From NCBI GenBank assembly GCA_030426245.1, contig JAUHYZ010000001.1, positions 1 through 64,000 of the forward strand: a DNA stretch of 64,000 nt, written 5' to 3'. Below the pieces are notes generated by a model. It worked only from the letters and a program-made list of their open reading frames with translations, ran no database searches and was not told where the DNA came from. This DNA is from Alphaproteobacteria bacterium (GTDB lineage: Bacteria; Pseudomonadota; Alphaproteobacteria; Sphingomonadales; Sphingomonadaceae). Every line of letters begins with the position of its first letter. The first letter of the stretch is position 1. A program made the translations under genes and the position numbers. This document shows positions 1-64,000 of this stretch, in pieces.

Positions 1-20
1 CTTTCAAATAGCTTCGCCAA

Positions 21-43
21 TGCTGCGCCGCACAAACGCAGCA
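21..43. promoter_or_regulatory. Perfect 7-bp inverted repeat upstream of TonB receptor gene
   Basis: TGCTGCG and CGCAGCA are perfect complements separated by 9 bp. The hairpin ends just before the GAGGG Shine-Dalgarno-like site (45-49) of the receptor gene at 56. It may be a 5' UTR stem-loop, an operator, or the end of an upstream transcript cut off by the window edge. No T-run follows it. Confidence 0.3.
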
Positions 44-55
44 TGAGGGCTCAAT

Positions 56-2428
56 ATGCGATTCGGTTCAATCAGGTTTCACGTTCTGGCAGGCGCCGGT
101 ATTTCCGCACTGGCGGCATCTTCTCCGGCCGTGGCTCAGGAAACGGCAGAGGCAGCCTCCGGCGCTTATTCCGCGGCCGAGATCATCGTGACCGGACAGG
201 CGACAAGCTACAACAACTCGGCGGCGACCGATGCCATGATTGCATTGCAGACGCCGCTGACATCGCCGCTTTCGATGGTCGACAACCTTCCCGGCGTGAG
301 CGTGCAGGAAGGCGACACGTTCGGCTTTGACGATTGGTCCACCACCGTGGCCGTGCGCGGCTTCCAGACCAATCTCGACGAGCAGCAGGTCGGCATCACG
401 ATCGACGGCCTGCCCAATGGCGGGTCCAACTATGGCGGCGGCGCCAAGGCCAACCGCTATATCGATTCCATGAACATCGAAACGGTCGAAGTGTCGCAGG
501 GCACCGCCGATATCGGTTCCCTCTCCAATGAAGCACTCGGCGGCACCCTGAACTTCGTGACCAGCGACCCCGAGATGGATCGCCGGGTTCGTTTCTCCGC
601 CTCGATCGGCGAGAACGACGCGCTGCGGGCCTATAGCCGCTATGACACCGGCGATCTTGGCGGCGTGCGCGCCTGGATATCCGCATCGCATCAGGAAGCG
701 ACGGACTGGATCAACAGTTCCGCCGAAAACTGGCGGGACCATTTCGCGGCAAAATTCGTGACCGATGGTGCCGTGCGCTTCTCTGGCTATTTCAGCTATG
801 ACGATACGCATGAAGACAACTATCAGCGCCTGTTCAGCCCGGCGGATTTCGCGGCCGATCCCACCTGGGACCAGCTGACAGCCGAATGGACCGGCATCCC
901 CTATATCGATCAGGTTTACCGCAAGGGCTGGTCGACCCTGCGCAAGAACACTTTCGCCTACCTCAAGGCGGAGAGTGAGGTTTCCCCGGGGATCAATCTG
1001 CGCGCTGGGGCCTATTACCACCACAATTGGGGACGCGGCGATTGGGTGCCGCCCTATATCGTGGACGTGGCTGCCGATGGTGCGGGCAATCCCGAAAGTG
1101 AGCTCGTCAGCAGTTTCACTGCCGAAGGCGGATCTGCGCTCGGGCAGATATTCTTCGTCGACGCGAACGGAGTGGCACTGGCGCCGATGGATGGATGCGT
1201 ATCGTCGATCACCTTCCCTTATGGCGGGGCAGGGCCGGAATACGATCCCGCCTGCTACGCGCCCGGCGCAATCGGTGTGCAGTCCTATCGCCATACCAAC
1301 TACAAGAAGGATCGCTACGGCTTCACCGGCGATTTCAGCTGGGAAGCCGATCTGGGCAGTGTGGTGAACCAGCTGCGCGGCGGCGTCTGGTATGAAGGCG
1401 GCAAGCGCAAGGAAACGCGTTCCTGGCAGAAGATCATCGATACCCGCGTTGGCTATGAGTTCGACACAACACCCTACTGGATCCAGTATAATCGCGAATA
1501 TCCGCAGAGCACATTCAAATGGTTCGTCGAAGACCAGGTGACCTTCGGTTTCGTGACCGCGAATTTCGGGATCAAGCAGTTCATCAACAATCTGGAGCGT
1601 AATGACGTTTACGGAGAAACGAGCGATGTGAAGCTCGATTCCACCTCCAAGGTGCTGTTCTCTGGCGGTGTTCAAGTGGAGCCGATGAGCGGCATGCAGC
1701 TGTTCGCCGGCTATGCGGAGAACTTCAAGGCTCTGGGTGACGAGATCCTCGAACGGCCGGACGCCGATCTCGGCAATATCGAACCCGAAACGGCAGAAAA
1801 CATCGAAGTGGGCGCGCGCTACAATGCGGGCTTCGTGATGGCTTCTGCGACCTATTTCACCAGCAAGTTCGATAACCGGATCATCTTCCTGTCCAATGAA
1901 ACGACTGCCGGGCCGAACTATCTGATCGGCACCAATGGCAGCTATTTCAACGCTGGCGGTATCGATGCCGACGGCTTCGAGCTGTTGCTGAGCGTGCAGC
2001 CTGTGCAGGGCCTTACTCTCTATGGCTCCTACACGCATGTAAGCTCTGAATATAAGGGCACTGGCGATGCCGCGGTGGATACGGCCGTCGGCATCGTACC
2101 CGGCAACACCGTGGCGGGCATTCCCGAGGATATGTTCGTCCTTTCGGGCGACTGGACCGACGGCACTTTCCGCGCGGGCCTCTCCGGCAAATATACCGGC
2201 GACCGTTTCGTGGATATCGGCAACAGCTGGGTGGCGGACGCCTATTTCTCCGCGGACGCTTATATCGGGGTGCGGGGCGAGGCGATCAGCGAAAGCCTGC
2301 AGGCGCTCGATCTCAGCCTGGTGGTCAACAACGTGTTCGACGAGAGTTTTCTCGGCGGCATCTCGGGCGGCGGGGCCTGGATCGGTGCGCCGCGGACTGT
2401 GGTCTTCACGCTTACGGCCGATTTCTGA
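56..2428 (+). CDS. TonB-dependent outer membrane receptor
   Basis: The 790-aa protein has a signal peptide ending in an AVA-Q site near residue 27, then a TonB-box-like segment (EIIVTG, about 42-47). A plug domain follows (about 65-180, with VRGFQTN and the IETVEVSQGT-type segment), then a long beta-barrel rich in aromatic strand ends, finishing in Phe as outer-membrane barrels do. It should import a scarce ligand using TonB/ExbBD energy. The ATG at 56 has GAGGG upstream. The next gene is an exported phosphodiesterase/phosphatase (PhoD), so uptake of an organophosphate or a released product is a reasonable guess, but ligand identity cannot be read from the sequence. Family assignment is firm. 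Confidence 0.93.
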   Translation: MRFGSIRFHVLAGAGISALAASSPAVAQETAEAASGAYSAAEIIVTGQATSYNNSAATDAMIALQTPLTSPLSMVDNLPGVSVQEGDTFGFDDWSTTVAVRGFQTNLDEQQVGITIDGLPNGGSNYGGGAKANRYIDSMNIETVEVSQGTADIGSLSNEALGGTLNFVTSDPEMDRRVRFSASIGENDALRAYSRYDTGDLGGVRAWISASHQEATDWINSSAENWRDHFAAKFVTDGAVRFSGYFSYDDTHEDNYQRLFSPADFAADPTWDQLTAEWTGIPYIDQVYRKGWSTLRKNTFAYLKAESEVSPGINLRAGAYYHHNWGRGDWVPPYIVDVAADGAGNPESELVSSFTAEGGSALGQIFFVDANGVALAPMDGCVSSITFPYGGAGPEYDPACYAPGAIGVQSYRHTNYKKDRYGFTGDFSWEADLGSVVNQLRGGVWYEGGKRKETRSWQKIIDTRVGYEFDTTPYWIQYNREYPQSTFKWFVEDQVTFGFVTANFGIKQFINNLERNDVYGETSDVKLDSTSKVLFSGGVQVEPMSGMQLFAGYAENFKALGDEILERPDADLGNIEPETAENIEVGARYNAGFVMASATYFTSKFDNRIIFLSNETTAGPNYLIGTNGSYFNAGGIDADGFELLLSVQPVQGLTLYGSYTHVSSEYKGTGDAAVDTAVGIVPGNTVAGIPEDMFVLSGDWTDGTFRAGLSGKYTGDRFVDIGNSWVADAYFSADAYIGVRGEAISESLQALDLSLVVNNVFDESFLGGISGGGAWIGAPRTVVFTLTADF

Positions 2429-2540
2429 GCGGCATGTTTGGCAATCGGGGCGGGTCGCAGCGCGCGGCTCGCCTCGTCTGCCCGCTCTGATGACAGGCAA
2501 CGGCACGAAAGCTTAGCCCAAAAATACGGAATCCTGGACA

Positions 2541-4256
2541 ATGGCACTGACAAATCCCGGCAAGCTGGCCCCCATTTCTCGCCGGACGACGCTGGCTGCG
2601 CTGGCCGGTACGACCTTCCTGGCCACCATGCCGCTACGCGCATGGGCGAAGGCAGCACCGGGCAATCCCGTGTTCCGCCATGGCGTGGCCAGCGGCGATC
2701 CGGACAGCTCCAGTGTAGTGATCTGGACCCGTGTGACGGCGGAAGGTGCCGTGGACGTGGCATGGGAAGTCGCGGCAGAGCACGATTTCGCGGCCATTAT
2801 CGGCAAGGGCTCTTCCCGGACGGGGCCCGAGCGGGACCATACGGTAAAGGTGCTGGTGGACGGGCTCAGCCCCGGTTCCACCGTCTTCTACCGGTTCCAC
2901 ATGGGCGATGCCGTGTCCGCAACCGGGCGCGCTCGGACATTACCCGAAGGCCATCTGGAACGGCTGGGCATTGCGCTTGCCTCCTGCTCCAACTTCGCTT
3001 TCGGCTTTTTCAATGCCTATGATGCGATCGCCAAGGATGGCGGAATCGATTTCGTCCTGCACACGGGCGACTATATCTATGAATATGGACAGGACGGATG
3101 GGGCGGGGAGATATCCCGCCTGATCGGCCGCGAACATCAGCCTGCGCATGAGATCGTCTCGCTTGCCGATTACCGGATGCGGCACGCACAGTACAAGACG
3201 GACGCCGGCAGCCAGGCCATGCACGCCGCGCACAGCCTGCTCGCCTGCTGGGACGATCATGAAAGCGCCAACAATCCGTGGACGGGCGGAGCGCAAAACC
3301 ACCAGAGCGAGACCGAGGGTGAATGGCCTGCCCGCCGCGCGGCTTCGATCCAGGCCTATTACGAATGGATGCCGGTGCGGGAGCCTGAATGGCTGGCGCA
3401 AAAGGGCCGCAGCCGGATGCAATTCTGGCGCAGCTACAGTTTCGGGGACCTTGCGACCCTTTTCACGCTCGAAACGCGTCACACGGCCCGGGCGAAGCAG
3501 ATCGATTACATGGACTATCTCAAGGCATCGCAGGAAGGTAGCGACGTCCACCAGTTGATCGACGAGGCCGTGGCGGAACCCGGACGGCCGATGCTCTCCG
3601 AAGAGCTTGAATCCGATTTGAGGGCAGCAATGAGCAATTCAGTGGATGCCGGCCAGCCCTGGCGGCTGATCGGCAGCCCGATGACGATTGCCCGCACGCG
3701 TGTGACCGATGTCGTGGGTCTCGGCCTGATCCCGGATCCTTCCGCCGATCCCAAATCCAGTTTGGAGGCGCAGGCGCTGGCCTGGAAAGGTCAGCACAAC
3801 CTTCCATTCTATCCCGACACCTGGGATGGCTATGAATGGGCGCGAGAGCGCTTCTACGCGCTCAGCCGCGAGGCGGGGGCTGGGGACGTTGTGTTCCTTT
3901 CGGGCGACAGCCACAGTTTCTGGGCCAGCCAGCTGGCCGATGCCGAAGGGCGCGCTGCAGGTGTTGAGCTCGGCACGGCGGGCATCTCATCGCCGGGCGA
4001 TTTCGTCGCGAGCGGATTTGGAATGGCCGCTTCGCCCAAGCTTGACCAGGCATTCATCGATCACAATGAAGAGGTCCATTGGACCGACAATATGCATCAG
4101 GGTTATGTAAGGCTGACGTTGCAACGCGACGGGGCAGAGGCAAGTTTCGTGGCGGTCGATACGGTGTTGCGGCCTGTCTACAAGGCAACCGAGCTGCGCC
4201 GCTTCGGCATCGAGCGGAAGGAAAGCGGCGTCTTTCTGTCCCAGCGGGAAATCTAG
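2541..4256 (+). CDS. phoD: Alkaline phosphatase D (PhoD), Tat-exported
   Basis: The 571-aa protein begins with a twin-arginine signal (SRRTTLAAL, Arg14-Arg15) and an AWA-K cleavage site near residue 37. PhoD-family hallmarks are present: the N-terminal HGVASGDP motif, HTGDYIYEY, WDDHESANN and LSGDSHSFW, which supply Fe/Ca ligands. The family hydrolyses phosphomono- and diesters (teichoic acids, phospholipid head groups, nucleotides) in the periplasm after folded export by Tat. The gene follows a TonB receptor on the same strand with a 112-bp gap and faces pldA, so the locus looks like envelope/phosphorus scavenging. No Pho box was confidently identified. Confidence 0.93.
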   Translation: MALTNPGKLAPISRRTTLAALAGTTFLATMPLRAWAKAAPGNPVFRHGVASGDPDSSSVVIWTRVTAEGAVDVAWEVAAEHDFAAIIGKGSSRTGPERDHTVKVLVDGLSPGSTVFYRFHMGDAVSATGRARTLPEGHLERLGIALASCSNFAFGFFNAYDAIAKDGGIDFVLHTGDYIYEYGQDGWGGEISRLIGREHQPAHEIVSLADYRMRHAQYKTDAGSQAMHAAHSLLACWDDHESANNPWTGGAQNHQSETEGEWPARRAASIQAYYEWMPVREPEWLAQKGRSRMQFWRSYSFGDLATLFTLETRHTARAKQIDYMDYLKASQEGSDVHQLIDEAVAEPGRPMLSEELESDLRAAMSNSVDAGQPWRLIGSPMTIARTRVTDVVGLGLIPDPSADPKSSLEAQALAWKGQHNLPFYPDTWDGYEWARERFYALSREAGAGDVVFLSGDSHSFWASQLADAEGRAAGVELGTAGISSPGDFVASGFGMAASPKLDQAFIDHNEEVHWTDNMHQGYVRLTLQRDGAEASFVAVDTVLRPVYKATELRRFGIERKESGVFLSQREI

Positions 4257-4259
4257 CGC

Positions 4260-4282
4260 GGCAGCGACCGGCTTTGGCTGCC
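4260..4282. terminator. Possible shared terminator between convergent phoD and pldA
   Basis: GGCAGC and GCTGCC form a perfect 6-bp stem around an 11-bp loop, filling the 27-bp gap between the two convergent stop codons. There is no clear T-run on either strand, so it is only a weak bidirectional terminator candidate. Confidence 0.3.
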
Positions 4283-4283
4283 C

Positions 4284-5540
4284 CTAGCGCACGAGTGCAA
4301 AGCCAACCCGCAGGCGTGTTGCGCGCTGATCGTAATCGAGCAGGTTTTCTCCGTAGCCCGTGAACCCCTGAGTGAAGAGGTAAAGGGCGGGCGCGCTCGG
4401 CCAAATATTCTGCAGTGGATAGGAAAGGTCCGCGAGAAGTGCGCCATTGCCTGTCGAAAAATTGAAGCGCGTCGCGGTCGATAGCCGCAATCCATCGTCC
4501 TTGCCGATCTCTACAAAGAGAGATGTCGTTCCGCGATAGTCCATAATATCGGGGTTCTCGGACTTGTCGCCGACCAGGAATGATAGCCTTGGTGCGATCA
4601 CCATCCGGTATTCGTCACCCAAGGGCATCGACGCCATCGGCGCGACGTAGATCGCGTTGAGGCTGCGCGATGCAGACCCGGCACGACCGTTGGATTCATG
4701 CCGCAGGCCGACTTGTCCGCCGAGCGATATCCGGTTGCCCAATGTCGCGGAGGGGGAGACGTATGTGAGCTCTGGCAGAAAGTCGATGTTGTGAAAGGGA
4801 GAGGATTCTGCGTCAACATCCCAGAACATCCTTTGCGTGTAGGCGAAATGGATTCCGTCGCGCCAGGATGCCTTTTGCCCTTTCGCACTGCTCGATCCGA
4901 ACAGGCGATATTGAAAGCTGATCTGTATTTTTGCCGCCGTATTCGTTCCCGGGCCGAAGATCCCGTAAATCGGTTCATACGCCGTGAGATTGTCCAGAAG
5001 ATCGTTGCCCGCATTCCTGTCGGCAGGCGGCGCCATGGTCCAGGTCGGTCTGTCGTCGGTCTCTGCGGGCAGTTGCGGAGCTTCCTGGGGCAAAGCGTGC
5101 TGCGCCAAGACGCCATCGCGCTGGGAAATCGCAACCTGCTGCTGTGTCCAGGCCGGAATGGTCAGCAAAGCGTTAGAGAGGTCCGTCTCCGGCGGATTGT
5201 GCATTACGTATTCAACGCGGCCAAAACCGCCCGGAGGGACGGAGATTTCCGAAGACATATCTCGGCCGCGCCTGAGCCAGGCCTGCGATTGCGATCGAGC
5301 GCTTGCGATATCTGCCTGCACCAAATCGGGAAGCTGGATGGTCTCAGCTTCCCGGCCTTCGTTGAGGAAGAGCAACTCCACGACGACTTCATGGCTTTCA
5401 ATGTCGTGCGTGACATCGCCGATGACTATCTCAAGCGGAGCGGCAATGCCGCGCGAGGCTGCGGCCGGGGCCGGATGCCAGGCAAGCAGGAGCAGCAACA
5501 TCAACAGAAAGTGTGCGGCACTGCACCTCATTTCGTTCAC
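4284..5540 (-). CDS. pldA: Outer membrane phospholipase A (OMPLA/PldA family)
   Basis: This 418-aa protein has a signal peptide (hydrophobic run LLMLLLLLA, cleavage near residue 28). It has an N-terminal extension of about 150 residues not found in enteric OMPLA, then the phospholipase A1 barrel. The catalytic signature is intact: His281 and Ser283 in HESNGR, and Asn295 in RSLNAIY. The spacing (+2, +14) is the same as in E. coli OMPLA His142/Ser144/Asn156. It should hydrolyse outer-membrane phospholipids in a Ca2+-dependent way. The start is GTG at 5540; an in-frame ATG lies at 5531 and either is possible. The N-terminal part resembles a beta-sandwich and may be a separate domain (inference). 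Confidence 0.88.
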   Translation of the reverse strand: MNEMRCSAAHFLLMLLLLLAWHPAPAAASRGIAAPLEIVIGDVTHDIESHEVVVELLFLNEGREAETIQLPDLVQADIASARSQSQAWLRRGRDMSSEISVPPGGFGRVEYVMHNPPETDLSNALLTIPAWTQQQVAISQRDGVLAQHALPQEAPQLPAETDDRPTWTMAPPADRNAGNDLLDNLTAYEPIYGIFGPGTNTAAKIQISFQYRLFGSSSAKGQKASWRDGIHFAYTQRMFWDVDAESSPFHNIDFLPELTYVSPSATLGNRISLGGQVGLRHESNGRAGSASRSLNAIYVAPMASMPLGDEYRMVIAPRLSFLVGDKSENPDIMDYRGTTSLFVEIGKDDGLRLSTATRFNFSTGNGALLADLSYPLQNIWPSAPALYLFTQGFTGYGENLLDYDQRATRLRVGFALVR

Positions 5541-5848
5541 AAACTCCGCTTTCGCTTCGTCAGTCTCGCTGCTTGCTCAACAAGACAGGTTCATTCTTTC
5601 AGAATCGCTAAATTCAAGGCCGTAGAGCGGCTCCCTGCGGGCCTTATTCGCGCCTTTTTGATGATGATAGAGACTGACTGCTGGCGGGGTAAAGTGTCGT
5701 CGCCGGCCAAATGCGGCTACCTCGCGGTATTGCCGGAGGTCATTGGTTCGCTTCGGGCTTAGGAGAGCGCTGAGGAATATGCGTTCGCCCTAATGCATTT
5801 GCAGCGTCACGTGATATGACTGGTTTGGGGTAATCGCTGCTGCTGCTT
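5541..5848. other. Divergent intergenic region, pldA / P-type ATPase
   Basis: About 300 bp between divergent starts. It is lower in GC than its flanks and must hold both promoters. A small perfect palindrome ATTCT-TTC-AGAAT lies near 5592-5604. No gene, RNA or recognised operator was found. Confidence 0.5.
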
Positions 5849-8524
5849 GTGATGATTGTTTGGGTTGTGCACGGGACATCTGGAGAACGCGAATGGCATG
5901 CCGTCTCAGCAGAGGAGACGCTTGGCCGGCTTGAGACCTTTCGCGGTGGGCTGGAAGAAGCGGAGGCCTCTCGCCGTCTGGCGGAGGTAGGGCCCAACGC
6001 GTTGCCCGAACCCCGCACGATCGGGTTGGTACGGACATTTGCCGGACAGTTCACCAGTCCGCTGATCTATCTGCTGCTGATCGCCGGAATGCTGTCCCTG
6101 GTGATCGGTGACCGCTGGGACGCGATCTTCATCTTCGGAGTGCTGCTGGCCAATGCAGCGATAACGACATTCCAGGAAATGAAAGCGGACGCGAGCGCTC
6201 GTGCATTGCGTTCCCTCGTTCCGCAGACTGCCCGCATACGCCGATCGGGCATCGCGCGCGATGTCCTTTCGGCTGAGATCGTGCCCGGGGACATTGTCGA
6301 ACTGGAGAGCGGGATGCGCATTACAGCGGATCTTCGTTTGATCGAGACCTTGGGATTGCAGGTCGATGAAGCGCCGCTCACCGGCGAATCCCTCCCGGTA
6401 TCAAAGAAGGCCGAAACGCTTCTCGACCAGGCGACGCCGGTCGGCGATCGGCGCAATCTGGCCTTTGCAGGCACGACCATTATGGCTGGTCGCGGATTGG
6501 GCGCCGTAGTTGAAACCGGCGAGCGGACGCAGCTGGGCCAAATCGGGCGCACGCTGGAGGAAGCCGCGCATCTTGCGGTCGACACTCCGTTGGTCAGGCG
6601 CCTGGACAAGCTTGCCCGGCAGATTGCCATCGGCGCCATCCTGCTGATCGTTCTGCTGTCGGCCATCTTGCTGTTGCAGGGCGATGGCTGGCGCGAGATC
6701 CTGCTGCTGGCAATCGCACTGGCGGTCGCGGCAATCCCGGAGGGCTTGCCGGTGGCCGTTACAGTCGCGCTGGCCGCCGCATCGCACCGGATGGCACAGC
6801 GCAACGTTATCGTGCGGGAATTGCCGGCCGTCGAAGGGCTTGGCGCCTGTACGCTGATCGCGACCGACAAGACCGGCACGCTTACTGTAAATCGCCTCAC
6901 GGCTGAGCGCGTGGTGCTTGCGGACGGAACCTCTGTCGATCGTAAGGCCTGGCAAGCCGGGGAGGGGCACAAGGCTGCCTTGAGCGAGCTGGGTCTCGCT
7001 GCGGCACTCTGCAACGAAGCGCGTCTGACGGAGACTGGCAGCCCGGTCGGTGACGCGGTGGACGTGGCGCTGCTCAGCTTCGCACGCGAAAACGGCCACG
7101 ATATATCTTCTCTTGTCGAAGCTCAGCGGCTGGCAGTCATTCCCTATGAGCCGGAATTGCGCTTTGCCGCCGTCGAGGCCGAAGTCGGCGAGCATACGCG
7201 TATCGTGGTGAAGGGTGCGCCAGAGGCCGTCATACCCATGTGCGGCGGCGATACGGACGATTTGCAGGCGATCGCCGAAAAGCTGGCGGCCGATGGATAC
7301 CGCGTTCTGTTTCTGGCCGAAGGCATGGCTGACGAACGGGCGGAGCATATCAGGGACCGGCTTAAGGGGCTTCAACCCATTGGCTTTGTCGGCCTGACGG
7401 ACCCCTTGCGCAGCGGCGTTGTCGAAGCGGTGGCGCATTGCCGCGAAGCCGGCATTGCCGTGCGCATGATAACCGGCGATCACCCGGCAACGGCCCTTGC
7501 CATTGCGCGCCAGATCGGATTGCCGGCCACCGGGGACAGCGTGGTGACCGGCGCACAGCTGAAGGAATGGGCGGATGATCCCGACTTGATGGAGCGGAAA
7601 GTCGGCCAGGCGAGCGTGTTTGCGCGCATCGAACCGGCGCAGAAGCTTTCGATAGTCCGCAAGCTTGCCAAACAGGGGCACATCGTCGCCGTCACGGGCG
7701 ATGGCGTGAATGACGGGCCGGCTCTGCGCGCCGCGGATATCGGCGTGTCGATGGGGGTGCAGGGCACCGACGTCGCTCGCGGCGCTTCGGATCTCATTCT
7801 GGCGGACGACAATTTTGCAACCATCGTCTCGGGCGTAGAGGAAGGACGCGTCACCTTTGCCAATATCCGCAAGATCGTGCTGTTCATGCTGGCCACCGGC
7901 ATTGCAGAGATCGCCATGTTCCTTGGCGCGCTGCTCGCCGGGTTGCCGATGCCGCTCACACCCGTGCAGCTTCTGTGGCTCAACCTGGTGACCAATGGCG
8001 TGCAGGATGTGACGCTGGGCTTCGGCCGGGGAGAAGGCGACGAGTTGAAGCATCCGCCGCGCCGCCGTCTTGCCTCCCTTATCGACCGCGAAGCGCTCAT
8101 CCTCATGGTGCCCGGCGCATTGGTGATGACGGGAATGGCCGTCTGGCTTCTCGGCCAGCTCCTGGCCGAGGGCGCGCCATTGGCGGATGCCCGCAATGGC
8201 GTGTTGCTGATGGTCGTGTTGTTCCAGAATGCGTTTCTGCTGGCGATACGGAATTTGCGGAGCCCGTTCTGGCGCTGGCACCAGCACGAAAACGGATGGA
8301 TGTTCCTGGGCATCGCCGCGGCACTGTCACTGCATCTGGGGGCTATGCACTGGCCGGTGACGCAGCAATTGCTAGGCCTGAGCCCGGTCGGGATGGAGCA
8401 GGTTCTTTACTGCCTGATCGCGGGTGTGCTCGTTCTGATCGTGACGGAAATCGCCAAGTTCTTTGCAGAAAGAAACGGCAATTCGGACCATTCGCGTGAC
8501 CGGCGCAATGCTTCACCGATCTAG
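5849..8524 (+). CDS. P-type cation-transporting ATPase (P2 type, Ca2+/Na+/Mg2+ class)
   Basis: The 891-aa protein has the N-terminal cation-ATPase domain (WHAVSAEETL onward), the actuator motif LTGES, a PEGLP transmembrane metal-site motif, the phosphorylation motif DKTGTLT (Asp about 340), the KGAPE nucleotide-binding segment and TGDGVNDGPAL. The C-terminal membrane block contains LNLVTNGVQD. These place it in the Ca2+/Na+/K+ ATPase branch rather than heavy-metal P1B (no CPC motif). The start is GTG 5849 or the adjacent ATG 5852. The NDP-forming acyl-CoA synthetase starts only 5 bp after its stop, so they are co-transcribed. The combination is common in microaerobic/stress clusters of Proteobacteria (family knowledge). 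Ion specificity is undetermined. Confidence 0.92.
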   Translation: MMIVWVVHGTSGEREWHAVSAEETLGRLETFRGGLEEAEASRRLAEVGPNALPEPRTIGLVRTFAGQFTSPLIYLLLIAGMLSLVIGDRWDAIFIFGVLLANAAITTFQEMKADASARALRSLVPQTARIRRSGIARDVLSAEIVPGDIVELESGMRITADLRLIETLGLQVDEAPLTGESLPVSKKAETLLDQATPVGDRRNLAFAGTTIMAGRGLGAVVETGERTQLGQIGRTLEEAAHLAVDTPLVRRLDKLARQIAIGAILLIVLLSAILLLQGDGWREILLLAIALAVAAIPEGLPVAVTVALAAASHRMAQRNVIVRELPAVEGLGACTLIATDKTGTLTVNRLTAERVVLADGTSVDRKAWQAGEGHKAALSELGLAAALCNEARLTETGSPVGDAVDVALLSFARENGHDISSLVEAQRLAVIPYEPELRFAAVEAEVGEHTRIVVKGAPEAVIPMCGGDTDDLQAIAEKLAADGYRVLFLAEGMADERAEHIRDRLKGLQPIGFVGLTDPLRSGVVEAVAHCREAGIAVRMITGDHPATALAIARQIGLPATGDSVVTGAQLKEWADDPDLMERKVGQASVFARIEPAQKLSIVRKLAKQGHIVAVTGDGVNDGPALRAADIGVSMGVQGTDVARGASDLILADDNFATIVSGVEEGRVTFANIRKIVLFMLATGIAEIAMFLGALLAGLPMPLTPVQLLWLNLVTNGVQDVTLGFGRGEGDELKHPPRRRLASLIDREALILMVPGALVMTGMAVWLLGQLLAEGAPLADARNGVLLMVVLFQNAFLLAIRNLRSPFWRWHQHENGWMFLGIAAALSLHLGAMHWPVTQQLLGLSPVGMEQVLYCLIAGVLVLIVTEIAKFFAERNGNSDHSRDRRNASPI

Positions 8525-8529
8525 ACCTT

Positions 8530-10728
8530 GTGTCACGCCCTGCTGTGCGCCCAGATGCCACCAGAAAGCGAGGACCATCTCCATTGCCTGAAACGCATTC
8601 GCCATCCGATGCCCACCTTCCGGGCCTGTCCGAACAGATCCTCAGGCCGAGCAGAGTCGTTCTCCTGGGGGCCTCCAGCCAGCAGGGTTCGGTCGGCCAT
8701 GCTCTACTGCAGAATCTCGAAGCCGGTGCCGACAGGTTCGAATTTCATGCGATCAACCCGCACCACGTGGAGGCCGAACGGGGCACGTGGCACGCCAGTA
8801 TCGATGATCTGCCGTCCGGTCCCGGGCTGGCCGTGATTGCCTTGCCCGCCCGGCTCGTGCCGCAGGCCGTTCGCGAGATCGGCGCGAAGGGGATCGATAC
8901 GGCGATCGTCATTTCGGCAAATCTGGGCCCGGACACTGAGCTTGGCGCGGAGTTACTGGCGGCTGCGCGCGATGCGGGTGTGCGCATGCTGGGCCCGAAT
9001 TGCCTGGGCTTGTTCCTGCCGCATATGGGCGTCAATGCGTCCTTCGCCACCACCACTCCGAAGCCGGGGGGAATGGCCCTCCTGTCGCAGAGCGGCGCCA
9101 TCGTGACGGGGATAGTCGAATGGGCCGAGGCGCAGGAGATCGGCTTTTCCGCAATCGTCTCGGTCGGCGATATGGCTCAGACCGGTCTTGGAGAGCTGAT
9201 AGAGCTGCTGGCCGATGACGAGCGCACAGAGGCTATCCTGCTCTATGTCGAGGGGCTGAAGGCGCCGGAGCGGTTTCTGCAGGCCGCACGCAGGGCAAGC
9301 TGCGCGAAGCCTGTCATTGCGCTCAAGGCCGGCCGCAGCCTCGCAGCCGGCCGTGCGGCCTTGTCGCATACCGGCGCGCTGGCGGGATCGAGCGAGGTTT
9401 ATGAAGCGGCCTTCGCCGATGTTGGCGTTGTCCAGGTGGGCAGTCTCGACGAATTCTTCGATGCTGCAGAGGCTGTATATTTCTCGCTTCCGGCATGTGG
9501 CCCCCGGCTGGCAATTCTGACCAATGGCGGTGGTGCCGGGATACTGGCCGTCGATGCATTGGATGGAACGGAGGCGCAGCTGGCGGCGCTGGACGCCGAT
9601 ACGATCGAGCGCCTGGACAATTGCCTTCCGCGAGGATGGTCGCGGGCCAATCCCGTCGATATTATCGGCGATGCCGATGCCGAGCGATACCGGGCAAGCG
9701 TGGCCGCATTGCTTGAAGACGAGGCATGCGATGCGGTCCTGGTGATGAATTGCCCGACAGCGGTGCTGGCACCGGGCGAAGCGGCCAAAATCGTTGCCGA
9801 TGCCGTGACGGAGGCGAGAAAGACAAACTGCCGCAAACCGGTGATCGGCTGCTGGCTTGGGCCGGCCAATCTGGAAACGGCAGAACCCTATTTGCGCAAG
9901 GCAGGCATCGCCGCTGTGGCGACTCCCAGCCAGGCGGTCGAGGCCTTCAACTTTCTGCTCAAGCGAAGTTCCGCCCAGGCGGCTGCATTGGCGGCGCCCG
10001 CCGCAACGCGGGCTGACGCGGACTTGGCACGCGCCAGGCAGATCATTGCCGGGGCGCGGGATGATGGACGAAAGCTTTTAAGCGAAGTGGAAGGCAAGCA
10101 ATTGCTGGAATGCTTCGGCGTGCCTGTCGTGCACACCGTGCTAGCGGCATCGGCCGAGGAAGTGGAGCGCCGCTGCGCCGATATCGGCGCGCCTTACGTC
10201 GTCAAGATCGTCTCCCCCGACATTGCACACAAGTCGGATGTCGGCGGGGTGGCAGTCGGCCTCTCCACTGCCGAGGATGCGCGCAACGCTGCCCAGCAGA
10301 TGGCAGAGCGGGTGAAGCTCGCCTTGCCGAAAGCGCGGATCGAAGGCTTCGCCCTGCAACAAATGGTGGAGCGAAAATCCGCCATGGAACTGTTCGCCGG
10401 CATGATCCACGACGCGACATTCGGCCCCGTCATCGCTTTCGGTGCGGGCGGGACGGCGATTGAGGTGATCAATGACAAGGCAATCGCGCTTCCGCCCGTC
10501 TCGCGGGAGAAGGCCCTCGCAGTAATGGCGCGAACGCGCATCTCCCGCTTGATGAACGGCTATCGCGACGTGCCGCCGGTCGATAGGGAAGGGGTTGCGA
10601 AAGTCCTGGAAGCATTGTCGATGATTTCTCAGGCCCTTCCGGAGATCGCCGAGATCGACGTAAATCCGCTGCTTGCAGATGAAGACGGCGTGGTCGGCCT
10701 GGATGCGCGCGTGGTGCTCTCTGGTTGA
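8530..10728 (+). CDS. NDP-forming acyl-CoA synthetase (acetate/propionate-type)
   Basis: 732 aa, with a fused alpha-beta arrangement. It has an N-terminal CoA-binding Rossmann domain, the succinyl-CoA-synthetase-like domain with GPNCLG (155-160), the phosphohistidine motif LSHTGALAG (His280), and a C-terminal ATP-grasp domain (about 510-730; HKSDVGGV). The enzyme interconverts acyl-CoA, NDP and Pi with acid, NTP and CoA. The start is GTG 8530, 5 bp after the ATPase stop. The first 35 residues look like an unstructured extension, so a later start cannot be excluded. Unlike the other two members in this window (28323, 38896) it has no HCHL neighbour, so acetate or another short acid is the likelier substrate. 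Confidence 0.88.
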   Translation: MSRPAVRPDATRKRGPSPLPETHSPSDAHLPGLSEQILRPSRVVLLGASSQQGSVGHALLQNLEAGADRFEFHAINPHHVEAERGTWHASIDDLPSGPGLAVIALPARLVPQAVREIGAKGIDTAIVISANLGPDTELGAELLAAARDAGVRMLGPNCLGLFLPHMGVNASFATTTPKPGGMALLSQSGAIVTGIVEWAEAQEIGFSAIVSVGDMAQTGLGELIELLADDERTEAILLYVEGLKAPERFLQAARRASCAKPVIALKAGRSLAAGRAALSHTGALAGSSEVYEAAFADVGVVQVGSLDEFFDAAEAVYFSLPACGPRLAILTNGGGAGILAVDALDGTEAQLAALDADTIERLDNCLPRGWSRANPVDIIGDADAERYRASVAALLEDEACDAVLVMNCPTAVLAPGEAAKIVADAVTEARKTNCRKPVIGCWLGPANLETAEPYLRKAGIAAVATPSQAVEAFNFLLKRSSAQAAALAAPAATRADADLARARQIIAGARDDGRKLLSEVEGKQLLECFGVPVVHTVLAASAEEVERRCADIGAPYVVKIVSPDIAHKSDVGGVAVGLSTAEDARNAAQQMAERVKLALPKARIEGFALQQMVERKSAMELFAGMIHDATFGPVIAFGAGGTAIEVINDKAIALPPVSREKALAVMARTRISRLMNGYRDVPPVDREGVAKVLEALSMISQALPEIAEIDVNPLLADEDGVVGLDARVVLSG

Positions 10729-10755
10729 CGCCAAGCGGGTGCGTCACCTCCCTGT

Positions 10756-11790
10756 TCAGGGCGTCGCCAAATGCAACAGGAAGGCCGCTCCGAACAGATA
10801 TAGGCAAATTGCAGCAATCGAATCCTCACCCATTCTGAGGAAGGTTCGGTCGCGCCGCTCGATCAGTCCGAGGACGAAGATACCTGACATGCCCAGAGCA
10901 AGGAGCGCGGCCAGCGCTTCGAAAGAACCGGCCTGGCTGAGGACGGGCTCGCCGCGCGCCGCGATGTCGATCACAAAGATGATGCCGAGATTGAACAGAT
11001 TCGATCCGAAGACTTCGCCAACGGCAAGTTCGTATCGTTGATTGCGCATGGCGCCGACAATGGCGCTCAGTTCGGGAAGCGAAGTTGCCGCAGCAGCGAA
11101 TAGAAGCCCGACAAGCCCGGCACCCAGTCCTGTCTGCCGCGCAATCGTGTCGCCGGTAACTGCCAGGATCACACCGCCGACCAGGATCAGCAGAGCCAGC
11201 CCGCCGAGCCCGAGCGCGAGATGTCTCCATTCGATCGCCGATCGCTCTACTTCTACCGCCAGATCGAGATCCGGTGGGTTCACGACCATCCACATGGGCC
11301 GCCTTTCGGCCCGGTCGGCAATGCGAATGGCGATCAGGCAGAGCGCGAAGATGACAGTCGACCACGGCCCCACGAAGCCGGTCCAGTCGGCTTGTCCGGC
11401 AGTAATGGCGGCGATGACCGTTGCCAGCAGCATCATGCCGAGTACGCCCTGGATCAGCGTTGCCGGACGAGCAACGACAGAGGTCAGCGGACGCTTGCCG
11501 AGCACCATGTCCGCCAGTGCAAGCAGCAGGATGTTGAAGCTGGCGCTGCCGAGAATGTTGTTCAGTGCGAGCAATGGAGCGCCCAGCGCGGCGGCGCTTG
11601 TTGCGGTGGCCAGTTCCGGCAGCGAGGTGATGCCTCCCAGCACCAGCATCCCGGCGAAACCCTGGCCCAGTCCGGTTTTCTCGCTCAGCGCTACGACATA
11701 TCCCGGTAGGCGCGTCCCCGCCCACCAAACGAGCGCGGCCGCAGCGATGAATCCGCCAATTGCGATGGGGAGCGTGTCGAAGTTGTGCAT
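10756..11790 (-). CDS. Ca2+/cation antiporter (CaCA family, YrbG-like)
   Basis: The 344-aa membrane protein has two alpha-repeats in inverted halves. The N-terminal half carries GGITSLPELATATSAA and GSASFNILLLALAD; the C-terminal half carries AAATSLPELSAIVGAM and GSNLFNLGIIFVID. These are the Na+/Ca2+-exchanger signature and ion-binding Glu motifs. About ten transmembrane helices are predicted by eye. It should exchange Ca2+ (or K+) for Na+ or H+ across the inner membrane. It lies 89 bp downstream of, and on the same strand as, the alpha/beta hydrolase gene, and is convergent with the acyl-CoA synthetase. Together with the P-type ATPase it suggests cation homeostasis rather than catabolism. 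Confidence 0.88.
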   Translation of the reverse strand: MHNFDTLPIAIGGFIAAAALVWWAGTRLPGYVVALSEKTGLGQGFAGMLVLGGITSLPELATATSAAALGAPLLALNNILGSASFNILLLALADMVLGKRPLTSVVARPATLIQGVLGMMLLATVIAAITAGQADWTGFVGPWSTVIFALCLIAIRIADRAERRPMWMVVNPPDLDLAVEVERSAIEWRHLALGLGGLALLILVGGVILAVTGDTIARQTGLGAGLVGLLFAAAATSLPELSAIVGAMRNQRYELAVGEVFGSNLFNLGIIFVIDIAARGEPVLSQAGSFEALAALLALGMSGIFVLGLIERRDRTFLRMGEDSIAAICLYLFGAAFLLHLATP

Positions 11791-11879
11791 GCCCGCCGAA
11801 TGGTTGCCTGGCCTTCAGGAATAGCCCATTCGCGGGGCGGTGCAACGGCCCGTTCCGTCAATGTGCGGCCGAAAATTTC

Positions 11880-13070
11880 TCAGCCGGCCAGCAATCCCTT
11901 GCGCTTGCTCCAGTCGATGACCGCGGCGATGCATTGGCTCAGTAGTTCGGGCTGGCCGACATAATAATGCGTGGCGCCCTTCAAACTCACGAATTCCTTG
12001 TCCTGTGTGGCAAGCGCGGCACGGATGATCGGATTATGCGTGGCGGGTACGGCTTCGTCAGCTGTGTTTTCTATCTGCAGAACCGGCGTTTTTTCTATCC
12101 GTTCGGCATTCATCGGGCCCTTGGCATTGGAGAGATCGTAGCTCCATTGGCTGAGCCAGGAGCGGAGCGTGGTATAACGCGCGAGGCCGACCGGCCCGAC
12201 ATTTACCGCACGCGGATCGCCCATATAGGTCCAGCCCGGCCGCCGATCCGATGGATCGATCGATGGATCCAGCCAGCGGACATCGCACATGGTGCGGTGG
12301 ACGATAAAGGCGCGCTCCTGTTCGGGGCCGCCCTTGCGTCTCAACCGGTCCAGCTGATCCAGTGCCCATTGCGTGATGCGGCGGTTGCGCGCCTGCTGCG
12401 CCCCGCGAAAGCGCTCGACGAAATCTGCGTCATAGGGCGGCTGATGCGGGCAGTCGGGCGAGTAGATGTCGAATTCGCTGTCGCGCTCATCCGGATCGAG
12501 TTCGTTCAGCAGCGAAGGATCCATCCATTCGGTGAGCGTTTCCGCGCGCGAAAGATGCGCGGCAATGAAGATGACGCCGTCCGCCATTTGCAGCCCGGCA
12601 GAAGTCAGGTCGACGGGATCGCCCGCCGGCGTCTGCGTGATGTTGGGGTTCTCCGCCTGGGCCTGGTAGAACAGCGAGAGCGAACCGCCGCCCGACCAGC
12701 CGACCAGCACAACCCGTTCATAGCCAAGCTCTTCGCGCGCATGGGCAATCCATTTGCCGAGATCGATCGCGACCTTTTCCATGATGAGCGCTGTATCGTT
12801 GCGCGGATACCGGCTGGCTGCGCACAAGACGTGCAGCCCTGCATCCGCCAGTGCCGTGGGCATGGGCAGGAGATGCAGCACCGATGTCGGGTGCATGAAG
12901 ATGTAGACCGTGCCGGACTTCGATTTCGGATCGTGCAGCAATTGCCCTTCAAGGTTCACTTTGCCCGAATTGCCGGCGAACCCGTAAGTCTCCGTGAAAT
13001 TGGGGTTGTCGGGGAACGAGACGATCAGCGGCGTGCGCGTCCAAGCGGCCTTTTCGGGATCGGTTGCCAT
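11880..13070 (-). CDS. Alpha/beta hydrolase, aromatic catabolism-associated
   Basis: 396 aa. An alpha/beta-hydrolase core carries an intact-looking triad: Ser126 in GWSGGG, Asp in the NTADEAVP segment and His in GATHYY near the C-terminus. The HPTSVLHLLP segment forms the oxyanion loop. It is larger than simple esterases because of a roughly 130-residue cap rich in Asp, Arg and Pro. It begins 13 bp after the FAD monooxygenase on the same strand, so the two form one operon, divergent from iclR. An ester or C-C bond hydrolysis following a hydroxylation or Baeyer-Villiger-like step is plausible, but the substrate is unknown. Confidence 0.8.
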   Translation of the reverse strand: MATDPEKAAWTRTPLIVSFPDNPNFTETYGFAGNSGKVNLEGQLLHDPKSKSGTVYIFMHPTSVLHLLPMPTALADAGLHVLCAASRYPRNDTALIMEKVAIDLGKWIAHAREELGYERVVLVGWSGGGSLSLFYQAQAENPNITQTPAGDPVDLTSAGLQMADGVIFIAAHLSRAETLTEWMDPSLLNELDPDERDSEFDIYSPDCPHQPPYDADFVERFRGAQQARNRRITQWALDQLDRLRRKGGPEQERAFIVHRTMCDVRWLDPSIDPSDRRPGWTYMGDPRAVNVGPVGLARYTTLRSWLSQWSYDLSNAKGPMNAERIEKTPVLQIENTADEAVPATHNPIIRAALATQDKEFVSLKGATHYYVGQPELLSQCIAAVIDWSKRKGLLAG

Positions 13071-13083
13071 CTTCGTTGTGTCC

Positions 13084-14304
13084 TCAGGCGGGTTCGACCG
13101 CGCTTCCGGCTAGCGGAATGCTGGTTGCATCGTAGCGGAACAGCCACTCGTAGCGGTCGACCACCTTTTGCGGTTCCCATTGCTCGTCGACATATTTTTG
13201 CGCACCGGCCTTGTTCGCCAGAATCGGATTGTGAAAGCGCTCGGCATTGGCTGCCGCACCATTGACCGCCTTGGTCGTGCGCGGCACGCGAATTTTCTGA
13301 TACCGATCCAGGGCTTCCTCCACCGTTTCGAATTCCTCGAACGCCCGGCCCAGAATGCATCCGTCTTCCAGCGCCATGACGGCCCCTTGTGCCAGGAAGG
13401 GCAGGGAAGGGTGGCATGCATCGCCGAGCAGGGCGACGCGTCCTTCCACCCATCGCTGCATCGGAGGACGGGCGATCAGGGCCCATTTGAAGGGCTGCGG
13501 GATCGCCTCGATATAGGCGTGAACATCCTCGTTCCAGTCGGGATAGTCCGCGTGATATTCGGCATTGGTGCCGGGTTCGGACCAGCTTTCGACTTGCCAA
13601 TCGCGCCGTTCGACCACGCTGGTGAAGTTCATCAATTCACCGCGACGGATGGGATAATGGATGACATGGCCGCCCGGCCCCACCCAGTTGGTTCCTACCG
13701 GTCTACGAAGGCGTTCTGGCAGCAGTTCCATTGGGATAACGCCGCGCCATGCGACCAATCCGGTGAACTTGACCGGGCCCGAGCCGAACAATTGCTCGCG
13801 TATCTTCGAATGAACGCCGTCTGCGCCGATCACGACGTCATGGGTTGCCGAACGCTTCCCATCGAAATGGATGGTGGCCTTGCTGCCGCTCTGCTCGATA
13901 TCCGTGGATCGATGGGCGAGCCTGATCGCATCGGGCTTCAGCGCTTCGACTGCGTGTTTCAATATTTGATGCAAATCGTTGCGGTGAACGGTGATGTAAG
14001 GAAAGCCGTAACGCTCAACCGATTCCTGACCCAAATCGAACAGCTTCCATGTGTCGCCAGTGCTCCACAGCCGGATTTCCTTGCCTTCGGGGATGAAGGC
14101 AATCCCCATCAGTTCCTCCTCGATGCCGAGCGAGGCGAGAACGCGCACTCCATTGGGGCTGATCTGCAGGCCTGCGCCTACTTCCTGAAGCTTGGGCGTC
14201 TGTTCGTAGACGGTGACGTCGAAGCCGCGCCGCAAGAGCGCAAGCGCGGCGGTCAGGCCTCCAATCCCGCCCCCTACAATTCCTATCCCGATATTGTTTT
14301 TCAA
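13084..14304 (-). CDS. FAD-dependent aromatic monooxygenase (salicylate hydroxylase-like)
   Basis: Group A flavoprotein monooxygenase of about 406 aa. It has the N-terminal dinucleotide fold GIVGGGIGGL, the DG-type motif GADGVHSKIR, and the second FAD motif GDACHPSLPFLAQGA. It is closest in layout to salicylate/6-hydroxynicotinate 3-monooxygenases, using NAD(P)H and O2 to hydroxylate an aromatic acid. The open frame extends to an ATG at 14352, but that codon sits inside a perfect palindrome, so the TTG at 14304 with AAAGGG upstream is a better start. Operon partner: the alpha/beta hydrolase at 11880-13070. The operator-like palindrome is 38 bp upstream of the TTG. Confidence 0.85.
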   Translation of the reverse strand: MKNNIGIGIVGGGIGGLTAALALLRRGFDVTVYEQTPKLQEVGAGLQISPNGVRVLASLGIEEELMGIAFIPEGKEIRLWSTGDTWKLFDLGQESVERYGFPYITVHRNDLHQILKHAVEALKPDAIRLAHRSTDIEQSGSKATIHFDGKRSATHDVVIGADGVHSKIREQLFGSGPVKFTGLVAWRGVIPMELLPERLRRPVGTNWVGPGGHVIHYPIRRGELMNFTSVVERRDWQVESWSEPGTNAEYHADYPDWNEDVHAYIEAIPQPFKWALIARPPMQRWVEGRVALLGDACHPSLPFLAQGAVMALEDGCILGRAFEEFETVEEALDRYQKIRVPRTTKAVNGAAANAERFHNPILANKAGAQKYVDEQWEPQKVVDRYEWLFRYDATSIPLAGSAVEPA

Positions 14305-14341
14305 GCCGCAGGCCCTTTCAAATATGGATTGAGAGATAGGT

Positions 14342-14362
14342 TTGACGAACACTATTCGTCAA
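14342..14362. promoter_or_regulatory. Perfect 21-bp palindrome, probable IclR operator (site 1)
   Basis: TTGACGAA, a 5-bp spacer, then TTCGTCAA: a perfect 8-bp inverted repeat. It lies in the divergent promoter between the FAD monooxygenase and the IclR gene. A close variant occurs at 23117-23137. IclR-family proteins bind such short dyads as dimers or tetramers (family knowledge). Confidence 0.7.
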
Positions 14363-14458
14363 TATCAAATACCGTTCAAAATATCTCTGCAATTCGCCGA
14401 TGGACAGATTGGGGCGATGGCGTCAGGAACACGCTGCAGATTGTTGAGGGTGAAGCAT

Positions 14459-15274
14459 ATGGCGAAGGGAGCGGCAGAACAGTCGCAACGTCGTGTCCAG
14501 TCGATCGAAGTGGGATTTCGGGTGCTGCGCGTGTTGCGCATGGCGGAAGGCCCCTTGCCGCTGCGAGAGATCGCAGCTCGCGCGGAAATGCCGCCGAGCA
14601 AGGTTCATCTCTACCTGGTCAGCTTCGTGCGCGAGAACATGGCCTATCAGGATGTCTCGACGGGCCATTACGGCTTGGGCAGCTTTGCGATCCAGCTCGG
14701 GCTGGCAGCGATCCGTCAGCTTGACATTGTTACCCTTGCCACCGATCTGCTGGCCGGCTTGCGGGACCAGACGGACTGTGCCGTGTATCTCTCGCTCTGG
14801 GGCGATCAGGGGCCGTGTATCGTCTCGAAGGCCGATGGAGGGCTCCAGGGGGCCTTTACGGTTCGTCTAGGTTACATTCTGCCTCTCACCACCACGGCCA
14901 CGGGATTGGTGTTTCTCGCCCATCTGCCGAAGGATGAAACCGATCGCGCACTTGAGGCGCAGCAGATCTTCGCGGCGGGACGCAAAGAGGCGGGCAGCAT
15001 TTCGAAGCGCGCTGTGGAGCAAGGCGTTAGAGACGTTCGCAAGCTCGGCTATGCGCAGACGGTCGGCCGCCTGCATCGCAATTTTTCCGGAATCTCAGTC
15101 CCGGTATTCGATCATAGCCATGCCTTTGCGGCTGCGATCACCTTGCTCGGTCCGACAGACTTTATGGATAGCGAACGCAAGCAGGCGTTCTCGAAGTTCA
15201 TGCTCGATGCGGCGAGCGAACTGTCCCAGCGGCTCGGTGCATCGGCATCGGTGGCGGGCCCGCCTAAAGCCTAG
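14459..15274 (+). CDS. IclR-family transcriptional regulator
   Basis: 271 aa. An N-terminal winged helix (about 10-75; SIEVGFRVLRVLRMAEG, then LREIAARAEMPPSKVHLYL recognition region) is followed by an IclR effector-binding GAF-like domain with the segment VGRLHRNFSGISVPVFD. The start at ATG 14459 fits the family N-terminus and has a GAGGGTGA ribosome site; an upstream in-frame ATG at 14342 lies within the palindrome and is unlikely. It is divergent from the monooxygenase/hydrolase operon, the usual arrangement for an aromatic-acid-responsive IclR activator such as PobR or PcaU. A second matching palindrome at 23117 suggests it also controls the ALDH/GMC genes. Confidence 0.92.
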   Translation: MAKGAAEQSQRRVQSIEVGFRVLRVLRMAEGPLPLREIAARAEMPPSKVHLYLVSFVRENMAYQDVSTGHYGLGSFAIQLGLAAIRQLDIVTLATDLLAGLRDQTDCAVYLSLWGDQGPCIVSKADGGLQGAFTVRLGYILPLTTTATGLVFLAHLPKDETDRALEAQQIFAAGRKEAGSISKRAVEQGVRDVRKLGYAQTVGRLHRNFSGISVPVFDHSHAFAAAITLLGPTDFMDSERKQAFSKFMLDAASELSQRLGASASVAGPPKA

Positions 15275-15298
15275 GCCGGATTGGTCTTTCGTGCGGGT

Positions 15299-16135
15299 CT
15301 AGACCACCGGATTGGCAAGCACGCCGATCTTCTCGATCTCCACTTCCACCCTGTCGCCCGGTTTGAGGTAGACCGGCGGTTCGCGCCGGGATCCCACGCC
15401 GCCCGGAGTGCCCGTGAAGATCAAGTCTCCCGGAACGAGTTCGGTGAAGGTGGAGATATACTCGATCAGGTGCGGCACGTCGAAAATCATGTCGCCCAGC
15501 TTCGCGTCCTGCATGGTCTTGCCGTTCAGCCGGCACTTGATGCTCAACGGTGCGAGATTCTCTATCTCGTCGCGAGTGACCATCCACGGCCCGAGCGGTC
15601 CGGTGGTGGGCCAATTCTTGCCTGCCGTCATCTGCGATGTATGGCGCTGCCAGTCGCGAACGCTGACATCGTTGGCGCAGGCAAATCCGGCAACATGCTT
15701 CATGGCGTTGGCCTTGCTGATGCCTCTTCCGCCCCGGCCGATGATGACTGCAAGTTCGGCCTCGTAATCGAGCTTGGTCGTCTCTGCAGGGTGTTCGATC
15801 GGCATCCCCTGTCCGCTTAGCGCGTTGGCGAAACGCACGAACAGCGTGGGATAGCCGACTTCCGGGTTCTTCGTTTCCTCCCTGTGTTCAAGGTAGTTGA
15901 GGCCGACGCACAGGATCTTCGAAGGATTGGGTATCACTGGCAACAATTTGACCGCGATCATCGGCAGCAGCGGGGCTGTCGGGATGGCATCCAGCACCTT
16001 GGACAAGCCGTTCTGCTCGAGCATCGCCCGGATGGTGGGCATTCCCGGAAAAACGGCGCTCATTTCCCGCAAGTGGTCGCCTTCTACGACGCCCCAGCCC
16101 ATTTGGCTGTCATGCATGAAGCTTGCGAATTTCAT
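15299..16135 (-). CDS. Fumarylacetoacetate hydrolase-family protein
   Basis: 278 aa. The FAH C-terminal fold is clear: ILCVGLNYLEHREET, the metal-binding EAELAVIIG, ANDVSVRDWQ, GPLGPW and TGTPGGVG. Members are Mg2+/Mn2+ enzymes: acylpyruvate hydrolases, 2-oxo-hepta-3-ene-dioate hydratases, decarboxylases or C-C hydrolases. The ATG has GGGAG upstream. It lies 31 bp downstream of the type I extradiol dioxygenase on the same strand, so it likely processes the meta-cleavage product or a later intermediate. Which of the FAH reactions it performs cannot be decided from sequence alone. Confidence 0.85.
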   Translation of the reverse strand: MKFASFMHDSQMGWGVVEGDHLREMSAVFPGMPTIRAMLEQNGLSKVLDAIPTAPLLPMIAVKLLPVIPNPSKILCVGLNYLEHREETKNPEVGYPTLFVRFANALSGQGMPIEHPAETTKLDYEAELAVIIGRGGRGISKANAMKHVAGFACANDVSVRDWQRHTSQMTAGKNWPTTGPLGPWMVTRDEIENLAPLSIKCRLNGKTMQDAKLGDMIFDVPHLIEYISTFTELVPGDLIFTGTPGGVGSRREPPVYLKPGDRVEVEIEKIGVLANPVV

Positions 16136-16166
16136 TTAGAGTCTCCCAATCGGACGGCTTGTTGAT

Positions 16167-17141
16167 CTAACTTGTGCCGCCCGGACGCACGAAATCAGGC
16201 GCTCTGTGGCCGGCAGCGGCCGCGCCGAGGCGGAGCGAGCGGGCTTCAGCCCGTTTCGCCTCGTCGAGCCAGGATCGCTCGTGGCCCCACAGGCTCGGTC
16301 CGTAATCGCATTCGAACGGCTCCCAGTTTTCGGGATTGATGGACCTCCCGCCCCAGCCATACTCCACCATCAGGCCTGAAGGCGAACGCACATAGAAGGA
16401 TGTCATGAAATCATTGGTATGCCGCCCGAGAGATACGGCGACCCGTTCGTCCTCAAGCATGGCCAGGTCATAGGCTTGCCCCACATCGTCGAGCGAATTG
16501 AGTTCCACCATGAGATGGTGAAACCCTTCCTTGCCGGTTTCGACCATTGCGAAGCTGTGATGCCGTTCGTTGAGATGAAAGAAATAGGCCTTGAACGGAC
16601 GCAGCGCGAAATCGCTGAGGCGAAAGCCGAGCAAGTCCCGATAGAATGGGATCAGCGCGTCGATGGAGCGCGTGGTCAGAACGATATGGCCCAAACCCAG
16701 CGAGCCGGTGCGAAAGCCGCTGATCGCTCTTCCAGGTGCGAAAGGCGCGGGCGCGTCTGCCGGGCCATGGAAGAATTCCAAAGTGTTGCCGGCCGGATCG
16801 TGCGTCTGGATGAGTTTGGTCACCTGCCGGCTTGCAGCCTGTCCCGCCGTTCCCAGCGTCACATCATATCCGGCATCGGAGAGTCTGGCAGCCAGCAGGG
16901 CGAGGGCGTCGGCATCGTCGACTTCCCAGCCCATTGCCGCCACGGTTTCCATCTCGCCAGCTTCCACAAACAGGCGCGCCGCGCGCTCGTCCGTTCGCAG
17001 CGAGATGCCGCTGCGGCCCCGTTCCGCAACTTGCATGCCCAGCAGGCCGGTCGCGAAATCCGACCATTCGTCGGTTCTCGCGGTGGATATGGCAATGTAG
17101 CCGAGTGAACGGAGCACAAATCCTCGATCGCAATCAATCAT
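16167..17141 (-). CDS. Type I extradiol dioxygenase (BphC-like, two VOC modules)
   Basis: 324 aa with an N-terminal vestigial and a C-terminal catalytic VOC module. The Fe(II) ligands are His152 (LGHIVL), His209 (FHHLMVE) and Glu260 (LMVEYG). The active-site residues His195, His241 and Tyr250 are also present, in nearly the same numbering as BphC of strain LB400 (H146/H210/E260; H195, H241, Y250). It should cleave a catechol-type ring meta to the hydroxyls. It is followed by the FAH-family hydrolase (operon) and is divergent from a CMD gene, with a T-N11-A palindrome between them. The C-terminal tail beyond residue 300 is basic and Ala-rich, and unlike BphC. Confidence 0.88.
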   Translation of the reverse strand: MIDCDRGFVLRSLGYIAISTARTDEWSDFATGLLGMQVAERGRSGISLRTDERAARLFVEAGEMETVAAMGWEVDDADALALLAARLSDAGYDVTLGTAGQAASRQVTKLIQTHDPAGNTLEFFHGPADAPAPFAPGRAISGFRTGSLGLGHIVLTTRSIDALIPFYRDLLGFRLSDFALRPFKAYFFHLNERHHSFAMVETGKEGFHHLMVELNSLDDVGQAYDLAMLEDERVAVSLGRHTNDFMTSFYVRSPSGLMVEYGWGGRSINPENWEPFECDYGPSLWGHERSWLDEAKRAEARSLRLGAAAAGHRAPDFVRPGGTS

Positions 17142-17164
17142 CTTCTTCTATCCACCTATCGTAA

Positions 17165-17181
17165 TATCAGCATGACTGATA
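17165..17181. promoter_or_regulatory. LysR-type box (T-N11-A palindrome) between dioxygenase and CMD genes
   Basis: TATCAG, 5-bp spacer, CTGATA: a perfect 6-bp inverted repeat containing the ATC-N9-GAT form of the LysR T-N11-A motif. It lies in the divergent promoter, 24 bp from the dioxygenase start. The LysR gene at 19996 is the nearest candidate regulator. Confidence 0.5.
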
Positions 17182-17243
17182 CTGCAAATGCGCAAGTTTG
17201 CTGTATTGGTGGACTTTTGGTTCTCGAGAGGCAGGGAAAAGCG

Positions 17244-17810
17244 ATGATGAACGAGACTTCCGCACCGCCCATCGGCCTGGGCGCAGACCTCGCGGGGGCC
17301 GATGCCGAACAGCGCCGCGTGGTCGAACTGATCAAATCCGGGCCGCGGGGAAACGTGCCGAGCCCGTTCCTTGCCATGCTCGATGCTCCAGGGCTCGCGG
17401 AGGCGATTCAGTCTGTCGGGGCGGCCATACGGTACAGATCGACGTTGCCGGACGATCTGCGTGAACTCGCCATCCTTACGGCGGCGGCCAGGGCGAACTG
17501 CGGCTATGAGTGGAACCATCATCTGCCGATCGGCATGGCGGCAGGCCTCCCGCACGCCGCAATTGCGGCTGCGCGTTCCGGAGCAGCGAGCGAAGCGCCC
17601 GCCCCACGGCAAGCTGCCGTCATTTCGCTGTGCCTCGAAGCCTTTGCGGGCGGCAAGGCCAGCTCGGGAACGCTTGCCGTGGCAATCGAAGAGCTTGGGC
17701 GGACGGGTGCGACCGAGGTCGTGGCGATCGCAGGCTATTACCCGCTGCTTGCGGGTTTCATACGCACTGCAGGTTTCGATGAGGATTTCGAACCGCTGCA
17801 GGACGGCTGA
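17244..17810 (+). CDS. Carboxymuconolactone decarboxylase (CMD/AhpD-fold) family protein
   Basis: 188 aa, all-helical CMD fold, with RELAILTAAARANCGYEWN and GMAAGLPHAAI in the usual places. The CxxC of AhpD peroxidases is absent and Glu-Trp-Asn-His-His occupies the active-site helix. The ATG at 17244 follows GGCAGGGAAAAG; the longer frame would include the LysR-type box. It is divergent from the extradiol dioxygenase gene. PcaC-type decarboxylation of a lactone acid, or a thiol-independent protective role, are both possible. This is one of four CMD-fold genes within 14 kb. Confidence 0.78.
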   Translation: MMNETSAPPIGLGADLAGADAEQRRVVELIKSGPRGNVPSPFLAMLDAPGLAEAIQSVGAAIRYRSTLPDDLRELAILTAAARANCGYEWNHHLPIGMAAGLPHAAIAAARSGAASEAPAPRQAAVISLCLEAFAGGKASSGTLAVAIEELGRTGATEVVAIAGYYPLLAGFIRTAGFDEDFEPLQDG

Positions 17811-17857
17811 TTGCGCGCGGCCGTGTTTCCCCGATGAATGGATCGGCGCTGCCGGGA

Positions 17858-19051
17858 TCATCCCACTCCTTCGTAGCGCGCATCCAGTTCGACTTCCTGC
17901 AGCTCTTTCAGCCGAGGGGCGACTTCCTGTGCAACCAGTGTGAGATTGTCGGCCGTGGCGGCATGGTCCAGCTCGCCTGCCTGGGCCATCATCAGCAAAT
18001 GCCCGAAGCCGCCCACTTCATCGTGGAAGCGTGCGATTTGTTCGTAAACGTCGTCCGGCGTGCCGACGAAATAGAGCCCGGCATCCATATATTCTTCGAT
18101 CGAGCCGTCGGCAGGCACCGGCTTGCCGTTGCGCATCAGCGGGCGGAACCCGCCGCCGCCGCCGGACATCAGCATCTTCACATTCGCTTCGACTGGATTG
18201 AAGCCCAGTGGATTGCGGAATGTGGGCTCCAGGCGGGCCGCGGTCGTAAAATAGCTCTTCATCTGCTCTGCGCGCCTGAAGGCTTCCGAGCGGTCCTTGG
18301 CGCAGGACACGAGGCAGAGATAGCCAAGGCGGTCACGGCCTGCCTGGTGGCCGAATTGAGCCGCATAAGCCTGCCGGTAGCCTGAAAAGACCGAGCGTGC
18401 GACCGATCCGCTTAGAAACGTGGCGCAAACCGTTCCCATCTTGCCATAGGTCGCGGCGCTGCCGGCACTCGATGCCGTCATCCAGATCGGCGGTGCGGGC
18501 TGCTGGATGGGGCGGGGCCAGAGGCTGGCGGTCCGATAATGGAAATGCTCGCCTTCCCAGGAGAAGTTTTCGCCTTCATTGGTGAGGGCCGCCATAATGA
18601 GGTCATAAGCCTCCCAAAACCGGTCCATAAAACCGGTCGGCTGGCGATTGGACATGAAAAGCTCGTAGCTCGCGCCCTTGACGAATCCGATCTCGGTCCG
18701 CCCGCCGGAAAGACAGTCCGCCATTGCAATCTCTTCGGCCACCCTCAGTGGATTGGACCTGTTGGCGAGCGGAATTCCCAGCGCCAGCAGCCGCGCTTTC
18801 TTGGTCTGCCGGGCAAGGATCGCCAGCGTGGTCATGCAACTGGTCGACATGCAGGTTGCGGCCGCATGATGCTCGTTGATCATGATGTTGAGGCCGAGTT
18901 CGTCGGCCAGCATATATTCGTCGAGATAGCGGTTCAGCAGCTTGCCGGCCTCTACGGGATCGCATTCGCTTTGCGGCAGCGTGACGCGCATATTCCCGGG
19001 AACCTCGAAGGCCGGGTAATAAGCCTGTTCGCTGAATTGCCAGATGTCCAT
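17858..19051 (-). CDS. LLM-class flavin-dependent monooxygenase
   Basis: 397-aa bacterial luciferase-like protein. The barrel has NIMINEHHAAATCMS near the flavin site, LLALGIPLANRSNPLRVAEE, and TEIGFVKGASYE. It uses FMNH2 supplied by a separate reductase, which is not seen in this window. The ATG follows GGAGGCAAGCC. It is 23 bp downstream of the defective-triad hydrolase-fold gene, making a two-gene operon divergent from LysR. Possible chemistries are Baeyer-Villiger oxidation, hydroxylation or C-C/C-N cleavage; substrate unknown. It is only distantly similar to the other LLM protein at 31396-32700. Confidence 0.85.
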   Translation of the reverse strand: MDIWQFSEQAYYPAFEVPGNMRVTLPQSECDPVEAGKLLNRYLDEYMLADELGLNIMINEHHAAATCMSTSCMTTLAILARQTKKARLLALGIPLANRSNPLRVAEEIAMADCLSGGRTEIGFVKGASYELFMSNRQPTGFMDRFWEAYDLIMAALTNEGENFSWEGEHFHYRTASLWPRPIQQPAPPIWMTASSAGSAATYGKMGTVCATFLSGSVARSVFSGYRQAYAAQFGHQAGRDRLGYLCLVSCAKDRSEAFRRAEQMKSYFTTAARLEPTFRNPLGFNPVEANVKMLMSGGGGGFRPLMRNGKPVPADGSIEEYMDAGLYFVGTPDDVYEQIARFHDEVGGFGHLLMMAQAGELDHAATADNLTLVAQEVAPRLKELQEVELDARYEGVG

Positions 19052-19074
19052 GGCTTGCCTCCGTGCAGTTCTGA

Positions 19075-19881
19075 TCAGGCGCCTGCGAGAGACGCAATAC
19101 GTGCCGCGATAGCGGCGGGTTGGTCGGCATGCAGACGAAAGCCTGCGCCTTCTATTGTCGCGGTGTCAGCTTGCGGCATGGCCGCTGCCCATGCCTCGTG
19201 ATAGGCAGGCGTCGCGATTGCGTCTTCCGCGCCCCAAAGGATCTGTGTTGGGCAGGTGATCCGGTGCAGACGCCCCGCCAGCTTGGGATTGCACATATAT
19301 GGGGTCCAGCCATAGAGGCTCATCGCCTCGTCATTGCGCATCGCCCGGCGCAATTGTTCCTCGGGCAAAGTCATTACATTCTGCAGCGGACCGGGCTCTC
19401 CAACCTGCATGCGCTTGGCCAGTTCCTGCTTGGCCACCATGAAGATGTCGGCGACATATTGCTCGCGGCGATCCGCGGTCTTCAGCCCGAGTGGAGAGAT
19501 AAGCGTCAGCGAGGAAGCGCGAGCAGGCTCCTTGGTCAGAATCTCTGCCGCAAGCCATCCGCCAAAGTTCGCTCCGACCATGGCGGGCTGCTGCAATTCG
19601 AGCTCGTCCATCAGATCGAGATAGAAATATCCCAGATCGTCGACCCGGTTCATGCCTTCGCTTTGCTGTGAGCCGCCGAAACCGGGATGGGACGGCGCAT
19701 AGACGGTGAATTGTTCGGACAACTGCCGTATGACCTCGGCCGCGCCCTCCAGTCCGTCGAGCCCATGGAGAAAGAGCAGCGGCGCACCGGAGCCTGCCGT
19801 AAAAAGCTCGACTTGTGTGCCGCGGATGTCGATTGCTGAAAGCGTGCCGAACTCCAGCCCGGCAAGGCTAACGGTATCCAC
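19075..19881 (-). CDS. Alpha/beta-hydrolase-fold protein lacking catalytic Ser and His
   Basis: 268 aa with a clear hydrolase fold: the LFLHGLDG oxyanion loop, SHPGFGGS, nucleophile-elbow segment VGANFGGW and acid segment LWGAEDAIA. The elbow is G-A-N-F-G, putting Asn105 (codon AAC) where Ser is expected. The usual catalytic GAGH becomes GAGF (Phe248, codon TTT). Asp220 is kept. Two of three triad residues are therefore replaced, while the overall fold is unbroken and in frame. The start is GTG 19881 after GGGAGAATGTAA. It heads an operon with the LLM oxygenase and is divergent from LysR. It may be non-hydrolytic, for example a lyase, cofactor-free dioxygenase-like or binding protein. Confidence 0.8.
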   Translation of the reverse strand: MDTVSLAGLEFGTLSAIDIRGTQVELFTAGSGAPLLFLHGLDGLEGAAEVIRQLSEQFTVYAPSHPGFGGSQQSEGMNRVDDLGYFYLDLMDELELQQPAMVGANFGGWLAAEILTKEPARASSLTLISPLGLKTADRREQYVADIFMVAKQELAKRMQVGEPGPLQNVMTLPEEQLRRAMRNDEAMSLYGWTPYMCNPKLAGRLHRITCPTQILWGAEDAIATPAYHEAWAAAMPQADTATIEGAGFRLHADQPAAIAARIASLAGA

Positions 19882-19971
19882 TTACATTCTCCCAATTCGG
19901 TCGTTTTCGACTTCATGCGCAGATTGTGGCCGGCAAACCGATAGGTCCAATGCTTTGATATTGAGTAACTG

Positions 19972-19986
19972 ATAACCAAATGGTAT
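19972..19986. promoter_or_regulatory. LysR-type box (T-N11-A) in LysR divergent promoter
   Basis: ATAACC/GGTAT arms form a 15-bp T-N11-A dyad, inside the wider CTGATA...TATCGG repeat. It sits 10 bp before the LysR ATG and about 90 bp upstream of the divergent hydrolase-fold gene, the classic autoregulatory position. Confidence 0.6.
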
Positions 19987-19995
19987 CGGTTGAAT

Positions 19996-20907
19996 ATGGA
20001 GCTGCGGCATTTGCGTTATTTCCGCGCCGTCGCGCGCGAAGAACATTTCGGGCGGGCATCCGCCTCCTTGCGCATCGCGCAGCCGGCCTTGACCCGCCAG
20101 ATCCGGGATCTCGAGACAGAGCTCGGCGTCGAACTGTTCGAGCGCTTGCCACGCGGCGTGCGGCTGTCGGACGCGGGCGGCGTCTTCCTGGAGGATGTGG
20201 AAGAGATTCTCGCGCAGGTAGATCGCGCAGCCGACCGTGCGAAAAAGCTCGGCAGCGGACATCTCGGCACCATACGCGTGGGGCTGAGCGAGATTATCTC
20301 CCAGCACGAATTCATTTCCTACGGGCTTCTGCATTTCCGTGAGAGCGAGCCGGGCGTGGCGCTCGATTTGCGTTCGATGGGATCGGCAGCGCAAATCTCG
20401 GCGCTCAAGGAAGGCTCGCTTGATGCGGGGATCGTCTATGACGCGCATCTGGAGGAGCGGGATGCCGAGGTACTCGATCGGGCGGCGCTGGGCATGGGCG
20501 AGACCATGCTGGCGGTCCATCGCAATCATCCGCTTGCGGGCCGCAAGAGCGTGGCCATGGCGGAACTGGCCGACGAACCCGCCTTGTGGCCGGAGCGGCG
20601 CGCCGCCCCGGGCTATTTTGCACGCCTGATGGCCGCTTGCCTGGAAAGCGGAACGGTGCCGCGGGTTGTGCAGGAATGCACGACCAATTCGATCCTGCTC
20701 AGTCTCGTCGCGGTGGGCATGGGGATCGGCTTCGTCACCGTAACTGGCCCACTACCGGCGGCTCAGAATATTGTGCTGGTGCCGATCCGCGACCTGGACC
20801 TGAAGTTCAAGGTGCTACTTGTCTGGCGCCGCCGCGATCATTCGGCCGCGCTGAGGCATTTTGTTGAGACGATGAGCCGAAACGAAAGCCTATCTCAGAC
20901 AGGCTGA
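19996..20907 (+). CDS. LysR-family transcriptional regulator
   Basis: 303 aa. The N-terminal winged helix (MELRHLRYFRAVAREEHFG..., helix-turn-helix RIAQPALTRQIRDLE, about 20-45) is followed by a periplasmic-binding-protein-like effector domain. ATG 19996 gives the canonical N-terminus; a TTG six bases upstream is also in frame. It is closest in style to the CatR/BenM/CbnR group that controls aromatic catabolism in response to muconate-type effectors. It is divergent from the hydrolase-fold/LLM operon, with a T-N11-A box in between. A related box at 17165-17181 suggests the extradiol dioxygenase promoter as a second target. Confidence 0.93.
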   Translation: MELRHLRYFRAVAREEHFGRASASLRIAQPALTRQIRDLETELGVELFERLPRGVRLSDAGGVFLEDVEEILAQVDRAADRAKKLGSGHLGTIRVGLSEIISQHEFISYGLLHFRESEPGVALDLRSMGSAAQISALKEGSLDAGIVYDAHLEERDAEVLDRAALGMGETMLAVHRNHPLAGRKSVAMAELADEPALWPERRAAPGYFARLMAACLESGTVPRVVQECTTNSILLSLVAVGMGIGFVTVTGPLPAAQNIVLVPIRDLDLKFKVLLVWRRRDHSAALRHFVETMSRNESLSQTG

Positions 20908-20960
20908 TACTTGCATCGCTGCTCGCTCGCGCCCATGAAATGACGAGGATAAACTGATTC

Positions 20961-20981
20961 TGCAGCCGTTTTCTGGCTGCA
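20961..20981 (+). promoter_or_regulatory. Perfect 7-bp stem-loop just upstream of VOC gene
   Basis: TGCAGCC, 7-bp loop, GGCTGCA. It ends immediately before the AAGAGGAGC ribosome-binding site of the gene at 20996, so it would be a 5' UTR hairpin; it could instead be a LysR terminator (no T-run) or an operator. Confidence 0.35.
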
Positions 20982-20995
20982 AAGAGGAGCAAGAA

Positions 20996-21517
20996 ATGGC
21001 TGAAGCAAGACCTCTTAAGGGCATGTATCATTTTGCTTTTCCAGCGCGCGATGCGGAAGAAACACGCCATTTCTATGAAGATATTCTGGGCTTGCCGCTG
21101 GTCAATTGCATGATGTCGGAAAAGGTGCCGAGTACGGGCGAGGAAGCGCCCTATGTGCATTTCTTTTTCGAATTGATGGACGGTTCCTACATCGCCTTTT
21201 TCGACCTTGGAAAGGACGAGTTTCCCGCCCCATCGCCCAATACGCCGGACTGGGTGCAGCACTTCGCGATAGAAACGGAATCGGTGGAAAATGTTGCGGC
21301 GATGCAGAAGCGGCTGGAGGAAAACGGCGTGGAGTGCATCGGCGTCGTCGACCACGGCTTCCTCAAATCCGTCTATTTCTTCGATCCGAACGGATTGCGG
21401 CTGGAGATCACCAGCCGCACCGAACCGGAAGGCTTCCTGGAAAAGTCGGCCGCCGAAGCGCATGACATCCTGAACCAGTGGACCGAACGCAAGCGCAAGG
21501 GCCTGGTCAAGAGCTGA
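20996..21517 (+). CDS. VOC-superfamily protein (glyoxalase/extradiol-like)
   Basis: 173 aa, one VOC unit of two beta-alpha-beta-beta-beta motifs. Possible metal ligands are His12 (MYHFAFP), Glu in FFFELMDG, the His of WVQHFAIE and Glu in LRLEITSR, the pattern expected of a metal-dependent VOC enzyme. A hydrophilic tail extends past residue 150. The ribosome site AGAGGAGC precedes ATG 20996. It follows LysR by 88 bp on the same strand and converges with the aldehyde dehydrogenase. Reaction (dioxygenase, isomerase or lyase) is not determined. Confidence 0.75.
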   Translation: MAEARPLKGMYHFAFPARDAEETRHFYEDILGLPLVNCMMSEKVPSTGEEAPYVHFFFELMDGSYIAFFDLGKDEFPAPSPNTPDWVQHFAIETESVENVAAMQKRLEENGVECIGVVDHGFLKSVYFFDPNGLRLEITSRTEPEGFLEKSAAEAHDILNQWTERKRKGLVKS

Positions 21518-21529
21518 GGATTCTGCCCC

Positions 21530-23035
21530 TTAGATCGCCATGGCGACCGATTTGGTCTCCGTATAGGCCTCGATGCCTTCACGCCCATTTTCGCGGCCCC
21601 AACCGGATTGCTTGAAGCCGCCGAAGGGTAGTGCGGGATCGAGACCGCCGCCATTCACTCTGACAGTGCCGGCTTTCAGCTTACGTGCGAGCCGGTGCGC
21701 GGCGGAGAGATTGTTGGTCCAAACCACCGCGCCCAGGCCGTAGTCGCTGGCATTGGCCTGCGCGGCGAGAACCTCCAGATCGTCATCGCCGAACGACATG
21801 GCGCACAGGACGGGGCCGAATATTTCCTCGCGGCGCACCGCCATTTCGGCCTGGGTATCGGTCAGCACGGTCGGCGCCACAAAGGAGCCGGGCCCGGCGA
21901 TATCGCGCGCACCCGCCCGCATCTTTGCGCCTTCGCCCAGGCCGCCATTCACATAGCCCATAATGCGCTCGCGCTGGCTTTCGCTGATCACGGGGCCCAT
22001 CTGCGTTTCGGGATCGAAGCCTGCGCCCACTTTCATGGAATCGGCGATGCGCGAGACACCTTCCACAACCTCGTCAAAATGGCGCGAATGCACGAACAGG
22101 CGGGAGCCTGCATTGCAGACCTGTCCGGCATTGCCGAAGATCGATCGGGCGGCCCCTTCGATGGCCTGCGGCACATCCGCGTCGGGCATGACGATGACCG
22201 GCGTCTTCCCGCCAAGCTCCAGCGTGACGCGTTTGAAGTTGCCCGCAGCGGCCTTGATGATCAGGCGCCCGACTTCGGTCGATCCGGTAAAGGTCACCTT
22301 GTCCACGCCAGGATGTTCGGTCAGCGCGGCCCCGGCGGTTTCGCCGAAACCGGTCAGCAGGTTGAAGGCGCCTGCGGGAAAGCCGACTTCCTCGATCAGA
22401 TGAGCCAGCCTGAGCGCGGTCAGCGGCGTTTCTTCCGCCGGTTTCAGGATCACCGCGCAGCCTGCCGCCAGCGCCGGAGCGATCTTGGCGCAGGCCATCG
22501 CGATCGGCGCATTCCAGGGCACGATCTGGGCGACGACGCCGACGGGTTCCTTCAGCGTATAGGCATGCCATGTGCCCGGGCCGGACAGGGCAATGCTTTC
22601 GCCATTGAGCTTGGTTGCCCAGCCGGCGAAATAGCGCAGCTGATCGATCGCGTAGGGAATGTGGAAATAGCGCGCATCGCGCACCGGCATGCCGTTATCC
22701 AGCGTTTCGAGTGCGGCAAGCTCATCCGCATTCCGCTCCAGCGCATCGGCCAGGCGATAAAGCAGCAAGGCACGCGCATTAGGTTTCATATCTGCCCACT
22801 CCGCACTCTCCATGGCCTTGCGTGCGGCCTTTACCGCAAGGTCCGCATCCGCTGCCGAAGCGCTTGCGATGTTGGCCAGCTTCTCCCCCGTTGCCGGATC
22901 CTGCGTAGCGAAGGTTTCGCCTTCCCGCGGATCGGCCCAGGCACCACCGATGAACAGGCGATGCGGGCCCGCGGCGAAGCGGCGCGCTTCTTCCAGGGCG
23001 GGCACGGCGTCGGGCGCGGTCTTGGTGGCATTCAT
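21530..23035 (-). CDS. NAD(P)+-dependent aldehyde dehydrogenase
   Basis: 501 aa. It has the ALDH motifs IVPWNAPIAMACAKIAPALA, the FTGSTEVGR cofactor loop, the catalytic Glu in VTLELGGKTP, the nucleophile in GNAGQVCNAGS, and the EEIFGPV segment. The open frame reaches 23182, overlapping the divergent GMC gene; ATG 23035 with GAGGAG 8 bp upstream gives a normal length. It likely oxidises an aromatic or aliphatic aldehyde to the acid. It is divergent from the GMC oxidoreductase across a promoter containing the second IclR-type palindrome, so an alcohol to aldehyde to acid sequence with the GMC enzyme is plausible; vanillin-type aldehydes from the HCHLs are another option. Confidence 0.92.
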   Translation of the reverse strand: MNATKTAPDAVPALEEARRFAAGPHRLFIGGAWADPREGETFATQDPATGEKLANIASASAADADLAVKAARKAMESAEWADMKPNARALLLYRLADALERNADELAALETLDNGMPVRDARYFHIPYAIDQLRYFAGWATKLNGESIALSGPGTWHAYTLKEPVGVVAQIVPWNAPIAMACAKIAPALAAGCAVILKPAEETPLTALRLAHLIEEVGFPAGAFNLLTGFGETAGAALTEHPGVDKVTFTGSTEVGRLIIKAAAGNFKRVTLELGGKTPVIVMPDADVPQAIEGAARSIFGNAGQVCNAGSRLFVHSRHFDEVVEGVSRIADSMKVGAGFDPETQMGPVISESQRERIMGYVNGGLGEGAKMRAGARDIAGPGSFVAPTVLTDTQAEMAVRREEIFGPVLCAMSFGDDDLEVLAAQANASDYGLGAVVWTNNLSAAHRLARKLKAGTVRVNGGGLDPALPFGGFKQSGWGRENGREGIEAYTETKSVAMAI

Positions 23036-23116
23036 CCTCTGGCTCCTCATTCGACTGGATATTTTCGGCTGGCTGTGCTCAGCCTTCCTTTCGTTCATAG
23101 CGAACGGCGTTAGGCC

Positions 23117-23137
23117 TTGTCGAATGATATTCGTAAT
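23117..23137. promoter_or_regulatory. Probable IclR operator (site 2) between ALDH and GMC genes
   Basis: TTGTCGAA, 5-bp spacer, TTCGTAAT. It matches 13 of 16 arm bases of the perfect palindrome at 14342-14362 with identical spacing. It lies in the divergent ALDH/GMC promoter. Confidence 0.55.
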
Positions 23138-23172
23138 GGCAGAACGCCGCCAGAGAGGATCGCCGGCGGGAA

Positions 23173-24795
23173 ATGCAGACATTCGATTACATCATCGTCG
23201 GCGCAGGATCGGCCGGCTGCGTGCTCGCCAACCGGCTGAGCGAGGGCGGCAAGGACGAGGTCTTGATCCTGGAAGCGGGCGGTTCGGACAGCAACTGGCT
23301 GCTCAAGATGCCGCTTGGCTTCATGATGGCGGCGGGCAATCCGCAGTATGACTGGGGTTATACCAGCGAGCCTGACGAAAAGCTGGGCGGGCGAAGCCTG
23401 CCTTTGCCGCGCGGCAAGCTTCTGGGTGGATGTTCTTCCATCAACGGCATGATCTATATGCGCGGCCATGCGCGCGATTACGATCATTGGGCCCAGACGG
23501 GCGCGCGCGGCTGGAGCCACGCCGATGTGCTGCCTTATTTCCGGCGGATGGAGAGGAGCTGGCGCGGCGAAGACGATTATCATGGCGGAAGCGGGCCGCT
23601 GGAAGTCACGAAGGTTCCCGATGAGCGGCTGCTTGGCGCGCCGATCCGGCAGGCGGTGCGCGCTGCGGGCTTTTCGGAAACGGACGACCTCAGCGGAGCC
23701 GAGCAAGAGGGCTATTCCTGCGCGGAAGCTACAGTCGATAGGCGGGGCAGGCGCTCCAGCACTTCGGCAGCCTATCTCCGGCCGGCCATGCCGCGCCGCA
23801 ATCTGCACCTTGAATCGCAGGCGCATGTCACGCGCGTCCTCATCGAAGAAGGCCGGGCCGTCGGTGTGGAATATTCTCAGGGCGGCAATACTGTGCAGGT
23901 GCGCGCACGCAAGGAAGTGATTCTGTCGGGCGGCGCCTACAACTCGCCGCAATTGCTGATGCTCTCCGGGATCGGTCCGGCAGAGGAATTGGCGGAATAC
24001 GGGATTGATCCGCTGGTGGATGCCCCCGGTGTCGGCAGCAACCTGATGGAACATCCGGTACTCTATATGGGCTTCGGCCTGAATGAGCCGCGCAGCTTCC
24101 TCTCCGAACTTCGCTTCGACCGGGCGGCGCGTTCGGTGATCAATTGGATGCTGGCAGGCAAGGGCGCCTTCGCCAGCCAGATCACGACCGGCATGATGGC
24201 TGTGCGCACAAGGCCGGAGAAAGAGCGCCCCGATATCCAGCTGGTGTTCCTGCCTGTGCGGCTGGATGCCAAGCTGTGGTACCCGCTGAAGGGCCCCGGT
24301 ATGGCGCATGCGCTTTCGGTGATGGTCATGCAGTTGCGCCCGGAAAGCCGCGGCAAGCTCTCCCTGCGCTCGGCCGACCCGTTCGATCGCCCGGCAATCG
24401 ACCTCAATCTGCTTTCGACGCAGAATGACTTTGCGGAGCTTCGTGGAGGCATTGCCGCTGTGCGGCGGATCTTCGACGCTCCGCCTCTCAAGGACATGGT
24501 CAGCGAGGAAATGGTTCCCGGCGTGGACGTTCAGAGCGATGATGAACTCGACGCCTTCATTCGTGAGCGAGTCACGATCTTCCAGCATCCCTGCGGCACG
24601 TGCCGGATGGGCGAAGACTCAGCGGCCGTTGTAGACAGCGAACTGCGCGTCAAAGGGATCGACGGACTACGCGTCGTCGATGCGTCCGTTTTCCCGGGGA
24701 TCCCGGGTGCGAATATCAACGCCGCCGTAATCATGGTGGCCGAACGCGCTTCGGACCTGATCCGCGGTGTAGAGCCTCTACCGGCGAGCAATTGA
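23173..24795 (+). CDS. GMC-family FAD oxidoreductase (choline/alcohol dehydrogenase-like)
   Basis: 540 aa. N-terminal FAD fold [21 protein letters not shown] signature 1 near [15 protein letters not shown], signature 2 with [18 protein letters not shown], and the C-terminal active-site region HPCGTCRMG with catalytic His and a conserved Asn in GANINAAV. It should oxidise an alcohol using FAD. The ATG is preceded by GGCGGGAA. It heads an operon with two acyl-CoA dehydrogenases (10-bp gap), so a side-chain alcohol may be oxidised and, after CoA activation, beta-oxidised. Substrate not determinable. Confidence 0.92.
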
Positions 24796-24805
24796 GCCGG
24801 GCGCG

Positions 24806-26008
24806 ATGGAGTTGCAATTCAATGAGGGCGAGCGAGCATTCCGTGAGGAGGTGCGCGCCTTTCTGTTGGACAATATACCGGAGCGAATCCGGCAGGCAGT
24901 CTATGAAGAACGTCCGCTGCCACGCGATTGGATGATTGAGGCGCAGCAAATACTCAATAGTGCCGGCTATGCCGTCCCGCATTGGCCGATTGAATGGGGT
25001 GGCCGCGTTTGGTCGCCAGTCAAACGTGCCATCCTGGCGCAGGAGATTGATCGCAACAGCGTGCCCAAGCCGCTGCCTTTCAATGTTACGCTGATCGGGC
25101 CGATTATCGCTGCCTTCGGAACCGAGGACCAAAAGCAGCGCTTCCTGCCAGGTATCGCGAATCTCGACATCTGGTTCTGTCAGGGATTTTCCGAACCCAA
25201 TGCGGGATCGGACCTTGCCTCGCTCAAGATGTCCGCCATTCGGGAAGGTGACCATTACCGGGTCAATGGCCGCAAGATCTGGACGACTTATGCGCATGAG
25301 GCAGACTGGATATTCTGCCTCGTCCGCACCAGCCGGGAAGAACGCAAGCAGCAGGGTATTTCGTTCCTGCTGATCGATTTGGAGACGCCGGGGGTAGAGG
25401 TAAGTCCCATCCAATCGATCGATGGCTTCCACCATCTCAACGAGGTTCAATTCGACGACGCGATCGTGCCTGCCGAAAATCTCGTGGGTGAAGAGGGGAA
25501 GGGCTGGGACTATGCGCGTTATCTGCTGGGCCAGGAACGGACCTCCATGGGCAATGTCGGCTTCTCGCGCCGGCGACTGGAACGGTCGCGCGCGCTGGCA
25601 GGCGAAGCCGCCGGGGAACGCAGTGAGACATTGCTTGGTGACGCGGATTTTCTAAGGCGCCAGACATGGGCCGAAATCCGCCTTAAGGCGCTGGAGATCA
25701 CACAGATGCGTGTGGTCGCCTCCGCCCCGGTCCAAGGTGCCGATCCCAAGACCTCGATCCTCAAGACAGAAGGCGGGGAGTTGCTTCAGGAAGCGGCGGA
25801 CCTGCTGCTCGATACGATGGGCCCGGAGGCGCTGACCGCGGGCTTTCCTGCCGGTATCGGTCCAGAGGAATTCTATGGGATCGATGAAAGGTCCGGCATC
25901 CTTTCCGCCTATTTCAGCTCGCGCAAATATTCGATATTCGGCGGATCGAACGAAATTCAGCGCAATATCCTGGCCGGGTCGGTCCTCAGACTGGGGCGGA
26001 AGCGGTGA
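24806..26008 (+). CDS. Acyl-CoA dehydrogenase, subunit 1 of a pair
   Basis: 400 aa. ACAD N-terminal helical domain (about 5-115), beta domain with FSEPNAGSDLAS and KIWTTYAHEADW (FAD and substrate contacts), and C-terminal helical domain ending YSIFGGSNEIQRNILA. It oxidises an acyl-CoA thioester to the 2,3-enoyl form, with FAD and ETF. Its stop overlaps the next ACAD start (GTGA at 26005-26008). Such tandem, unequal ACADs often form obligate alpha2beta2 heterotetramers acting on bulky substrates, such as steroid or bile-acid side chains (FadE26/27 type). Confidence 0.9.
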   Translation: MELQFNEGERAFREEVRAFLLDNIPERIRQAVYEERPLPRDWMIEAQQILNSAGYAVPHWPIEWGGRVWSPVKRAILAQEIDRNSVPKPLPFNVTLIGPIIAAFGTEDQKQRFLPGIANLDIWFCQGFSEPNAGSDLASLKMSAIREGDHYRVNGRKIWTTYAHEADWIFCLVRTSREERKQQGISFLLIDLETPGVEVSPIQSIDGFHHLNEVQFDDAIVPAENLVGEEGKGWDYARYLLGQERTSMGNVGFSRRRLERSRALAGEAAGERSETLLGDADFLRRQTWAEIRLKALEITQMRVVASAPVQGADPKTSILKTEGGELLQEAADLLLDTMGPEALTAGFPAGIGPEEFYGIDERSGILSAYFSSRKYSIFGGSNEIQRNILAGSVLRLGRKR

Positions 26009-27090
26009 ATTTCGACCTCAGTGAAGATCAGGTCCTGCTCGCCGAAATGGTGGGGCGCATGCTGGGCGATCATGCCGCGAACGATCGGCGTGATCCCGGG
26101 GCCGAATGGCGCGATTGCCTGGGGCAGGGGCTGATTGCCTTGCCCTTTGCGGAAGATCAGGGTGGCCTGGGCGGCGGGCATGAAGAAGTCATGCTGATGA
26201 TGGAGGCCATTGGGCGGAACCTGTCTCAGACGCCATATCTGCAATCCGTGCTGCTCGCCGGGCGCGTTTTGGCGTTAGCGGGACGGATGGAACTTGGCGA
26301 TCTTCTGGATGGGGCACAGCGTCACTGCCTCTGCCTCTATGAACCTGGCCAGCGCTACCGTTGGGCGACGCCTGCAACGCGCGCGGAACGCTGTGCTGAA
26401 GGCTGGTCCATCACTGGCGCAAAGGTCTCGGTGCCCGATCTTGACGATACATGTGCACTGATCGTGCCTGCGGCAACGGCGGAGGGCCTGGTCCTATTTC
26501 TCCTGCCGCCGGGAATTTCGGGCGTCACTCTTGATATTCGCCCGGCACCCGATGGCCGAACAGCAGCGAATGTGAATTTCGCAAGCGTGATTGTGCCGGT
26601 GGATGCCGCGATCGGGGATCCGGCAGGCAATGAGGCGCTGCTCGCCGAAGCGCTGGACGGGGCGGTGCTTGCAAGCTGCGCGGAATCGATCGGCGCAATG
26701 GAGCGACTGCTCGATCTCACGGTTGAATATTGCAACATCCGCGAACAGTTCGGTGCAGTGATCGGCAGCTTTCAGGCATTGCAGCACCGGGCGGCGGATA
26801 TGCTGATTGCGATAGAGAGGGCGCGATCGATCACGATCTATGCTGCCTCGATGATGGATGCACCGGCCGCCCGGCGCAGCGTGGCGGTTTCCGCGGCGAG
26901 AGCGCTGGTAAACCGCTCATCGCGATTCGTAGGGCAGCAGGCAATCCAGCTTCATGGCGGGATAGGCCTGGCGAGCGAATGCGCGGCCGGGGCATATTTT
27001 CAGCGCCTGACGGTTCTGGAAACCTTGCTGGGTGATACGGAGCATCACGTGGCTGCAGTAGAACGCAGTGGCGGACTGCTTGCCGCTTAG
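26005..27090 (+). CDS. Acyl-CoA dehydrogenase, subunit 2 of a pair
   Basis: 361 aa, shorter and more divergent ACAD. The N-terminal helices (DQVLLAEMVGRMLGD) and the C-terminal domain with QLHGGIGLASECAAG are recognisable. The middle beta domain is weakly conserved and lacks the SEPxAGSD-type flavin loop. This is typical of the accessory subunit in heteromeric FadE complexes, where FAD binding is shared with the partner (family knowledge). It starts with GTG overlapping the stop of the preceding gene by 4 bp, implying translational coupling and equal stoichiometry. Its stop overlaps the convergent CMD gene. Confidence 0.86.
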   Translation: MNFDLSEDQVLLAEMVGRMLGDHAANDRRDPGAEWRDCLGQGLIALPFAEDQGGLGGGHEEVMLMMEAIGRNLSQTPYLQSVLLAGRVLALAGRMELGDLLDGAQRHCLCLYEPGQRYRWATPATRAERCAEGWSITGAKVSVPDLDDTCALIVPAATAEGLVLFLLPPGISGVTLDIRPAPDGRTAANVNFASVIVPVDAAIGDPAGNEALLAEALDGAVLASCAESIGAMERLLDLTVEYCNIREQFGAVIGSFQALQHRAADMLIAIERARSITIYAASMMDAPAARRSVAVSAARALVNRSSRFVGQQAIQLHGGIGLASECAAGAYFQRLTVLETLLGDTEHHVAAVERSGGLLAA

Positions 27091-27428
27091 TCCGGCTCTT
27101 TGCCTGCCTTGCGTTTCTGGACCACGTCGTAAAAAATTCGCGTCGCGGCGATCGCATTGGGCCATGAACAATAGAAGGCGAGCTGCAGCATCATCTCGCC
27201 GATTTCTTCTTCAGTCACACCGCTATTGAGTGCGTGATTGATATGCGCTTCCAGCCGAGGATGCTGGTTTCCGGCGACCAGTGCGGCGACCGTGACCATG
27301 CAGCGGTCCCGCAGGGCAAGCTTGTCCGATCGTTCCCAGACTTCGCCGTAAAGCACGCGGTTGGTCACATCGACCAGGCCGGGTGCAACCTCGGCCAGTT
27401 CGTCTCCCTGCTTGCTTGGTCTCTTCAC
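27087..27428 (-). CDS. CMD-family protein (PcaC-like)
   Basis: 113 aa from a GTG start at 27428, two bases after the stop of the HCHL gene with AAGGGAAG upstream. The open frame extends further into the HCHL gene but those codons are a shadow. The CMD core reads LYGEVWERSDKLALRDR, then ALNSGVTEEEIGEMMLQLAFYCSWP, as in 4-carboxymuconolactone decarboxylase. No CxxC. It is the last gene of the CMD-CoA ligase-HCHL-CMD operon. Decarboxylation of a cleavage product is one option; its repeated linkage to CoA-ligase/HCHL genes suggests a role at the side-chain stage instead. Confidence 0.78.
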   Translation of the reverse strand: MKRPSKQGDELAEVAPGLVDVTNRVLYGEVWERSDKLALRDRCMVTVAALVAGNQHPRLEAHINHALNSGVTEEEIGEMMLQLAFYCSWPNAIAATRIFYDVVQKRKAGKEPD

Positions 27429-27430
27429 CT

Positions 27431-28279
27431 TCAGCTTCCCTTTTTTGCCCGCTCGTAGTTCCCGTGTCCGGGCTTGAACGTTTTCTGGTCGAGGAATTGG
27501 CTCAGGCCTTGCTGCTTGCCTTTTTCCGGATCGACGAGGTCGGTCTGGTCGGACTTGGCAGTCAGATATTCTGAGGCCTGCTCCCAATTCATCTCGCGCG
27601 CATATTTATATGCCATACGCGCCTGGCGCAGCACAGTCGGGTTCTTGCCCAACAGCTCTCTGGCCAGTTCGCGGGTTTCGTCCTTGAGTTTCGCAGCGGG
27701 TACGGCATCGTTTACCAGCCCCAGCTCCTTGGCCCGGCGTCCGTCGAACTTCTTGCCGGTCATGACGTAATACAGTGCCTCTCGGTCTCCCATCAGGGTG
27801 GAGATCGCCTTGGAGACGACACCGCCGGGTATCACGCCCCAATTGATCTCCGAAAGGCCGAACACTGCGTCTTCATCGGTAATGGCGAGGTCGCAGCAGA
27901 TCAGCGGCGTGAAGGCTCCGCCGAAACACCAGCCATTCACCATCGCGATGGTCGGCTTGGCGTAATACATCAGGGTGCGCCACTGCCAGGCCCGGTTTTC
28001 GCGGTAGATGCGGTGGCGTTCGACATCGGAAAGGCCTTCCATCGCGCGGAAGAAGTCCTTCAGGTCCATGCCGGCGGAAAAAGCCTCTCCGCTGCCGGTC
28101 AGCACGATCACGCCGCAACGATCGTCCGTTTCCAGCTTGTCGAGCACGTCGTTCATTTCGCGGGCCAGGCCAATGCTCATGGCATTGCGCTTTTCAGGCC
28201 GGTCGATGTGGACCCAGGCAATGCCGTCTTCGAATTCCACCTTCACATCGTTTCCGCCGGGGATCGGTTTGTCGCTCAT
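27431..28279 (-). CDS. Hydroxycinnamoyl-CoA hydratase-lyase-like (FerB/HCHL family), paralogue 1
   Basis: 282-aa crotonase-fold protein closest to p-hydroxycinnamoyl-CoA hydratase/lyase: KRNAMS, SAGMDL (oxyanion hole), MVNGWCFGGAFTPL, and FGLSEINWG with catalytic Glu144 (Glu143 in the Pseudomonas fluorescens enzyme as I recall it). That family converts feruloyl/coumaroyl-CoA to vanillin/4-hydroxybenzaldehyde plus acetyl-CoA. By residue count, the two tyrosines that hold the substrate para-hydroxyl in the P. fluorescens enzyme (Tyr75, Tyr239) are Phe76 and Thr240 here, so specificity may differ. It sits 43 bp behind an NDP-forming CoA ligase. Confidence 0.85.
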   Translation of the reverse strand: MSDKPIPGGNDVKVEFEDGIAWVHIDRPEKRNAMSIGLAREMNDVLDKLETDDRCGVIVLTGSGEAFSAGMDLKDFFRAMEGLSDVERHRIYRENRAWQWRTLMYYAKPTIAMVNGWCFGGAFTPLICCDLAITDEDAVFGLSEINWGVIPGGVVSKAISTLMGDREALYYVMTGKKFDGRRAKELGLVNDAVPAAKLKDETRELARELLGKNPTVLRQARMAYKYAREMNWEQASEYLTAKSDQTDLVDPEKGKQQGLSQFLDQKTFKPGHGNYERAKKGS

Positions 28280-28322
28280 GCTGCTGCTCTCTTCGTTGTC
28301 TGCAATGGGGTGATGGCTGCGC

Positions 28323-30413
28323 TCATGAGGTGACGATGAGGGCGTCGAGCGCGATGGCTCCTTCGCCTTCGGCCATGACCATGAGCGGGTTGATATCGAT
28401 CTCGGTGATGCCGATGCCGGCCCGCATCGCGCCGCCCAGCTTCACGACAATATCGGCAAGGGCGGCGACATCGCGCGTTGGCTGCCCCCGAAACGGGCCG
28501 AGCAGTTTCGCACCGCGCAGGGCCATGATCCGTTCGATCGCACGATCACGCGAAATGTCGGCCGGCATCAACGTGGTGGCGTCCAGCGCCTCGGTCCAGA
28601 CGCCGCCCAGGCCGACAAGCACCGATGCGCCCCATTCGGGGTGGTGCCGGGCTCCGACGATCATTTCCAGGCCGGGCGGGGACATCTGCTCCACGAGCAC
28701 GCCGTTGAGGTGGACGCCCTTGAGATTGTCCATGAGCTGCTGCCAGCTGACGCGAAGCTCCGCGTCCCCGCGCAGGTTCAGGATCACTCCGCCGGCATCG
28801 CTCTTGTGGGACAGAGCGGCGGACTGGGCTTTCAGCACCAGCGGAAAACCGATCCGGCTGGCGATCGCCATGGCTTCCTCCAAATTGGCCGCCATGCCGC
28901 CATCCGGTACGCGGATGCCGATGCTGCGCAGGAATTCCTTTCCCGCATATTCGGGTTTGATGCCCGGCTCGCTCCAGCCGGAAAGGCCGGTGGCGACCGC
29001 CGTCCGATCATTTGTCGCCTGGAGGGCCTTCGCGTAGCGTCCTGCAGCCGCGAAGGCGCGCATGGCACGCTCGGTAGAGCGGAACAGCGGTGTCTCGCTC
29101 TTGCGCATCTCTGCGAGGAAATCAGGATCGAGCGGAGCTTCGTCACCGGTCAATGCCATTGCGACCGGCTTGCTAGAGCCTATCGCAACCGGCATCACGG
29201 CTTCCGCCTTGGATCGCTGTTGCGGGGGCGCACCGCCGGCCATTGGCAACAACACGCCTCCGACTGCGGGATCTGCCAGCATTGCATCGGCTGTCTGCCC
29301 GAAGATTCCGCCATTCACGAAGCCGGTCGTGCCGACATCCAGGGGGTTGTCGATTTCCATTCCGTCTGGAAGATAGCCGGACAGCTTGTCCAGCGTCTCC
29401 GCGCTCAGCTGAGCGATCGGCAGGGCGATGTCTTCGGCAAAGTCGAAACACATGCCGCGGATCGCGCCGCTATTGGTCACAATGCCCAGCTCGCCAGCAG
29501 GCGGCGCGGGATAGCGGTGCAGGAGCGCAAGGGCGTCGAATAGTTCGTCCATCGTATCGACGGCCACGACGGCTTCGTTCTCGACCGCACAGCGCATTAC
29601 AGCGTAGTCGCTTGCCATCGCTCCGGTATGCGATGCGGCAGCTTCCATTCCCCGCTTGCTGCGCCCCGGATGCAGCAAGACGATCGGCACACCCTTGCTG
29701 CGCGCAATCCCGGCAACGGCAAGGAAGCGGTGCGGATTGCGTATCTGTTCCGCATATATGCCGATGGCGTCCGCCGATCCTTCGGCGATGACAAACTCGA
29801 CCAGGTCGCTTGCGTCCATAACTGCTTCGTTGCCCGTCGCAGCGGATAGCGAGACGGAGATCCCGCGGCCTTGCATGGCCGAGCGGATATTGGATGCAGT
29901 CGCCCCGCTCTGCGCGATAACGGCCACGCTGCGCCTGTCTTGCAATGGAGCAGGGTGGGCTGGCTCGAACGTCAGAGCGATGCCGTCCGCAAAATTGATA
30001 TAGCCCAGGCAATTGGGCCCGAGCATCGCCATGCCGGATTCGCGGCAAATCGCGGCAATGCTCTCCTGTTCGGCGCGGCCTTCCTCACCGGCCTCCGCAA
30101 AGCCCGAGGCGAAGACCACGATACCGCCGACATTTTTCCTGGCGCAACTTTCCACCATCGGCCGGATTGCAGCGCGGGGAACGTTAAGCACTACGGCATC
30201 GACGTCGTCTGGCAAATCGTCGGCGGTCTTGATGCACTTGCGGCCGTCAATTTCGTCGCGGGTCGGCGAGATCAGGTGAATGGGGCCTTCAAACCCGAAG
30301 CGGTCCAGATTGGCCAGTACGGCGCCCCCCATGGTCTTGGGATCGGGCGAAGCGCCTGCAATAGCGATCGATCGGGGACGCAGCAGCCGCGTCAATGCGT
30401 TGGTTTCAGACAC
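28323..30413 (-). CDS. NDP-forming acyl-CoA ligase (FerA-like, hydroxycinnamate type)
   Basis: 696 aa. CoA-binding Rossmann domain (IAIAGASPDPKTMGG, about 15-120), GPNCLG (132-137), phosphohistidine motif SHTGAMAS (His262) and C-terminal ATP-grasp domain (LVLKAQSAALSHKSDAGG). Feruloyl-CoA synthetase FerA of Sphingobium sp. SYK-6 belongs to this unusual ligase family, and is likewise paired with an HCHL. The start is GTG 30413 after AAGGACG. The order CMD, ligase, HCHL, CMD on one strand with gaps of 29, 43 and 2 bp makes a single operon, preceded by a MarR-type palindrome at 30926-30946. Actual acid substrate unproven. Confidence 0.87.
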   Translation of the reverse strand: MSETNALTRLLRPRSIAIAGASPDPKTMGGAVLANLDRFGFEGPIHLISPTRDEIDGRKCIKTADDLPDDVDAVVLNVPRAAIRPMVESCARKNVGGIVVFASGFAEAGEEGRAEQESIAAICRESGMAMLGPNCLGYINFADGIALTFEPAHPAPLQDRRSVAVIAQSGATASNIRSAMQGRGISVSLSAATGNEAVMDASDLVEFVIAEGSADAIGIYAEQIRNPHRFLAVAGIARSKGVPIVLLHPGRSKRGMEAAASHTGAMASDYAVMRCAVENEAVVAVDTMDELFDALALLHRYPAPPAGELGIVTNSGAIRGMCFDFAEDIALPIAQLSAETLDKLSGYLPDGMEIDNPLDVGTTGFVNGGIFGQTADAMLADPAVGGVLLPMAGGAPPQQRSKAEAVMPVAIGSSKPVAMALTGDEAPLDPDFLAEMRKSETPLFRSTERAMRAFAAAGRYAKALQATNDRTAVATGLSGWSEPGIKPEYAGKEFLRSIGIRVPDGGMAANLEEAMAIASRIGFPLVLKAQSAALSHKSDAGGVILNLRGDAELRVSWQQLMDNLKGVHLNGVLVEQMSPPGLEMIVGARHHPEWGASVLVGLGGVWTEALDATTLMPADISRDRAIERIMALRGAKLLGPFRGQPTRDVAALADIVVKLGGAMRAGIGITEIDINPLMVMAEGEGAIALDALIVTS

Positions 30414-30442
30414 TGCAACGTCCTTCTAATGGCCCGGAAGGC

Positions 30443-30832
30443 TCAATAGGCATCCATTTCCTTGAGCGTCTCGGCGGCCCATTCCCAGGCGCCAACGCCG
30501 TTCGCGACGCCGGAATACATCGTCACCTGCAGCAGCACTTCGCGAATATCGTCCTTGGAGAGCCCATTGCTGAAGCAAAGGCGCGTCAGGCGACGTGTCG
30601 GCAGTTCCTTGCCCATCGCGGCGACGATGCCGAGCGTTACCAGCAGGCGTTCGCGCAGTGGAAGTTCGTCTCGGGTCCAGGTTTCGCCGAACACAGTCTT
30701 GGTGACGAAGTTTTCCAGCGGGATGTGAAAGTCGTCCGCGGCATCGAGCCGGGTAACGCCAGCTTCTCCCATCAGCTTGCGGCGCATTTCCCGGCCGGCC
30801 TGGAAAGATGGATCGTCGGTCTGCAAACTCAT
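30443..30832 (-). CDS. CMD-family protein (PcaC-like), operon leader
   Basis: 129 aa from ATG 30832, which has GGAGAGG 8 bp upstream; an ATG 15 bp earlier is less well placed. CMD fold: FVTKTVFGETWTRDELPLRERLLVT, FSNGLSKDDIREVLLQVTMYSGV. It lacks the AhpD CxxC. First gene of the operon with the FerA-like ligase and HCHL. It shares a divergent regulatory region with another CMD gene (31061). Confidence 0.8.
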   Translation of the reverse strand: MSLQTDDPSFQAGREMRRKLMGEAGVTRLDAADDFHIPLENFVTKTVFGETWTRDELPLRERLLVTLGIVAAMGKELPTRRLTRLCFSNGLSKDDIREVLLQVTMYSGVANGVGAWEWAAETLKEMDAY

Positions 30833-30925
30833 GGGATTCCTCTCCATTCAAGAACGCCGCCTGCGGCCCGCCTGTGGTTCCCGACTGGCAGGACAGGCAA
30901 CTGATACGCATGCCAAAGACGGCAT

Positions 30926-30946
30926 ATTATAAGTGTGGCTTATTAT
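30926..30946. promoter_or_regulatory. MarR-type operator candidate (site A)
   Basis: Left arm ATTATAAGTG, centre T, right arm GGCTTATTAT; 7 of 10 positions complementary. The right half is the AATAAGCC half-site also found at 32878, 34106 and 37952. It lies between divergent CMD genes, upstream of the ligase/HCHL operon. Confidence 0.5.
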
Positions 30947-30954
30947 GTTTCGAG

Positions 30955-30971
30955 TGCCATTTTGAATGGCA
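30955..30971. promoter_or_regulatory. Perfect 17-bp palindrome in divergent CMD promoter
   Basis: TGCCATT, 3-bp spacer, AATGGCA, followed directly by a CATTT-GT-AAATG dyad (30970-30981). It is 8 bp from the MarR-type site. This looks like a second operator or a stem-loop; no regulator assigned. Confidence 0.45.
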
Positions 30972-31060
30972 TTTGTAAATGCTGACTGGCAGGTATCGAA
31001 GATTGTTGCGGCGCTTTGGCCATTCGGGGCCGATCGCCGCTCTGAAATGGGAGAAATGCG

Positions 31061-31399
31061 ATGAAGAGGCCTTCGGGCGGACGTGGCAAGCAACTCGCAG
31101 CGGTTGCTCCTCTGCTCAACCAGATCACGCAGGAACTGCTTTATGACGATGTGTGGGAACGCCCCCTGCTTTCGAAGCGTGAACGCAGTCTGCTGACCTT
31201 GGCCGTGCTGATCGCGCAGGGGCGCGATCAGACGAAGGGCCATATGGAAACGGCCCTGGAGAACGGCTTGAGCATCGAAGAACTGGGTGAGGCGGTGACG
31301 CATCTGGCCTTCTATGCTGGCTGGCCCTCTGCCGTGACGGCGGGGCGGAAATTGCTGGAGATCGCCGAAGAGCGCGATGCGGCGGAGCAGGGCGGCTAG
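31061..31399 (+). CDS. CMD-family protein (PcaC-like)
   Basis: 112-aa compact CMD protein: ELLYDDVWERPLLSKRERSLLTL, HMETALENGLSIEELGEAVTHLAFYAGWPSA. It is the closest of the four CMD genes here to 4-carboxymuconolactone decarboxylase in length and layout. The ATG follows GGGAGAAATGCG. It is transcribed alone, divergent from the CMD/ligase/HCHL operon, and its stop overlaps that of the convergent LLM monooxygenase. Confidence 0.82.
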   Translation: MKRPSGGRGKQLAAVAPLLNQITQELLYDDVWERPLLSKRERSLLTLAVLIAQGRDQTKGHMETALENGLSIEELGEAVTHLAFYAGWPSAVTAGRKLLEIAEERDAAEQGG

Positions 31400-32700
31400 C
31401 TCTTGCTGCCCGGTTCCTGGGCAACGGGTGCCAGCGGATCGTCGGGCACAACGGCCACGCCGCCACCGCGGTCGGAGCGGAAATTGGCGTAGGTTCCTGC
31501 ATCCTTCTTGCGCTGCCCGAATGATACGACCGGTTCGATTGCTTCCTTCGGCAAGGGCTCCATCTTCTTTTTGCGGGCCAGTGCTGCCTCAATGTAAGGC
31601 TCAAGCTCGGCCTGCTTCTTCGCCTGCCGTTCTTCTTCGCCCGCCGTCAGCCGCGGCATTGCCGTGTTGGCGAACAGCTCCAGAGATTCGACGATATGGT
31701 CGTGATTGGCCGGCCCGGTCTGCTGCACGAAGATGATCTGGTCTACGCCTACATCCGCATAGCCCTTGCAGTGCTGATAGACCTGTTCCGGCGTGCCGAT
31801 GCCGCCATTTCCGTGATTGTCTTCGATCGAATCTTCGGCCTTCAGGAATTTCTCCCAGACTTGCGAGAAGCCGGGCTGCGTGCTGCCGAAGGATGAATAA
31901 TAGCCAAGCGAATAGCCGAAGAATTTAAAGCCCTGCGTTCCCCGGCGGATCGCCTCTTCCTCGTCTTCATGCACAGACAGCGCGGTTACGATTGCGAAAT
32001 TGGCGTTCACCGTATGCCCGATAGGCACGCATTCTTCCGATCGAATGATGTCGTAATATTCCTTGACCCACTTGCCGGCCTGTTCGGGCGCAGTGAAGCC
32101 GAAGACCAAAGCACCCATGCCGTTGCGCGCGGCATGAAGGATCGTGTCCCTTCGCGAACAGGCAACCCAAAGGGGCGGGTGCGGCTTCTGCAGCGGTTTG
32201 GGTACGACATTGCGCGGCGGCATGGAGAAGTACTCGCCCTGATATCCCGGATAGGGCGACATCGCCATCATGTTGGCGCATTGCTCCGTCGCTTCGCGCC
32301 AGGCATCCTTCTTGGTGTCGACATCCACGCCGAAGCCTTCCAGCTCGACGGCCGTACCGCTTTCTCCGGTCCCGAAATCGATCCGTCCGCCTGAAAGGAG
32401 GTCGAGCGTCGCGATGCGCTCCGCCACGCGGGCAGGGTGATTGATCTTGGGCGGCATCACGCAGATGCCGTGCCCCAGGCGCATGCGTTTCGTACGCTGG
32501 CTCAGCGCGCCCAGGAAGACTTCCGGCGCGGAACTGTGCGAATATTCTTCCAGGAAGTGGTGTTCCACCAACCAGGCGTAATCATAGCCGAGCTTGTCGG
32601 CGAGCTCGAGCTCGTCGAGTGCGTTGTTGAAGATCTGGTGGTCCCTCTCCGCCGAAAAGGGGGCGGGGGATTGGTGCTCGTAGAAAAGCCCGAATTGCAT
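31396..32700 (-). CDS. LLM-class flavin-dependent monooxygenase with C-terminal tail
   Basis: 434 aa from ATG 32700 (GGAGAGG upstream, N-terminus MQFGLFYEHQ typical of the family). Luciferase-like barrel with YAWLVEHHFLEEYSHS, GHGICVMPPKINHPARVAERIATLDLLSGGR and GTGESGTAVE. After about residue 350 comes a charged, Lys/Glu-rich tail (about 80 residues) that is not part of the fold. Needs FMNH2. It is divergent from the Rieske-fusion gene and close to ring-cleavage genes; a monooxygenation step in the same pathway is inferred, substrate unknown. Confidence 0.85.
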   Translation of the reverse strand: MQFGLFYEHQSPAPFSAERDHQIFNNALDELELADKLGYDYAWLVEHHFLEEYSHSSAPEVFLGALSQRTKRMRLGHGICVMPPKINHPARVAERIATLDLLSGGRIDFGTGESGTAVELEGFGVDVDTKKDAWREATEQCANMMAMSPYPGYQGEYFSMPPRNVVPKPLQKPHPPLWVACSRRDTILHAARNGMGALVFGFTAPEQAGKWVKEYYDIIRSEECVPIGHTVNANFAIVTALSVHEDEEEAIRRGTQGFKFFGYSLGYYSSFGSTQPGFSQVWEKFLKAEDSIEDNHGNGGIGTPEQVYQHCKGYADVGVDQIIFVQQTGPANHDHIVESLELFANTAMPRLTAGEEERQAKKQAELEPYIEAALARKKKMEPLPKEAIEPVVSFGQRKKDAGTYANFRSDRGGGVAVVPDDPLAPVAQEPGSKS

Positions 32701-32877
32701 GATGCGGCTACCTCTCCAAAGGCGAATAAAGTTCTTCTCTCTGCCGGACGCGATCGGCATGACCGAAAGGCGCCGAAAGCGCGTTCGTCTATATCATATC
32801 ATATACGGTAATATTGAAATTGCCAGCGGGTCACCGGATTTTCTCTCCATTTCCAACTCAAACGAATCAGGTTGACT

Positions 32878-32898
32878 TATATAAGCCAGGCTGTGCAT
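32878..32898. promoter_or_regulatory. MarR-type operator candidate (site B)
   Basis: Left arm TATATAAGCC, centre A, then GGCTG. The AAGCC-A-GGCT core and the AT-rich left arm match sites at 34106 and 37952; the right arm is degenerate. It overlaps a TTGACT -35-like element (32873-32878), 40 bp before the Rieske-fusion start. Confidence 0.5.
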
Positions 32899-32937
32899 TC
32901 GCTGCCAAGAGAGGGAGAGAAGGAAAGAGGCGCCCGA

Positions 32938-34062
32938 ATGAGCAGTGGATGGGTGAAGGTATGCCGCGAGGATGAAATTCCGGCGGACGAAGGCAAGCAA
33001 GTGGAAGTGGATGGCATAGCCATTGGCCTCTACCGTCTCGAAGACGGGTGCTACGCGCTGAACGATATCTGCACGCATGCCTTTGCCCATCTGACGACCG
33101 GCTGGGTGGAGGACGATACGGTCGAGTGTCCGCTGCACCACGCCCGATTCGAAATCCGGACCGGCAAGGCTTTGGATGGAATCGCGCCGGAAGACGTCGA
33201 AGCCTATGCGGTGAAGGTCGAAGACGGTGACGTTTACGTCCAGCTCGGTGCTCAGGAAGATGGCGCAGCCTCTGGTGAGGGCACTGATTCGCAGCTCGCA
33301 GATTCATTGCTGGATCTATTGAGATCGGGCGCAGGTGCCGATGGGTGGAAGCCGATCCTTGCGGAAGAGGCCGAATTTGAAGTGCTGGGCGGCCATCTGC
33401 AGGGGCGCGATGCCGTGGCGGAGCGGCTTGGCGCCAACGAAACTGCACATCTTGAATGGAGCCGGCTCGAAAGGCCTGGATGCATATTGATCGGCAAGCC
33501 GCGCGGCGGAACGAATGATCGCGGAATAGCGCTGATGTTCGCATTCTCCGAAGAGGGTGTCACGCGCGTTTCCCAGCAGAATTTGGCGATGCCGCCTCGG
33601 CCCGCCACGCCCATGGCAATGGACGCAGCCATGCGTGAACGAATCGACAATGCACTCGCAACCAAGCGGCCCATGTCGCTCTCCTATGTCGATGCCGAAG
33701 GCCGGCCGCATCTATCGCTGCGGGGTTCGATCCTCAGCCTCGGGGAGGACCAGCTTGGCCTGTGGGCGCGCAGCGCAGACACGGGTCTGGCGGCAGCCGT
33801 CTCGGCAAACGCCAATGTGGCCTTGCTCTATCGCGACGAGGAGACGCGCGCGACCTATCAGATCCGCGGGCGCGCGCATATCGCAGAAGATGAAGCGACC
33901 CGTGCACTGATTTACAATGCAATGCCGAAAGTGGAGCGCGACCACGATTTTGCGATGCTCGGATCCGCAGTCGTGATCGAGCTCGACCTCGTCGAAGGCT
34001 GGGCAGGCATCGGTCCGAACGGGCCTATCAATCCCGTCCGGATGGTGCGCGGCCAGGCCTGA
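32938..34062 (+). CDS. Rieske ferredoxin - NTF2-like - PNPOx-like three-domain fusion
   Basis: 374 aa from ATG 32938. Residues 5-105 are a Rieske [2Fe-2S] ferredoxin domain with Cys45-x-His47 and Cys64-x2-His67 (ICTHAFAHL, CPLHHARFE). Residues about 118-218 look like a SnoaL/NTF2-like domain (AEFEVLGGHLQGRDAVAERL). Residues about 228-370 are a pyridoxamine-phosphate-oxidase-like flavin-binding barrel (RPMSLSYVDAEGRPHLS, RGSILSL, GRAHIAED). It precedes a Rieske oxygenase by 82 bp, so the ferredoxin part probably feeds electrons to it; the PNPOx part could be the flavin reductase that is otherwise missing. The domain combination is unusual to my knowledge. Domain limits are by eye. Confidence 0.8.
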   Translation: MSSGWVKVCREDEIPADEGKQVEVDGIAIGLYRLEDGCYALNDICTHAFAHLTTGWVEDDTVECPLHHARFEIRTGKALDGIAPEDVEAYAVKVEDGDVYVQLGAQEDGAASGEGTDSQLADSLLDLLRSGAGADGWKPILAEEAEFEVLGGHLQGRDAVAERLGANETAHLEWSRLERPGCILIGKPRGGTNDRGIALMFAFSEEGVTRVSQQNLAMPPRPATPMAMDAAMRERIDNALATKRPMSLSYVDAEGRPHLSLRGSILSLGEDQLGLWARSADTGLAAAVSANANVALLYRDEETRATYQIRGRAHIAEDEATRALIYNAMPKVERDHDFAMLGSAVVIELDLVEGWAGIGPNGPINPVRMVRGQA

Positions 34063-34105
34063 TCACTGGCCGCTTGGCTTCGCGCAGAGCGTGTGATAGC
34101 AGAAC

Positions 34106-34126
34106 GATAACAGCCAGGCTGATAAA
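34106..34126. promoter_or_regulatory. MarR-type operator candidate (site C)
   Basis: Left arm GATAACAGCC, centre A, right arm GGCTGATAAA; 7 of 10 complementary positions. It lies 19 bp before the Rieske oxygenase start, inside the fusion/oxygenase intergenic gap, so it can control the oxygenase promoter separately. Confidence 0.6.
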
Positions 34127-34144
34127 TAAGGATGGAGAGGGCGA

Positions 34145-35362
34145 ATGCTCAGCCACGAAGATAACGAACTGCTGAGCCGCGTGGGCAAGGGTACGGCGAT
34201 GGGGACGATCATGCGCTCCATCTGGCTGCCTCTGTGCCGAAAGGAATTCCTTGAGGCCGGCGGCGCACCGCGGCGGATGCGCCTGCTGGGCGAAGATCTG
34301 GTCGCTTTCCGTGCAGAAGACGGACGTGTTGGCGTACGGGACGAGAAATGCCCGCATCGGCTTTGCTCGCTTGCTCTGGCGCGCAATGAAGGCAACGCCC
34401 TGACATGCATCTATCATGGCTGGAAATTCGACGTGTCAGGCGAAGTGATCTCTGTGCCGACCGAGCCCGCCGAGCGAGAGAAGGAATTCGCCGCCACTAT
34501 CCCCAAGCGGCACAAGCCGGTACGCGAAGCGGGCAGCATCGTGTGGGTCTGGCTGGGCGAAGGCGAGGCGGGTCCGTTCTACAACTGGAATTGGCTCGAG
34601 ATTCCCGATGAGCAGATCGAGATTCGCGTCGGCCATGCGCAATGCAGCTGGCTCAACGGGCTCGAGACCGCGCTCGACACCGCGCATGTCGGAGTGCTGC
34701 ACACCAATGCGATCGAGGATGATACTTACATCCACAAGACCGACACGCTGGCCCTGTCGGCAGAAGACAAGGCGCCGCATTTCGAATTCAAGATGGAGCC
34801 CTATGGCTATCGCGAGGCAGCTCTGCGCAATCTTCCCGAGGGCCGGAAATATCTGCGCCTGCGAGAATTCGTCATGCCCTTCTTCAGCTACATCCCCGTT
34901 GGGCCGCGCGATAATGACCAGTTGCTGACGATCTATGTCCCGATTGACGATTACAATTCGGCCCATTGGGATATTCGCTACAACCTCGTCGGCCCCAAGA
35001 AGCTGACCTGGTTCGATGGCTTCGATCCTGACGACTACGTTCCTGTAATGGGGAATATGGACAATCTGTTCCATCAAGATCGCGAAGCCATGAAGAACGG
35101 CAGTTGGAGCGGTCTGCCCAATATTCGCCATGAGGACATCGCAGTGGGTACGTCGCAAGGCGCGATTGCCGATCGCACGCAGGAATTTCTCAGTTCCAGC
35201 GACCTTTCCATCGTGCGCGGGCGCCGCATGCTGCTGAAGGCTGCGAAGGCTGCGGAAAAAGGTGAAGCGCATGGGATCGATCCCGGTATCGACATGTCCG
35301 AACTGAGAGCGATCGAGGAAGTGCTGGAGCCCGGCGAAGACTGGCGCGTGTTGCAGCCCTGA
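34145..35362 (+). CDS. Rieske non-heme iron oxygenase, alpha subunit (phthalate dioxygenase/O-demethylase type)
   Basis: 405 aa. Rieske cluster ligands Cys69-x-His71 and Cys88-x2-His91; mononuclear Fe facial triad Asp178-x2-His181-x4-His186 (ALDTAHVGVLH) plus an Asp in the FHQDREAM segment. The C-terminal layout (IADRTQEFLSSSD) matches the phthalate 4,5-dioxygenase/LigXa/vanillate-demethylase-like group. It hydroxylates or O-demethylates an aromatic acid. Its redox partner is likely the preceding fusion. It is followed 8 bp later by a LigB-type ring-cleavage dioxygenase, the order expected if it produces the catecholic substrate. Confidence 0.9.
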   Translation: MLSHEDNELLSRVGKGTAMGTIMRSIWLPLCRKEFLEAGGAPRRMRLLGEDLVAFRAEDGRVGVRDEKCPHRLCSLALARNEGNALTCIYHGWKFDVSGEVISVPTEPAEREKEFAATIPKRHKPVREAGSIVWVWLGEGEAGPFYNWNWLEIPDEQIEIRVGHAQCSWLNGLETALDTAHVGVLHTNAIEDDTYIHKTDTLALSAEDKAPHFEFKMEPYGYREAALRNLPEGRKYLRLREFVMPFFSYIPVGPRDNDQLLTIYVPIDDYNSAHWDIRYNLVGPKKLTWFDGFDPDDYVPVMGNMDNLFHQDREAMKNGSWSGLPNIRHEDIAVGTSQGAIADRTQEFLSSSDLSIVRGRRMLLKAAKAAEKGEAHGIDPGIDMSELRAIEEVLEPGEDWRVLQP

Positions 35363-35369
35363 ACCGGTC

Positions 35370-36374
35370 ATGGCGCGCGTCGTTCTCGGTCTGGGTCTGT
35401 CCCACACGCCTCTGCTGGTCCTGGATCCGGCGCGCTGGGCGGAGCGCGCGCAAGAGGATTTCACCAGCAAGCGGCTGATCCTTTCGGACGGACGCAATGT
35501 CAGTTACGACGCGTTGATTGCTGAGCGCGGCGAGCCTTATGTAAAGGAAGCCACGCGAGAGAATTTCGCGCGGCAGCATGCCGATGCGCAGACAGCCTTG
35601 AACCGGTTGGCGGACGAGATCGAAGCGGCCCAGCCCGATGTCGTGCTGGTCGTGGGTGACGATCAGGACGAGCTGTTCGATAAGGACAACACGCCTGCCT
35701 TCGCCATCTATCACGGTGCTGACGTGGTCATGCATCCCTGGCAGAATCTCGATGCGGAGCCCAATTGGCGCATTCCCGTGACGGTCGGCTACAAAATGGA
35801 CGCCGCACACGTCTTTCCGGGCCACCCTGAACTGGGTGAATGGCTCATCCGCGGGCTGATCTCGCGCGATGTCGATGTGGGCTCGGCCCGGCATGTTCCC
35901 GAACCGGAAAAGCGCGGCTTCGGCCACGCTTATGGATTTGTGGTAGATCGGCTGTTCCGCGGGCGCGAGATCCCGTTGGTGCCGCTGCTGCTGAATACCT
36001 ATTTCCCGCCCAGCACACCGCGCCCCGCACGCTGCTATGACATCGGGCGCAAGATTGCAGGCGCGATCGCCGACTATCCCGAAGATCTGAAAGTCTGCGT
36101 CATCGCCAGCGGCGGGCTCAGCCACTTCGTAACCGACGCCAAGCTGGACATGCAGGTGATCGACGGGCTCTTCGCCGACAATCGGCAGGCGCTGGCGGAT
36201 ATCCCGGAATGCGCCGTCCTTTCCGGTTCTTCCGAGATCCGCAACTGGATCATGGTTGGAGGAATAGTCTCCGGCATGAAGCCGGCATGGTACGAATACA
36301 TTCCAGTCTACCGCACGCCTGCGGGAACCGGCGTTGGGCTCGGTTTCGCTGCCTGGCATCCCGCCAACGGATAA
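35370..36374 (+). CDS. Class III (LigB-type) extradiol dioxygenase
   Basis: 334 aa. LigB fold: N-terminal GLGLSHTPLL with metal His12, VVGDDQDELF, and IASGGLSHF near the C-terminal active site. No LigA-like small subunit is adjacent or fused, and the length resembles LigZ (about 330 aa) more than LigB (302) or DesB (418). It should cleave a catechol, protocatechuate, gallate or hydroxylated biphenyl ring. It lies 8 bp after the Rieske oxygenase and 20 bp before a LigJ/LigY-type amidohydrolase. Substrate choice among these is inference. Confidence 0.87.
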   Translation: MARVVLGLGLSHTPLLVLDPARWAERAQEDFTSKRLILSDGRNVSYDALIAERGEPYVKEATRENFARQHADAQTALNRLADEIEAAQPDVVLVVGDDQDELFDKDNTPAFAIYHGADVVMHPWQNLDAEPNWRIPVTVGYKMDAAHVFPGHPELGEWLIRGLISRDVDVGSARHVPEPEKRGFGHAYGFVVDRLFRGREIPLVPLLLNTYFPPSTPRPARCYDIGRKIAGAIADYPEDLKVCVIASGGLSHFVTDAKLDMQVIDGLFADNRQALADIPECAVLSGSSEIRNWIMVGGIVSGMKPAWYEYIPVYRTPAGTGVGLGFAAWHPANG

Positions 36375-36394
36375 TCCGAAAGGAACCATCGACG

Positions 36395-37405
36395 ATGATC
36401 ATCGACATTCACGCCCATGTCTGCGCCGCGCCGGAGCTTTATGCCTGGAAAGACCAGATCTTTTCAGCCGCCGGTGCCTTGGGGCCGCGTTACCGCAATT
36501 GGGATGTCGACTGGATCCGCGATCATCCGGTTACGATGGGCAATATCAAGACGATGGATAAGGTCGGCACCGATATCCAGTTCATATCGCCGCGCCCCTT
36601 CTCGCAAGCGCACAGCCAGCAGCCGGGCAAACTGGCGCACTATTGGAACGTTGGGGTCAACAGCTACATCGCCAAGGTTGTCGAAGCGCATCCCACGCGC
36701 TTTCGCGGCGTGTGCGGCCTGCCTCAGCCCGTAGGCGAGCCGATCGAGAACTCGCTCGAAGAGCTGGAACGCTGCATCACGGAACTGGGCTTTGTCGGTA
36801 CGCTGCTCGATACAGATCCGGGCGAAGGCGACAATTCCACACCCACGCTCGACAATGAATATTGGTTCCCGCTCTATGAGAAACTCGTGGAGCTGGACGC
36901 GCCGGCATTGATCCATTCGGCGGGTTGCCAGCACGGCCGCGAAACCTACAGCGAGCATTTCATCACCGAGGAAAGCCTGGCGATCCTCTCGCTGTGCAAA
37001 TCGCGTGTGTTCGAGCACTTCCCGAACCTGAAGATCATTGTTGCCCATGGCGGCGGTTCGGTGCCTTATCAGGTCGGGCGCTGGCGGGCCGAACGCGGCC
37101 TGCCCAACTGGTCGTCGCCGCAGGGCAATACCGAGACCTTCGATGAAGCGCTGTCGCATCTCTATTTCGATACGGTGCTACATGAGCGCAATTCGCTCGA
37201 ACTGCTTCTGAACCTCGTGGGATCGGACAAGATTCTGTTCGGCACGGAAAAGCCGGGGGCGGGATCTGCGCCCAATCCGGTGACCGGCAGGGACTTCGAC
37301 GATATCAAGCCCACCATCGAGGAGATACCGGGCATCACGGCGGAAGATTGCCAGAAGATATTCGAAGACAATGCACGCAAGCTCTATAGCCGGTTCAAGA
37401 CCTGA
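36395..37405 (+). CDS. Amidohydrolase-superfamily ring-cleavage product hydratase/hydrolase (LigJ/LigY-like)
   Basis: 336 aa from ATG 36395. TIM-barrel metal motif IIDIHAHV (His6, His8), then ISPRPF, GLPQPVGEPIENS, YWFPLYEKLVELDAPALIH, HGGGSVPYQVGRW, LYFDTVLH and LFGTEKPG. This arrangement matches 4-oxalomesaconate hydratase LigJ, and its relative LigY, which hydrolyses the biphenyl meta-cleavage product in 5,5'-dehydrodivanillate breakdown. A longer open frame upstream overlaps the dioxygenase and is rejected. Coming right after the LigB-type enzyme it must act on that enzyme's product; hydration (LigJ) versus C-C hydrolysis (LigY) cannot be separated here. Confidence 0.85.
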   Translation: MIIDIHAHVCAAPELYAWKDQIFSAAGALGPRYRNWDVDWIRDHPVTMGNIKTMDKVGTDIQFISPRPFSQAHSQQPGKLAHYWNVGVNSYIAKVVEAHPTRFRGVCGLPQPVGEPIENSLEELERCITELGFVGTLLDTDPGEGDNSTPTLDNEYWFPLYEKLVELDAPALIHSAGCQHGRETYSEHFITEESLAILSLCKSRVFEHFPNLKIIVAHGGGSVPYQVGRWRAERGLPNWSSPQGNTETFDEALSHLYFDTVLHERNSLELLLNLVGSDKILFGTEKPGAGSAPNPVTGRDFDDIKPTIEEIPGITAEDCQKIFEDNARKLYSRFKT

Positions 37406-37449
37406 TTGCCTGACTGGACAGCACCTGTTCTCTCCGCTTAACAGAAGCT

Positions 37450-37968
37450 GTGAGCGAAAAGAAAATACAAGCAAGCAAGGGCAAAGGGGGCAAGCTGCCT
37501 CCCCGCACTCTATATCTGTTGAAACAGCTCCAGTATAAGACCTATGTCCGGCTGGAGGATGCGCTGCGTCCGCTCGGGATAACGTCTGCCCAATTCCGTA
37601 TTATGACGACGTTGAGCGACCACGGTAAGCGCTCTTCTGCCGAGCTTTCGCGCATGTTTGGCGTAAAGCCGCAGACGATGATCAAGCAGATTGCGATCCT
37701 CGAAAATCGCGATCTCGTAAACCGGTCTGCGGCACCGGAGAACAAGCGCGTGCTGGAGGTTGATCTTACCAGGGAAGGCAAGCGTGTGCTTGCCAAGGCC
37801 ACCGAACGCGCGGTCGAGCTGGACAATTCGGTGATGGCCTCGCTCGATCCCAAAGAGCTGGAGGCATTCCGCGGCACGATACTGACTTTGCTGCAGAACC
37901 TTGGCCATACCGAACACGAGGCTGAAGAATACGAGCTTGTGCCGGGCCAATTAAATAAGCCAGGCTGA
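37450..37968 (+). CDS. MarR-family transcriptional regulator
   Basis: 172 aa with GTG start. Winged helix-turn-helix: LGITSAQFRIMTTLSDHG, AELSRMFGVKPQTMIKQIAILENRDLV, wing RSAAPENKRVLEVDLTREG. MarR-type regulators such as FerR (SYK-6) and CouR repress hydroxycinnamate genes and respond to hydroxycinnamoyl-CoA thioesters (family knowledge). Here the gene lies 70 bp before an HCHL/CoA ligase operon. One of four AGCC-A-GGCT palindromes overlaps its own 3' end, and the others lie at the promoters of the neighbouring catabolic genes, which makes it the obvious candidate regulator of the region. Confidence 0.9.
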   Translation: MSEKKIQASKGKGGKLPPRTLYLLKQLQYKTYVRLEDALRPLGITSAQFRIMTTLSDHGKRSSAELSRMFGVKPQTMIKQIAILENRDLVNRSAAPENKRVLEVDLTREGKRVLAKATERAVELDNSVMASLDPKELEAFRGTILTLLQNLGHTEHEAEEYELVPGQLNKPG

Positions 37969-37972
37969 TTTA
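37952..37972. promoter_or_regulatory. MarR-type operator candidate (site D, best match)
   Basis: Left arm TAAATAAGCC, centre A, right arm GGCTGATTTA; 9 of 10 positions complementary. It overlaps the MarR stop codon and lies 67 bp before the HCHL start, so it would control the HCHL-ligase-thioesterase operon. Confidence 0.7.
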
Positions 37973-38038
37973 TGTTGCCCGCCTCGGGCGATTTCCATAG
38001 TCTCCTCCCGATACAGCGAAATCTGGGAGAGAGAACGC

Positions 38039-38899
38039 ATGAGCCAAGGTATCATTACGCCCGAATTCGATCCGCCACTGACATCCACGCGTGCGGAGAT
38101 TGAAAACGGCGTCGGCTGGGCGATCCTGAACCGGCCAACCAAGCGCAATGCGATGAGCCCGCAGCTCAATGACGAAATGGTCAAGATCCTGGATGCATTC
38201 GAGGTCGACGATCGAGTGAAAGTGGTTGTCATCACCGGAGCCGGAGACAGCTTCTCTGCCGGGATGGATCTGGAGGAGTTCTTCCGCAAGCTCGATCCGC
38301 TGCCCTACAACCAGAAAATGCGCATCAAGCGTTCGGCCTATCAGTGGCAGTGGAAGACGCTGCTCTATTATCAGAAACCGACAATCGCGATGGTCAATGG
38401 CTGGTGCTTTGGCGGGGCTTTCACGCCGCTTGTGGCCTGCGACCTGGCAATCGCGTCCGACGATGCGCGGTTCGGACTGTCGGAGATCAATTGGGGCATC
38501 ATTCCGGGAGGACAAGTGACCAAGGCGATTACCGCCACCATGGCCCACCGCGACGCGATGTTCTACGCGATCACTGGCGAGGCCTTCGACGGCAAGAAAG
38601 CTTCGGAAATGCGGTTGGTGAACGAATCCGTCCCGGCGGAGCGCCTGCGGGAACGGACCTATGAACTGGCGCAGCAACTGGCCGGCAAGAATCCCACCGT
38701 CATGCGCGGCACCAAGATGGCGGTGCGGCTGGTTCAGCAGATGTCTTGGGACGTTTCCGACGATTATCTGATGGCAAAGAATTCCGAAGCGCTGTTCCTC
38801 GATCCCGAGCAAGGCCGCAACCAGGGCCTAACGCAATTCCTTGATGACAAGAGCTACAAGCCAGGTCTCACGGGCTATGCGCGCGAAACCGGCGAGTGA
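38039..38899 (+). CDS. Hydroxycinnamoyl-CoA hydratase-lyase-like (FerB/HCHL family), paralogue 2
   Basis: 286-aa crotonase-fold protein: KRNAMSPQLNDEM, SAGMDLEEFF, MVNGWCFGGAFTPLVACDLAI, FGLSEINWG with catalytic Glu149, FLDDKSYKPGL at the C-terminus. Compared with the P. fluorescens HCHL as I recall it, Tyr75 is Phe81 and Tyr239 is Met245, as in paralogue 1 where both tyrosines are also lost. Retro-aldol release of an aldehyde plus acetyl-CoA, or hydration only, are both possible. First gene of an operon with a CoA ligase (GTGA overlap) and a thioesterase (ATGA overlap), under a strong MarR-type palindrome. Confidence 0.85.
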   Translation: MSQGIITPEFDPPLTSTRAEIENGVGWAILNRPTKRNAMSPQLNDEMVKILDAFEVDDRVKVVVITGAGDSFSAGMDLEEFFRKLDPLPYNQKMRIKRSAYQWQWKTLLYYQKPTIAMVNGWCFGGAFTPLVACDLAIASDDARFGLSEINWGIIPGGQVTKAITATMAHRDAMFYAITGEAFDGKKASEMRLVNESVPAERLRERTYELAQQLAGKNPTVMRGTKMAVRLVQQMSWDVSDDYLMAKNSEALFLDPEQGRNQGLTQFLDDKSYKPGLTGYARETGE

Positions 38900-41028
38900 C
38901 GGATACGATCGAGCTGCAAGACGTGGATGACCGGACGAGCCTTCGCCGCTTATTGCGGCCCAAGAGCGTTGCAATCGTCGGCGCTTCGCCTTCTCCCGGT
39001 TCGCTGGGTGGAGGAGTGCTGGCCAATCTGCGGCGCTCCGGTTTTTCCGGCGCGATCTATCCGGTCAATCCGAAATATGATGAGATTGACGGCCTGGCTT
39101 GTTCCGCAAAGGTCGGGGATTTGCCTGAGGGTGTGGATTGCGTGGTTCTGGCGGTGGGCCGGGCGCATGTTTCCGATGCTGTCAGGGCCTGCGCGCAGCG
39201 CAATGTCGGCGGCGTGATCGTGCTGGCCGGCGGCTTTGCCGAAGAAGGGGAAGAAGGGCGCGCCATGCAGGCGGACATCGTCGAGACGGCTGAGCGCGCG
39301 GGCATGGCTCTGCAGGGGCCGAACTGCCTGGGCACGACCAACTATGTCGATTGTGCCGCCATGATGTTCGGCGCGGCGCCGCCGGATCCGCTTGGCAGCA
39401 GGCCGGGAGTGGCCATGGTATCCCAGAGCGGTGCCATGGCGGCGGTCGTGCGTGTGGCGCTGCAGGCGCGCGGCATCGGTCTGAGCTATGTCGTCTCGAC
39501 CGGTAACGAGGCTGCACTGGGCGCGGAAGACTTTCTCGAGGAATTCCTGGAGGACGAACACACTCGCGTCGTCGCCATGCTGATGGAGCAGATCAGGGAT
39601 CCGGCGCGGTTCCTGGCCCTGGCGGACCGGGCACGCGCCTTGGGCAAGCCGATCGTTCTGCTGCATCTCGGGCGGACGGCAGCAGGCGCCGAAGCCGCGC
39701 AGACGCATACCGGCGCATTGTCGGGCGACTATTCCACCATGGCGGCGCAGGTCGCGGCGCGCGGCGTCCATCTGGTCGATAGTCTGGAAGCGCTAGTGGA
39801 CTTGCCGGAGATGTTCATTCGTTTCGGGCCGCGAGCGCCGGATGGCGGCGCGATGGTCGTCACCGAATCCGGCGCTTTCCGCGGGCTCACACTGGATTTC
39901 TGCGAGGCAGCGGGCCTCGACTTGCCGGAACTGCCAGAACCGATCTTTGCCGCGCTTAAAGACGAACTGCCGCCATTTTCGCCGCCGAGCAATCCGCTCG
40001 ACCTTACGGCCCAAGCGTTGGTCGATCCCAGTCTGTATTTCCGCGTGATCGAGGCGGTCGCGGAAGATCCCGTATATGGAAGTATCGCGATCGCCATTAC
40101 GTTGCCCAGTGCGGAAGCGGCCGACCGCAAACTGCCGCCGATCATCGATGCCCTGCGCGATCTGGCTGGCCGCAAACCGGTGGTCTTCGCCATGCTGGGT
40201 GAGGATTGCCCGATCCCCCAGCATCATGTCGACGCCATCCGCGCGACCGGCACGCCCTTCTTCCGCTCCCCGGAGCGAGCCTTTCGCGCTTTGGCCCAAT
40301 TGACGCGCAGCGGCGCGGCCGGGATCGTACCGCCGGTCGAGCGGGCTGGTGAGGATGCAAAGGAGCTTCCGGCAGGGACGATGCCGGAATATCTGGCGAA
40401 GCCTTTCCTTGCAGAATTTGGCCTGCCATTCGCGAAGGGCGGTCTCGCCACTTCAGTTGAGGAAGCCGTATGGTTCGCGCAGCAGATCGGGTGGCCGGTC
40501 GTGCTTAAGGCGCAAGCGGCGGATCTGCCGCACAAGTCCGATGCGGGCGGGGTGGCGCTCGGCCTGCATGACGCGGAGGCTCTGCGCGGTGCGTGGGACA
40601 AGATGCAGTCTCGATTGGCGCAAGCTGCCCCGGGCCTTACGCTCGATGGTGTGCTGGTCGAGCCCATGGCAGCGCCCGGCGTGGAATTGATCGTCGGCGC
40701 GCGTAATGATGGCGAATGGGGCCCAGTCATCCTGGTGGGGATGGGGGGCGTCTTCACCGAGATACTGGGCGATGCAGCGCTGATTCCTGCTCAGGCATCG
40801 CGCGATGAGATGAAGAGGGCCTTGGAATCACTGGCGGGTGCGGCCTTGCTGGGCCCCTATCGCGGCGCCGGTGCCGCCGATGTGGAAGCCGGGCTCGATG
40901 TCATCCAGGGGCTTGCGCGGGCTGTGCTGCAGCATCCGGAAATCGCGGAAGTCGACCTGAACCCGGTCGTTCTGCATGAAGAAGGGGAGGGAGCAAGCGT
41001 GCTTGATGCTCTGATAGTCGTCCGATGA
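38896..41028 (+). CDS. NDP-forming acyl-CoA ligase (FerA-like)
   Basis: 710 aa. CoA-binding domain (VAIVGASPSPGSLGG), GPNCLG (141-146), phosphohistidine motif THTGALSG (His271), ATP-grasp C-terminus (VVLKAQAADLPHKSDAGG). It is similar in plan to the ligase at 28323 and, like it, adjacent to an HCHL-type gene. GTG start overlapping the HCHL stop by 4 bp shows translational coupling. Likely activates a substituted cinnamic/phenylpropanoic acid to its CoA ester. A second copy of the ligase-HCHL pair implies either a different substrate or a later step, for instance the acid left after the first side chain is removed from a dimer. Confidence 0.87.
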   Translation: MTDTIELQDVDDRTSLRRLLRPKSVAIVGASPSPGSLGGGVLANLRRSGFSGAIYPVNPKYDEIDGLACSAKVGDLPEGVDCVVLAVGRAHVSDAVRACAQRNVGGVIVLAGGFAEEGEEGRAMQADIVETAERAGMALQGPNCLGTTNYVDCAAMMFGAAPPDPLGSRPGVAMVSQSGAMAAVVRVALQARGIGLSYVVSTGNEAALGAEDFLEEFLEDEHTRVVAMLMEQIRDPARFLALADRARALGKPIVLLHLGRTAAGAEAAQTHTGALSGDYSTMAAQVAARGVHLVDSLEALVDLPEMFIRFGPRAPDGGAMVVTESGAFRGLTLDFCEAAGLDLPELPEPIFAALKDELPPFSPPSNPLDLTAQALVDPSLYFRVIEAVAEDPVYGSIAIAITLPSAEAADRKLPPIIDALRDLAGRKPVVFAMLGEDCPIPQHHVDAIRATGTPFFRSPERAFRALAQLTRSGAAGIVPPVERAGEDAKELPAGTMPEYLAKPFLAEFGLPFAKGGLATSVEEAVWFAQQIGWPVVLKAQAADLPHKSDAGGVALGLHDAEALRGAWDKMQSRLAQAAPGLTLDGVLVEPMAAPGVELIVGARNDGEWGPVILVGMGGVFTEILGDAALIPAQASRDEMKRALESLAGAALLGPYRGAGAADVEAGLDVIQGLARAVLQHPEIAEVDLNPVVLHEEGEGASVLDALIVVR

Positions 41029-41918
41029 ATGGTGAGGTGATGGAAGTCTGGCGCGGAAGCGTACAGGCTTGGGAATGCGATCATATGGGCCATTTCAACA
41101 CGCGCTTCTATGTGCAGAAGGCGGAGTTGGCGCTGGCCTATCTGTTTGCCGAGCTCGGCATCGATAGTGCGAAGGTAACCGTAACGTCCCAGCATCACCG
41201 GTTTCACCGGGAAGTGCGGGCAGGCGGGCCGATTTATGCCACGGCGCAGGTCGCAGACATGGGCGAATGCGATGCGCATGTGATGATCCGCATCCTGCAT
41301 TCCGCCAGCGGGGATCTTTCTGCCAGCTTCAGCTTTCGCGTTACCGGCGATGAGCCCTGGAGCGCGGCAATCCGGGACCGGGCGGCAGCGATTACCGGGC
41401 CGCTGGACGGTGCGGTTCTTCCCCGCGGTCTGCGGGAGGATGAAGGGGCCGACCCCCAGGCGAACCGTGAGCGTGCAATTGCAATCGGTATGCAGGCGAC
41501 TGGCCGGACCATTTTGCAGAGCGGCAACTGTGATGCGCAGGGGCGCCTCAGCATGAGTGCCGCGATGGGCATTATTGCCGGTTCCATTGCGAATATGCGC
41601 GGTTCCGAATGGCGTGAGGTTCTAAGGGAGACTGCGCCTGGTAAACCGGAGAGGATTGGCGCCGCGTTGGTGGAGTTTTCGTTCCACCATCGCAGCTGGC
41701 CCGTTCTGGGTGACTGTGTCGAAGTTTGGTCGGGGCCTGTGGATTGCACGGACAAGGTCACCAAGGTGGCGCATTGGCTGATCGATCCCGACTCCGGAGA
41801 TGCATTGGCAAGCGTGCGGGCCGTGGGCGTGTCGCTCGATCTGGATGCGCGGCGCCTCATTCCGCTTACGGAAGAGGCGCAGGCAGCCTATCGACGGGAA
41901 GCTGTCTCCGGGCTTTAG
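41025..41918 (+). CDS. Acyl-CoA thioesterase, double hot-dog (4HBT-like)
   Basis: 297 aa. The N-terminal hot-dog has the 4-hydroxybenzoyl-CoA thioesterase signature (AWECDHMGHFNTRFYVQ, with catalytic-type Asp). A second hot-dog-like half (about 150-280) contains SMSAAMGIIAGSIANM and VEFSFHHRSWPVLGD. It probably releases CoA from an aromatic acyl-CoA, preventing CoA trapping. ATG overlaps the ligase stop (ATGA), making a three-gene operon HCHL-ligase-thioesterase. Its stop overlaps that of the convergent BKACE gene by 4 bp. Confidence 0.78.
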   Translation: MNGEVMEVWRGSVQAWECDHMGHFNTRFYVQKAELALAYLFAELGIDSAKVTVTSQHHRFHREVRAGGPIYATAQVADMGECDAHVMIRILHSASGDLSASFSFRVTGDEPWSAAIRDRAAAITGPLDGAVLPRGLREDEGADPQANRERAIAIGMQATGRTILQSGNCDAQGRLSMSAAMGIIAGSIANMRGSEWREVLRETAPGKPERIGAALVEFSFHHRSWPVLGDCVEVWSGPVDCTDKVTKVAHWLIDPDSGDALASVRAVGVSLDLDARRLIPLTEEAQAAYRREAVSGL

Positions 41919-42808
41919 CCCTGTTTCTTCAAATGGAGAATCTCGCGCGCCTCTTGCGGCGTGGCGACGCTCTTGCCCAGGCATTCAAGCAAGGTGCATG
42001 CTCTCTCTACAAGCTGCGCATTTGTGGCGAAAACGCCGCGTGAGAGGTAGAGGTTGTCTTCCAACCCCACCCGGACGTGGCCGCCCATCAGGGCAGTGAG
42101 GGCGACGGTCGGCATTTCCTCGCGCGCTATGCCAAAGGCCCCCCAGATTGCGCCTTCGGGCAGAATGCTGTGCATGAATTGCAAGGAGTTGATGCCGCTG
42201 GGAATGCCCCATTTCACGCCGGTCGCGAACTGGAAGAACGGCGGCCCATCGATCAACCCCTCTTCCATCAGCGTCTTGCCCATCACGATGTCGCCGGAAT
42301 CGAACACTTCCAGTTCGGGCTTTACGCCCACTTCCTGGAACTTCTTGGCCATCAGCCGCATCGCGCGCGGCGTGTTCATATAGACTGCTTCCAGCGGGCC
42401 AAAGAGGCGGTTGCCTGCCGTGATGTCGAAGGAAGCCAGTTCCGGAAGGCTGCGCACGACGTGCCGCATACGAATGTCGACCGGATACATCTTGCTGTTG
42501 GGTAGGGATTTCGATTCGTCTTCAGGATCCGGCAGGAACATTGCGCCCTGGCCGCAGGTGAGGTTCAGCACGATATCGATGCCGTTGTCGCGTACCCGGT
42601 CGACCACTTCGTTGAACAATTCGGGATCGTCGGAGCTTCTGCCCGTTTCGGGATCGCGCACATGGATATGGGCAACGGAAGCGCCGGCCTTCGCCGCTTC
42701 GATACAGTCATTGGCGATCTGTTCGGGCGTGATCGGCAGGGAAGGATGCTTGGGATGCGGTAGCGCTCCGCCGGTGACTGCGCAGGTCAGTATCGTCTTG
42801 TCGCTCAT
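41915..42808 (-). CDS. Beta-keto acid cleavage enzyme (BKACE, DUF849)
   Basis: 297 aa from ATG 42808 with GGGAG 9 bp upstream. TIM-barrel Zn enzyme of the 3-keto-5-aminohexanoate cleavage (Kce) family: AVTGGALPHPKHP, Zn ligands in VAHIHVRDP, NLTCGQG, and MGGHVRVGLEDNLYL. The family condenses a beta-keto acid with acetyl-CoA to give acetoacetate and a new acyl-CoA. Here it could process a beta-keto acid from side-chain oxidation, consuming acetyl-CoA produced by the HCHLs. Downstream of RidA by 44 bp on the same strand. Specificity is highly variable in this family. Confidence 0.88.
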   Translation of the reverse strand: MSDKTILTCAVTGGALPHPKHPSLPITPEQIANDCIEAAKAGASVAHIHVRDPETGRSSDDPELFNEVVDRVRDNGIDIVLNLTCGQGAMFLPDPEDESKSLPNSKMYPVDIRMRHVVRSLPELASFDITAGNRLFGPLEAVYMNTPRAMRLMAKKFQEVGVKPELEVFDSGDIVMGKTLMEEGLIDGPPFFQFATGVKWGIPSGINSLQFMHSILPEGAIWGAFGIAREEMPTVALTALMGGHVRVGLEDNLYLSRGVFATNAQLVERACTLLECLGKSVATPQEAREILHLKKQG

Positions 42809-42852
42809 AGTCCAATCTCCCAAACGTTTCTTGTTGCCGGATCCGCGCGCAA

Positions 42853-43245
42853 TCAGCGGTCGTCGATCATTGCCAGAAATTCCGCCGCGATCAGCCGCGG
42901 CCCCTCAGGCATGGGCTCGGGATCGACATGGCGGGCAGGGCGGGAATTCTCATCCGGGAAGGCGCGCAGCCAATGTTCGTTCAGCGATGCGCGATTGGAC
43001 GGGTCGGCAAGCTTGATGGCAACGTGGATCACATCATCCAGGCTTCCCCCGGCCGTGCTCAGGATTTCTTCCATGGCGGAAAACAGATTGGCACATTGCT
43101 GGTTCAAGCTGATGGTGCCTGCCGGCTTGGAAGGAGAACCATAGACTGCACTGGATGCAAGCATGCCATTCTTGACGCTGGCGGCGGGAATGGGATGCGC
43201 GCCATGACCTTGCGCGCCAACATAAATGCTTCGCCGTAATCCCAT
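42853..43245 (-). CDS. RidA/YjgF-YER057c family protein
   Basis: 130 aa from ATG 43245, which is preceded by GGAGAGGG; the frame opens 48 bp earlier. RidA-type fold: IYVGAQGHGAHPIPAASVKNGMLASSAVYG, QCANLFSAMEEILSTAGGSLDDVIHVAIKLAD. The family deaminates enamines/imines, and some catabolic members are hydrolases for pathway intermediates. The C-terminal RPARHVDPEPM region differs from the RidA Arg105 motif, so it is probably a specialised subgroup. It heads a RidA-BKACE operon with a palindrome just upstream. Confidence 0.8.
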   Translation of the reverse strand: MGLRRSIYVGAQGHGAHPIPAASVKNGMLASSAVYGSPSKPAGTISLNQQCANLFSAMEEILSTAGGSLDDVIHVAIKLADPSNRASLNEHWLRAFPDENSRPARHVDPEPMPEGPRLIAAEFLAMIDDR

Positions 43246-43296
43246 GGCCCTCTCCGCCAGTTTGCTCTTTGCCCGGCGCATCAGATCGTGCACCGC

Positions 43297-43323
43297 TTAA
43301 ATGTCAGCCTAGCTGTCATTAAG
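43297..43323. promoter_or_regulatory. Imperfect 27-bp palindrome upstream of RidA-BKACE operon
   Basis: Left arm TTAAATGTCAGC, 3-bp centre, right arm GCTGTCATTAAG; 9 of 12 arm positions complementary. It lies 52 bp before the RidA ATG. It resembles the MarR-type sites (TTAAAT...CAGCC) but with different spacing, so a separate operator is equally likely. Confidence 0.45.
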
Positions 43324-43379
43324 AGCGCTGGCAATTGCCTGTGAAAGAGTGAGAAGCATATGAGATCAAGATCGCGAAT

Positions 43380-43398
43380 GCGCGAAATGGCATCGCGC
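43380..43398 (-). terminator. Possible hairpin after TonB receptor gene
   Basis: GCGCG and CGCGC flank a 9-bp loop, 5 bp beyond the receptor stop on the minus strand. No T-run follows, so terminator function is uncertain. Confidence 0.25.
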
Positions 43399-43403
43399 TA
43401 TCT

Positions 43404-45362
43404 TCAAAGGTCCATTGTCATGCGCAGCGTGAATTTGCGCGCGTCCCTGTAGGTGAGCGAGCCGCTCCGCCCCACGTTCCAGCCATAGTTGTCAAACAGA
43501 TTGTCGATCTTGCCGCGAAAGACGACGGATTGGCCGCCAAGCTCCGTCCTGAAGCGAAAGCCAAGATCGAATCTGTTATATTGCGGAACGAACAGGGTAT
43601 TGGCCGCATTCACGGCCCTGTCTCCGACATGCTCAAAGCCGAGATCGAACGACCAGGCCGACTGGCCGGCATCTGGCCGCCAGTCGACATTGGCTATCGC
43701 GCGGTTGCCCACGGTCGAAATCGGACGTTCTTCTATCAGCCCTGTATCGACTGCCTCGCCTTCGATCTTGGGATCTGCCAGCACTGCACCGCCCAGGATG
43801 GTAATGCCCGGCGCCGGATTGGCGCGGAGTGAAAATTCCACGCCCTTGATGTTCAGATTGCCGAGCAGGCGGAAAAAGAGATCCTCGTCCAGATTGTGAT
43901 AGGGGCGCGAAATTCTGAAGGCGCCCAGCAGCATCGTCAGTTCAGGAGAGGGACTGAACCTCAAACCGACTTCTTCCTGCTTCGTGTGGACTGCCGCCGG
44001 TGCTTCGAAGCGGTTTACGGCCCGGTCGGGCGCCGTCAGCGCTTCTTCCATGCCCCTGACGATCGAAGCGAATGCTGTGAAGTCTTCCAGAAACGTATAG
44101 GAAATCGCTGCATTCCAGAGAATGGGCGTATCCTCTGTCAGTACGACAGGAGCAGCCGGGTCGGCAAAGGTCACTTCCTTGCGATAGCTGGTCCGCATGA
44201 TCCCGGCATCAAGCGTAATGGCATCGCCCAGCATGCCGGAATAGGCCAGGCCGACCGTCAATTGCCGCACGTCATCGTCATTGGGTTCGCCGACGTTGAT
44301 TTCCGGTCGTTCGCGGATATCGCGCTCAAGCAGCGTGGACGGCCCCAGATCGATACGCTGTGCGCCGCCGAACTGACGTGTCCTGTCGCGGCCGCGCACG
44401 CTCAGCATCAGCATGTTTCGCGGGTCGAGCGGCTTGATGAGGCGCATTTCGCCGGAGAGCGAACCCTCTTTCTGGTCGGCGCGGGTAATGATGAAACGTT
44501 GGCCCACTGCTCCGTCGGGCGTCACACCCGCCATCTGGTCGGAAAACCAGGAGAAGTCGTTGTGATGGGCATAGAAAACGCCCGTTTCCAACCGCATTCC
44601 AGCCAGCGGCATCTTCGCGATCAGGCCCCAGGCCTGCGTCAAATATTCCGATTCAGCCCAAGGCTGGGCCAGATTTCTCTCCCTCTCGATCTCGGGGGGA
44701 AGATAGTCGCCTCCCACAAGGATATTCGGCTGCGGCTCGGCTTTGCCTCGGTATTGCCCGCTGCCAAAGGCGATGATCTCGCTGGTCGCCGAAGGCCGCC
44801 ATTCGAATACCCCGGCATAGTTGCCGACCACCGCCTTGTCTCCATAGGCGTAGTTGCGGCCGAAAAAACCCGCGCCCGCGAAGAAAGCGGCATTGGTGCC
44901 CCTGATCGGCAGGGATGCTTCCAGAGAGCCCCCGGTCCCTGCATTGAGGTCGGTCTCAGCCTCCAACACGGCTGACGGTTCCTGCGCCGGCTTGTTGATC
45001 GAATAATCGACCAGTCCGGAGGGCGCGGGGAAGGGATAGCCGAGCGCATTGTAGCCGACGCGGATGGAGTTGCCCCGGATCAGGCGGGCAGACATGCGGC
45101 TTATCTGATCGAAATAGAGGCCCTCAATTCGGGCATTGCCTGCGGAAATAGGATCGAAGCCGCGAACTTCTCCCGTCGTGTACAGACCGGTGGTCTCATA
45201 GCCGACCGTTCGGCCGAATGCGTCGTTGGCGCTCGCCACCGCATCTTCGACGATATCCTCTTCATCGGCCGCGCCACTGTCTGAATCCTGCGCGAATGCA
45301 GGTGCGGCGCATATCGCGCCGCCAGCAGCAAGCAGGTGGAATAGTGTCGCAGAAATGCGCAA
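43404..45362 (-). CDS. TonB-dependent receptor
   Basis: About 652 aa. A TTG start at 45362 (GAGGGACGG upstream) gives a normal signal peptide RISATLFHLLAAGG...APAFA-QD; the frame extends to a further TTG at 45416 with no ATG. A divergent plug (about 40-150: GLYTTGEVRGFDPISAGNARIEGLYFD, RVGYNALGYPFPAPSG) precedes a 22-strand-type barrel, with the FDLGFRF and terminal RMTMDL segments. No clear TonB box was seen in the acidic linker, which is unusual. Placed between the catabolic genes and an SBF-like transporter, it may import an aromatic substrate across the outer membrane (inference). Confidence 0.85.
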   Translation of the reverse strand: MRISATLFHLLAAGGAICAAPAFAQDSDSGAADEEDIVEDAVASANDAFGRTVGYETTGLYTTGEVRGFDPISAGNARIEGLYFDQISRMSARLIRGNSIRVGYNALGYPFPAPSGLVDYSINKPAQEPSAVLEAETDLNAGTGGSLEASLPIRGTNAAFFAGAGFFGRNYAYGDKAVVGNYAGVFEWRPSATSEIIAFGSGQYRGKAEPQPNILVGGDYLPPEIERERNLAQPWAESEYLTQAWGLIAKMPLAGMRLETGVFYAHHNDFSWFSDQMAGVTPDGAVGQRFIITRADQKEGSLSGEMRLIKPLDPRNMLMLSVRGRDRTRQFGGAQRIDLGPSTLLERDIRERPEINVGEPNDDDVRQLTVGLAYSGMLGDAITLDAGIMRTSYRKEVTFADPAAPVVLTEDTPILWNAAISYTFLEDFTAFASIVRGMEEALTAPDRAVNRFEAPAAVHTKQEEVGLRFSPSPELTMLLGAFRISRPYHNLDEDLFFRLLGNLNIKGVEFSLRANPAPGITILGGAVLADPKIEGEAVDTGLIEERPISTVGNRAIANVDWRPDAGQSAWSFDLGFEHVGDRAVNAANTLFVPQYNRFDLGFRFRTELGGQSVVFRGKIDNLFDNYGWNVGRSGSLTYRDARKFTLRMTMDL

Positions 45363-45705
45363 GTTCAGACCGTCCCTCGTCCATATCAGAGCTCGACCGG
45401 CGGCGAATGGGACCAAACGGTCTTCTGCGGCCTTGCCCGACTATTTGCTTGTTTTTCCTCTTAACTCTCGAAGCGCTGCTTCCACGCGAGCGGTTGAGAG
45501 GCAAGAAGCGAGAGGAGAGGAGGCACATAGGCAAACTTGAACAATTCGTGCCGCCGCAGGCGGTGCCTGGCATGGGCCGCGCTGGATTTCATTTCGCCGC
45601 CGCTGTTCCGAAAATCTTGTATTGGAGGCGCAGAAGCCTGCATGGGCGGGTGAAGCTTGGCAGATCCGCGTCCATAAGGGAGGAGAATTTGAACAGGGTG
45701 CAATC
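45363..45705. other. Divergent intergenic region, TonB receptor / SBF-like transporter
   Basis: About 340 bp holding both promoters. A CCGCC-GCA-GGCGG mini-hairpin lies at 45551-45563, and a purine-rich tract (GAGAGGAGAGGAGG type) near 45510-45525 could be a ribosome site for a very short unrecognised frame. No convincing gene, RNA or repeated operator was found. Confidence 0.5.
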
Positions 45706-46698
45706 ATGCTGAAGATTCTCCGTCCGGACTCCTTCAGCATCAGCTTGATCCTGGTGATCGTGATCGCCAGCATTTTTCCAGGACGTGGGGCCTTCGGAGA
45801 TGTCCTGCAAACGGCCACGCGCGCGGCGATAACGCTGTTGTTCTTCATGCACGGGGCAAAGCTTTCGCGTGAGGCAATCCTGCGCGGCATGGGGGCGTGG
45901 CGCCTGCATGTCTCGGCGCTGGCGATCACCTTTGTGTTCTTTCCGTTACTGGCGGTCGCATTGACGATGCTGCCCGATCAGCTGATCAAGCCGGAGATAA
46001 AGATCGGCATCCTGTTTCTTTCGGTAGTCCCCGCGACTGTTCAGTCCTCCGTATCCTTCACGTCGATCGCGGGCGGGAATGTGGCTGCAGCGGTCTGCAA
46101 CGCTTCCTTGTCGAACATTCTGGGAGTCTTCCTTACGCCATTGCTGGCTGGCCTTCTGATCCGTGCGTTTGCGGGCAATGGCGGCGTGGATACTGCCACG
46201 GCAATTCAGACCGTGGTGTTGACCTTGCTCGTTCCCTTTATCGTCGGCCACCTCTCCAGGCCGCTGATCGCGTCCTTCGTCGATCGGCACAAAAGTGCGC
46301 TAACCTTGCTCGATCGCGGTGCGATCATCCTGGTCGTCTATTCGGCATTCGGGGCATCCGTGATTGACGGGCTCTGGTCGCGGGTTTCCGGGCTCGATCT
46401 GTTTACGATCGTGGCGGTCAGCATTGCGATGCTCACTGCCGCGTTGCTGATTTCCGTGTTCGCCGCGCGGGTCATGCATATGAGCAGGCCGGATGAAGCT
46501 GCGCTCGTCTTCTGTGCTTCCAAGAAAAGCTTGGCCAGCGGCGTTCCCATTGCTGCGGCCCTCTATCCGGCAGCGATGGTCGGCATCATGATCCTGCCGC
46601 TGATGATATTCCACCTGATCCAGCTGATCGTTTGCGCGGCAATTGCCCGCGCCTATGCGCAGCAAAATAACGCCGAGCAGCGGGCCGAAGCGATCTGA
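45706..46698 (+). CDS. Bile acid:sodium symporter-like transporter (SBF-like, YfeH type)
   Basis: 330 aa from ATG 45706. About nine to ten hydrophobic helices with the SBF_like signature: LLFFMHGAKLSREAI, VVPATVQSSVSFTSIAGGNVAAAVCNASLSN (split by glycine hinges) and FCASKKSLASGVPIAAAL. Likely Na+-coupled uptake or exchange of an organic anion; substrate unknown. Divergent from the TonB receptor and followed after 19 bp by a small membrane protein. Confidence 0.87.
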   Translation: MLKILRPDSFSISLILVIVIASIFPGRGAFGDVLQTATRAAITLLFFMHGAKLSREAILRGMGAWRLHVSALAITFVFFPLLAVALTMLPDQLIKPEIKIGILFLSVVPATVQSSVSFTSIAGGNVAAAVCNASLSNILGVFLTPLLAGLLIRAFAGNGGVDTATAIQTVVLTLLVPFIVGHLSRPLIASFVDRHKSALTLLDRGAIILVVYSAFGASVIDGLWSRVSGLDLFTIVAVSIAMLTAALLISVFAARVMHMSRPDEAALVFCASKKSLASGVPIAAALYPAAMVGIMILPLMIFHLIQLIVCAAIARAYAQQNNAEQRAEAI

Positions 46699-46717
46699 CG
46701 GCAGGCGATGTAGAGAA

Positions 46718-47290
46718 ATGACTTCGCTAGTCCCATTTATCATTCTGTTCGCCATTGTTTTTGGGGTGAACATGCTGCCCGCATTCGGCCCACCGACATG
46801 GTCCATTGTGGTCCTGTACGGACTCAATACGGATCTGCCGGTCGCCACGATTGTGGCGGTCAGCGCAATGGCTGCCGCTACCGGGCGCTTTTTGTTGGCC
46901 ATGGGTTTCAGGCTGCTCGGCGAACATATTCCAGAGAAGATGCGCAGCAATCTGACCGCGGCCAAGGAGGCTTTCGAACGCAACCGGCGAAACGGAATCA
47001 TGGCGCTCGGCCTATTCGCGCTCTCTCCCGTGCCGTCGGCACAACTGTTCGAGGCCGCAGGCCTTGCCGGCGTACGGCTCGTCGGATTTACGATTGCATT
47101 CTTTTGCGGGCGCCTCGTTTCCTATTCGATCTATGCCTTCACGGCAGTGGAGATCCGCGAGTCCTCCTTCGGCGATGTAGTCACGGGATACCTCACCAGC
47201 CCTCTGAATATAGCTCTTCAAATTGCTATGATCATTGGACTAGTTGCGCTGACGCGGATCGATTGGCGGCGCCTGCTGGACCGGAAATGA
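46718..47290 (+). CDS. Small polytopic membrane protein, function unknown
   Basis: 190 aa from ATG 46718. Four to five transmembrane helices with re-entrant-like Gly/Pro motifs (VNMLPAFGPPTWSIVVLYG; LFALSPVPSAQLFEAAG), somewhat reminiscent of VTT/DedA-type proteins, but the match is not strong enough to name. It follows the SBF-like transporter on the same strand and converges with the phosphoribosyltransferase gene. Confidence 0.7.
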   Translation: MTSLVPFIILFAIVFGVNMLPAFGPPTWSIVVLYGLNTDLPVATIVAVSAMAAATGRFLLAMGFRLLGEHIPEKMRSNLTAAKEAFERNRRNGIMALGLFALSPVPSAQLFEAAGLAGVRLVGFTIAFFCGRLVSYSIYAFTAVEIRESSFGDVVTGYLTSPLNIALQIAMIIGLVALTRIDWRRLLDRK

Positions 47291-47321
47291 GGGGCAGGCC
47301 GGCATGGGCTCAGCCGACTTC

Positions 47322-47996
47322 CTATCGCCTGGGGGGCTCGGCAAAGCTCGCAGCCTGCGCAAGCAACTCGACAACTTCGGCATCCTCCGTCTGCCCGAAA
47401 TTGGCGTAATGCGCACCAACGGCGTGGAACGGTTCGGGGGTCGCGAGACATACGATCCGGGTGCACAGCTGCGAAAGTTCTTTGAGGGCCGAAGCCGGTG
47501 CGACCGGGACGGCCAGCACGATGGAGCGTACCTTCGATTGGGCCAGCGCCTGCAGCGCGGCCTTGACTGTGCCGCCCGTGGCGATCCCGTCATCCACCAG
47601 GATGATATTGCGTCCGCCAAGAGCGATGGCTGGGCCTGTGCGGTAGAACTTCCGGCGGCGCTCGATCTCGGCCAGTTCACTGGCGACTTCGCCATCGATA
47701 TAGGCTTTGTCCGCACCCACCAGCCGGGCGGCATCTTCGTCGATGACGATCTGCGGCGATGCACCGTCCACCAAGGCGCCGATCCCGTATTCCTTGTGGC
47801 CGGGGGCGCCGATCTTTCGCACCATCAGTATGTCGAGCGGCGCGTTCAGCCTGCGGGCAATTTCGAAGCCCAATGGCACGCCGCCGCGCGGCAAAGCGAG
47901 CACGACCGGATGGTCTATCGCCAGCGGCTCTAAGGCGTCTGCAAGCAGGCGACCGGCCTCGCGCCGGTTGGTGAAATAGGCGCGGTCATTGCTCAT
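47322..47996 (-). CDS. Phosphoribosyltransferase-domain protein
   Basis: 224 aa. Type I PRTase fold with PRPP-binding loop ILVDDGIATGGT (about 132-143) and PRGGVPLGFEIAR near residue 36. It is not a standard purine or pyrimidine salvage enzyme; this subgroup is habitually linked to erythromycin-esterase and dienelactone-hydrolase-like genes. The ATG overlaps the hydrolase stop (ATGA at 47993-47996), so it is the last gene of a tightly coupled three-gene operon. Nucleobase or other acceptor unknown. Confidence 0.87.
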   Translation of the reverse strand: MSNDRAYFTNRREAGRLLADALEPLAIDHPVVLALPRGGVPLGFEIARRLNAPLDILMVRKIGAPGHKEYGIGALVDGASPQIVIDEDAARLVGADKAYIDGEVASELAEIERRRKFYRTGPAIALGGRNIILVDDGIATGGTVKAALQALAQSKVRSIVLAVPVAPASALKELSQLCTRIVCLATPEPFHAVGAHYANFGQTEDAEVVELLAQAASFAEPPRR

Positions 47997-48652
47997 CGCG
48001 GGCTCCCGTCCAGAAATTTGCCGAACCAAGCGATCGCCAGGTCAACAACCTCATCCAGCGTGCCCGGCTCTTCGAACAGGTGGCCTGCACCCGGTACGAT
48101 CGCGAGCCGGCGTTCGCAGCGCATGGCATCGTGAGCCGCCTGGTTGAGCTCGATCACCACTCCATCCAGGCTGCCGACAATCAGCAACGTCGGGGCGATT
48201 ACGCTTTTCAGCGCATCGGCACCGGCAAGGTCGGGCCTGCCGCCGCGCGAAACGACTGCGCCAATGCTTGGGTCATTGGCAGCGGCACGCAGCGCGGCAC
48301 CGCCGCCGGTGCTCGAGCCGAAATAGGCCGGTTGCAAATGCGCGGTTTCAGGCTGGCCGGCTGCCCAGCGGCTCGCCAGGCGTAAGCGTGAGGCAAGCAG
48401 GCCGATATCGAATACGTTGCGCCGGTCCTGTTCTTCCGCCGGAGAAAGCAGGTCCAGCAGCAGGGTCGCAAAGCCGGCGTCGCGCAGACGCTGGGCAACG
48501 TAATTGTTGCGCGGGCTCAACCGGCCGCTCCCGCTGCCGTGCGCGAAGATCACGATACCCATGGCATTCGCAGGAATGCCCAGAAACGCGGCCAGCTTAT
48601 GCTCACCGATCGTGACTTCGCGGCAGTCGGAAGGGATCTGAAATGTGTTCAT
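47993..48652 (-). CDS. Dienelactone-hydrolase-like alpha/beta hydrolase
   Basis: 219 aa, single compact hydrolase domain. Putative triad Ser114 (FGSSTGGG), Asp163 (GSLDGVV) and His191 (GAGHLF); oxyanion loop FAHGSGSGR. ATG 48652 overlaps the upstream erythromycin-esterase stop (ATGA), and its own stop overlaps the PRTase start, so the three are translationally coupled. Despite the family label, the context is a stress-type operon rather than chlorocatechol catabolism. Confidence 0.82.
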   Translation of the reverse strand: MNTFQIPSDCREVTIGEHKLAAFLGIPANAMGIVIFAHGSGSGRLSPRNNYVAQRLRDAGFATLLLDLLSPAEEQDRRNVFDIGLLASRLRLASRWAAGQPETAHLQPAYFGSSTGGGAALRAAANDPSIGAVVSRGGRPDLAGADALKSVIAPTLLIVGSLDGVVIELNQAAHDAMRCERRLAIVPGAGHLFEEPGTLDEVVDLAIAWFGKFLDGSPR

Positions 48653-49986
48653 AGCCCGAATGGCCATGTTTCGGGTGCGCCATGGGGCCTCTCGCGGCCG
48701 AGCGGAGACACGGCACGGCTTTCTTCGAACCAGACGAAGGCGTCGAATTGGTCGGCCAGGACAGCTTCAAAATAATGGCTCGAAAGTTCCGAATGCGGGC
48801 GGTAGACCACGCCGATCGCGCGTTCGAGCAGTGGCTGAGAAAGTGCGGAGACAAGCTCTTCCTTTGCCTTACCGCGCCAGTCCGTGAGGAAGCGCGCAAT
48901 GCCGGTATGGCGAAATGCGCCTTCCCAGCTGTCGTCGCGCGCAGGGCGCACCCGCATCACTTCCATGTCCGCGCCCCAGTCCGAGGCAGCGGCAACCGTT
49001 CCCCGGTCCGTACCGAAGCCGATCAGTACGGCCTGCTCGCCATAGGCGGTACGGGTAAGTTCGCCGATATTGAATTCGCCCTGCCAGCCCATCGCTGTGG
49101 CCGATGCGTTTCCGACATGCGAATTATGCGCCCAGATCACCGCGCGGGCATCCTCTTGATGCGCCATCAGCGTTTGCAGGGTGTCGAACATGTGCCGGTC
49201 GCGCAGGTTCCAGCTCTCTGCCGCTCCGCGATACATCGAACGGTAATAGCGTTCGGCCGCACGCACGATCCGCGCATTCTGTTCGGCATCGAAATAGGCT
49301 TCGCCGTCACCGCTGCCATTGTCCTCTATAAGTTGCATGCGCCGATGAAGGAGGTCCGTCAGTTGCTCGATCAGGGATTCTTCACAGCTGGTTAGGCCGC
49401 CATGCTCGACCGCGCGCCCATATGCCTGCGGCTCGTCCTGCCAAGGCGTCAGGCAACCATAGCGCCGCCGGGCTTCCGCTGCAGCGTCAGGGGCATGTTC
49501 GTCGAGATAGGCGATGACTGCGTGAATCGATTCGCGCAGGCTGTAAACGTCGAGCCCGCGCATGCTGACGCGGTCCTTCTCCGCCAGATGCTGGTTGTGG
49601 CGGCGCAGCCAGTCGGCGAAGGCCTGCACTTCCTCATTGCGCCACATCCAGGTGGGGAAGCGGACGAAGGGATCGCCGCTACGCGCGCGGGGCGCATTGT
49701 GGCGGACATAGTCGTCAATCTGAGCGACATCCGGCCAGTCGCCTTCGACGGCGACGATATTGAAGCCATGCTTCTCGATCAGGCGGCGCGTGATTTTTGC
49801 GCGCGCGGTATAGAATTCATGCGTACCGTGGGTCGCCTCGCCAAGCAGCACGACGCGGGCATCGCCGAAACGATCGAACGCGGCGGCGAAATCGGGCGCG
49901 TCCGGTTCCGGCAGGTTCTCGGCATGAGCGCGCAAGACTGCGGCCAGCTCGGAGGAGTCCGGCGGAATCTGAGCGTGAACTGTCAT
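48649..49986 (-). CDS. Erythromycin esterase-family protein
   Basis: 445 aa from ATG 49986 with GGAAGGAGAG upstream. The EreA/EreB-like fold shows VVLLGEATHGTHEFYTARAK (two conserved Glu/His pairs), VAVEGDWPDV, MRGLDVYSLRESIHAV and IWAHNSHVGNA. True macrolide esterases are a small subset; most chromosomal members have unknown substrates, so resistance should not be assumed. First gene of the ATGA-coupled operon with a hydrolase and a PRTase. Confidence 0.88.
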   Translation of the reverse strand: MTVHAQIPPDSSELAAVLRAHAENLPEPDAPDFAAAFDRFGDARVVLLGEATHGTHEFYTARAKITRRLIEKHGFNIVAVEGDWPDVAQIDDYVRHNAPRARSGDPFVRFPTWMWRNEEVQAFADWLRRHNQHLAEKDRVSMRGLDVYSLRESIHAVIAYLDEHAPDAAAEARRRYGCLTPWQDEPQAYGRAVEHGGLTSCEESLIEQLTDLLHRRMQLIEDNGSGDGEAYFDAEQNARIVRAAERYYRSMYRGAAESWNLRDRHMFDTLQTLMAHQEDARAVIWAHNSHVGNASATAMGWQGEFNIGELTRTAYGEQAVLIGFGTDRGTVAAASDWGADMEVMRVRPARDDSWEGAFRHTGIARFLTDWRGKAKEELVSALSQPLLERAIGVVYRPHSELSSHYFEAVLADQFDAFVWFEESRAVSPLGRERPHGAPETWPFGL

Positions 49987-50093
49987 GGCTCTCCTTCCCA
50001 TGATCAGCGCAGTGTGCGGCCAGTAAGGACTTGGCATTCCATTCGGGTGCGGACATTGACGCGGGTCATACCCCGCGCTGGCGCCCCGTTATC

Positions 50094-50693
50094 TTACTTT
50101 GCCGCGAAGATCAGGCTTCCCGGCCCAAGCCGGTCCAGCACTTCGCCAATCTTGTTTTCTTGTACGGCAAAGCAGCCCAGGCTTCTGCCGATGCGGCCCT
50201 GCTGGCCGATCAGGTCGCGGCTCACATAACCGGCACCATGGAGGACGATGGCGCGGTCGAATGCAAGGTCGTTCGACGGATCCAGCCCGTGCAGTCTGCG
50301 CGAATGGCCGTGTTTGCCGTAATAGGATTGACCGGTGACATAGCTGCCATCGGACGAAGCGTTCGAACCGGGGCGGTTCGAAAAGCGCTTCAGCCAGCCA
50401 CTATGTCCCGGATCGGAACCGCGGCCATGGGCCACCAGATACGATTGTGCGATACGGCCATTGGCGACGTCCACGAGGTGGAAACGTTGTTCACGCGAAT
50501 GACGTGCGAAGTCTACTATGCCCAGCAGATCGCGTTGGACGATGCTGGAACTGTGTCTATCAAGTGCGGCCATTGCCTGGGAAAGCAGAGCGGGCCTTTC
50601 GGCGCTTTTCACCGCAGCGAAAGCTGGCGATGATACAAGCCCTGCAGATCCGGCAACGATAGCACCGAGAAAATGGCGCCTGTTGATATTCAT
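50094..50693 (-). CDS. Murein L,D-transpeptidase catalytic-domain family protein (YkuD_2)
   Basis: 199 aa. N-terminal twin-arginine-like signal MNINRRHFLG with hydrophobic stretch and AFA-A cleavage site. The YkuD_2 region contains LHGAGYVS (His152) and the catalytic GRSLGCFAV (Cys174). Likely a periplasmic peptidoglycan-modifying enzyme. It is divergent from another L,D-transpeptidase across a 75-bp promoter, suggesting coordinated cell-wall remodelling. Confidence 0.82.
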   Translation of the reverse strand: MNINRRHFLGAIVAGSAGLVSSPAFAAVKSAERPALLSQAMAALDRHSSSIVQRDLLGIVDFARHSREQRFHLVDVANGRIAQSYLVAHGRGSDPGHSGWLKRFSNRPGSNASSDGSYVTGQSYYGKHGHSRRLHGLDPSNDLAFDRAIVLHGAGYVSRDLIGQQGRIGRSLGCFAVQENKIGEVLDRLGPGSLIFAAK

Positions 50694-50768
50694 TTTCGAT
50701 CCCGAATATGCGTTTTAGCTTATATAGGATTCAACTGGGTGCATTCAAATTTGGGGAAGGTTAACGCG

Positions 50769-51953
50769 ATGAAACGACTTTGGCTTGCGATGACTGCATT
50801 TGCCGTCTGCGTCGCAGCGGCGCCTGCTCCAACCCCTGCGTCCGCTCAGGATTCGTCTCCGGCATGGTCAGCCGACAATATCGCCACGCTCGAACGCTGG
50901 GTCGCCATGGCGCCGCGTGACGCCATGCGATCACCTTCCGCCAATGCGCTTCACGCCGCCATTGATCGGTCCGATCCGGATGCAGTGGACCAGGCGGCGA
51001 CGGCTCTGGCCTTGCGGCTCGCCCGGATGCACTTGCTTGGCAGTGCCCCGCAAAGCGAGCGCGTGGGCTGGCATATCGAAGATACCGACAAGGCGATCGA
51101 TCTGGAGCGGCTGCTCAGTCAATCTCTTTCGGTCGGTACGCTCGATGCCTATTTCGCCAGTCTCTCGCCGCGCCATCCCGACTATGCCGCCCTGCGGACC
51201 GCCTATAGCGCCGAAACCGACACGCAGCGCCGAAGGGCCATTGCCAGAAACATGGAACGCTGGCGCTGGATGCCGCGTTCGCTCGGCAATGATTATATTC
51301 TGGTCAACGCCGCCCAGTTCGAAGCGCGCTTGTGGAGGAATGGAGAAAAAGCCGGAACATGGCGGGTAATTGTCGGCAAGCCGAGCACGCCGACACCTGT
51401 GTTCAGCACCACCGTGAGCGGCGTAATCCTCAATCCCTGGTGGGAGATACCCGCCAGCATTGTGCGGGAGAGCATCGGCTCGCTAGTTCGCCGCAATCCA
51501 GCCTATGCGCAATCGCGCGGCTATGTCTGGAGCGATGGCAGATATCGGCAGAAGCCGGGTCCGAACAATGCGCTTGGGGAAATGAAGCTGGCCATGCCCA
51601 ACCGCTTCAGCGTTTACATGCATGACACGCCCAACAAGGAACTGTTCGAGCAGGAGACCCGCGCATTCAGCCATGGCTGCATCCGCACCGGCGATGCCTT
51701 GGGCTTTGCTGCCACATTGCTGGAAGGGGTAAAGAGCCGCGAGGAAATCGATGCGATTGTCGAGACACGCAAGACGACGACCGTCGAGCTTCCGCAAAGC
51801 CTGCCGATTTACATCACCTATTTTACCGCAGCGCCGGATGCCGATGGGAATGTGACGATCCTGAACGATCTATACCACCGCGACGGGCGTATTTCCGTGG
51901 CGAGCGCAGTCGAAACCGAATGTGCAGGCTGGCAAACTCCAGCCATGTCCTAG
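50769..51953 (+). CDS. L,D-transpeptidase (YkuD domain, LdtD-like)
   Basis: 394 aa from ATG 50769 with a Sec signal peptide (PASA-Q near residue 26). The N-terminal scaffold (30-170) is helical; the C-terminal YkuD domain (about 175-370) has HDTPNKELFEQETRAFSHGC with catalytic His302 and Cys304 (SHGCIR). It forms 3-3 peptidoglycan cross-links or anchors lipoproteins. Followed 11 bp later by the two-domain kinase gene. Confidence 0.9.
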   Translation: MKRLWLAMTAFAVCVAAAPAPTPASAQDSSPAWSADNIATLERWVAMAPRDAMRSPSANALHAAIDRSDPDAVDQAATALALRLARMHLLGSAPQSERVGWHIEDTDKAIDLERLLSQSLSVGTLDAYFASLSPRHPDYAALRTAYSAETDTQRRRAIARNMERWRWMPRSLGNDYILVNAAQFEARLWRNGEKAGTWRVIVGKPSTPTPVFSTTVSGVILNPWWEIPASIVRESIGSLVRRNPAYAQSRGYVWSDGRYRQKPGPNNALGEMKLAMPNRFSVYMHDTPNKELFEQETRAFSHGCIRTGDALGFAATLLEGVKSREEIDAIVETRKTTTVELPQSLPIYITYFTAAPDADGNVTILNDLYHRDGRISVASAVETECAGWQTPAMS

Positions 51954-51964
51954 AGAATGGCGAG

Positions 51965-53503
51965 ATGGAAGAAACCGAAGAGCAGCAAGCGACAATCGAT
52001 TTTCTGTCTCGGCCCGAGAGTTATGAAGGCGTATCGTCCGTCGAACGGATCGATACCCATGCGGCCATCGTCTTCCTCGCTGGCGACTGCGCGTACAAGC
52101 TCAAGAGAGCGGTCCGCTATTCCTATCTGGATTTTTCGACGATCGAGAAACGCCGGAAGGTCTGCGAAGCCGAACTGCGTCTGAACCGTAGAACAGCGCC
52201 GGAGCTCTATCTCGAAGTACGCAGCGTCAACCGTATGGCAGATGGTTCGATCGGATTTGGTGAAGGGGAGGCTGTTGACTGGCTCATCGTGATGCGCCGC
52301 TTCGACAGTGACAGCCTGCTTGAAGAAGTTGCCGAGCGCGGCGAGCTCGATGCACCGCTCGTCCTCGATCTGGCCGATCACATCGTGAGCTTTCACAAGG
52401 ACGCGGAAATTGTCGAGGGAGGCGATGGGGCGGACCGCTTGCACAAGGTCATCGACGGTAATCGGGGGAGCATGTCCGCTCTCCCCGAGGATGCACTCGC
52501 TCCACAAGACTGCGAAACCTTGCACAGGCGCAGCCTGGAGGCGCTGGAGGCTGTATCCGGTCTTTTGGATAGGCGGGCTGCGAATGGCCATGTCCGCCAT
52601 TGTCACGGCGACATGCATCTTGCGAATATCTGCCTTTGGCAAGGCAAGCCCACGCTTTTCGATTGTCTCGAATTCGAAGACGAACTCGCGAAGACCGACG
52701 TGCTGTACGATCTGGCCTTCTTGCTGATGGATCTTTGGGAAAACGGCTATCACGCTCAGGCGTCATTGCTGTTCAACCGGTATCTTGACCTTTGCAACGA
52801 GACGGACGGGATCGAGGCTATCCCGCTGTTCATGTCCGTACGTGCAGCGGTCCGGGCCCATGTCAGCGCGACAGCCGCTGACCAACAGAGATCGGATGAA
52901 GAGAAGGCGCAATTGCTCCGCACCGCTCGCGAATATCTGGATGCGGCCATGTCCTTTCTCGACATGCCAAAGCCAATGCTGGTGGCGATCGGCGGCCTCA
53001 GCGGCACCGGCAAATCGACATTGGCGGGATTGCTGGCACCGGAAATCGGCGGGGCGCCGGGCGCCCGATGGCTGCGCAGCGATGTGACGCGCAAATTGAT
53101 GGCAGGCGTCGGTCCGGAGGAAAAGCTGCCGGCGGATGCCTACACGCCGGAGCGCAGTGCCGCCGTTTATGCAAGATTGATCGAAGACGCACAGAGCACA
53201 CTTGCAGCGGGACGCACCGTCATCGTCGATGCCGTTTTCGCTCGGCCGGAGGAACGCCAGATGGTCAGCCAAGTGGCAAATGAGGCTGGCGTTCCCTTCA
53301 CCGGCTTCTGGCTCGAGGCGTCCCGGCAGACCCTTCTCTCGCGTGTCGAAGCCAGAAAAGGGGACGCGTCGGATGCCGATCGGGACGTCGTGCGCCGCCA
53401 GCTCGACTATGAGGTGGGAGATCTGGCGGATTGGATCCGCGTCGATTCCGACAAGCCAAAAGAGCAGAGCCTGTCGACCCTGCTGGGCTCGCTGAAGCAG
53501 TAG
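51965..53503 (+). CDS. Two-domain kinase: APH-like phosphotransferase plus P-loop ATPase
   Basis: 512 aa. The N-terminal half is an aminoglycoside-phosphotransferase-like kinase with HGDMHLAN (Asp216 and Asn221 of the Brenner motif) and Asp233 in LFDCLEF. The C-terminal half is a P-loop kinase (GLSGTGKS, 344-351) with IVDAVFARPEERQ. This bifunctional architecture is widespread in Proteobacteria and Actinobacteria near universal stress proteins, P-type ATPases and acetate-type ligases; its substrates are unknown. It follows the L,D-transpeptidase gene. Confidence 0.87.
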   Translation: MEETEEQQATIDFLSRPESYEGVSSVERIDTHAAIVFLAGDCAYKLKRAVRYSYLDFSTIEKRRKVCEAELRLNRRTAPELYLEVRSVNRMADGSIGFGEGEAVDWLIVMRRFDSDSLLEEVAERGELDAPLVLDLADHIVSFHKDAEIVEGGDGADRLHKVIDGNRGSMSALPEDALAPQDCETLHRRSLEALEAVSGLLDRRAANGHVRHCHGDMHLANICLWQGKPTLFDCLEFEDELAKTDVLYDLAFLLMDLWENGYHAQASLLFNRYLDLCNETDGIEAIPLFMSVRAAVRAHVSATAADQQRSDEEKAQLLRTAREYLDAAMSFLDMPKPMLVAIGGLSGTGKSTLAGLLAPEIGGAPGARWLRSDVTRKLMAGVGPEEKLPADAYTPERSAAVYARLIEDAQSTLAAGRTVIVDAVFARPEERQMVSQVANEAGVPFTGFWLEASRQTLLSRVEARKGDASDADRDVVRRQLDYEVGDLADWIRVDSDKPKEQSLSTLLGSLKQ

Positions 53504-53549
53504 TTTCTACTCCGCCGCCAAGGCCAGTGAACAAAATGGCTGGTCAAAT

Positions 53550-53565
53550 TTGGTACCGGTAACTA
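53550..53565. promoter_or_regulatory. LacI-like operator candidate 1
   Basis: TTGGTACC/GGTAACTA: a CG-centred palindrome, 6 of 8 arm positions complementary, 63 bp before the first SDR start. It is shared with 55175, 59271 and (half) 63310. Confidence 0.65.
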
Positions 53566-53627
53566 AAAAAGGGCATAAGCCGGACGAATCCAAATCATCA
53601 GTCCGGCGCCCTGGAGGAGAGAGACCC

Positions 53628-54365
53628 TTGGCATCACCAATCATGCTCGTGACCGGCGGCAGCCGAGGTATCGGCGCGGCCATCGTCCGCCTTGCCGCTG
53701 AACGCGGCTATGACGTTGCGTTCAATTATGCCAGCCGGCGGGACGAAGCTGAAAAGGTCGCGGACGAAGTCAGGGCCAAGGGGCAGCGGGCACTCGTCGT
53801 TCAGGCCGACATGGCCCGTGAGGCGGACATCGTGAAGATGTTCGAGCAAACTGATGCCGAGCTCGGCCGGCTCGACTGCATGGTTTACAATGCCGGTATC
53901 GGCCCTACGCCCGGCCGGCTTGCAGATGCCGATTGGGCGGAACTGCGCAGGGTGATGGATGTGAACCTGCTGGGCGCGCACATTGCATGCCGCGAGGCAG
54001 TCAAGCGCATGTCTACCGAGCGGGGCGGGCAGGGCGGAAGCATCGTCCTTATGGGTTCGCGCGCTGGCTATTATGGCGCACCTGGCAGGGCGATCGTCTA
54101 TGCGACATCCAAGGGCGGCATGGACGCGCTCAATTACGGCCTCGGCAAGGAAGTGGCAGCCGAAGGTATCCGAGTGAACCTGGTTTCGCCGGGGCCGATC
54201 TCTACCGACATGAACAATGAACAGTCCGCTCCAGAGCGGGTGAAAGAGATACCGATGGGCCGCTATGGCAAGCCGGAAGAGGTCGCCTCTGCAGTGCTCT
54301 TCCTTGCCTCCAGCGAAGCATCCTTCGTCTCATCGGCTAGCCTCATGGTCAGCGGCGCACGCTGA
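53628..54365 (+). CDS. Short-chain dehydrogenase/reductase (SDR), copy 1
   Basis: 245 aa. A TTG start at 53628 is chosen because GGAGGAGA ends 7 bp before it; the frame opens 78 bp earlier, over the operator. Cofactor motif VTGGSRGIG, NAG in MVYNAGIG, catalytic Ser in MGSRAG and Tyr-x3-Lys in VYATSK, then SPGPISTDM. Classical NAD(P)-dependent alcohol/ketone oxidoreductase. Forms an operon with a second, related SDR. Confidence 0.9.
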   Translation: MASPIMLVTGGSRGIGAAIVRLAAERGYDVAFNYASRRDEAEKVADEVRAKGQRALVVQADMAREADIVKMFEQTDAELGRLDCMVYNAGIGPTPGRLADADWAELRRVMDVNLLGAHIACREAVKRMSTERGGQGGSIVLMGSRAGYYGAPGRAIVYATSKGGMDALNYGLGKEVAAEGIRVNLVSPGPISTDMNNEQSAPERVKEIPMGRYGKPEEVASAVLFLASSEASFVSSASLMVSGAR

Positions 54366-54395
54366 GACAGGCCCGGAAAATCAGGAGAACGCAAG

Positions 54396-55136
54396 ATGAC
54401 CGCACCTGTTATGCTCGTCGCTGCCGGAAGCCGCAGCATTGGCGCTGCGATTGCGCGCAAGGCCGCGGATGACGGCTATGATGTCGCCATCAACTACGTA
54501 AGCAACCGGGAAGCCGCAGAAGGTGTCGCCGAATATGTCCGGGGGAAGGGCCGCAAGGCAGCGCTAATCCAGGCAGACATGACCCTGGAAGACGATATCC
54601 GGAAAATGTTCGCTGAATTCGACCAGCATTTCGGCAGGCTCGATTGCCTGGTTTACAATGCTGGCGGATCTGGCGGGAAGGGATCCCCGCTTGCCGATGT
54701 CGCTACCGAAACCTTGCGCAAGGCGCATGATCTCAACGCCCTGGGCGCCCACTTCTGTGCCGCCGAGGCGATCCGGCGAATGTCGACAAAGAATGGCGGT
54801 GAGGGCGGAAATATCGTGTTCATCACTTCGCGCTCGGCCGAATATGGCAACCCGGGCCTGGCGGTCTGGTATGCCTCCACCAAGCGCGCGCAGGAGGTGC
54901 TGGCGACCGCGCTCAGCAAGGAAGTGGCGGAGGAAGGCATCCGCGTGAATGCCGTCTCGCCCGGGCCGATCCATACCGATGCCAACGATCCGAACGTATG
55001 GCCGGAGCGGATCAACTGGATTCCGATGCGTCGCTTCGGCAAGCCGCCTGAAGTGGCCAACGCAGTGTTGTTTCTGGCCTCGCCGGAAGCGTCATTCATC
55101 ACAGGCGTGATCCTCAATGTATCGGGAGGACGGTAA
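54396..55136 (+). CDS. Short-chain dehydrogenase/reductase (SDR), copy 2, altered cofactor motif
   Basis: 246 aa, clearly paralogous to copy 1 (similar FGRLDCLVYNAG, NPGLAVWYASTK, SPGPIHTD, LFLASPEASF). The Tyr-x3-Lys and Ser are kept. The glycine-rich TGGSRGIG motif has become AAGSRSIG, losing Thr and two glycines, so cofactor binding may be altered. ATG 54396 has AGGAGAACG upstream. The two SDRs may act as a heteromeric pair or on opposite stereo-isomers. Confidence 0.86.
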   Translation: MTAPVMLVAAGSRSIGAAIARKAADDGYDVAINYVSNREAAEGVAEYVRGKGRKAALIQADMTLEDDIRKMFAEFDQHFGRLDCLVYNAGGSGGKGSPLADVATETLRKAHDLNALGAHFCAAEAIRRMSTKNGGEGGNIVFITSRSAEYGNPGLAVWYASTKRAQEVLATALSKEVAEEGIRVNAVSPGPIHTDANDPNVWPERINWIPMRRFGKPPEVANAVLFLASPEASFITGVILNVSGGR

Positions 55137-55174
55137 TCGCCGGCTTTGATGGAAGTGACATTTTTGTTTGAAAA

Positions 55175-55190
55175 CAGGTACCGGTAACAG
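55175..55190. promoter_or_regulatory. LacI-like operator candidate 2
   Basis: CAGGTACC/GGTAACAG, the same core as site 1 (ten bases, GGTACCGGTAAC, identical). It lies about 190 bp before the beta-propeller gene, in the 247-bp gap after the SDR operon. Confidence 0.65.
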
Positions 55191-55383
55191 GAATCGATTG
55201 CGGATGAGCAGGCAGGACCATAAGGTCTGAGCAAGGCTGGGACATGGCTTGCACGGCGGGAAGAACAGCCAGCCGTACTGACGAACCGGGCGGCCCATAA
55301 GGTAGAAAATGCCGGGCATATTTCGAATGGATAGCCGGGCGCCGAATGGCCGCCCGGGAACGATTGAATGAGAGGATGATGGA

Positions 55384-56406
55384 ATGGCGAAAGAGGAAGT
55401 CCGTTTCGAACTGGTGCCCAACTGGGAAAAGTGCCCCGAGGGCGACGAATATTCGCATGAGGACGTCGCTGCCGTGGCGTGCGATTCGAAGGACAGGGTC
55501 TATCTTCACACCCGCAATGCGCACCGCGTCATGGTCTATGACGAGGATGGCAACTTCATAAAGAAGTGGGGCGACGGTGTGTTCGGCCGCGCCCATGGTA
55601 TGACGATCAAGGACGACATCTGCTATTGCACCGATGACATCCAGAGTGTGATCCGCGTGTTCGACCTGGACGGCAATTTCCAGTGGCAGCTCGGCGAGCC
55701 ATTCAAGGTGACCGACACCGGCTATGGCAATATCCGCGGGCGCAAGGCCGAGATCCATCATAACGAATTCGTCGAACGCGCCATGGGCCCGTTCAATTGC
55801 TGCTGCAACGTCGCGGTCGCTTCGAACGGCGATATCTTCGTTGCCGACGGGTATGGCAATGCACGCATCCATCACTTCGACAAGGACGGCAATCTGCTCA
55901 ACAGCTGGGGCGAAGTCGGTACTGAGCCGGGGCAGTTCCATCTGCCGCACGGGATCGCGCTGGACAATGACGAGAACGTCATCGTCTGCGATCGCGAGAA
56001 CGACCGCTTGCAGTTTTTCACCCGCGAAGGCGAGTTCATCAAGGAATGGACGGACGTGCTCCGCCCGACCGACTGCACCGTGGATGAGGACGGGCTGATC
56101 TACGTTTCCGAGCTTTGGCGTCCTGCGGAGCCGGGGCAGGGAAGCTTCGTACATGGCTTCCCCGATACCGATCTGCCTGGCCGAGTGACCGTTTTCTATC
56201 CCGATGGAACGATCGCCGCGCGTTGGGGCGCGGATAGTGACAACCGCACGGCACCAGGGAACTTCATCGCCCCGCACGGCCTTGCGCTGGATAGCAAGGG
56301 CAGCCTTTATGTCGCTGAAGTTTCGACGACATTTGGCGGTATTCGCAAGATCCCGAAGGATGAAACCTGCGCGCATCAAATCCAGAAATTCCGCCGCGTA
56401 CGGTAA
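55384..56406 (+). CDS. Six-bladed beta-propeller (NHL-repeat) protein
   Basis: 340 aa with at least five NHL-type repeats (for example DGNFIKKWGDGVFGRAHGM, GNLLNSWGEVGTEPGQFHLP, GEFIKEWTDVLRPTDC). Similar to the propeller of peptidyl-alpha-hydroxyglycine lyase and to SMP-30/gluconolactonase-like folds, both metal-dependent. No signal peptide, so cytoplasmic. A cluster of three Cys (FNCCCNVAV) sits mid-protein. A lactonase or lyase role in a sugar-acid-like pathway is possible but unproven. First gene of a three-gene operon. Confidence 0.78.
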   Translation: MAKEEVRFELVPNWEKCPEGDEYSHEDVAAVACDSKDRVYLHTRNAHRVMVYDEDGNFIKKWGDGVFGRAHGMTIKDDICYCTDDIQSVIRVFDLDGNFQWQLGEPFKVTDTGYGNIRGRKAEIHHNEFVERAMGPFNCCCNVAVASNGDIFVADGYGNARIHHFDKDGNLLNSWGEVGTEPGQFHLPHGIALDNDENVIVCDRENDRLQFFTREGEFIKEWTDVLRPTDCTVDEDGLIYVSELWRPAEPGQGSFVHGFPDTDLPGRVTVFYPDGTIAARWGADSDNRTAPGNFIAPHGLALDSKGSLYVAEVSTTFGGIRKIPKDETCAHQIQKFRRVR

Positions 56407-56418
56407 TTGGGGGGCATG

Positions 56419-57138
56419 ATGCCACAACCACTGGTCGCCAACCTCGTCTGCGGCAGTCCCTGGCGCAATCACGACTATGACAATGCACGGCTGCGTCTTG
56501 GCCAGGTACTTTACGATTTGAACGGGATCAGGACAGATTGCTACCAGGATTATGAGGATCTTGGCGGCATTGCGCTGGGCGATCTGCTCGTGACCTATAC
56601 CTCGCAGATCGAGGTGACCGAAAAAGCTTCGACCAATCTTCGCCGCTGGCTGGAGAAGGGCGGCCGCTGGTTCGCGATGCACAGCACCACCTCGGTGGCG
56701 GGCAATATGGCGATGGCTAGCCTGCTCGGTACCCAGTTTATCGATCATCCGCCCTATCATGAGTTCACTGTGAACGTGATGAAGCCGGACGATCCGTTGC
56801 TGGAGGGGATATCGGACTTTACCGTCACGGACGAGCTGCACTGCGTCGAAAAAGTTACCGAGGACATCGAGGTGCTGCTCCAGGCGACCTGGGGCGGCAG
56901 GGGCATTCTCGGCAAGGACCACGAAGTGGCGGAACGGCCGCTAATGTACCGACGCAGTATCGGGGATGCCGGGGGCGGGGTGCTCTATCTGGCCTTGGGC
57001 CATGCAAACCGGCCCTATGATAAGCCGCGACCCAACTATCCTGACCAGCCCGACTATCGCGGCCCGTGGGGCAGTGAGCCTTTCGACACAATCATACGCC
57101 GCGGCTGTGAATGGGCGGCCAGACGCAAGGAGTTTTAG
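56419..57138 (+). CDS. ThuA-like domain protein
   Basis: 239 aa. Glutamine-amidotransferase-like ThuA fold: VANLVCGSPWRNHDY, GDLLVTYTSQIE, LEKGGRWFAMHSTTS, FIDHPPYHEFTV, LALGHANRPY. ThuA members occur with keto-sugar and disaccharide catabolism. The second of two adjacent ATGs (56419) is better spaced from the GGGGGG ribosome site. It follows the propeller gene by 12 bp. The reaction of ThuA proteins is poorly defined. Confidence 0.8.
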   Translation: MPQPLVANLVCGSPWRNHDYDNARLRLGQVLYDLNGIRTDCYQDYEDLGGIALGDLLVTYTSQIEVTEKASTNLRRWLEKGGRWFAMHSTTSVAGNMAMASLLGTQFIDHPPYHEFTVNVMKPDDPLLEGISDFTVTDELHCVEKVTEDIEVLLQATWGGRGILGKDHEVAERPLMYRRSIGDAGGGVLYLALGHANRPYDKPRPNYPDQPDYRGPWGSEPFDTIIRRGCEWAARRKEF

Positions 57139-57142
57139 TGAA

Positions 57143-57496
57143 ATGGCAGTTGAAATGATGCGGCTTATCCTCAAGCCCGCCGGAGCCGATGAGGCGACCG
57201 CCGCTGCAAAGCAGATCTGGGTCGATCTGGCCGTGGATAGCGAAACGGGGCAGAGTACGGGACCGTTTCCGGCGTGGGGCCGGGTGGGCGATTGGCAGCA
57301 GCCTGACACTTTGGTTCCATTCACACTGATGATGGACGGACGGATGGATACCGGCATTTATGCGAGCGAAAATCAGCGCAGCGATGTGCTTGAAATTCGC
57401 AAGGCCGACATTGGCGAGGGCAAGATGATTGTGCTCAAATCCGGAAGTGAAACGAGCAATTATGTGATCGAGAGCCTCAAGCCGCTTATCGGCTGA
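57143..57496 (+). CDS. Conserved-looking 117-aa protein, function unknown
   Basis: 117 aa from ATG 57143, 4 bp after the ThuA stop, so certainly co-transcribed. Mixed alpha/beta, acidic, no signal or membrane segment; motifs VDLAVDSETGQSTGP, PAWGRVGDWQQPD, VIESLKPLIG. I do not recognise the family. The longer open frame upstream overlaps ThuA and is rejected. It may be a small subunit of an enzyme with ThuA or the propeller. Confidence 0.7.
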   Translation: MAVEMMRLILKPAGADEATAAAKQIWVDLAVDSETGQSTGPFPAWGRVGDWQQPDTLVPFTLMMDGRMDTGIYASENQRSDVLEIRKADIGEGKMIVLKSGSETSNYVIESLKPLIG

Positions 57497-57531
57497 GGCG
57501 CGGCCTTGTCGGCCTGTCGGAGACGCGCGCT

Positions 57532-57984
57532 TCAGTTCTTCATCCAGGGATTGTCCTTGTCGGCCTGAATCTCCGGGCCGTGACCGATCCGCGAAAACAG
57601 CTTGATCACGCGGCCGTCCGGATCTTCGATGCCGACGGCCCAGGATAGTCCGGTCGCGAAAACGCCGGAGTGGTTGATGTCGCCCAACCGGTCCAGATGC
57701 TCCGACCATGCTTCCAGCGCGGCAAGGTCGGGGACATGCAGCGTCACTGGATCGAAGCGTTTTGCCGCCTTGGCATGTTCGGGCAGAAGCCGCAGATCGA
57801 GTGTCGCAAAGCCATCGATGCGGCAGATATAGGCATAGATGTTCCCGTCCGTGTCGATATGGTCGGCCGCTGCGATGCGTTCTGCGCCGAACACGCGTTC
57901 GTAAAATGCAAGGGAACGTGCACAGTCCGCCACTGCGAATTTCAATGTGCGGAGCCCGTCGAGCTTGGGTGCATCAGCAGTCAT
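57532..57984 (-). CDS. VOC-superfamily protein
   Basis: 150 aa, one VOC unit: LKFAVADCARSLAFYERVFGAERI, FATLDLRLLPE, INHSGVFATGLSWAVGIEDPDGRVIKLF. It looks like a metal-poor or non-classical VOC: the first His is replaced. Downstream of the enolase-superfamily gene with a 42-bp gap, same operon. Possibly an epimerase or lyase of the acyl/sugar-acid pathway. Confidence 0.72.
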   Translation of the reverse strand: MTADAPKLDGLRTLKFAVADCARSLAFYERVFGAERIAAADHIDTDGNIYAYICRIDGFATLDLRLLPEHAKAAKRFDPVTLHVPDLAALEAWSEHLDRLGDINHSGVFATGLSWAVGIEDPDGRVIKLFSRIGHGPEIQADKDNPWMKN

Positions 57985-58026
57985 TCAATCTTGCCTTTCG
58001 CTAATCGGGATGCCCTGTTTCCGGCT

Positions 58027-59082
58027 TCACGCGGCGGCACATTTGGCGAGCACGTCTTCATCGAATTCCAGCCCGAGCCCGGCAGCATCCGGAAGAACCA
58101 GTTCGCCGTCCTCGATCTGCATCGGTTCCTTGAACAAAGGCTGGCCCCAAGGGACGAGGCCGACAATCAGACCATTGGGGACCGCCGCAAGCCCTCGGCT
58201 GAGCACTTCCGATGCCAGGTGGTTCACCACTTGCCGGCCATGGGCTTCGGCCATGTGCGCCACCTTCAGAAAGCCGGTGAATCCCAGATCCTGGTCGATC
58301 ATGACATAGTCGGAGCAACGGTTTTCCAACAGACGCGCGAACTCGTGCCCATATTGAAATATTTCGCCGGCGCAGGTGCGCTGTTCGATTGTATCGGTCA
58401 CCTGGCGCATGGCGTCGTAATCGTGAGAGGCGACCGGATCTTCGATCCAGAACAGGCCGAGTTCTTCGGTTCCCCGGGCGAAGCGGACGGCATTGCGCAG
58501 GCCCCACTGGAAATTGCCGTCCACGATGATCTCGACCTCGGGGCCCACGCATTCGCGGATAAAGCGTACATGCTCGATCGCTGCGTCCAGCGGGGCGAGC
58601 CCGCATGGGGCTTTGACGGCCCGGAAACCACGCCCGATCACATCTTCCAGATGCTTTGCCACCTTGTCCTTCGGCGGACCGGGCATGAGACCCCAATTGG
58701 CCGAGACAGGCATGCGGTTTCGAAATCCGCCGGCGAGTTTCCAAACCGGCAGACCCGCTGCCTTGCCCGCAAGATCCCAGCAGGCGACGTCGATCGCGCT
58801 CGCTGCCCGCAATTCCAGGCCGGACAGCGCTGCCCCCAACTGCCCGGCATAAACCGTCTTGTGAATGGCTTCTGTTCGTGTCGGGTCGGAACCGGTCAGG
58901 TGCTCGACCATGGCTTCGATCAGCAGAACCATGGGCCGTGTATTTCTGGGATTGACCCGGCTGACATAGGCGATTCCGGTCAAGCCTTCATCCGTCTGCA
59001 GCTGCAGCGTGACATGGCGGCCTTTCATCACGCCTTCGAAATCGACGTCGACCGCATCCACCCTGCATCCTGTGATTTTCAA
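58027..59082 (-). CDS. Enolase-superfamily dehydratase/racemase (mandelate racemase subgroup)
   Basis: 351 aa from a TTG start at 59082 with GGAGAAGG just upstream. The barrel carries Lys157 (VKAP), Asp188 (VDGN), Glu214 (WIEDP), Glu240 (AGE) as metal and base residues, and Asp265/His288 (VNHLASE) as the His-Asp dyad of the mandelate racemase subgroup. The K-x-K motif has lost its second Lys (K-A-P), as in some acid-sugar dehydratases. Expected: Mg2+-dependent dehydration or epimerisation of a 2-hydroxy (sugar) acid. Divergent from the MetE-like gene, with a near-perfect LacI-type palindrome between. Confidence 0.85.
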   Translation of the reverse strand: MKITGCRVDAVDVDFEGVMKGRHVTLQLQTDEGLTGIAYVSRVNPRNTRPMVLLIEAMVEHLTGSDPTRTEAIHKTVYAGQLGAALSGLELRAASAIDVACWDLAGKAAGLPVWKLAGGFRNRMPVSANWGLMPGPPKDKVAKHLEDVIGRGFRAVKAPCGLAPLDAAIEHVRFIRECVGPEVEIIVDGNFQWGLRNAVRFARGTEELGLFWIEDPVASHDYDAMRQVTDTIEQRTCAGEIFQYGHEFARLLENRCSDYVMIDQDLGFTGFLKVAHMAEAHGRQVVNHLASEVLSRGLAAVPNGLIVGLVPWGQPLFKEPMQIEDGELVLPDAAGLGLEFDEDVLAKCAAA

Positions 59083-59270
59083 TTGCCTTCTCCCATTTGC
59101 GGCATGCCTGGCACTATGCGCTTCGTCCTCGTAACGCTCGATCCTTGGCGCAAGCAGACCGCCTCTGACGGCAGCGTGCAATGTCCTTTGGCAAACCAGT
59201 ATGCCGACAGACGATCACATCCCTGGACAAGAATCGATATTTTGCCCTTCATACACACAAGGAAGGCTGC

Positions 59271-59286
59271 TAGGTACCGGTACCAA
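59271..59286. promoter_or_regulatory. LacI-like operator candidate 3 (best match)
   Basis: TAGGTACC/GGTACCAA: 7 of 8 arm positions complementary. It lies between divergent enolase and MetE-like genes, just before a TTGACA -35-like box (59290-59295). Confidence 0.75.
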
Positions 59287-59319
59287 AATTTGACAATCTT
59301 GTGGAGCGGATAAGAACTA

Positions 59320-60534
59320 ATGCGTCATTCGACCGATTATATTCTCAGCAGCCATGGCGGAAACCTTCCTCGTCCGGCGGAGTTCGACAAGCTTCTGGCC
59401 AAGGCCAGCGAGCATCAAGAAGAAGTTCAGGCAAAACTGCCCGGCGCGGTTGAATGGGTAATCGACAAGCAGATCGAATGCGGCGTCGATATCATCAATG
59501 ACGGCGAATATGTGAAAGCGGCCGAAGGCGGAAATTACGGGTCGTACATGGCGGCGCGTTCGGAAGGCTTTGGCGTGCGTGATACGCCTGAAGGCGCGAA
59601 GCCCAAGCGGGGCTTCACGGCCGAGCGCGAGATTCCCGACTTTCCGGGTTTTTATAAGAGCGGTCTTTGGTTCGCCGGATCCGGTGGCCCTATCCGCCCC
59701 GGCTTTGCCACTCCAGGCGGCCAGATGATCGATTTCAGCCGGCGCCAGCAGACCTGCATCGGCGACATCAAATATACCGGCTATGATCTGATCCAGGCCG
59801 ATATCGATGCGATCAAGAAGGGGCTCGAAGGCAAGAGCGGCGTCGATGGTTTCGTTGCTTCGCTCGGCCCGCTCAGCATGGGCGCCGGCAAGACCAATCT
59901 GCATTATGCAAGCGAAGAAGAATATATGATCGCTGTCGCCGACCTGATGCATGAGGAATATAAGGCGATCACGGATGCAGGTCTGATCGTGCAAGTGGAC
60001 GAACCCGAATTCGCCACCACTTGGAGTTTCTATCCCGACTGGACGGTTGAAGACCTGCGCAAATATCTCGATTTTGCAGTTGAGATCATCAATCACTCGC
60101 TGCGCGGATTGCCGGAAGAGCTCGTGCGATTCCACATGTGCTGGGGCTCGGGCCATCGCCCGCATGTCCACGATATCGGCTTCGAACATCTCGCGGACAA
60201 GCTGCTGGGCATCAATGCGCAATGCTATACGTTCGAAGCTTCGAACCCGCGCCATGCGCACGAATACCACGTCTTCGAGGATCTCAAGCTGCCCGATGGC
60301 AAGATCATCGCACCGGGCGTTGTCGGCCACTATACCGACCTTGTCGAACATCCCGAACTCGTCGCCGAGCGGCTGATCAACTATGCCAAGCTGGTGGGGA
60401 TGGAGAACGTCCATGCCAGCACCGATTGCGGCATCGGCTCGCGCGTCGGCCATGAAGAGATTGTGTGGGCGAAGCTCAAGGCCATGAGCGACGGCTGCCA
60501 GATTGCGACCAAGCGCCTGAAAGCGGGGCTCTGA
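59320..60534 (+). CDS. MetE C-terminal-like zinc alkyl/methyltransferase (methionine synthase II family)
   Basis: 404 aa, only the catalytic barrel of cobalamin-independent methionine synthase. Zn ligands His272 and Cys274 (FHMCWGSGHR), Glu306 (TFEASNPR) and Cys370 (STDCGIGSR) are all present; VDEP (227-230) matches the substrate pocket. Full MetE (about 750 aa) also has an N-terminal barrel that binds folate, absent here, as in epoxyalkane:CoM transferase and similar enzymes, so a thiol alkyl transfer other than methionine synthesis is expected. The start has GGAG 13 bp upstream. Followed by an MFS transporter. Confidence 0.85.
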   Translation: MRHSTDYILSSHGGNLPRPAEFDKLLAKASEHQEEVQAKLPGAVEWVIDKQIECGVDIINDGEYVKAAEGGNYGSYMAARSEGFGVRDTPEGAKPKRGFTAEREIPDFPGFYKSGLWFAGSGGPIRPGFATPGGQMIDFSRRQQTCIGDIKYTGYDLIQADIDAIKKGLEGKSGVDGFVASLGPLSMGAGKTNLHYASEEEYMIAVADLMHEEYKAITDAGLIVQVDEPEFATTWSFYPDWTVEDLRKYLDFAVEIINHSLRGLPEELVRFHMCWGSGHRPHVHDIGFEHLADKLLGINAQCYTFEASNPRHAHEYHVFEDLKLPDGKIIAPGVVGHYTDLVEHPELVAERLINYAKLVGMENVHASTDCGIGSRVGHEEIVWAKLKAMSDGCQIATKRLKAGL

Positions 60535-60676
60535 CCGGGGGGCGAATGCCATCCGTGACAGGTCTGCGAGCGTTGAGAAATCACGGCGCGCCGAAGCAAT
60601 GAATTGAAGCGAACACGCTACTCGTAATGGCGCAAGATAAGCTGCTGAAAAAAGGCAGCATGTGAGAGGATCATTT

Positions 60677-62077
60677 ATGGCGAGTACGACCGCAGACGGT
60701 GAAGCTCCAAAAGGCGAAGCCGCAGGTGAAGCCAAGAGCGAAGCCCAGAAGTTTGCAGAGATGCCATGGCCTCCGCGCAAGGATGCCTACTACTCGCTTT
60801 TCGTCATGACGATCGTCGTGATGTTTACGGTGATCGATCGCCAGATCATGAGCGTGATGATCGAGCCGATGAAAGAGACCTATCAGGTCAGCGATACCAT
60901 GATCGGCCTGCTGGTAGGCGCGGCATTTTCCATCACCTACGGGATCGCCGGTTTACCGATCGCCCGCTTCGCGGACCAGACCAATCGGCGCAATCTCGTT
61001 GCTGCGTCGATCGCCTTCTGGAGCGCTTGCACCGCCGCTTGCGGCATTTGTCAGAATTACTGGCAGATATTCGTCGCCCGGCTGGGCATCGGCATTGGCG
61101 AATCCGGCTATGGTCCGGCGGCGTGGTCGATCGCGACCGACAATTTCCCACGGGAAAAGGTCGCCATGGCAACCGGAACCTATGGCATTGGCGCCATGGT
61201 CGGTACCGGTATGGCCATGTTCATGGGCGGGGCCGTTCTGGCGTTGGTCGAGGGGATGCCATTGGTCGCCTTGCCCTTCGGCGGTGTGATTCACCCATGG
61301 CAATGGGCATTCATCATCGTCGGCCTGCCGGGATTGCTATGGGCAGGGGTCGTCATGACGACGAAGGAACCGCCGCGCCGGGGCGTGGCCGCCGGTGAAA
61401 AATCGCCAAAAGTACCACTCTCGGAACTGGGAAACTGGCTGAAAGATGATTGGCGGACCTATATCGCTGTCATTCCCGCATCCGGCATGAAGCAGTTGAT
61501 TGCCGCGGGCCAGCAGGTCTGGGGCGTAACGTTCTTCCATCGTGAGTTCGATTGGTCGATCTCCTACGCGGCCGTGATGATGGGATTGATGACGATCATT
61601 GTCTCCCCCGTCGCTATGATCCTTGGCGGCAAGCTTTCGGAATATCTGGCCAAGAGCGGCCGCCACGATGCAAATCTGCGCGTGGTCATTTATGGCTTGC
61701 TCGGTTCCGTGCCGTGCCTCGCTCTCGCGCCGCAACTGCCTAATGGCTATGCTTCGCTTACGCTGTTCGGCATCGGAATTTTCATCGGGACTTTGGGTTT
61801 TGGGCCCGGCATCGCCGCGTTCCAGGTTATCACTCCCAACCGCATGCGCGCACAGGTCAGTGCGCTCAGCCAGTTTGGCAGCAATGTTCTTGCTTATGCT
61901 CTGGCGCCGGTCATCGTCGCATTGTTTACCGACTACGTCTTCCGTGATCCGGCCATGCTCAAATATTCGATGACGGCAACCACGCTCTCGATGGGGATCA
62001 TAGCCCTCTTGCTCGCCGCACAAGGGTTGAAGTCATATGGCCGATCCTATGAACGGGCAGTGCGGGAGCATTTCTGA
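60677..62077 (+). CDS. MFS transporter
   Basis: 466 aa from ATG 60677 (AGAGG 8 bp upstream). A 35-residue polar N-terminus rich in Ala, Glu and Gly is followed by about 12 transmembrane helices. Motif A-like region between TM2 and TM3 is ARFADQTNRRNLV; helix 5 region has GIGESGYGPAAWSI. Resembles spinster/hexuronate-type permeases. Likely the uptake system for the pathway substrate. 142-bp gap from the MetE-like gene, same strand, and no own operator seen. Confidence 0.88.
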   Translation: MASTTADGEAPKGEAAGEAKSEAQKFAEMPWPPRKDAYYSLFVMTIVVMFTVIDRQIMSVMIEPMKETYQVSDTMIGLLVGAAFSITYGIAGLPIARFADQTNRRNLVAASIAFWSACTAACGICQNYWQIFVARLGIGIGESGYGPAAWSIATDNFPREKVAMATGTYGIGAMVGTGMAMFMGGAVLALVEGMPLVALPFGGVIHPWQWAFIIVGLPGLLWAGVVMTTKEPPRRGVAAGEKSPKVPLSELGNWLKDDWRTYIAVIPASGMKQLIAAGQQVWGVTFFHREFDWSISYAAVMMGLMTIIVSPVAMILGGKLSEYLAKSGRHDANLRVVIYGLLGSVPCLALAPQLPNGYASLTLFGIGIFIGTLGFGPGIAAFQVITPNRMRAQVSALSQFGSNVLAYALAPVIVALFTDYVFRDPAMLKYSMTATTLSMGIIALLLAAQGLKSYGRSYERAVREHF

Positions 62078-62098
62078 TCCTGCGATAGAGTTTGCCGA

Positions 62099-63184
62099 CT
62101 AGATTGGCGGGCGGTGCGACTGGCGCCAGATGAGAAGCGCCTCGGCAAGGGCCCGGGGGGAACCGAAGCCGCCGCTCTTGGTGATGAGAGTGAAGTCGCG
62201 TCCATTGGCATTGCCTGTCGCCATCGGCATTCCGGGTGCCAGGCTTTGGCGGGGCACGAGCAAATCGATGCCGGCTTGGCGAACGAAAGCTGCCGCGGTA
62301 TCTCCGCCGCTCAGAAGGATGGCGGAAATATCTTCTTCCTCGACAATTCTCAGCGCGGAAGCAGCAAGTCTGTTCGCAACGGCCGTGGGTTCCCGATCTG
62401 CTGTATCAGGGCGTAGCAGAATCGGATCGGCAGGCGCCGCTGGATGCGGTAATGGAGCATCTCCGACAATTTCCACATAGGTGATTTCCGACTGAGACAA
62501 TGTGGTAATCTGGCCCAGTGTGATCGGATCGCGTGAGCCGATCACCATAAGCATGCGCGCGTCGCCTGGCAAAACGGTGCGATGAACTGCCTGAGCCCTT
62601 TCGCTCCCTCTGGAAGCGATCGCATTCGCCATGGCCTCGGCAAGACCGCTTGCACCAACTGCGATAGCCGTCTGGCAGGCGCCGATTACCTCGTCTGCGA
62701 TGCGGGCCATTTCCGCCATGCCGCCGCAGTCTCTAACCTCCCATTCGTCTTGCCAGCCGACCAAGTCCGCTATTGGCAGGGAGCATTCCATACCGAATCC
62801 GGTGACCATCCCGCCGCCGGTAAAGCGCCCCATTGAAGGGATGGCAGGGCTGACGATCGCGCGTGTCCGGCCGCTCAGGCCCATGATCGCAGCCAACTCT
62901 GCAGCGATATTGCCTTTCATGCGGGAATCGACCTTTTTGAAGAGGCATTCGGCATTCCAGGGGGCGATAATCTGCCATGCCCTGGCCGTTGCGTGTGCGG
63001 CCTCTTCGGGCGCCATCTGACGGCTGTCGACATTGAGAGCGACGACATCGAAACCGGCGAAGGATGCTGTGCTTGCAGCATCTAGGGAGGGAAAGACCGC
63101 TCCTTGCAAGCCGGCCTCTGCAAATGCGACACAGCTGTCCAGTGCACCTGTCAGATCGTCGGCCAGGATCGCCAGTCGCAGCAA
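62099..63184 (-). CDS. Four-carbon acid sugar kinase family protein (DUF1537)
   Basis: 361 aa from a TTG start at 63184 (GGGAG 8 bp upstream, giving MLRLAILADDLTGA, the usual N-terminus); an ATG at 63199 lacks a ribosome site. Motifs ADDLTGALDSC, KKVDSRMKGNIAAEL, VSPAIPSMGR, LSGGDTAAA and KSGGFGSP define the family, which phosphorylates C4 sugar acids such as threonate and erythronate. Divergent from the pdxA2-type gene, exactly the partner used in threonate catabolism: kinase then PdxA2 oxidation and decarboxylation to dihydroxyacetone phosphate. Confidence 0.88.
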   Translation of the reverse strand: MLRLAILADDLTGALDSCVAFAEAGLQGAVFPSLDAASTASFAGFDVVALNVDSRQMAPEEAAHATARAWQIIAPWNAECLFKKVDSRMKGNIAAELAAIMGLSGRTRAIVSPAIPSMGRFTGGGMVTGFGMECSLPIADLVGWQDEWEVRDCGGMAEMARIADEVIGACQTAIAVGASGLAEAMANAIASRGSERAQAVHRTVLPGDARMLMVIGSRDPITLGQITTLSQSEITYVEIVGDAPLPHPAAPADPILLRPDTADREPTAVANRLAASALRIVEEEDISAILLSGGDTAAAFVRQAGIDLLVPRQSLAPGMPMATGNANGRDFTLITKSGGFGSPRALAEALLIWRQSHRPPI

Positions 63185-63309
63185 TGAACAAACTCCCATT
63201 CATCTATGCGGAGGCGCAGGCCACGAGTATACGTTCTAGCGCTTCCAGCATTCGGAACTAACGCTTTTCCTTACCATTTGCATGGGTTAGCGCAGATGGG
63301 AGCGGCGTT

Positions 63310-63325
63310 TTGGTACCGGGATCAG
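63310..63325. promoter_or_regulatory. LacI-like operator candidate 4 (half-conserved)
   Basis: Left half TTGGTACC perfect, right half GGGATCAG degenerate (5 of 8 positions). In the divergent promoter of the kinase and pdxA2-type genes, 21 bp before the ATG. Confidence 0.5.
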
Positions 63326-63345
63326 AATAGAGGTAAGCTGGCCTA

Positions 63346-64000
63346 ATGCGCAAACTTCTGATCACGATGGGTGACCCGGCCGGAGTGGGGCCGGAGATCA
63401 TCTGCCGCGCGCTCGCCGAGTTGGATGAAGCCCGTCGATCCAGAATGGTGGTGATCGGAACGCTCGAAGTTTTGGAGCGGGCAAGGCAAGTCACAGGCGC
63501 AGATGTAATCTTCTCGTCTGCACCCCAGACTGGCGCGATCCATGTCGAGCATGTCGGCTTTCCCGGGCCCCTCCCGCAATGGGGCCGCGTGGATCCCGCG
63601 GCAGGCGATGCCGCCTTTCGCTATGTCGAACGGGCGGTCGGGATGGCTCAGGAAGGCGGCGGTTGCATTGTAACGGCCCCGATCAACAAGGAAGCGCTTA
63701 ACCGTGGCGGGCATCATTACGATGGCCACACGGGGATGATCGCGGCGCTCACGAAGTCGCCGACGTCCTTCATGCTGCTGGCTTCTGAGGTGCTGTCTGC
63801 GATCCATGTCTCGACCCATGTTTCGCTGCAGGATGCGATCGGGCGGGTCACCGCTTCGCGCGTGCTCGCTACTATCGAGGCAGGCCATCAGTTCTTTCGC
63901 AGGATCGGTATCGAATCTCCACGAATCGCCGTGGCCGGGCTCAATCCGCACTGCGGTGAGAATGGCTTGTTCGGTAGTCAGGAGGCGAAATTCATTGCGC
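63346..64000 (+). CDS. PdxA2-type 4-hydroxythreonate-4-phosphate dehydrogenase (partial at window edge)
   Basis: The first 218 codons are present and the gene runs off the right edge. N-terminus [38 protein letters not shown] (metal-His region) and [14 protein letters not shown] are PdxA hallmarks. In vitamin B6 synthesis PdxA oxidises 4-phosphohydroxy-L-threonine; PdxA2 paralogues next to DUF1537 kinases oxidise and decarboxylate 4-phospho-C4-acids. The neighbouring kinase supports the catabolic role. ATG 63346 is preceded by AGAGGTAAG at 12 bp. Confidence 0.85.

Follow-up and report, generated by a model that had tools for sequence, protein, structure and literature searches.

The closest described systems are the GntR and IdnR regulons of Escherichia coli. 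GntR sites there are given as ATGTTACCGATAACAG, with the consensus ATGTTACCCGTAACAT and the half-site TGTTACC, in the excerpted text of PMC10450161. LacI-family operators are even palindromes with a CG centre, close to the promoter, and E. coli GntR also recognises IdnR sites (excerpts of PMC4052901). Two catabolic routes serve as further comparisons: the D-threonate/tetronate kinase–PdxA2 pathway, and the cleavage of triacetate (3,5-dioxohexanoate) in phloroglucinol degradation by Clostridium scatologenes (excerpts of PMC10470551). We found no literature on the gene set described here or on a sphingomonad LacI regulon.

The window is the whole stretch of 64,000 nucleotides that was analysed, at the start of contig C60 of a 3.0-Mb sphingomonad draft genome (G000; 79% complete). 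Its last part holds the following features, compared where stated with the same-genus genome G002.

53550–53565, no strand: candidate operator box 1, TTGGTACCGGTAACTA; matches the consensus, same 16 bases in G002
53628–54365, plus strand: SDR oxidoreductase a (Pfam adh_short_C2); TTG start with ribosome site GGAGAGAG
54396–55136, plus strand: SDR oxidoreductase b (domain search)
55175–55190, no strand: candidate operator box 2, CAGGTACCGGTAACAG; unchanged in G002
55384–56406, plus strand: NHL six-bladed beta-propeller protein (Pfam NHL 6.6e-18)
56407–57138, plus strand: ThuA-family protein (Pfam ThuA 7.2e-17)
57143–57496, plus strand: 117-aa protein, no family match in domain and profile searches
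57532–57984, minus strand: VOC/glyoxalase-fold protein (domain search)
58027–59082, minus strand: enolase-superfamily (MR/MLE) protein; TTG start at 59082 with a ribosome site
59271–59286, no strand: candidate operator box 3, TAGGTACCGGTACCAA, in the promoter between the divergent enolase and MetE-like genes; TAGGTACCGGTAACAA in G002
59320–60534, plus strand: MetE-like protein (Pfam Meth_synt_2 1.8e-11)
60662–62077, plus strand: MFS transporter (Pfam MFS_1)
62099–63199, minus strand: short four-carbon-acid-sugar kinase-like protein (SBD_N/NBD_C; domain and profile search)
63310–63325, no strand: candidate operator box 4, TTGGTACCGGGATCAG, before the PdxA-family gene; unchanged in G002
63346–64000, continuing to contig position 64356, plus strand: PdxA-family dehydrogenase (TIGR00557, 338 bits, cut-off 290)

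The first-pass annotation had described a palindrome at 53550, 55175 and 59271, with a weaker copy at 63310, each in a promoter. All four are present, with 0, 2, 1 and 3 mismatches to its consensus, and all stand upstream of start codons judged likely: 62 bases 5′ of the SDR-pair TTG start at 53628, 193 bases 5′ of the propeller ATG at 55384, 33 bases 5′ of the MetE-like gene (59320) and 20 bases 5′ of the PdxA-family gene (63346). Some boxes overlap program-made reading frames; that at 53550 overlaps a TTG frame, where TTG 53628, with its good ribosome site, is the preferred start. The box at 55175 is the loosest among the first three, with four mismatches to TTGGTACCGGTACCAA. The form of the boxes, an even 16-base palindrome with a CCGG centre lying 20–193 bases before starts, is that of LacI-family operators. 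At three or fewer mismatches the window gives 13 rows against 1.17 in window shuffles (shuffle maximum 4); five of these rows lie below coordinate 40,000, 53550 and 59271 are each counted on both strands, and the matches at 61167 and 61200 fall within the MFS gene.

A genome scan, as the first pass had suggested, bears the motif out. The refined box, the 14-base palindrome TGNTACCGGTANCA, has 19 matches at one mismatch or fewer, against 7 for its reversed control. It is the full palindrome that shows this excess: the 10-base core by itself gave 8 + 10 matches where its reversed control gave 10 + 12 and, showing no genome enrichment, was dropped as a mark of the regulon. By our reading 13 of the 19 matches are in promoters, including all five exact matches, and six are in coding DNA (C34:94409, C38:6697, C45:25580, C60:286983, C60:305761 and C60:316527); these six were set aside because they read as lying inside genes. 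Nine of the 19 fall inside 26.9 kb, where 0.17 would be expected; nine promoter boxes form one 27-kb block starting in the window, with four others elsewhere. Beyond the window, genes were called with an ORF picker of our own that passed over some genes where loci are crowded. Starts were judged by eye from ribosome sites, and the intergenic test presumes a 10–15% non-coding share. A candidate upstream of TauD at 83918, where G002 has the same TTTGTTACCGGTCAC stretch, was excluded from the count as its core is changed. The four-promoter regulon of the first pass keeps its shared boxes; its extent is wider, at about 13 promoters.

The LacI gene anticipated soon after 64 kb is found 15 kb further on, at C60:79,317–80,399, between boxes at 79209 and 80475; its start probably lies near 79386 or 79422. 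Its product is a LacI/GalR-family protein (Pfam LacI 9.1e-18, Peripla_BP_1 1.9e-28), and from profile scores its nearest branch appears to be GntR/IdnR, short of membership. Pseudomonas GntR is the best model (313 bits, cut-off 400), with lower scores for IdnR (246 bits, cut-off 500) and GntR NF011563 (208 bits, cut-off 433); we dropped the names GntR and IdnR for this protein because these scores are below cut-off. The half-site TGTTACC is shared by TGNTACCGGTANCA and the E. coli consensus. In regulator family, 16-base even palindrome and half-site the system is like the E. coli GntR and IdnR regulons (excerpts of PMC10450161). Several dispersed operons and likely autoregulation are further likenesses, whereas the targets here, unlike those in E. 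coli, include TonB receptors and MetE-like, BKACE, PrpD, propeller and ThuA genes, and no gluconokinase or gluconate permease was seen adjoining the 13 box promoters. Pseudomonas GntR, although the best NCBIfam model, has a published operator centre of AGCGCT, and it is the PtxS box of Pseudomonas, TGAAACCGGTTTCA, that has the CCGG centre of the boxes here (excerpts of PMC5902321). The Pseudomonas GntR and PtxS regulons also differ from this one in gene content.

Regulator and boxes go together within the genus. A LacI match at E ≤ 1e-75 occurs in 3 of 397 family genomes, this genome being one of the three; the 397 are a sample of the larger family. The same-genus genomes with the LacI hold 19 and 18 boxes (reversed controls 7 and 7) and the four without it hold 1, 2, 3 and 2 (19, 7, 16 and 13), the co-occurrence expected of a single transcription factor. 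Moreover, the box core is better conserved than its surroundings: 149 of 154 core positions are identical between this genome and G002, against 1101 of 1338 flanking positions, over 11 promoters chosen in G002 by presence of the box, which favours the core; a Fisher value on this contrast treats positions as independent. That comparison left out the C25, C53 and TauD-upstream promoters. The C25 promoter, with one core base altered in G002, gives 13/14 in the core and 104/120 in the flanks, and with it the figures become 162/168 and 1205/1458; the C53 box has no assignable counterpart among the 18 matches of G002. Comparable promoters recur in a distant genus. Sphingobium xanthum has a LacI ortholog (71% identical) and boxes at its BKACE2 (two mismatches), SDRd, LacI/PrpD and one TonB-receptor promoter, the box-bearing receptor being only 32% identical to TBDR1 of this genome.

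That the boxes are merely chance or compositional repeats we regard as very improbable. Such an origin would account for the unenriched 10-base core and for S. xanthum, which has no genome-wide excess (5 matches against 8 reversed) though the LacI is present. At least 13 boxes occur in 8 of the 397 family genomes (read by eye), and five members of genus g110 have 13–19 matches with no LacI match at 1e-75; four of the five have none at 1e-35 either, an empty search result that is by itself no proof. In G180 of genus g110, however, the 19 matches are scattered over 3.7 Mb and one is exact, whereas here nine of 19 lie in 27 kb and five are exact. The 1–3 boxes of the LacI-less genomes of this genus also argue against chance.

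A second LacI-family protein (C53:24,300–25,346), whose gene adjoins gluconokinase (TIGR01313) and zinc alcohol dehydrogenase genes, could cross-bind the boxes. It is 35% identical to the C60 LacI, has the same recognition helix (GVSRMTVSR) and the same nearest model (GntR, 282 bits), and its close ortholog is likewise confined to this genome and G002 among six same-genus genomes. We consider it unlikely that this protein is the chief regulator, or acts jointly with the C60 LacI on the pattern of the overlapping E. coli pair, in which GntR recognises IdnR sites (excerpts of PMC4052901). The 19 kb around its gene lack the TACCGGTA core, whereas the C60 gene stands between two boxes; they carry instead their own variant, TGNGACCGTTANCA, at three sites (TGTGACCGTTAACA, TGGGACCGTTAACA and TGTGACCGTTATCA), each located between genes or close to a likely start. 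S. xanthum, moreover, has boxes and no ortholog of the C53 protein, its sole match being the C60-type LacI (34%).

The genes under the boxes extend well beyond the window, to three TonB receptors, BKACE, PrpD and lactonase-like genes, a second MetE-like gene and propeller and MFS paralogs, the NHL propeller paralog on contig C25 being likewise preceded by a box. All three receptor genes exceed both TonB Pfam cut-offs, and two are 72% identical. BKACE2 (contig 74,049–75,065) scores 485 bits with NF053538, above the cut-off of 430, and in this is like the triacetate-cleaving enzyme of C. scatologenes (excerpts of PMC10470551). A difference from that anaerobic route is the gene beside BKACE2, which has a metallo-beta-lactamase fold and is distantly lactonase-like (71 bits, cut-off 375). 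A sample of ten proteins encoded near five loci or regions was chosen by hand.

The first pass had read the window genes as a route to a C4 acid phosphate and DHAP, which our results do not establish. As in the D-threonate/tetronate pathway, kinase-family and PdxA-family genes stand divergently around box 4, but here the kinase is short and both enzymes fall under their family cut-offs (D-threonate kinase, 130 bits against 450; D-threonate-phosphate model, 303 against 583), the PdxA-family protein passing the general PdxA cut-off only. Many enzymes of the regulon also lie outside such a route. The nearest model of the enolase-superfamily protein, L-talarate/galactarate dehydratase, scores 166 bits, far under its cut-off of 500. 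In the MetE-like protein, H272-x-C274 and C370 match three of the four zinc ligands of MetE methionine synthase, an H-x-C and a late C; against methionine synthase models its best score is 79.7 bits (cut-off 406). Elsewhere the window module largely lacks boxes: among 40 MetE-like loci they occur at only three, namely L064, from G002, where they stand in promoters, L066, where the box is intragenic, and L100, with one box. A propeller gene is present at 25 of the 40, from sphingomonads to actinobacteria, though this is not a species count, some loci being short and some two per genome. The 117-aa protein, modelled at low confidence (mean pLDDT 63), is present at one (L064, a 97% relative).

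The first pass's central reading, LacI-type operators joining catabolic promoters with a LacI gene soon after 64 kb, is thus supported by the genome-wide count, the clustering, the placement in promoters, the cognate gene, its co-occurrence with boxes in the genus, the conservation relative to flanks and the comparable promoters of a distant genus. The predicted system appears to be a local repressor regulon for catabolic genes, and its control is of a known kind, with the ordinary logic of LacI-family regulators. What the sequences show directly is the boxes and where they lie, the LacI gene, its co-occurrence with the boxes and the conservation; binding, repression, effector class and a single pathway are predictions from these. 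We consider it very probable that a GntR/IdnR-branch LacI repressor encoded on C60 controls about 13 promoters through TGNTACCGGTANCA for the catabolism of one complex compound. Effector-free, the C60 LacI would bind the palindrome and block these promoters, its own among them. A hydroxy acid or sugar-acid-like compound derived from the substrate would release it from DNA, so that TonB receptors, MFS transporters, oxidoreductases and lactonase-like, propeller and MetE-like proteins are made jointly with BKACE, tartrate-dehydrogenase-like, kinase and PdxA enzymes, and together these proteins would import and degrade the compound.

That one factor governs at least two distinct pathways, with a tetronate/tartrate branch beside one that is aromatic or terpenoid-like, is a serious possibility, at somewhat under even chances. 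In S. xanthum the BKACE2/PrpD/TonB part is under boxes while the window module is absent at that locus, and the two MetE-like loci examined there have no box. Against this separation stands the co-control by boxes of all parts in this genome and nearly all in G002. Sphingobium nicotianae, too, has homologs of the ABM (on contig C54 in this genome), propeller, ThuA, enolase and MetE-like genes within 6.5 kb. A more specific proposal for the single pathway is tentative, and we hold it to be rather doubtful: an undescribed aerobic route for a compound of plant or microbial origin, where propeller and MetE-like protein may be a conserved two-gene catalytic unit and the latter may perform zinc-dependent alkyl or methyl transfer in catabolism, not methionine synthesis.

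The regulon offers a testable handle on MetE-like, ThuA, NHL propeller, BKACE and DUF6282-neighbour genes that recur in other bacteria. The single regulator, its roughly 13 promoters and the three predicted outer-membrane receptors would all be expected to respond to the same compound. Once the inducer is found, many unannotated genes would be assigned together.

A genome-wide motif scan, proposed in the first-pass annotation, found the candidate LacI-type operator palindrome (hereafter box) to be enriched in its full form, with 16 places for TTGGTACCGGTACCAA at up to three mismatches and 19 for TGNTACCGGTANCA at up to one mismatch, against 7 for the reversed control in each case. The 10-base core GGTACCGGTA alone was not enriched across the whole genome (18 matches on both strands versus 22 for the reversed control). 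The genome is 3.0 Mb in 93 contigs and 79% complete, and contig C60, with the window at its start, is ~400 kb. Nine of the 19 boxes fall within C60:53,551–80,489, where 0.17 would be expected. The first four boxes below were already described in the first-pass annotation, and all were found at those positions. Six of the 19 matches are located within genes. The promoter boxes, the last four of which are intergenic by our reading, are as follows.

C60:53550, precedes the SDR pair
C60:55175, precedes the propeller/ThuA operon (NHL six-bladed beta-propeller protein)
C60:59271, precedes the divergent enolase and MetE-like genes
C60:63310, precedes PdxA
C60:69844 and C60:73782, precede two TonB receptors
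C60:75037, precedes BKACE2
C60:79209, precedes LacI and, divergently, a block that includes PrpD, an SDR, a dehydrogenase and a gene distantly resembling lactonases
C60:80475, precedes a further SDR
C60:309541, precedes the third TonB receptor, which is 72% identical to the second
C54:2273, perfect palindrome, with an ABM gene on one side and a dehydrogenase/VOC pair on the other
C25:76516, separates a propeller/MFS paralog pair from an aldehyde dehydrogenase
C53:92623, precedes a second MetE-like gene

Box-to-start distances were measured for ten C60 promoters, using the nearer gene for divergent pairs; they are 20–73 bases in nine of them and 193 bases for the propeller operon. The second MetE-like gene (C53:91525-92577; 350 aa, different subgroup; L137) is preceded by the exact box TGATACCGGTATCA. 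No box was found directly in front of the tartrate-dehydrogenase-like gene and BKACE1, which lie within the block. The C60 left end (50094-51953) and C54 28-4485, both box-bearing regions, each contain a large L,D-transpeptidase-like gene plus a small secreted counterpart. The pairs are 37% and 43% identical, a hint of an old duplication that connects these loci.

The boxes are conserved in G002, a same-genus relative carrying LacI. Across 11 promoters, picked for having a box and hence biased toward the core, box cores are identical at 149/154 positions and 60-base flanks at 1101/1338; adding the C25 promoter gives 162/168 and 1205/1458. Core and flanks differ most at two promoters, that of C54 (13/14 against 60%) and that of the first TonB receptor (12/14 against 65%). 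No counterpart of the C53 box could be assigned among the 18 G002 matches. Boxes also occur in Sphingobium xanthum at related positions.

33574, before BKACE2, two mismatches
43904, between SDRd and LacI
45137, between LacI and PrpD
C4:86312, before a TonB receptor with 32% identity to receptor TBDR1 of the source genome

Beside the C4:86312 receptor lie orthologs of genes from C60 85-94 kb, namely enolase-2, GMC, aldehyde dehydrogenase and ThDP. A further box-like site, TGATACCGGTGTCA, lies at S. xanthum C6:46587 (L136), flanked by a gene for a 965-aa receptor-like protein and by a divergent gene.

A LacI gene had been expected just past 64 kb, and a LacI-family gene indeed lies at C60:79,317-80,399. 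At E <= 1e-75 it is present in 3 of 397 family genomes: the source genome, G002 (96%) and S. xanthum (71%). Same-genus genomes with this LacI hold 19 and 18 boxes (reversed controls 7 and 7); those without it hold 1, 2, 3 and 2 (19, 7, 16 and 13). Counted by eye, at least 13 boxes occur in 8/397 genomes, namely the source genome, G002, five of genus g110 and G029. One g110 genome has 19 scattered matches, one of them exact, and in four g110 genomes no LacI match was found at 1e-35. S. xanthum has 5 matches versus 8 reversed. Given these high counts in g110 and the lack of excess in S. xanthum, box count alone is no proof; the case for the regulon is carried by clustering and promoter placement.

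The NCBIfam models nearest to C60 LacI are Pseudomonas-type GntR (313 bits), IdnR (246) and gluconate-operon GntR NF011563 (208), and it scores under the cut-offs of all three. E. coli GntR sites given in PMC10450161 are ATGTTACCGATAACAG and ATGTTACCCGTAACAT, whose half-site is identical to that of the box. The Pseudomonas GntR operator, as given in PMC5902321, is a different one. Together, the shared half-site and nearest models argue that C60 LacI agrees with E. coli GntR/IdnR in operator type and predicted branch, short of the curated cut-offs.

A second LacI (C53:24,300-25,346) has 35% identity to C60 LacI, shares its recognition helix GVSRMTVSR and adjoins a gluconokinase (TIGR01313, 150 bits, cut-off 114). 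The core TACCGGTA is absent from the 19 kb around this gene, and three sites of the related form TGNGACCGTTANCA occur there, near the LacI and gluconokinase genes (L138).

C53:22869, TGTGACCGTTAACA
C53:26779, TGGGACCGTTAACA
C53:17501, reversed, TGTGACCGTTATCA

This pattern points to a pair of sister regulators, each with an operator of its own, TGNGACCGTTANCA being the likely, putative operator of C53 LacI. It also suggests that C53 LacI is the better candidate for gluconate.

Sphingobium nicotianae (L067), whose propeller is closest to the C25 copy, has homologs of the ABM, propeller, ThuA, enolase and MetE-like genes clustered in 6.5 kb, and the set recurs with SDR and MFS genes in a Sphingomonas MAG (L073). 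In the source genome, ABM is on C54, apart from the others on C60. These arrangements support a single putative functional set. No box was found at L067 and L073, so the set is not tied everywhere to box control. A propeller gene lies near the MetE-like gene in 25 of 40 loci (L064-L103), including Nonomuraea, Acrocarpospora and Pseudonocardia, and the range of the pair extends from sphingomonads as far as Streptosporangiaceae and Pseudonocardia. Hand-picked neighbours at L067, L073, L074 and L082 include amidohydrolase, HpcH/HpaI aldolase or DUF6282 genes; in the source genome, HpcH/HpaI and DUF6282 genes are found no further than 7 kb from the C25 box. The 117-aa orphan after ThuA (57143-57496) is present in one of the 40 loci and matches no known family.

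The boxes, their placement and conservation, the LacI gene and its co-occurrence are observed features of a scheme whose repression and release steps we infer. Most likely, C60 LacI would repress the box promoters until released by a small acid that the substrate contains or gives rise to. Three TonB receptors and MFS carriers would take up the compound, oxidoreductases and lactonase-like enzymes would open it, and BKACE enzymes would cleave the beta-keto acids. Kinase, PdxA and tartrate-dehydrogenase-like enzymes would finish the C4 acids. The C4-acid ending proposed in the first-pass annotation is plausible, although neither the kinase nor PdxA reaches its D-threonate cut-off; the tartrate-dehydrogenase-like protein passes TIGR02089 (570 bits, cut-off 470). 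With only 366 aa, and with no more than partial matches of its two domains to their profiles, the four-carbon-acid kinase (62099-63199; G002 homolog at 86%) may have been shortened or altered. No account of this regulon was found in the literature searched, and the word 'sphingomonad' is absent from the main text of a LacI-regulon survey (PMC4052901). The control system itself is of a known kind, and this predicted regulon would be a new instance of it.
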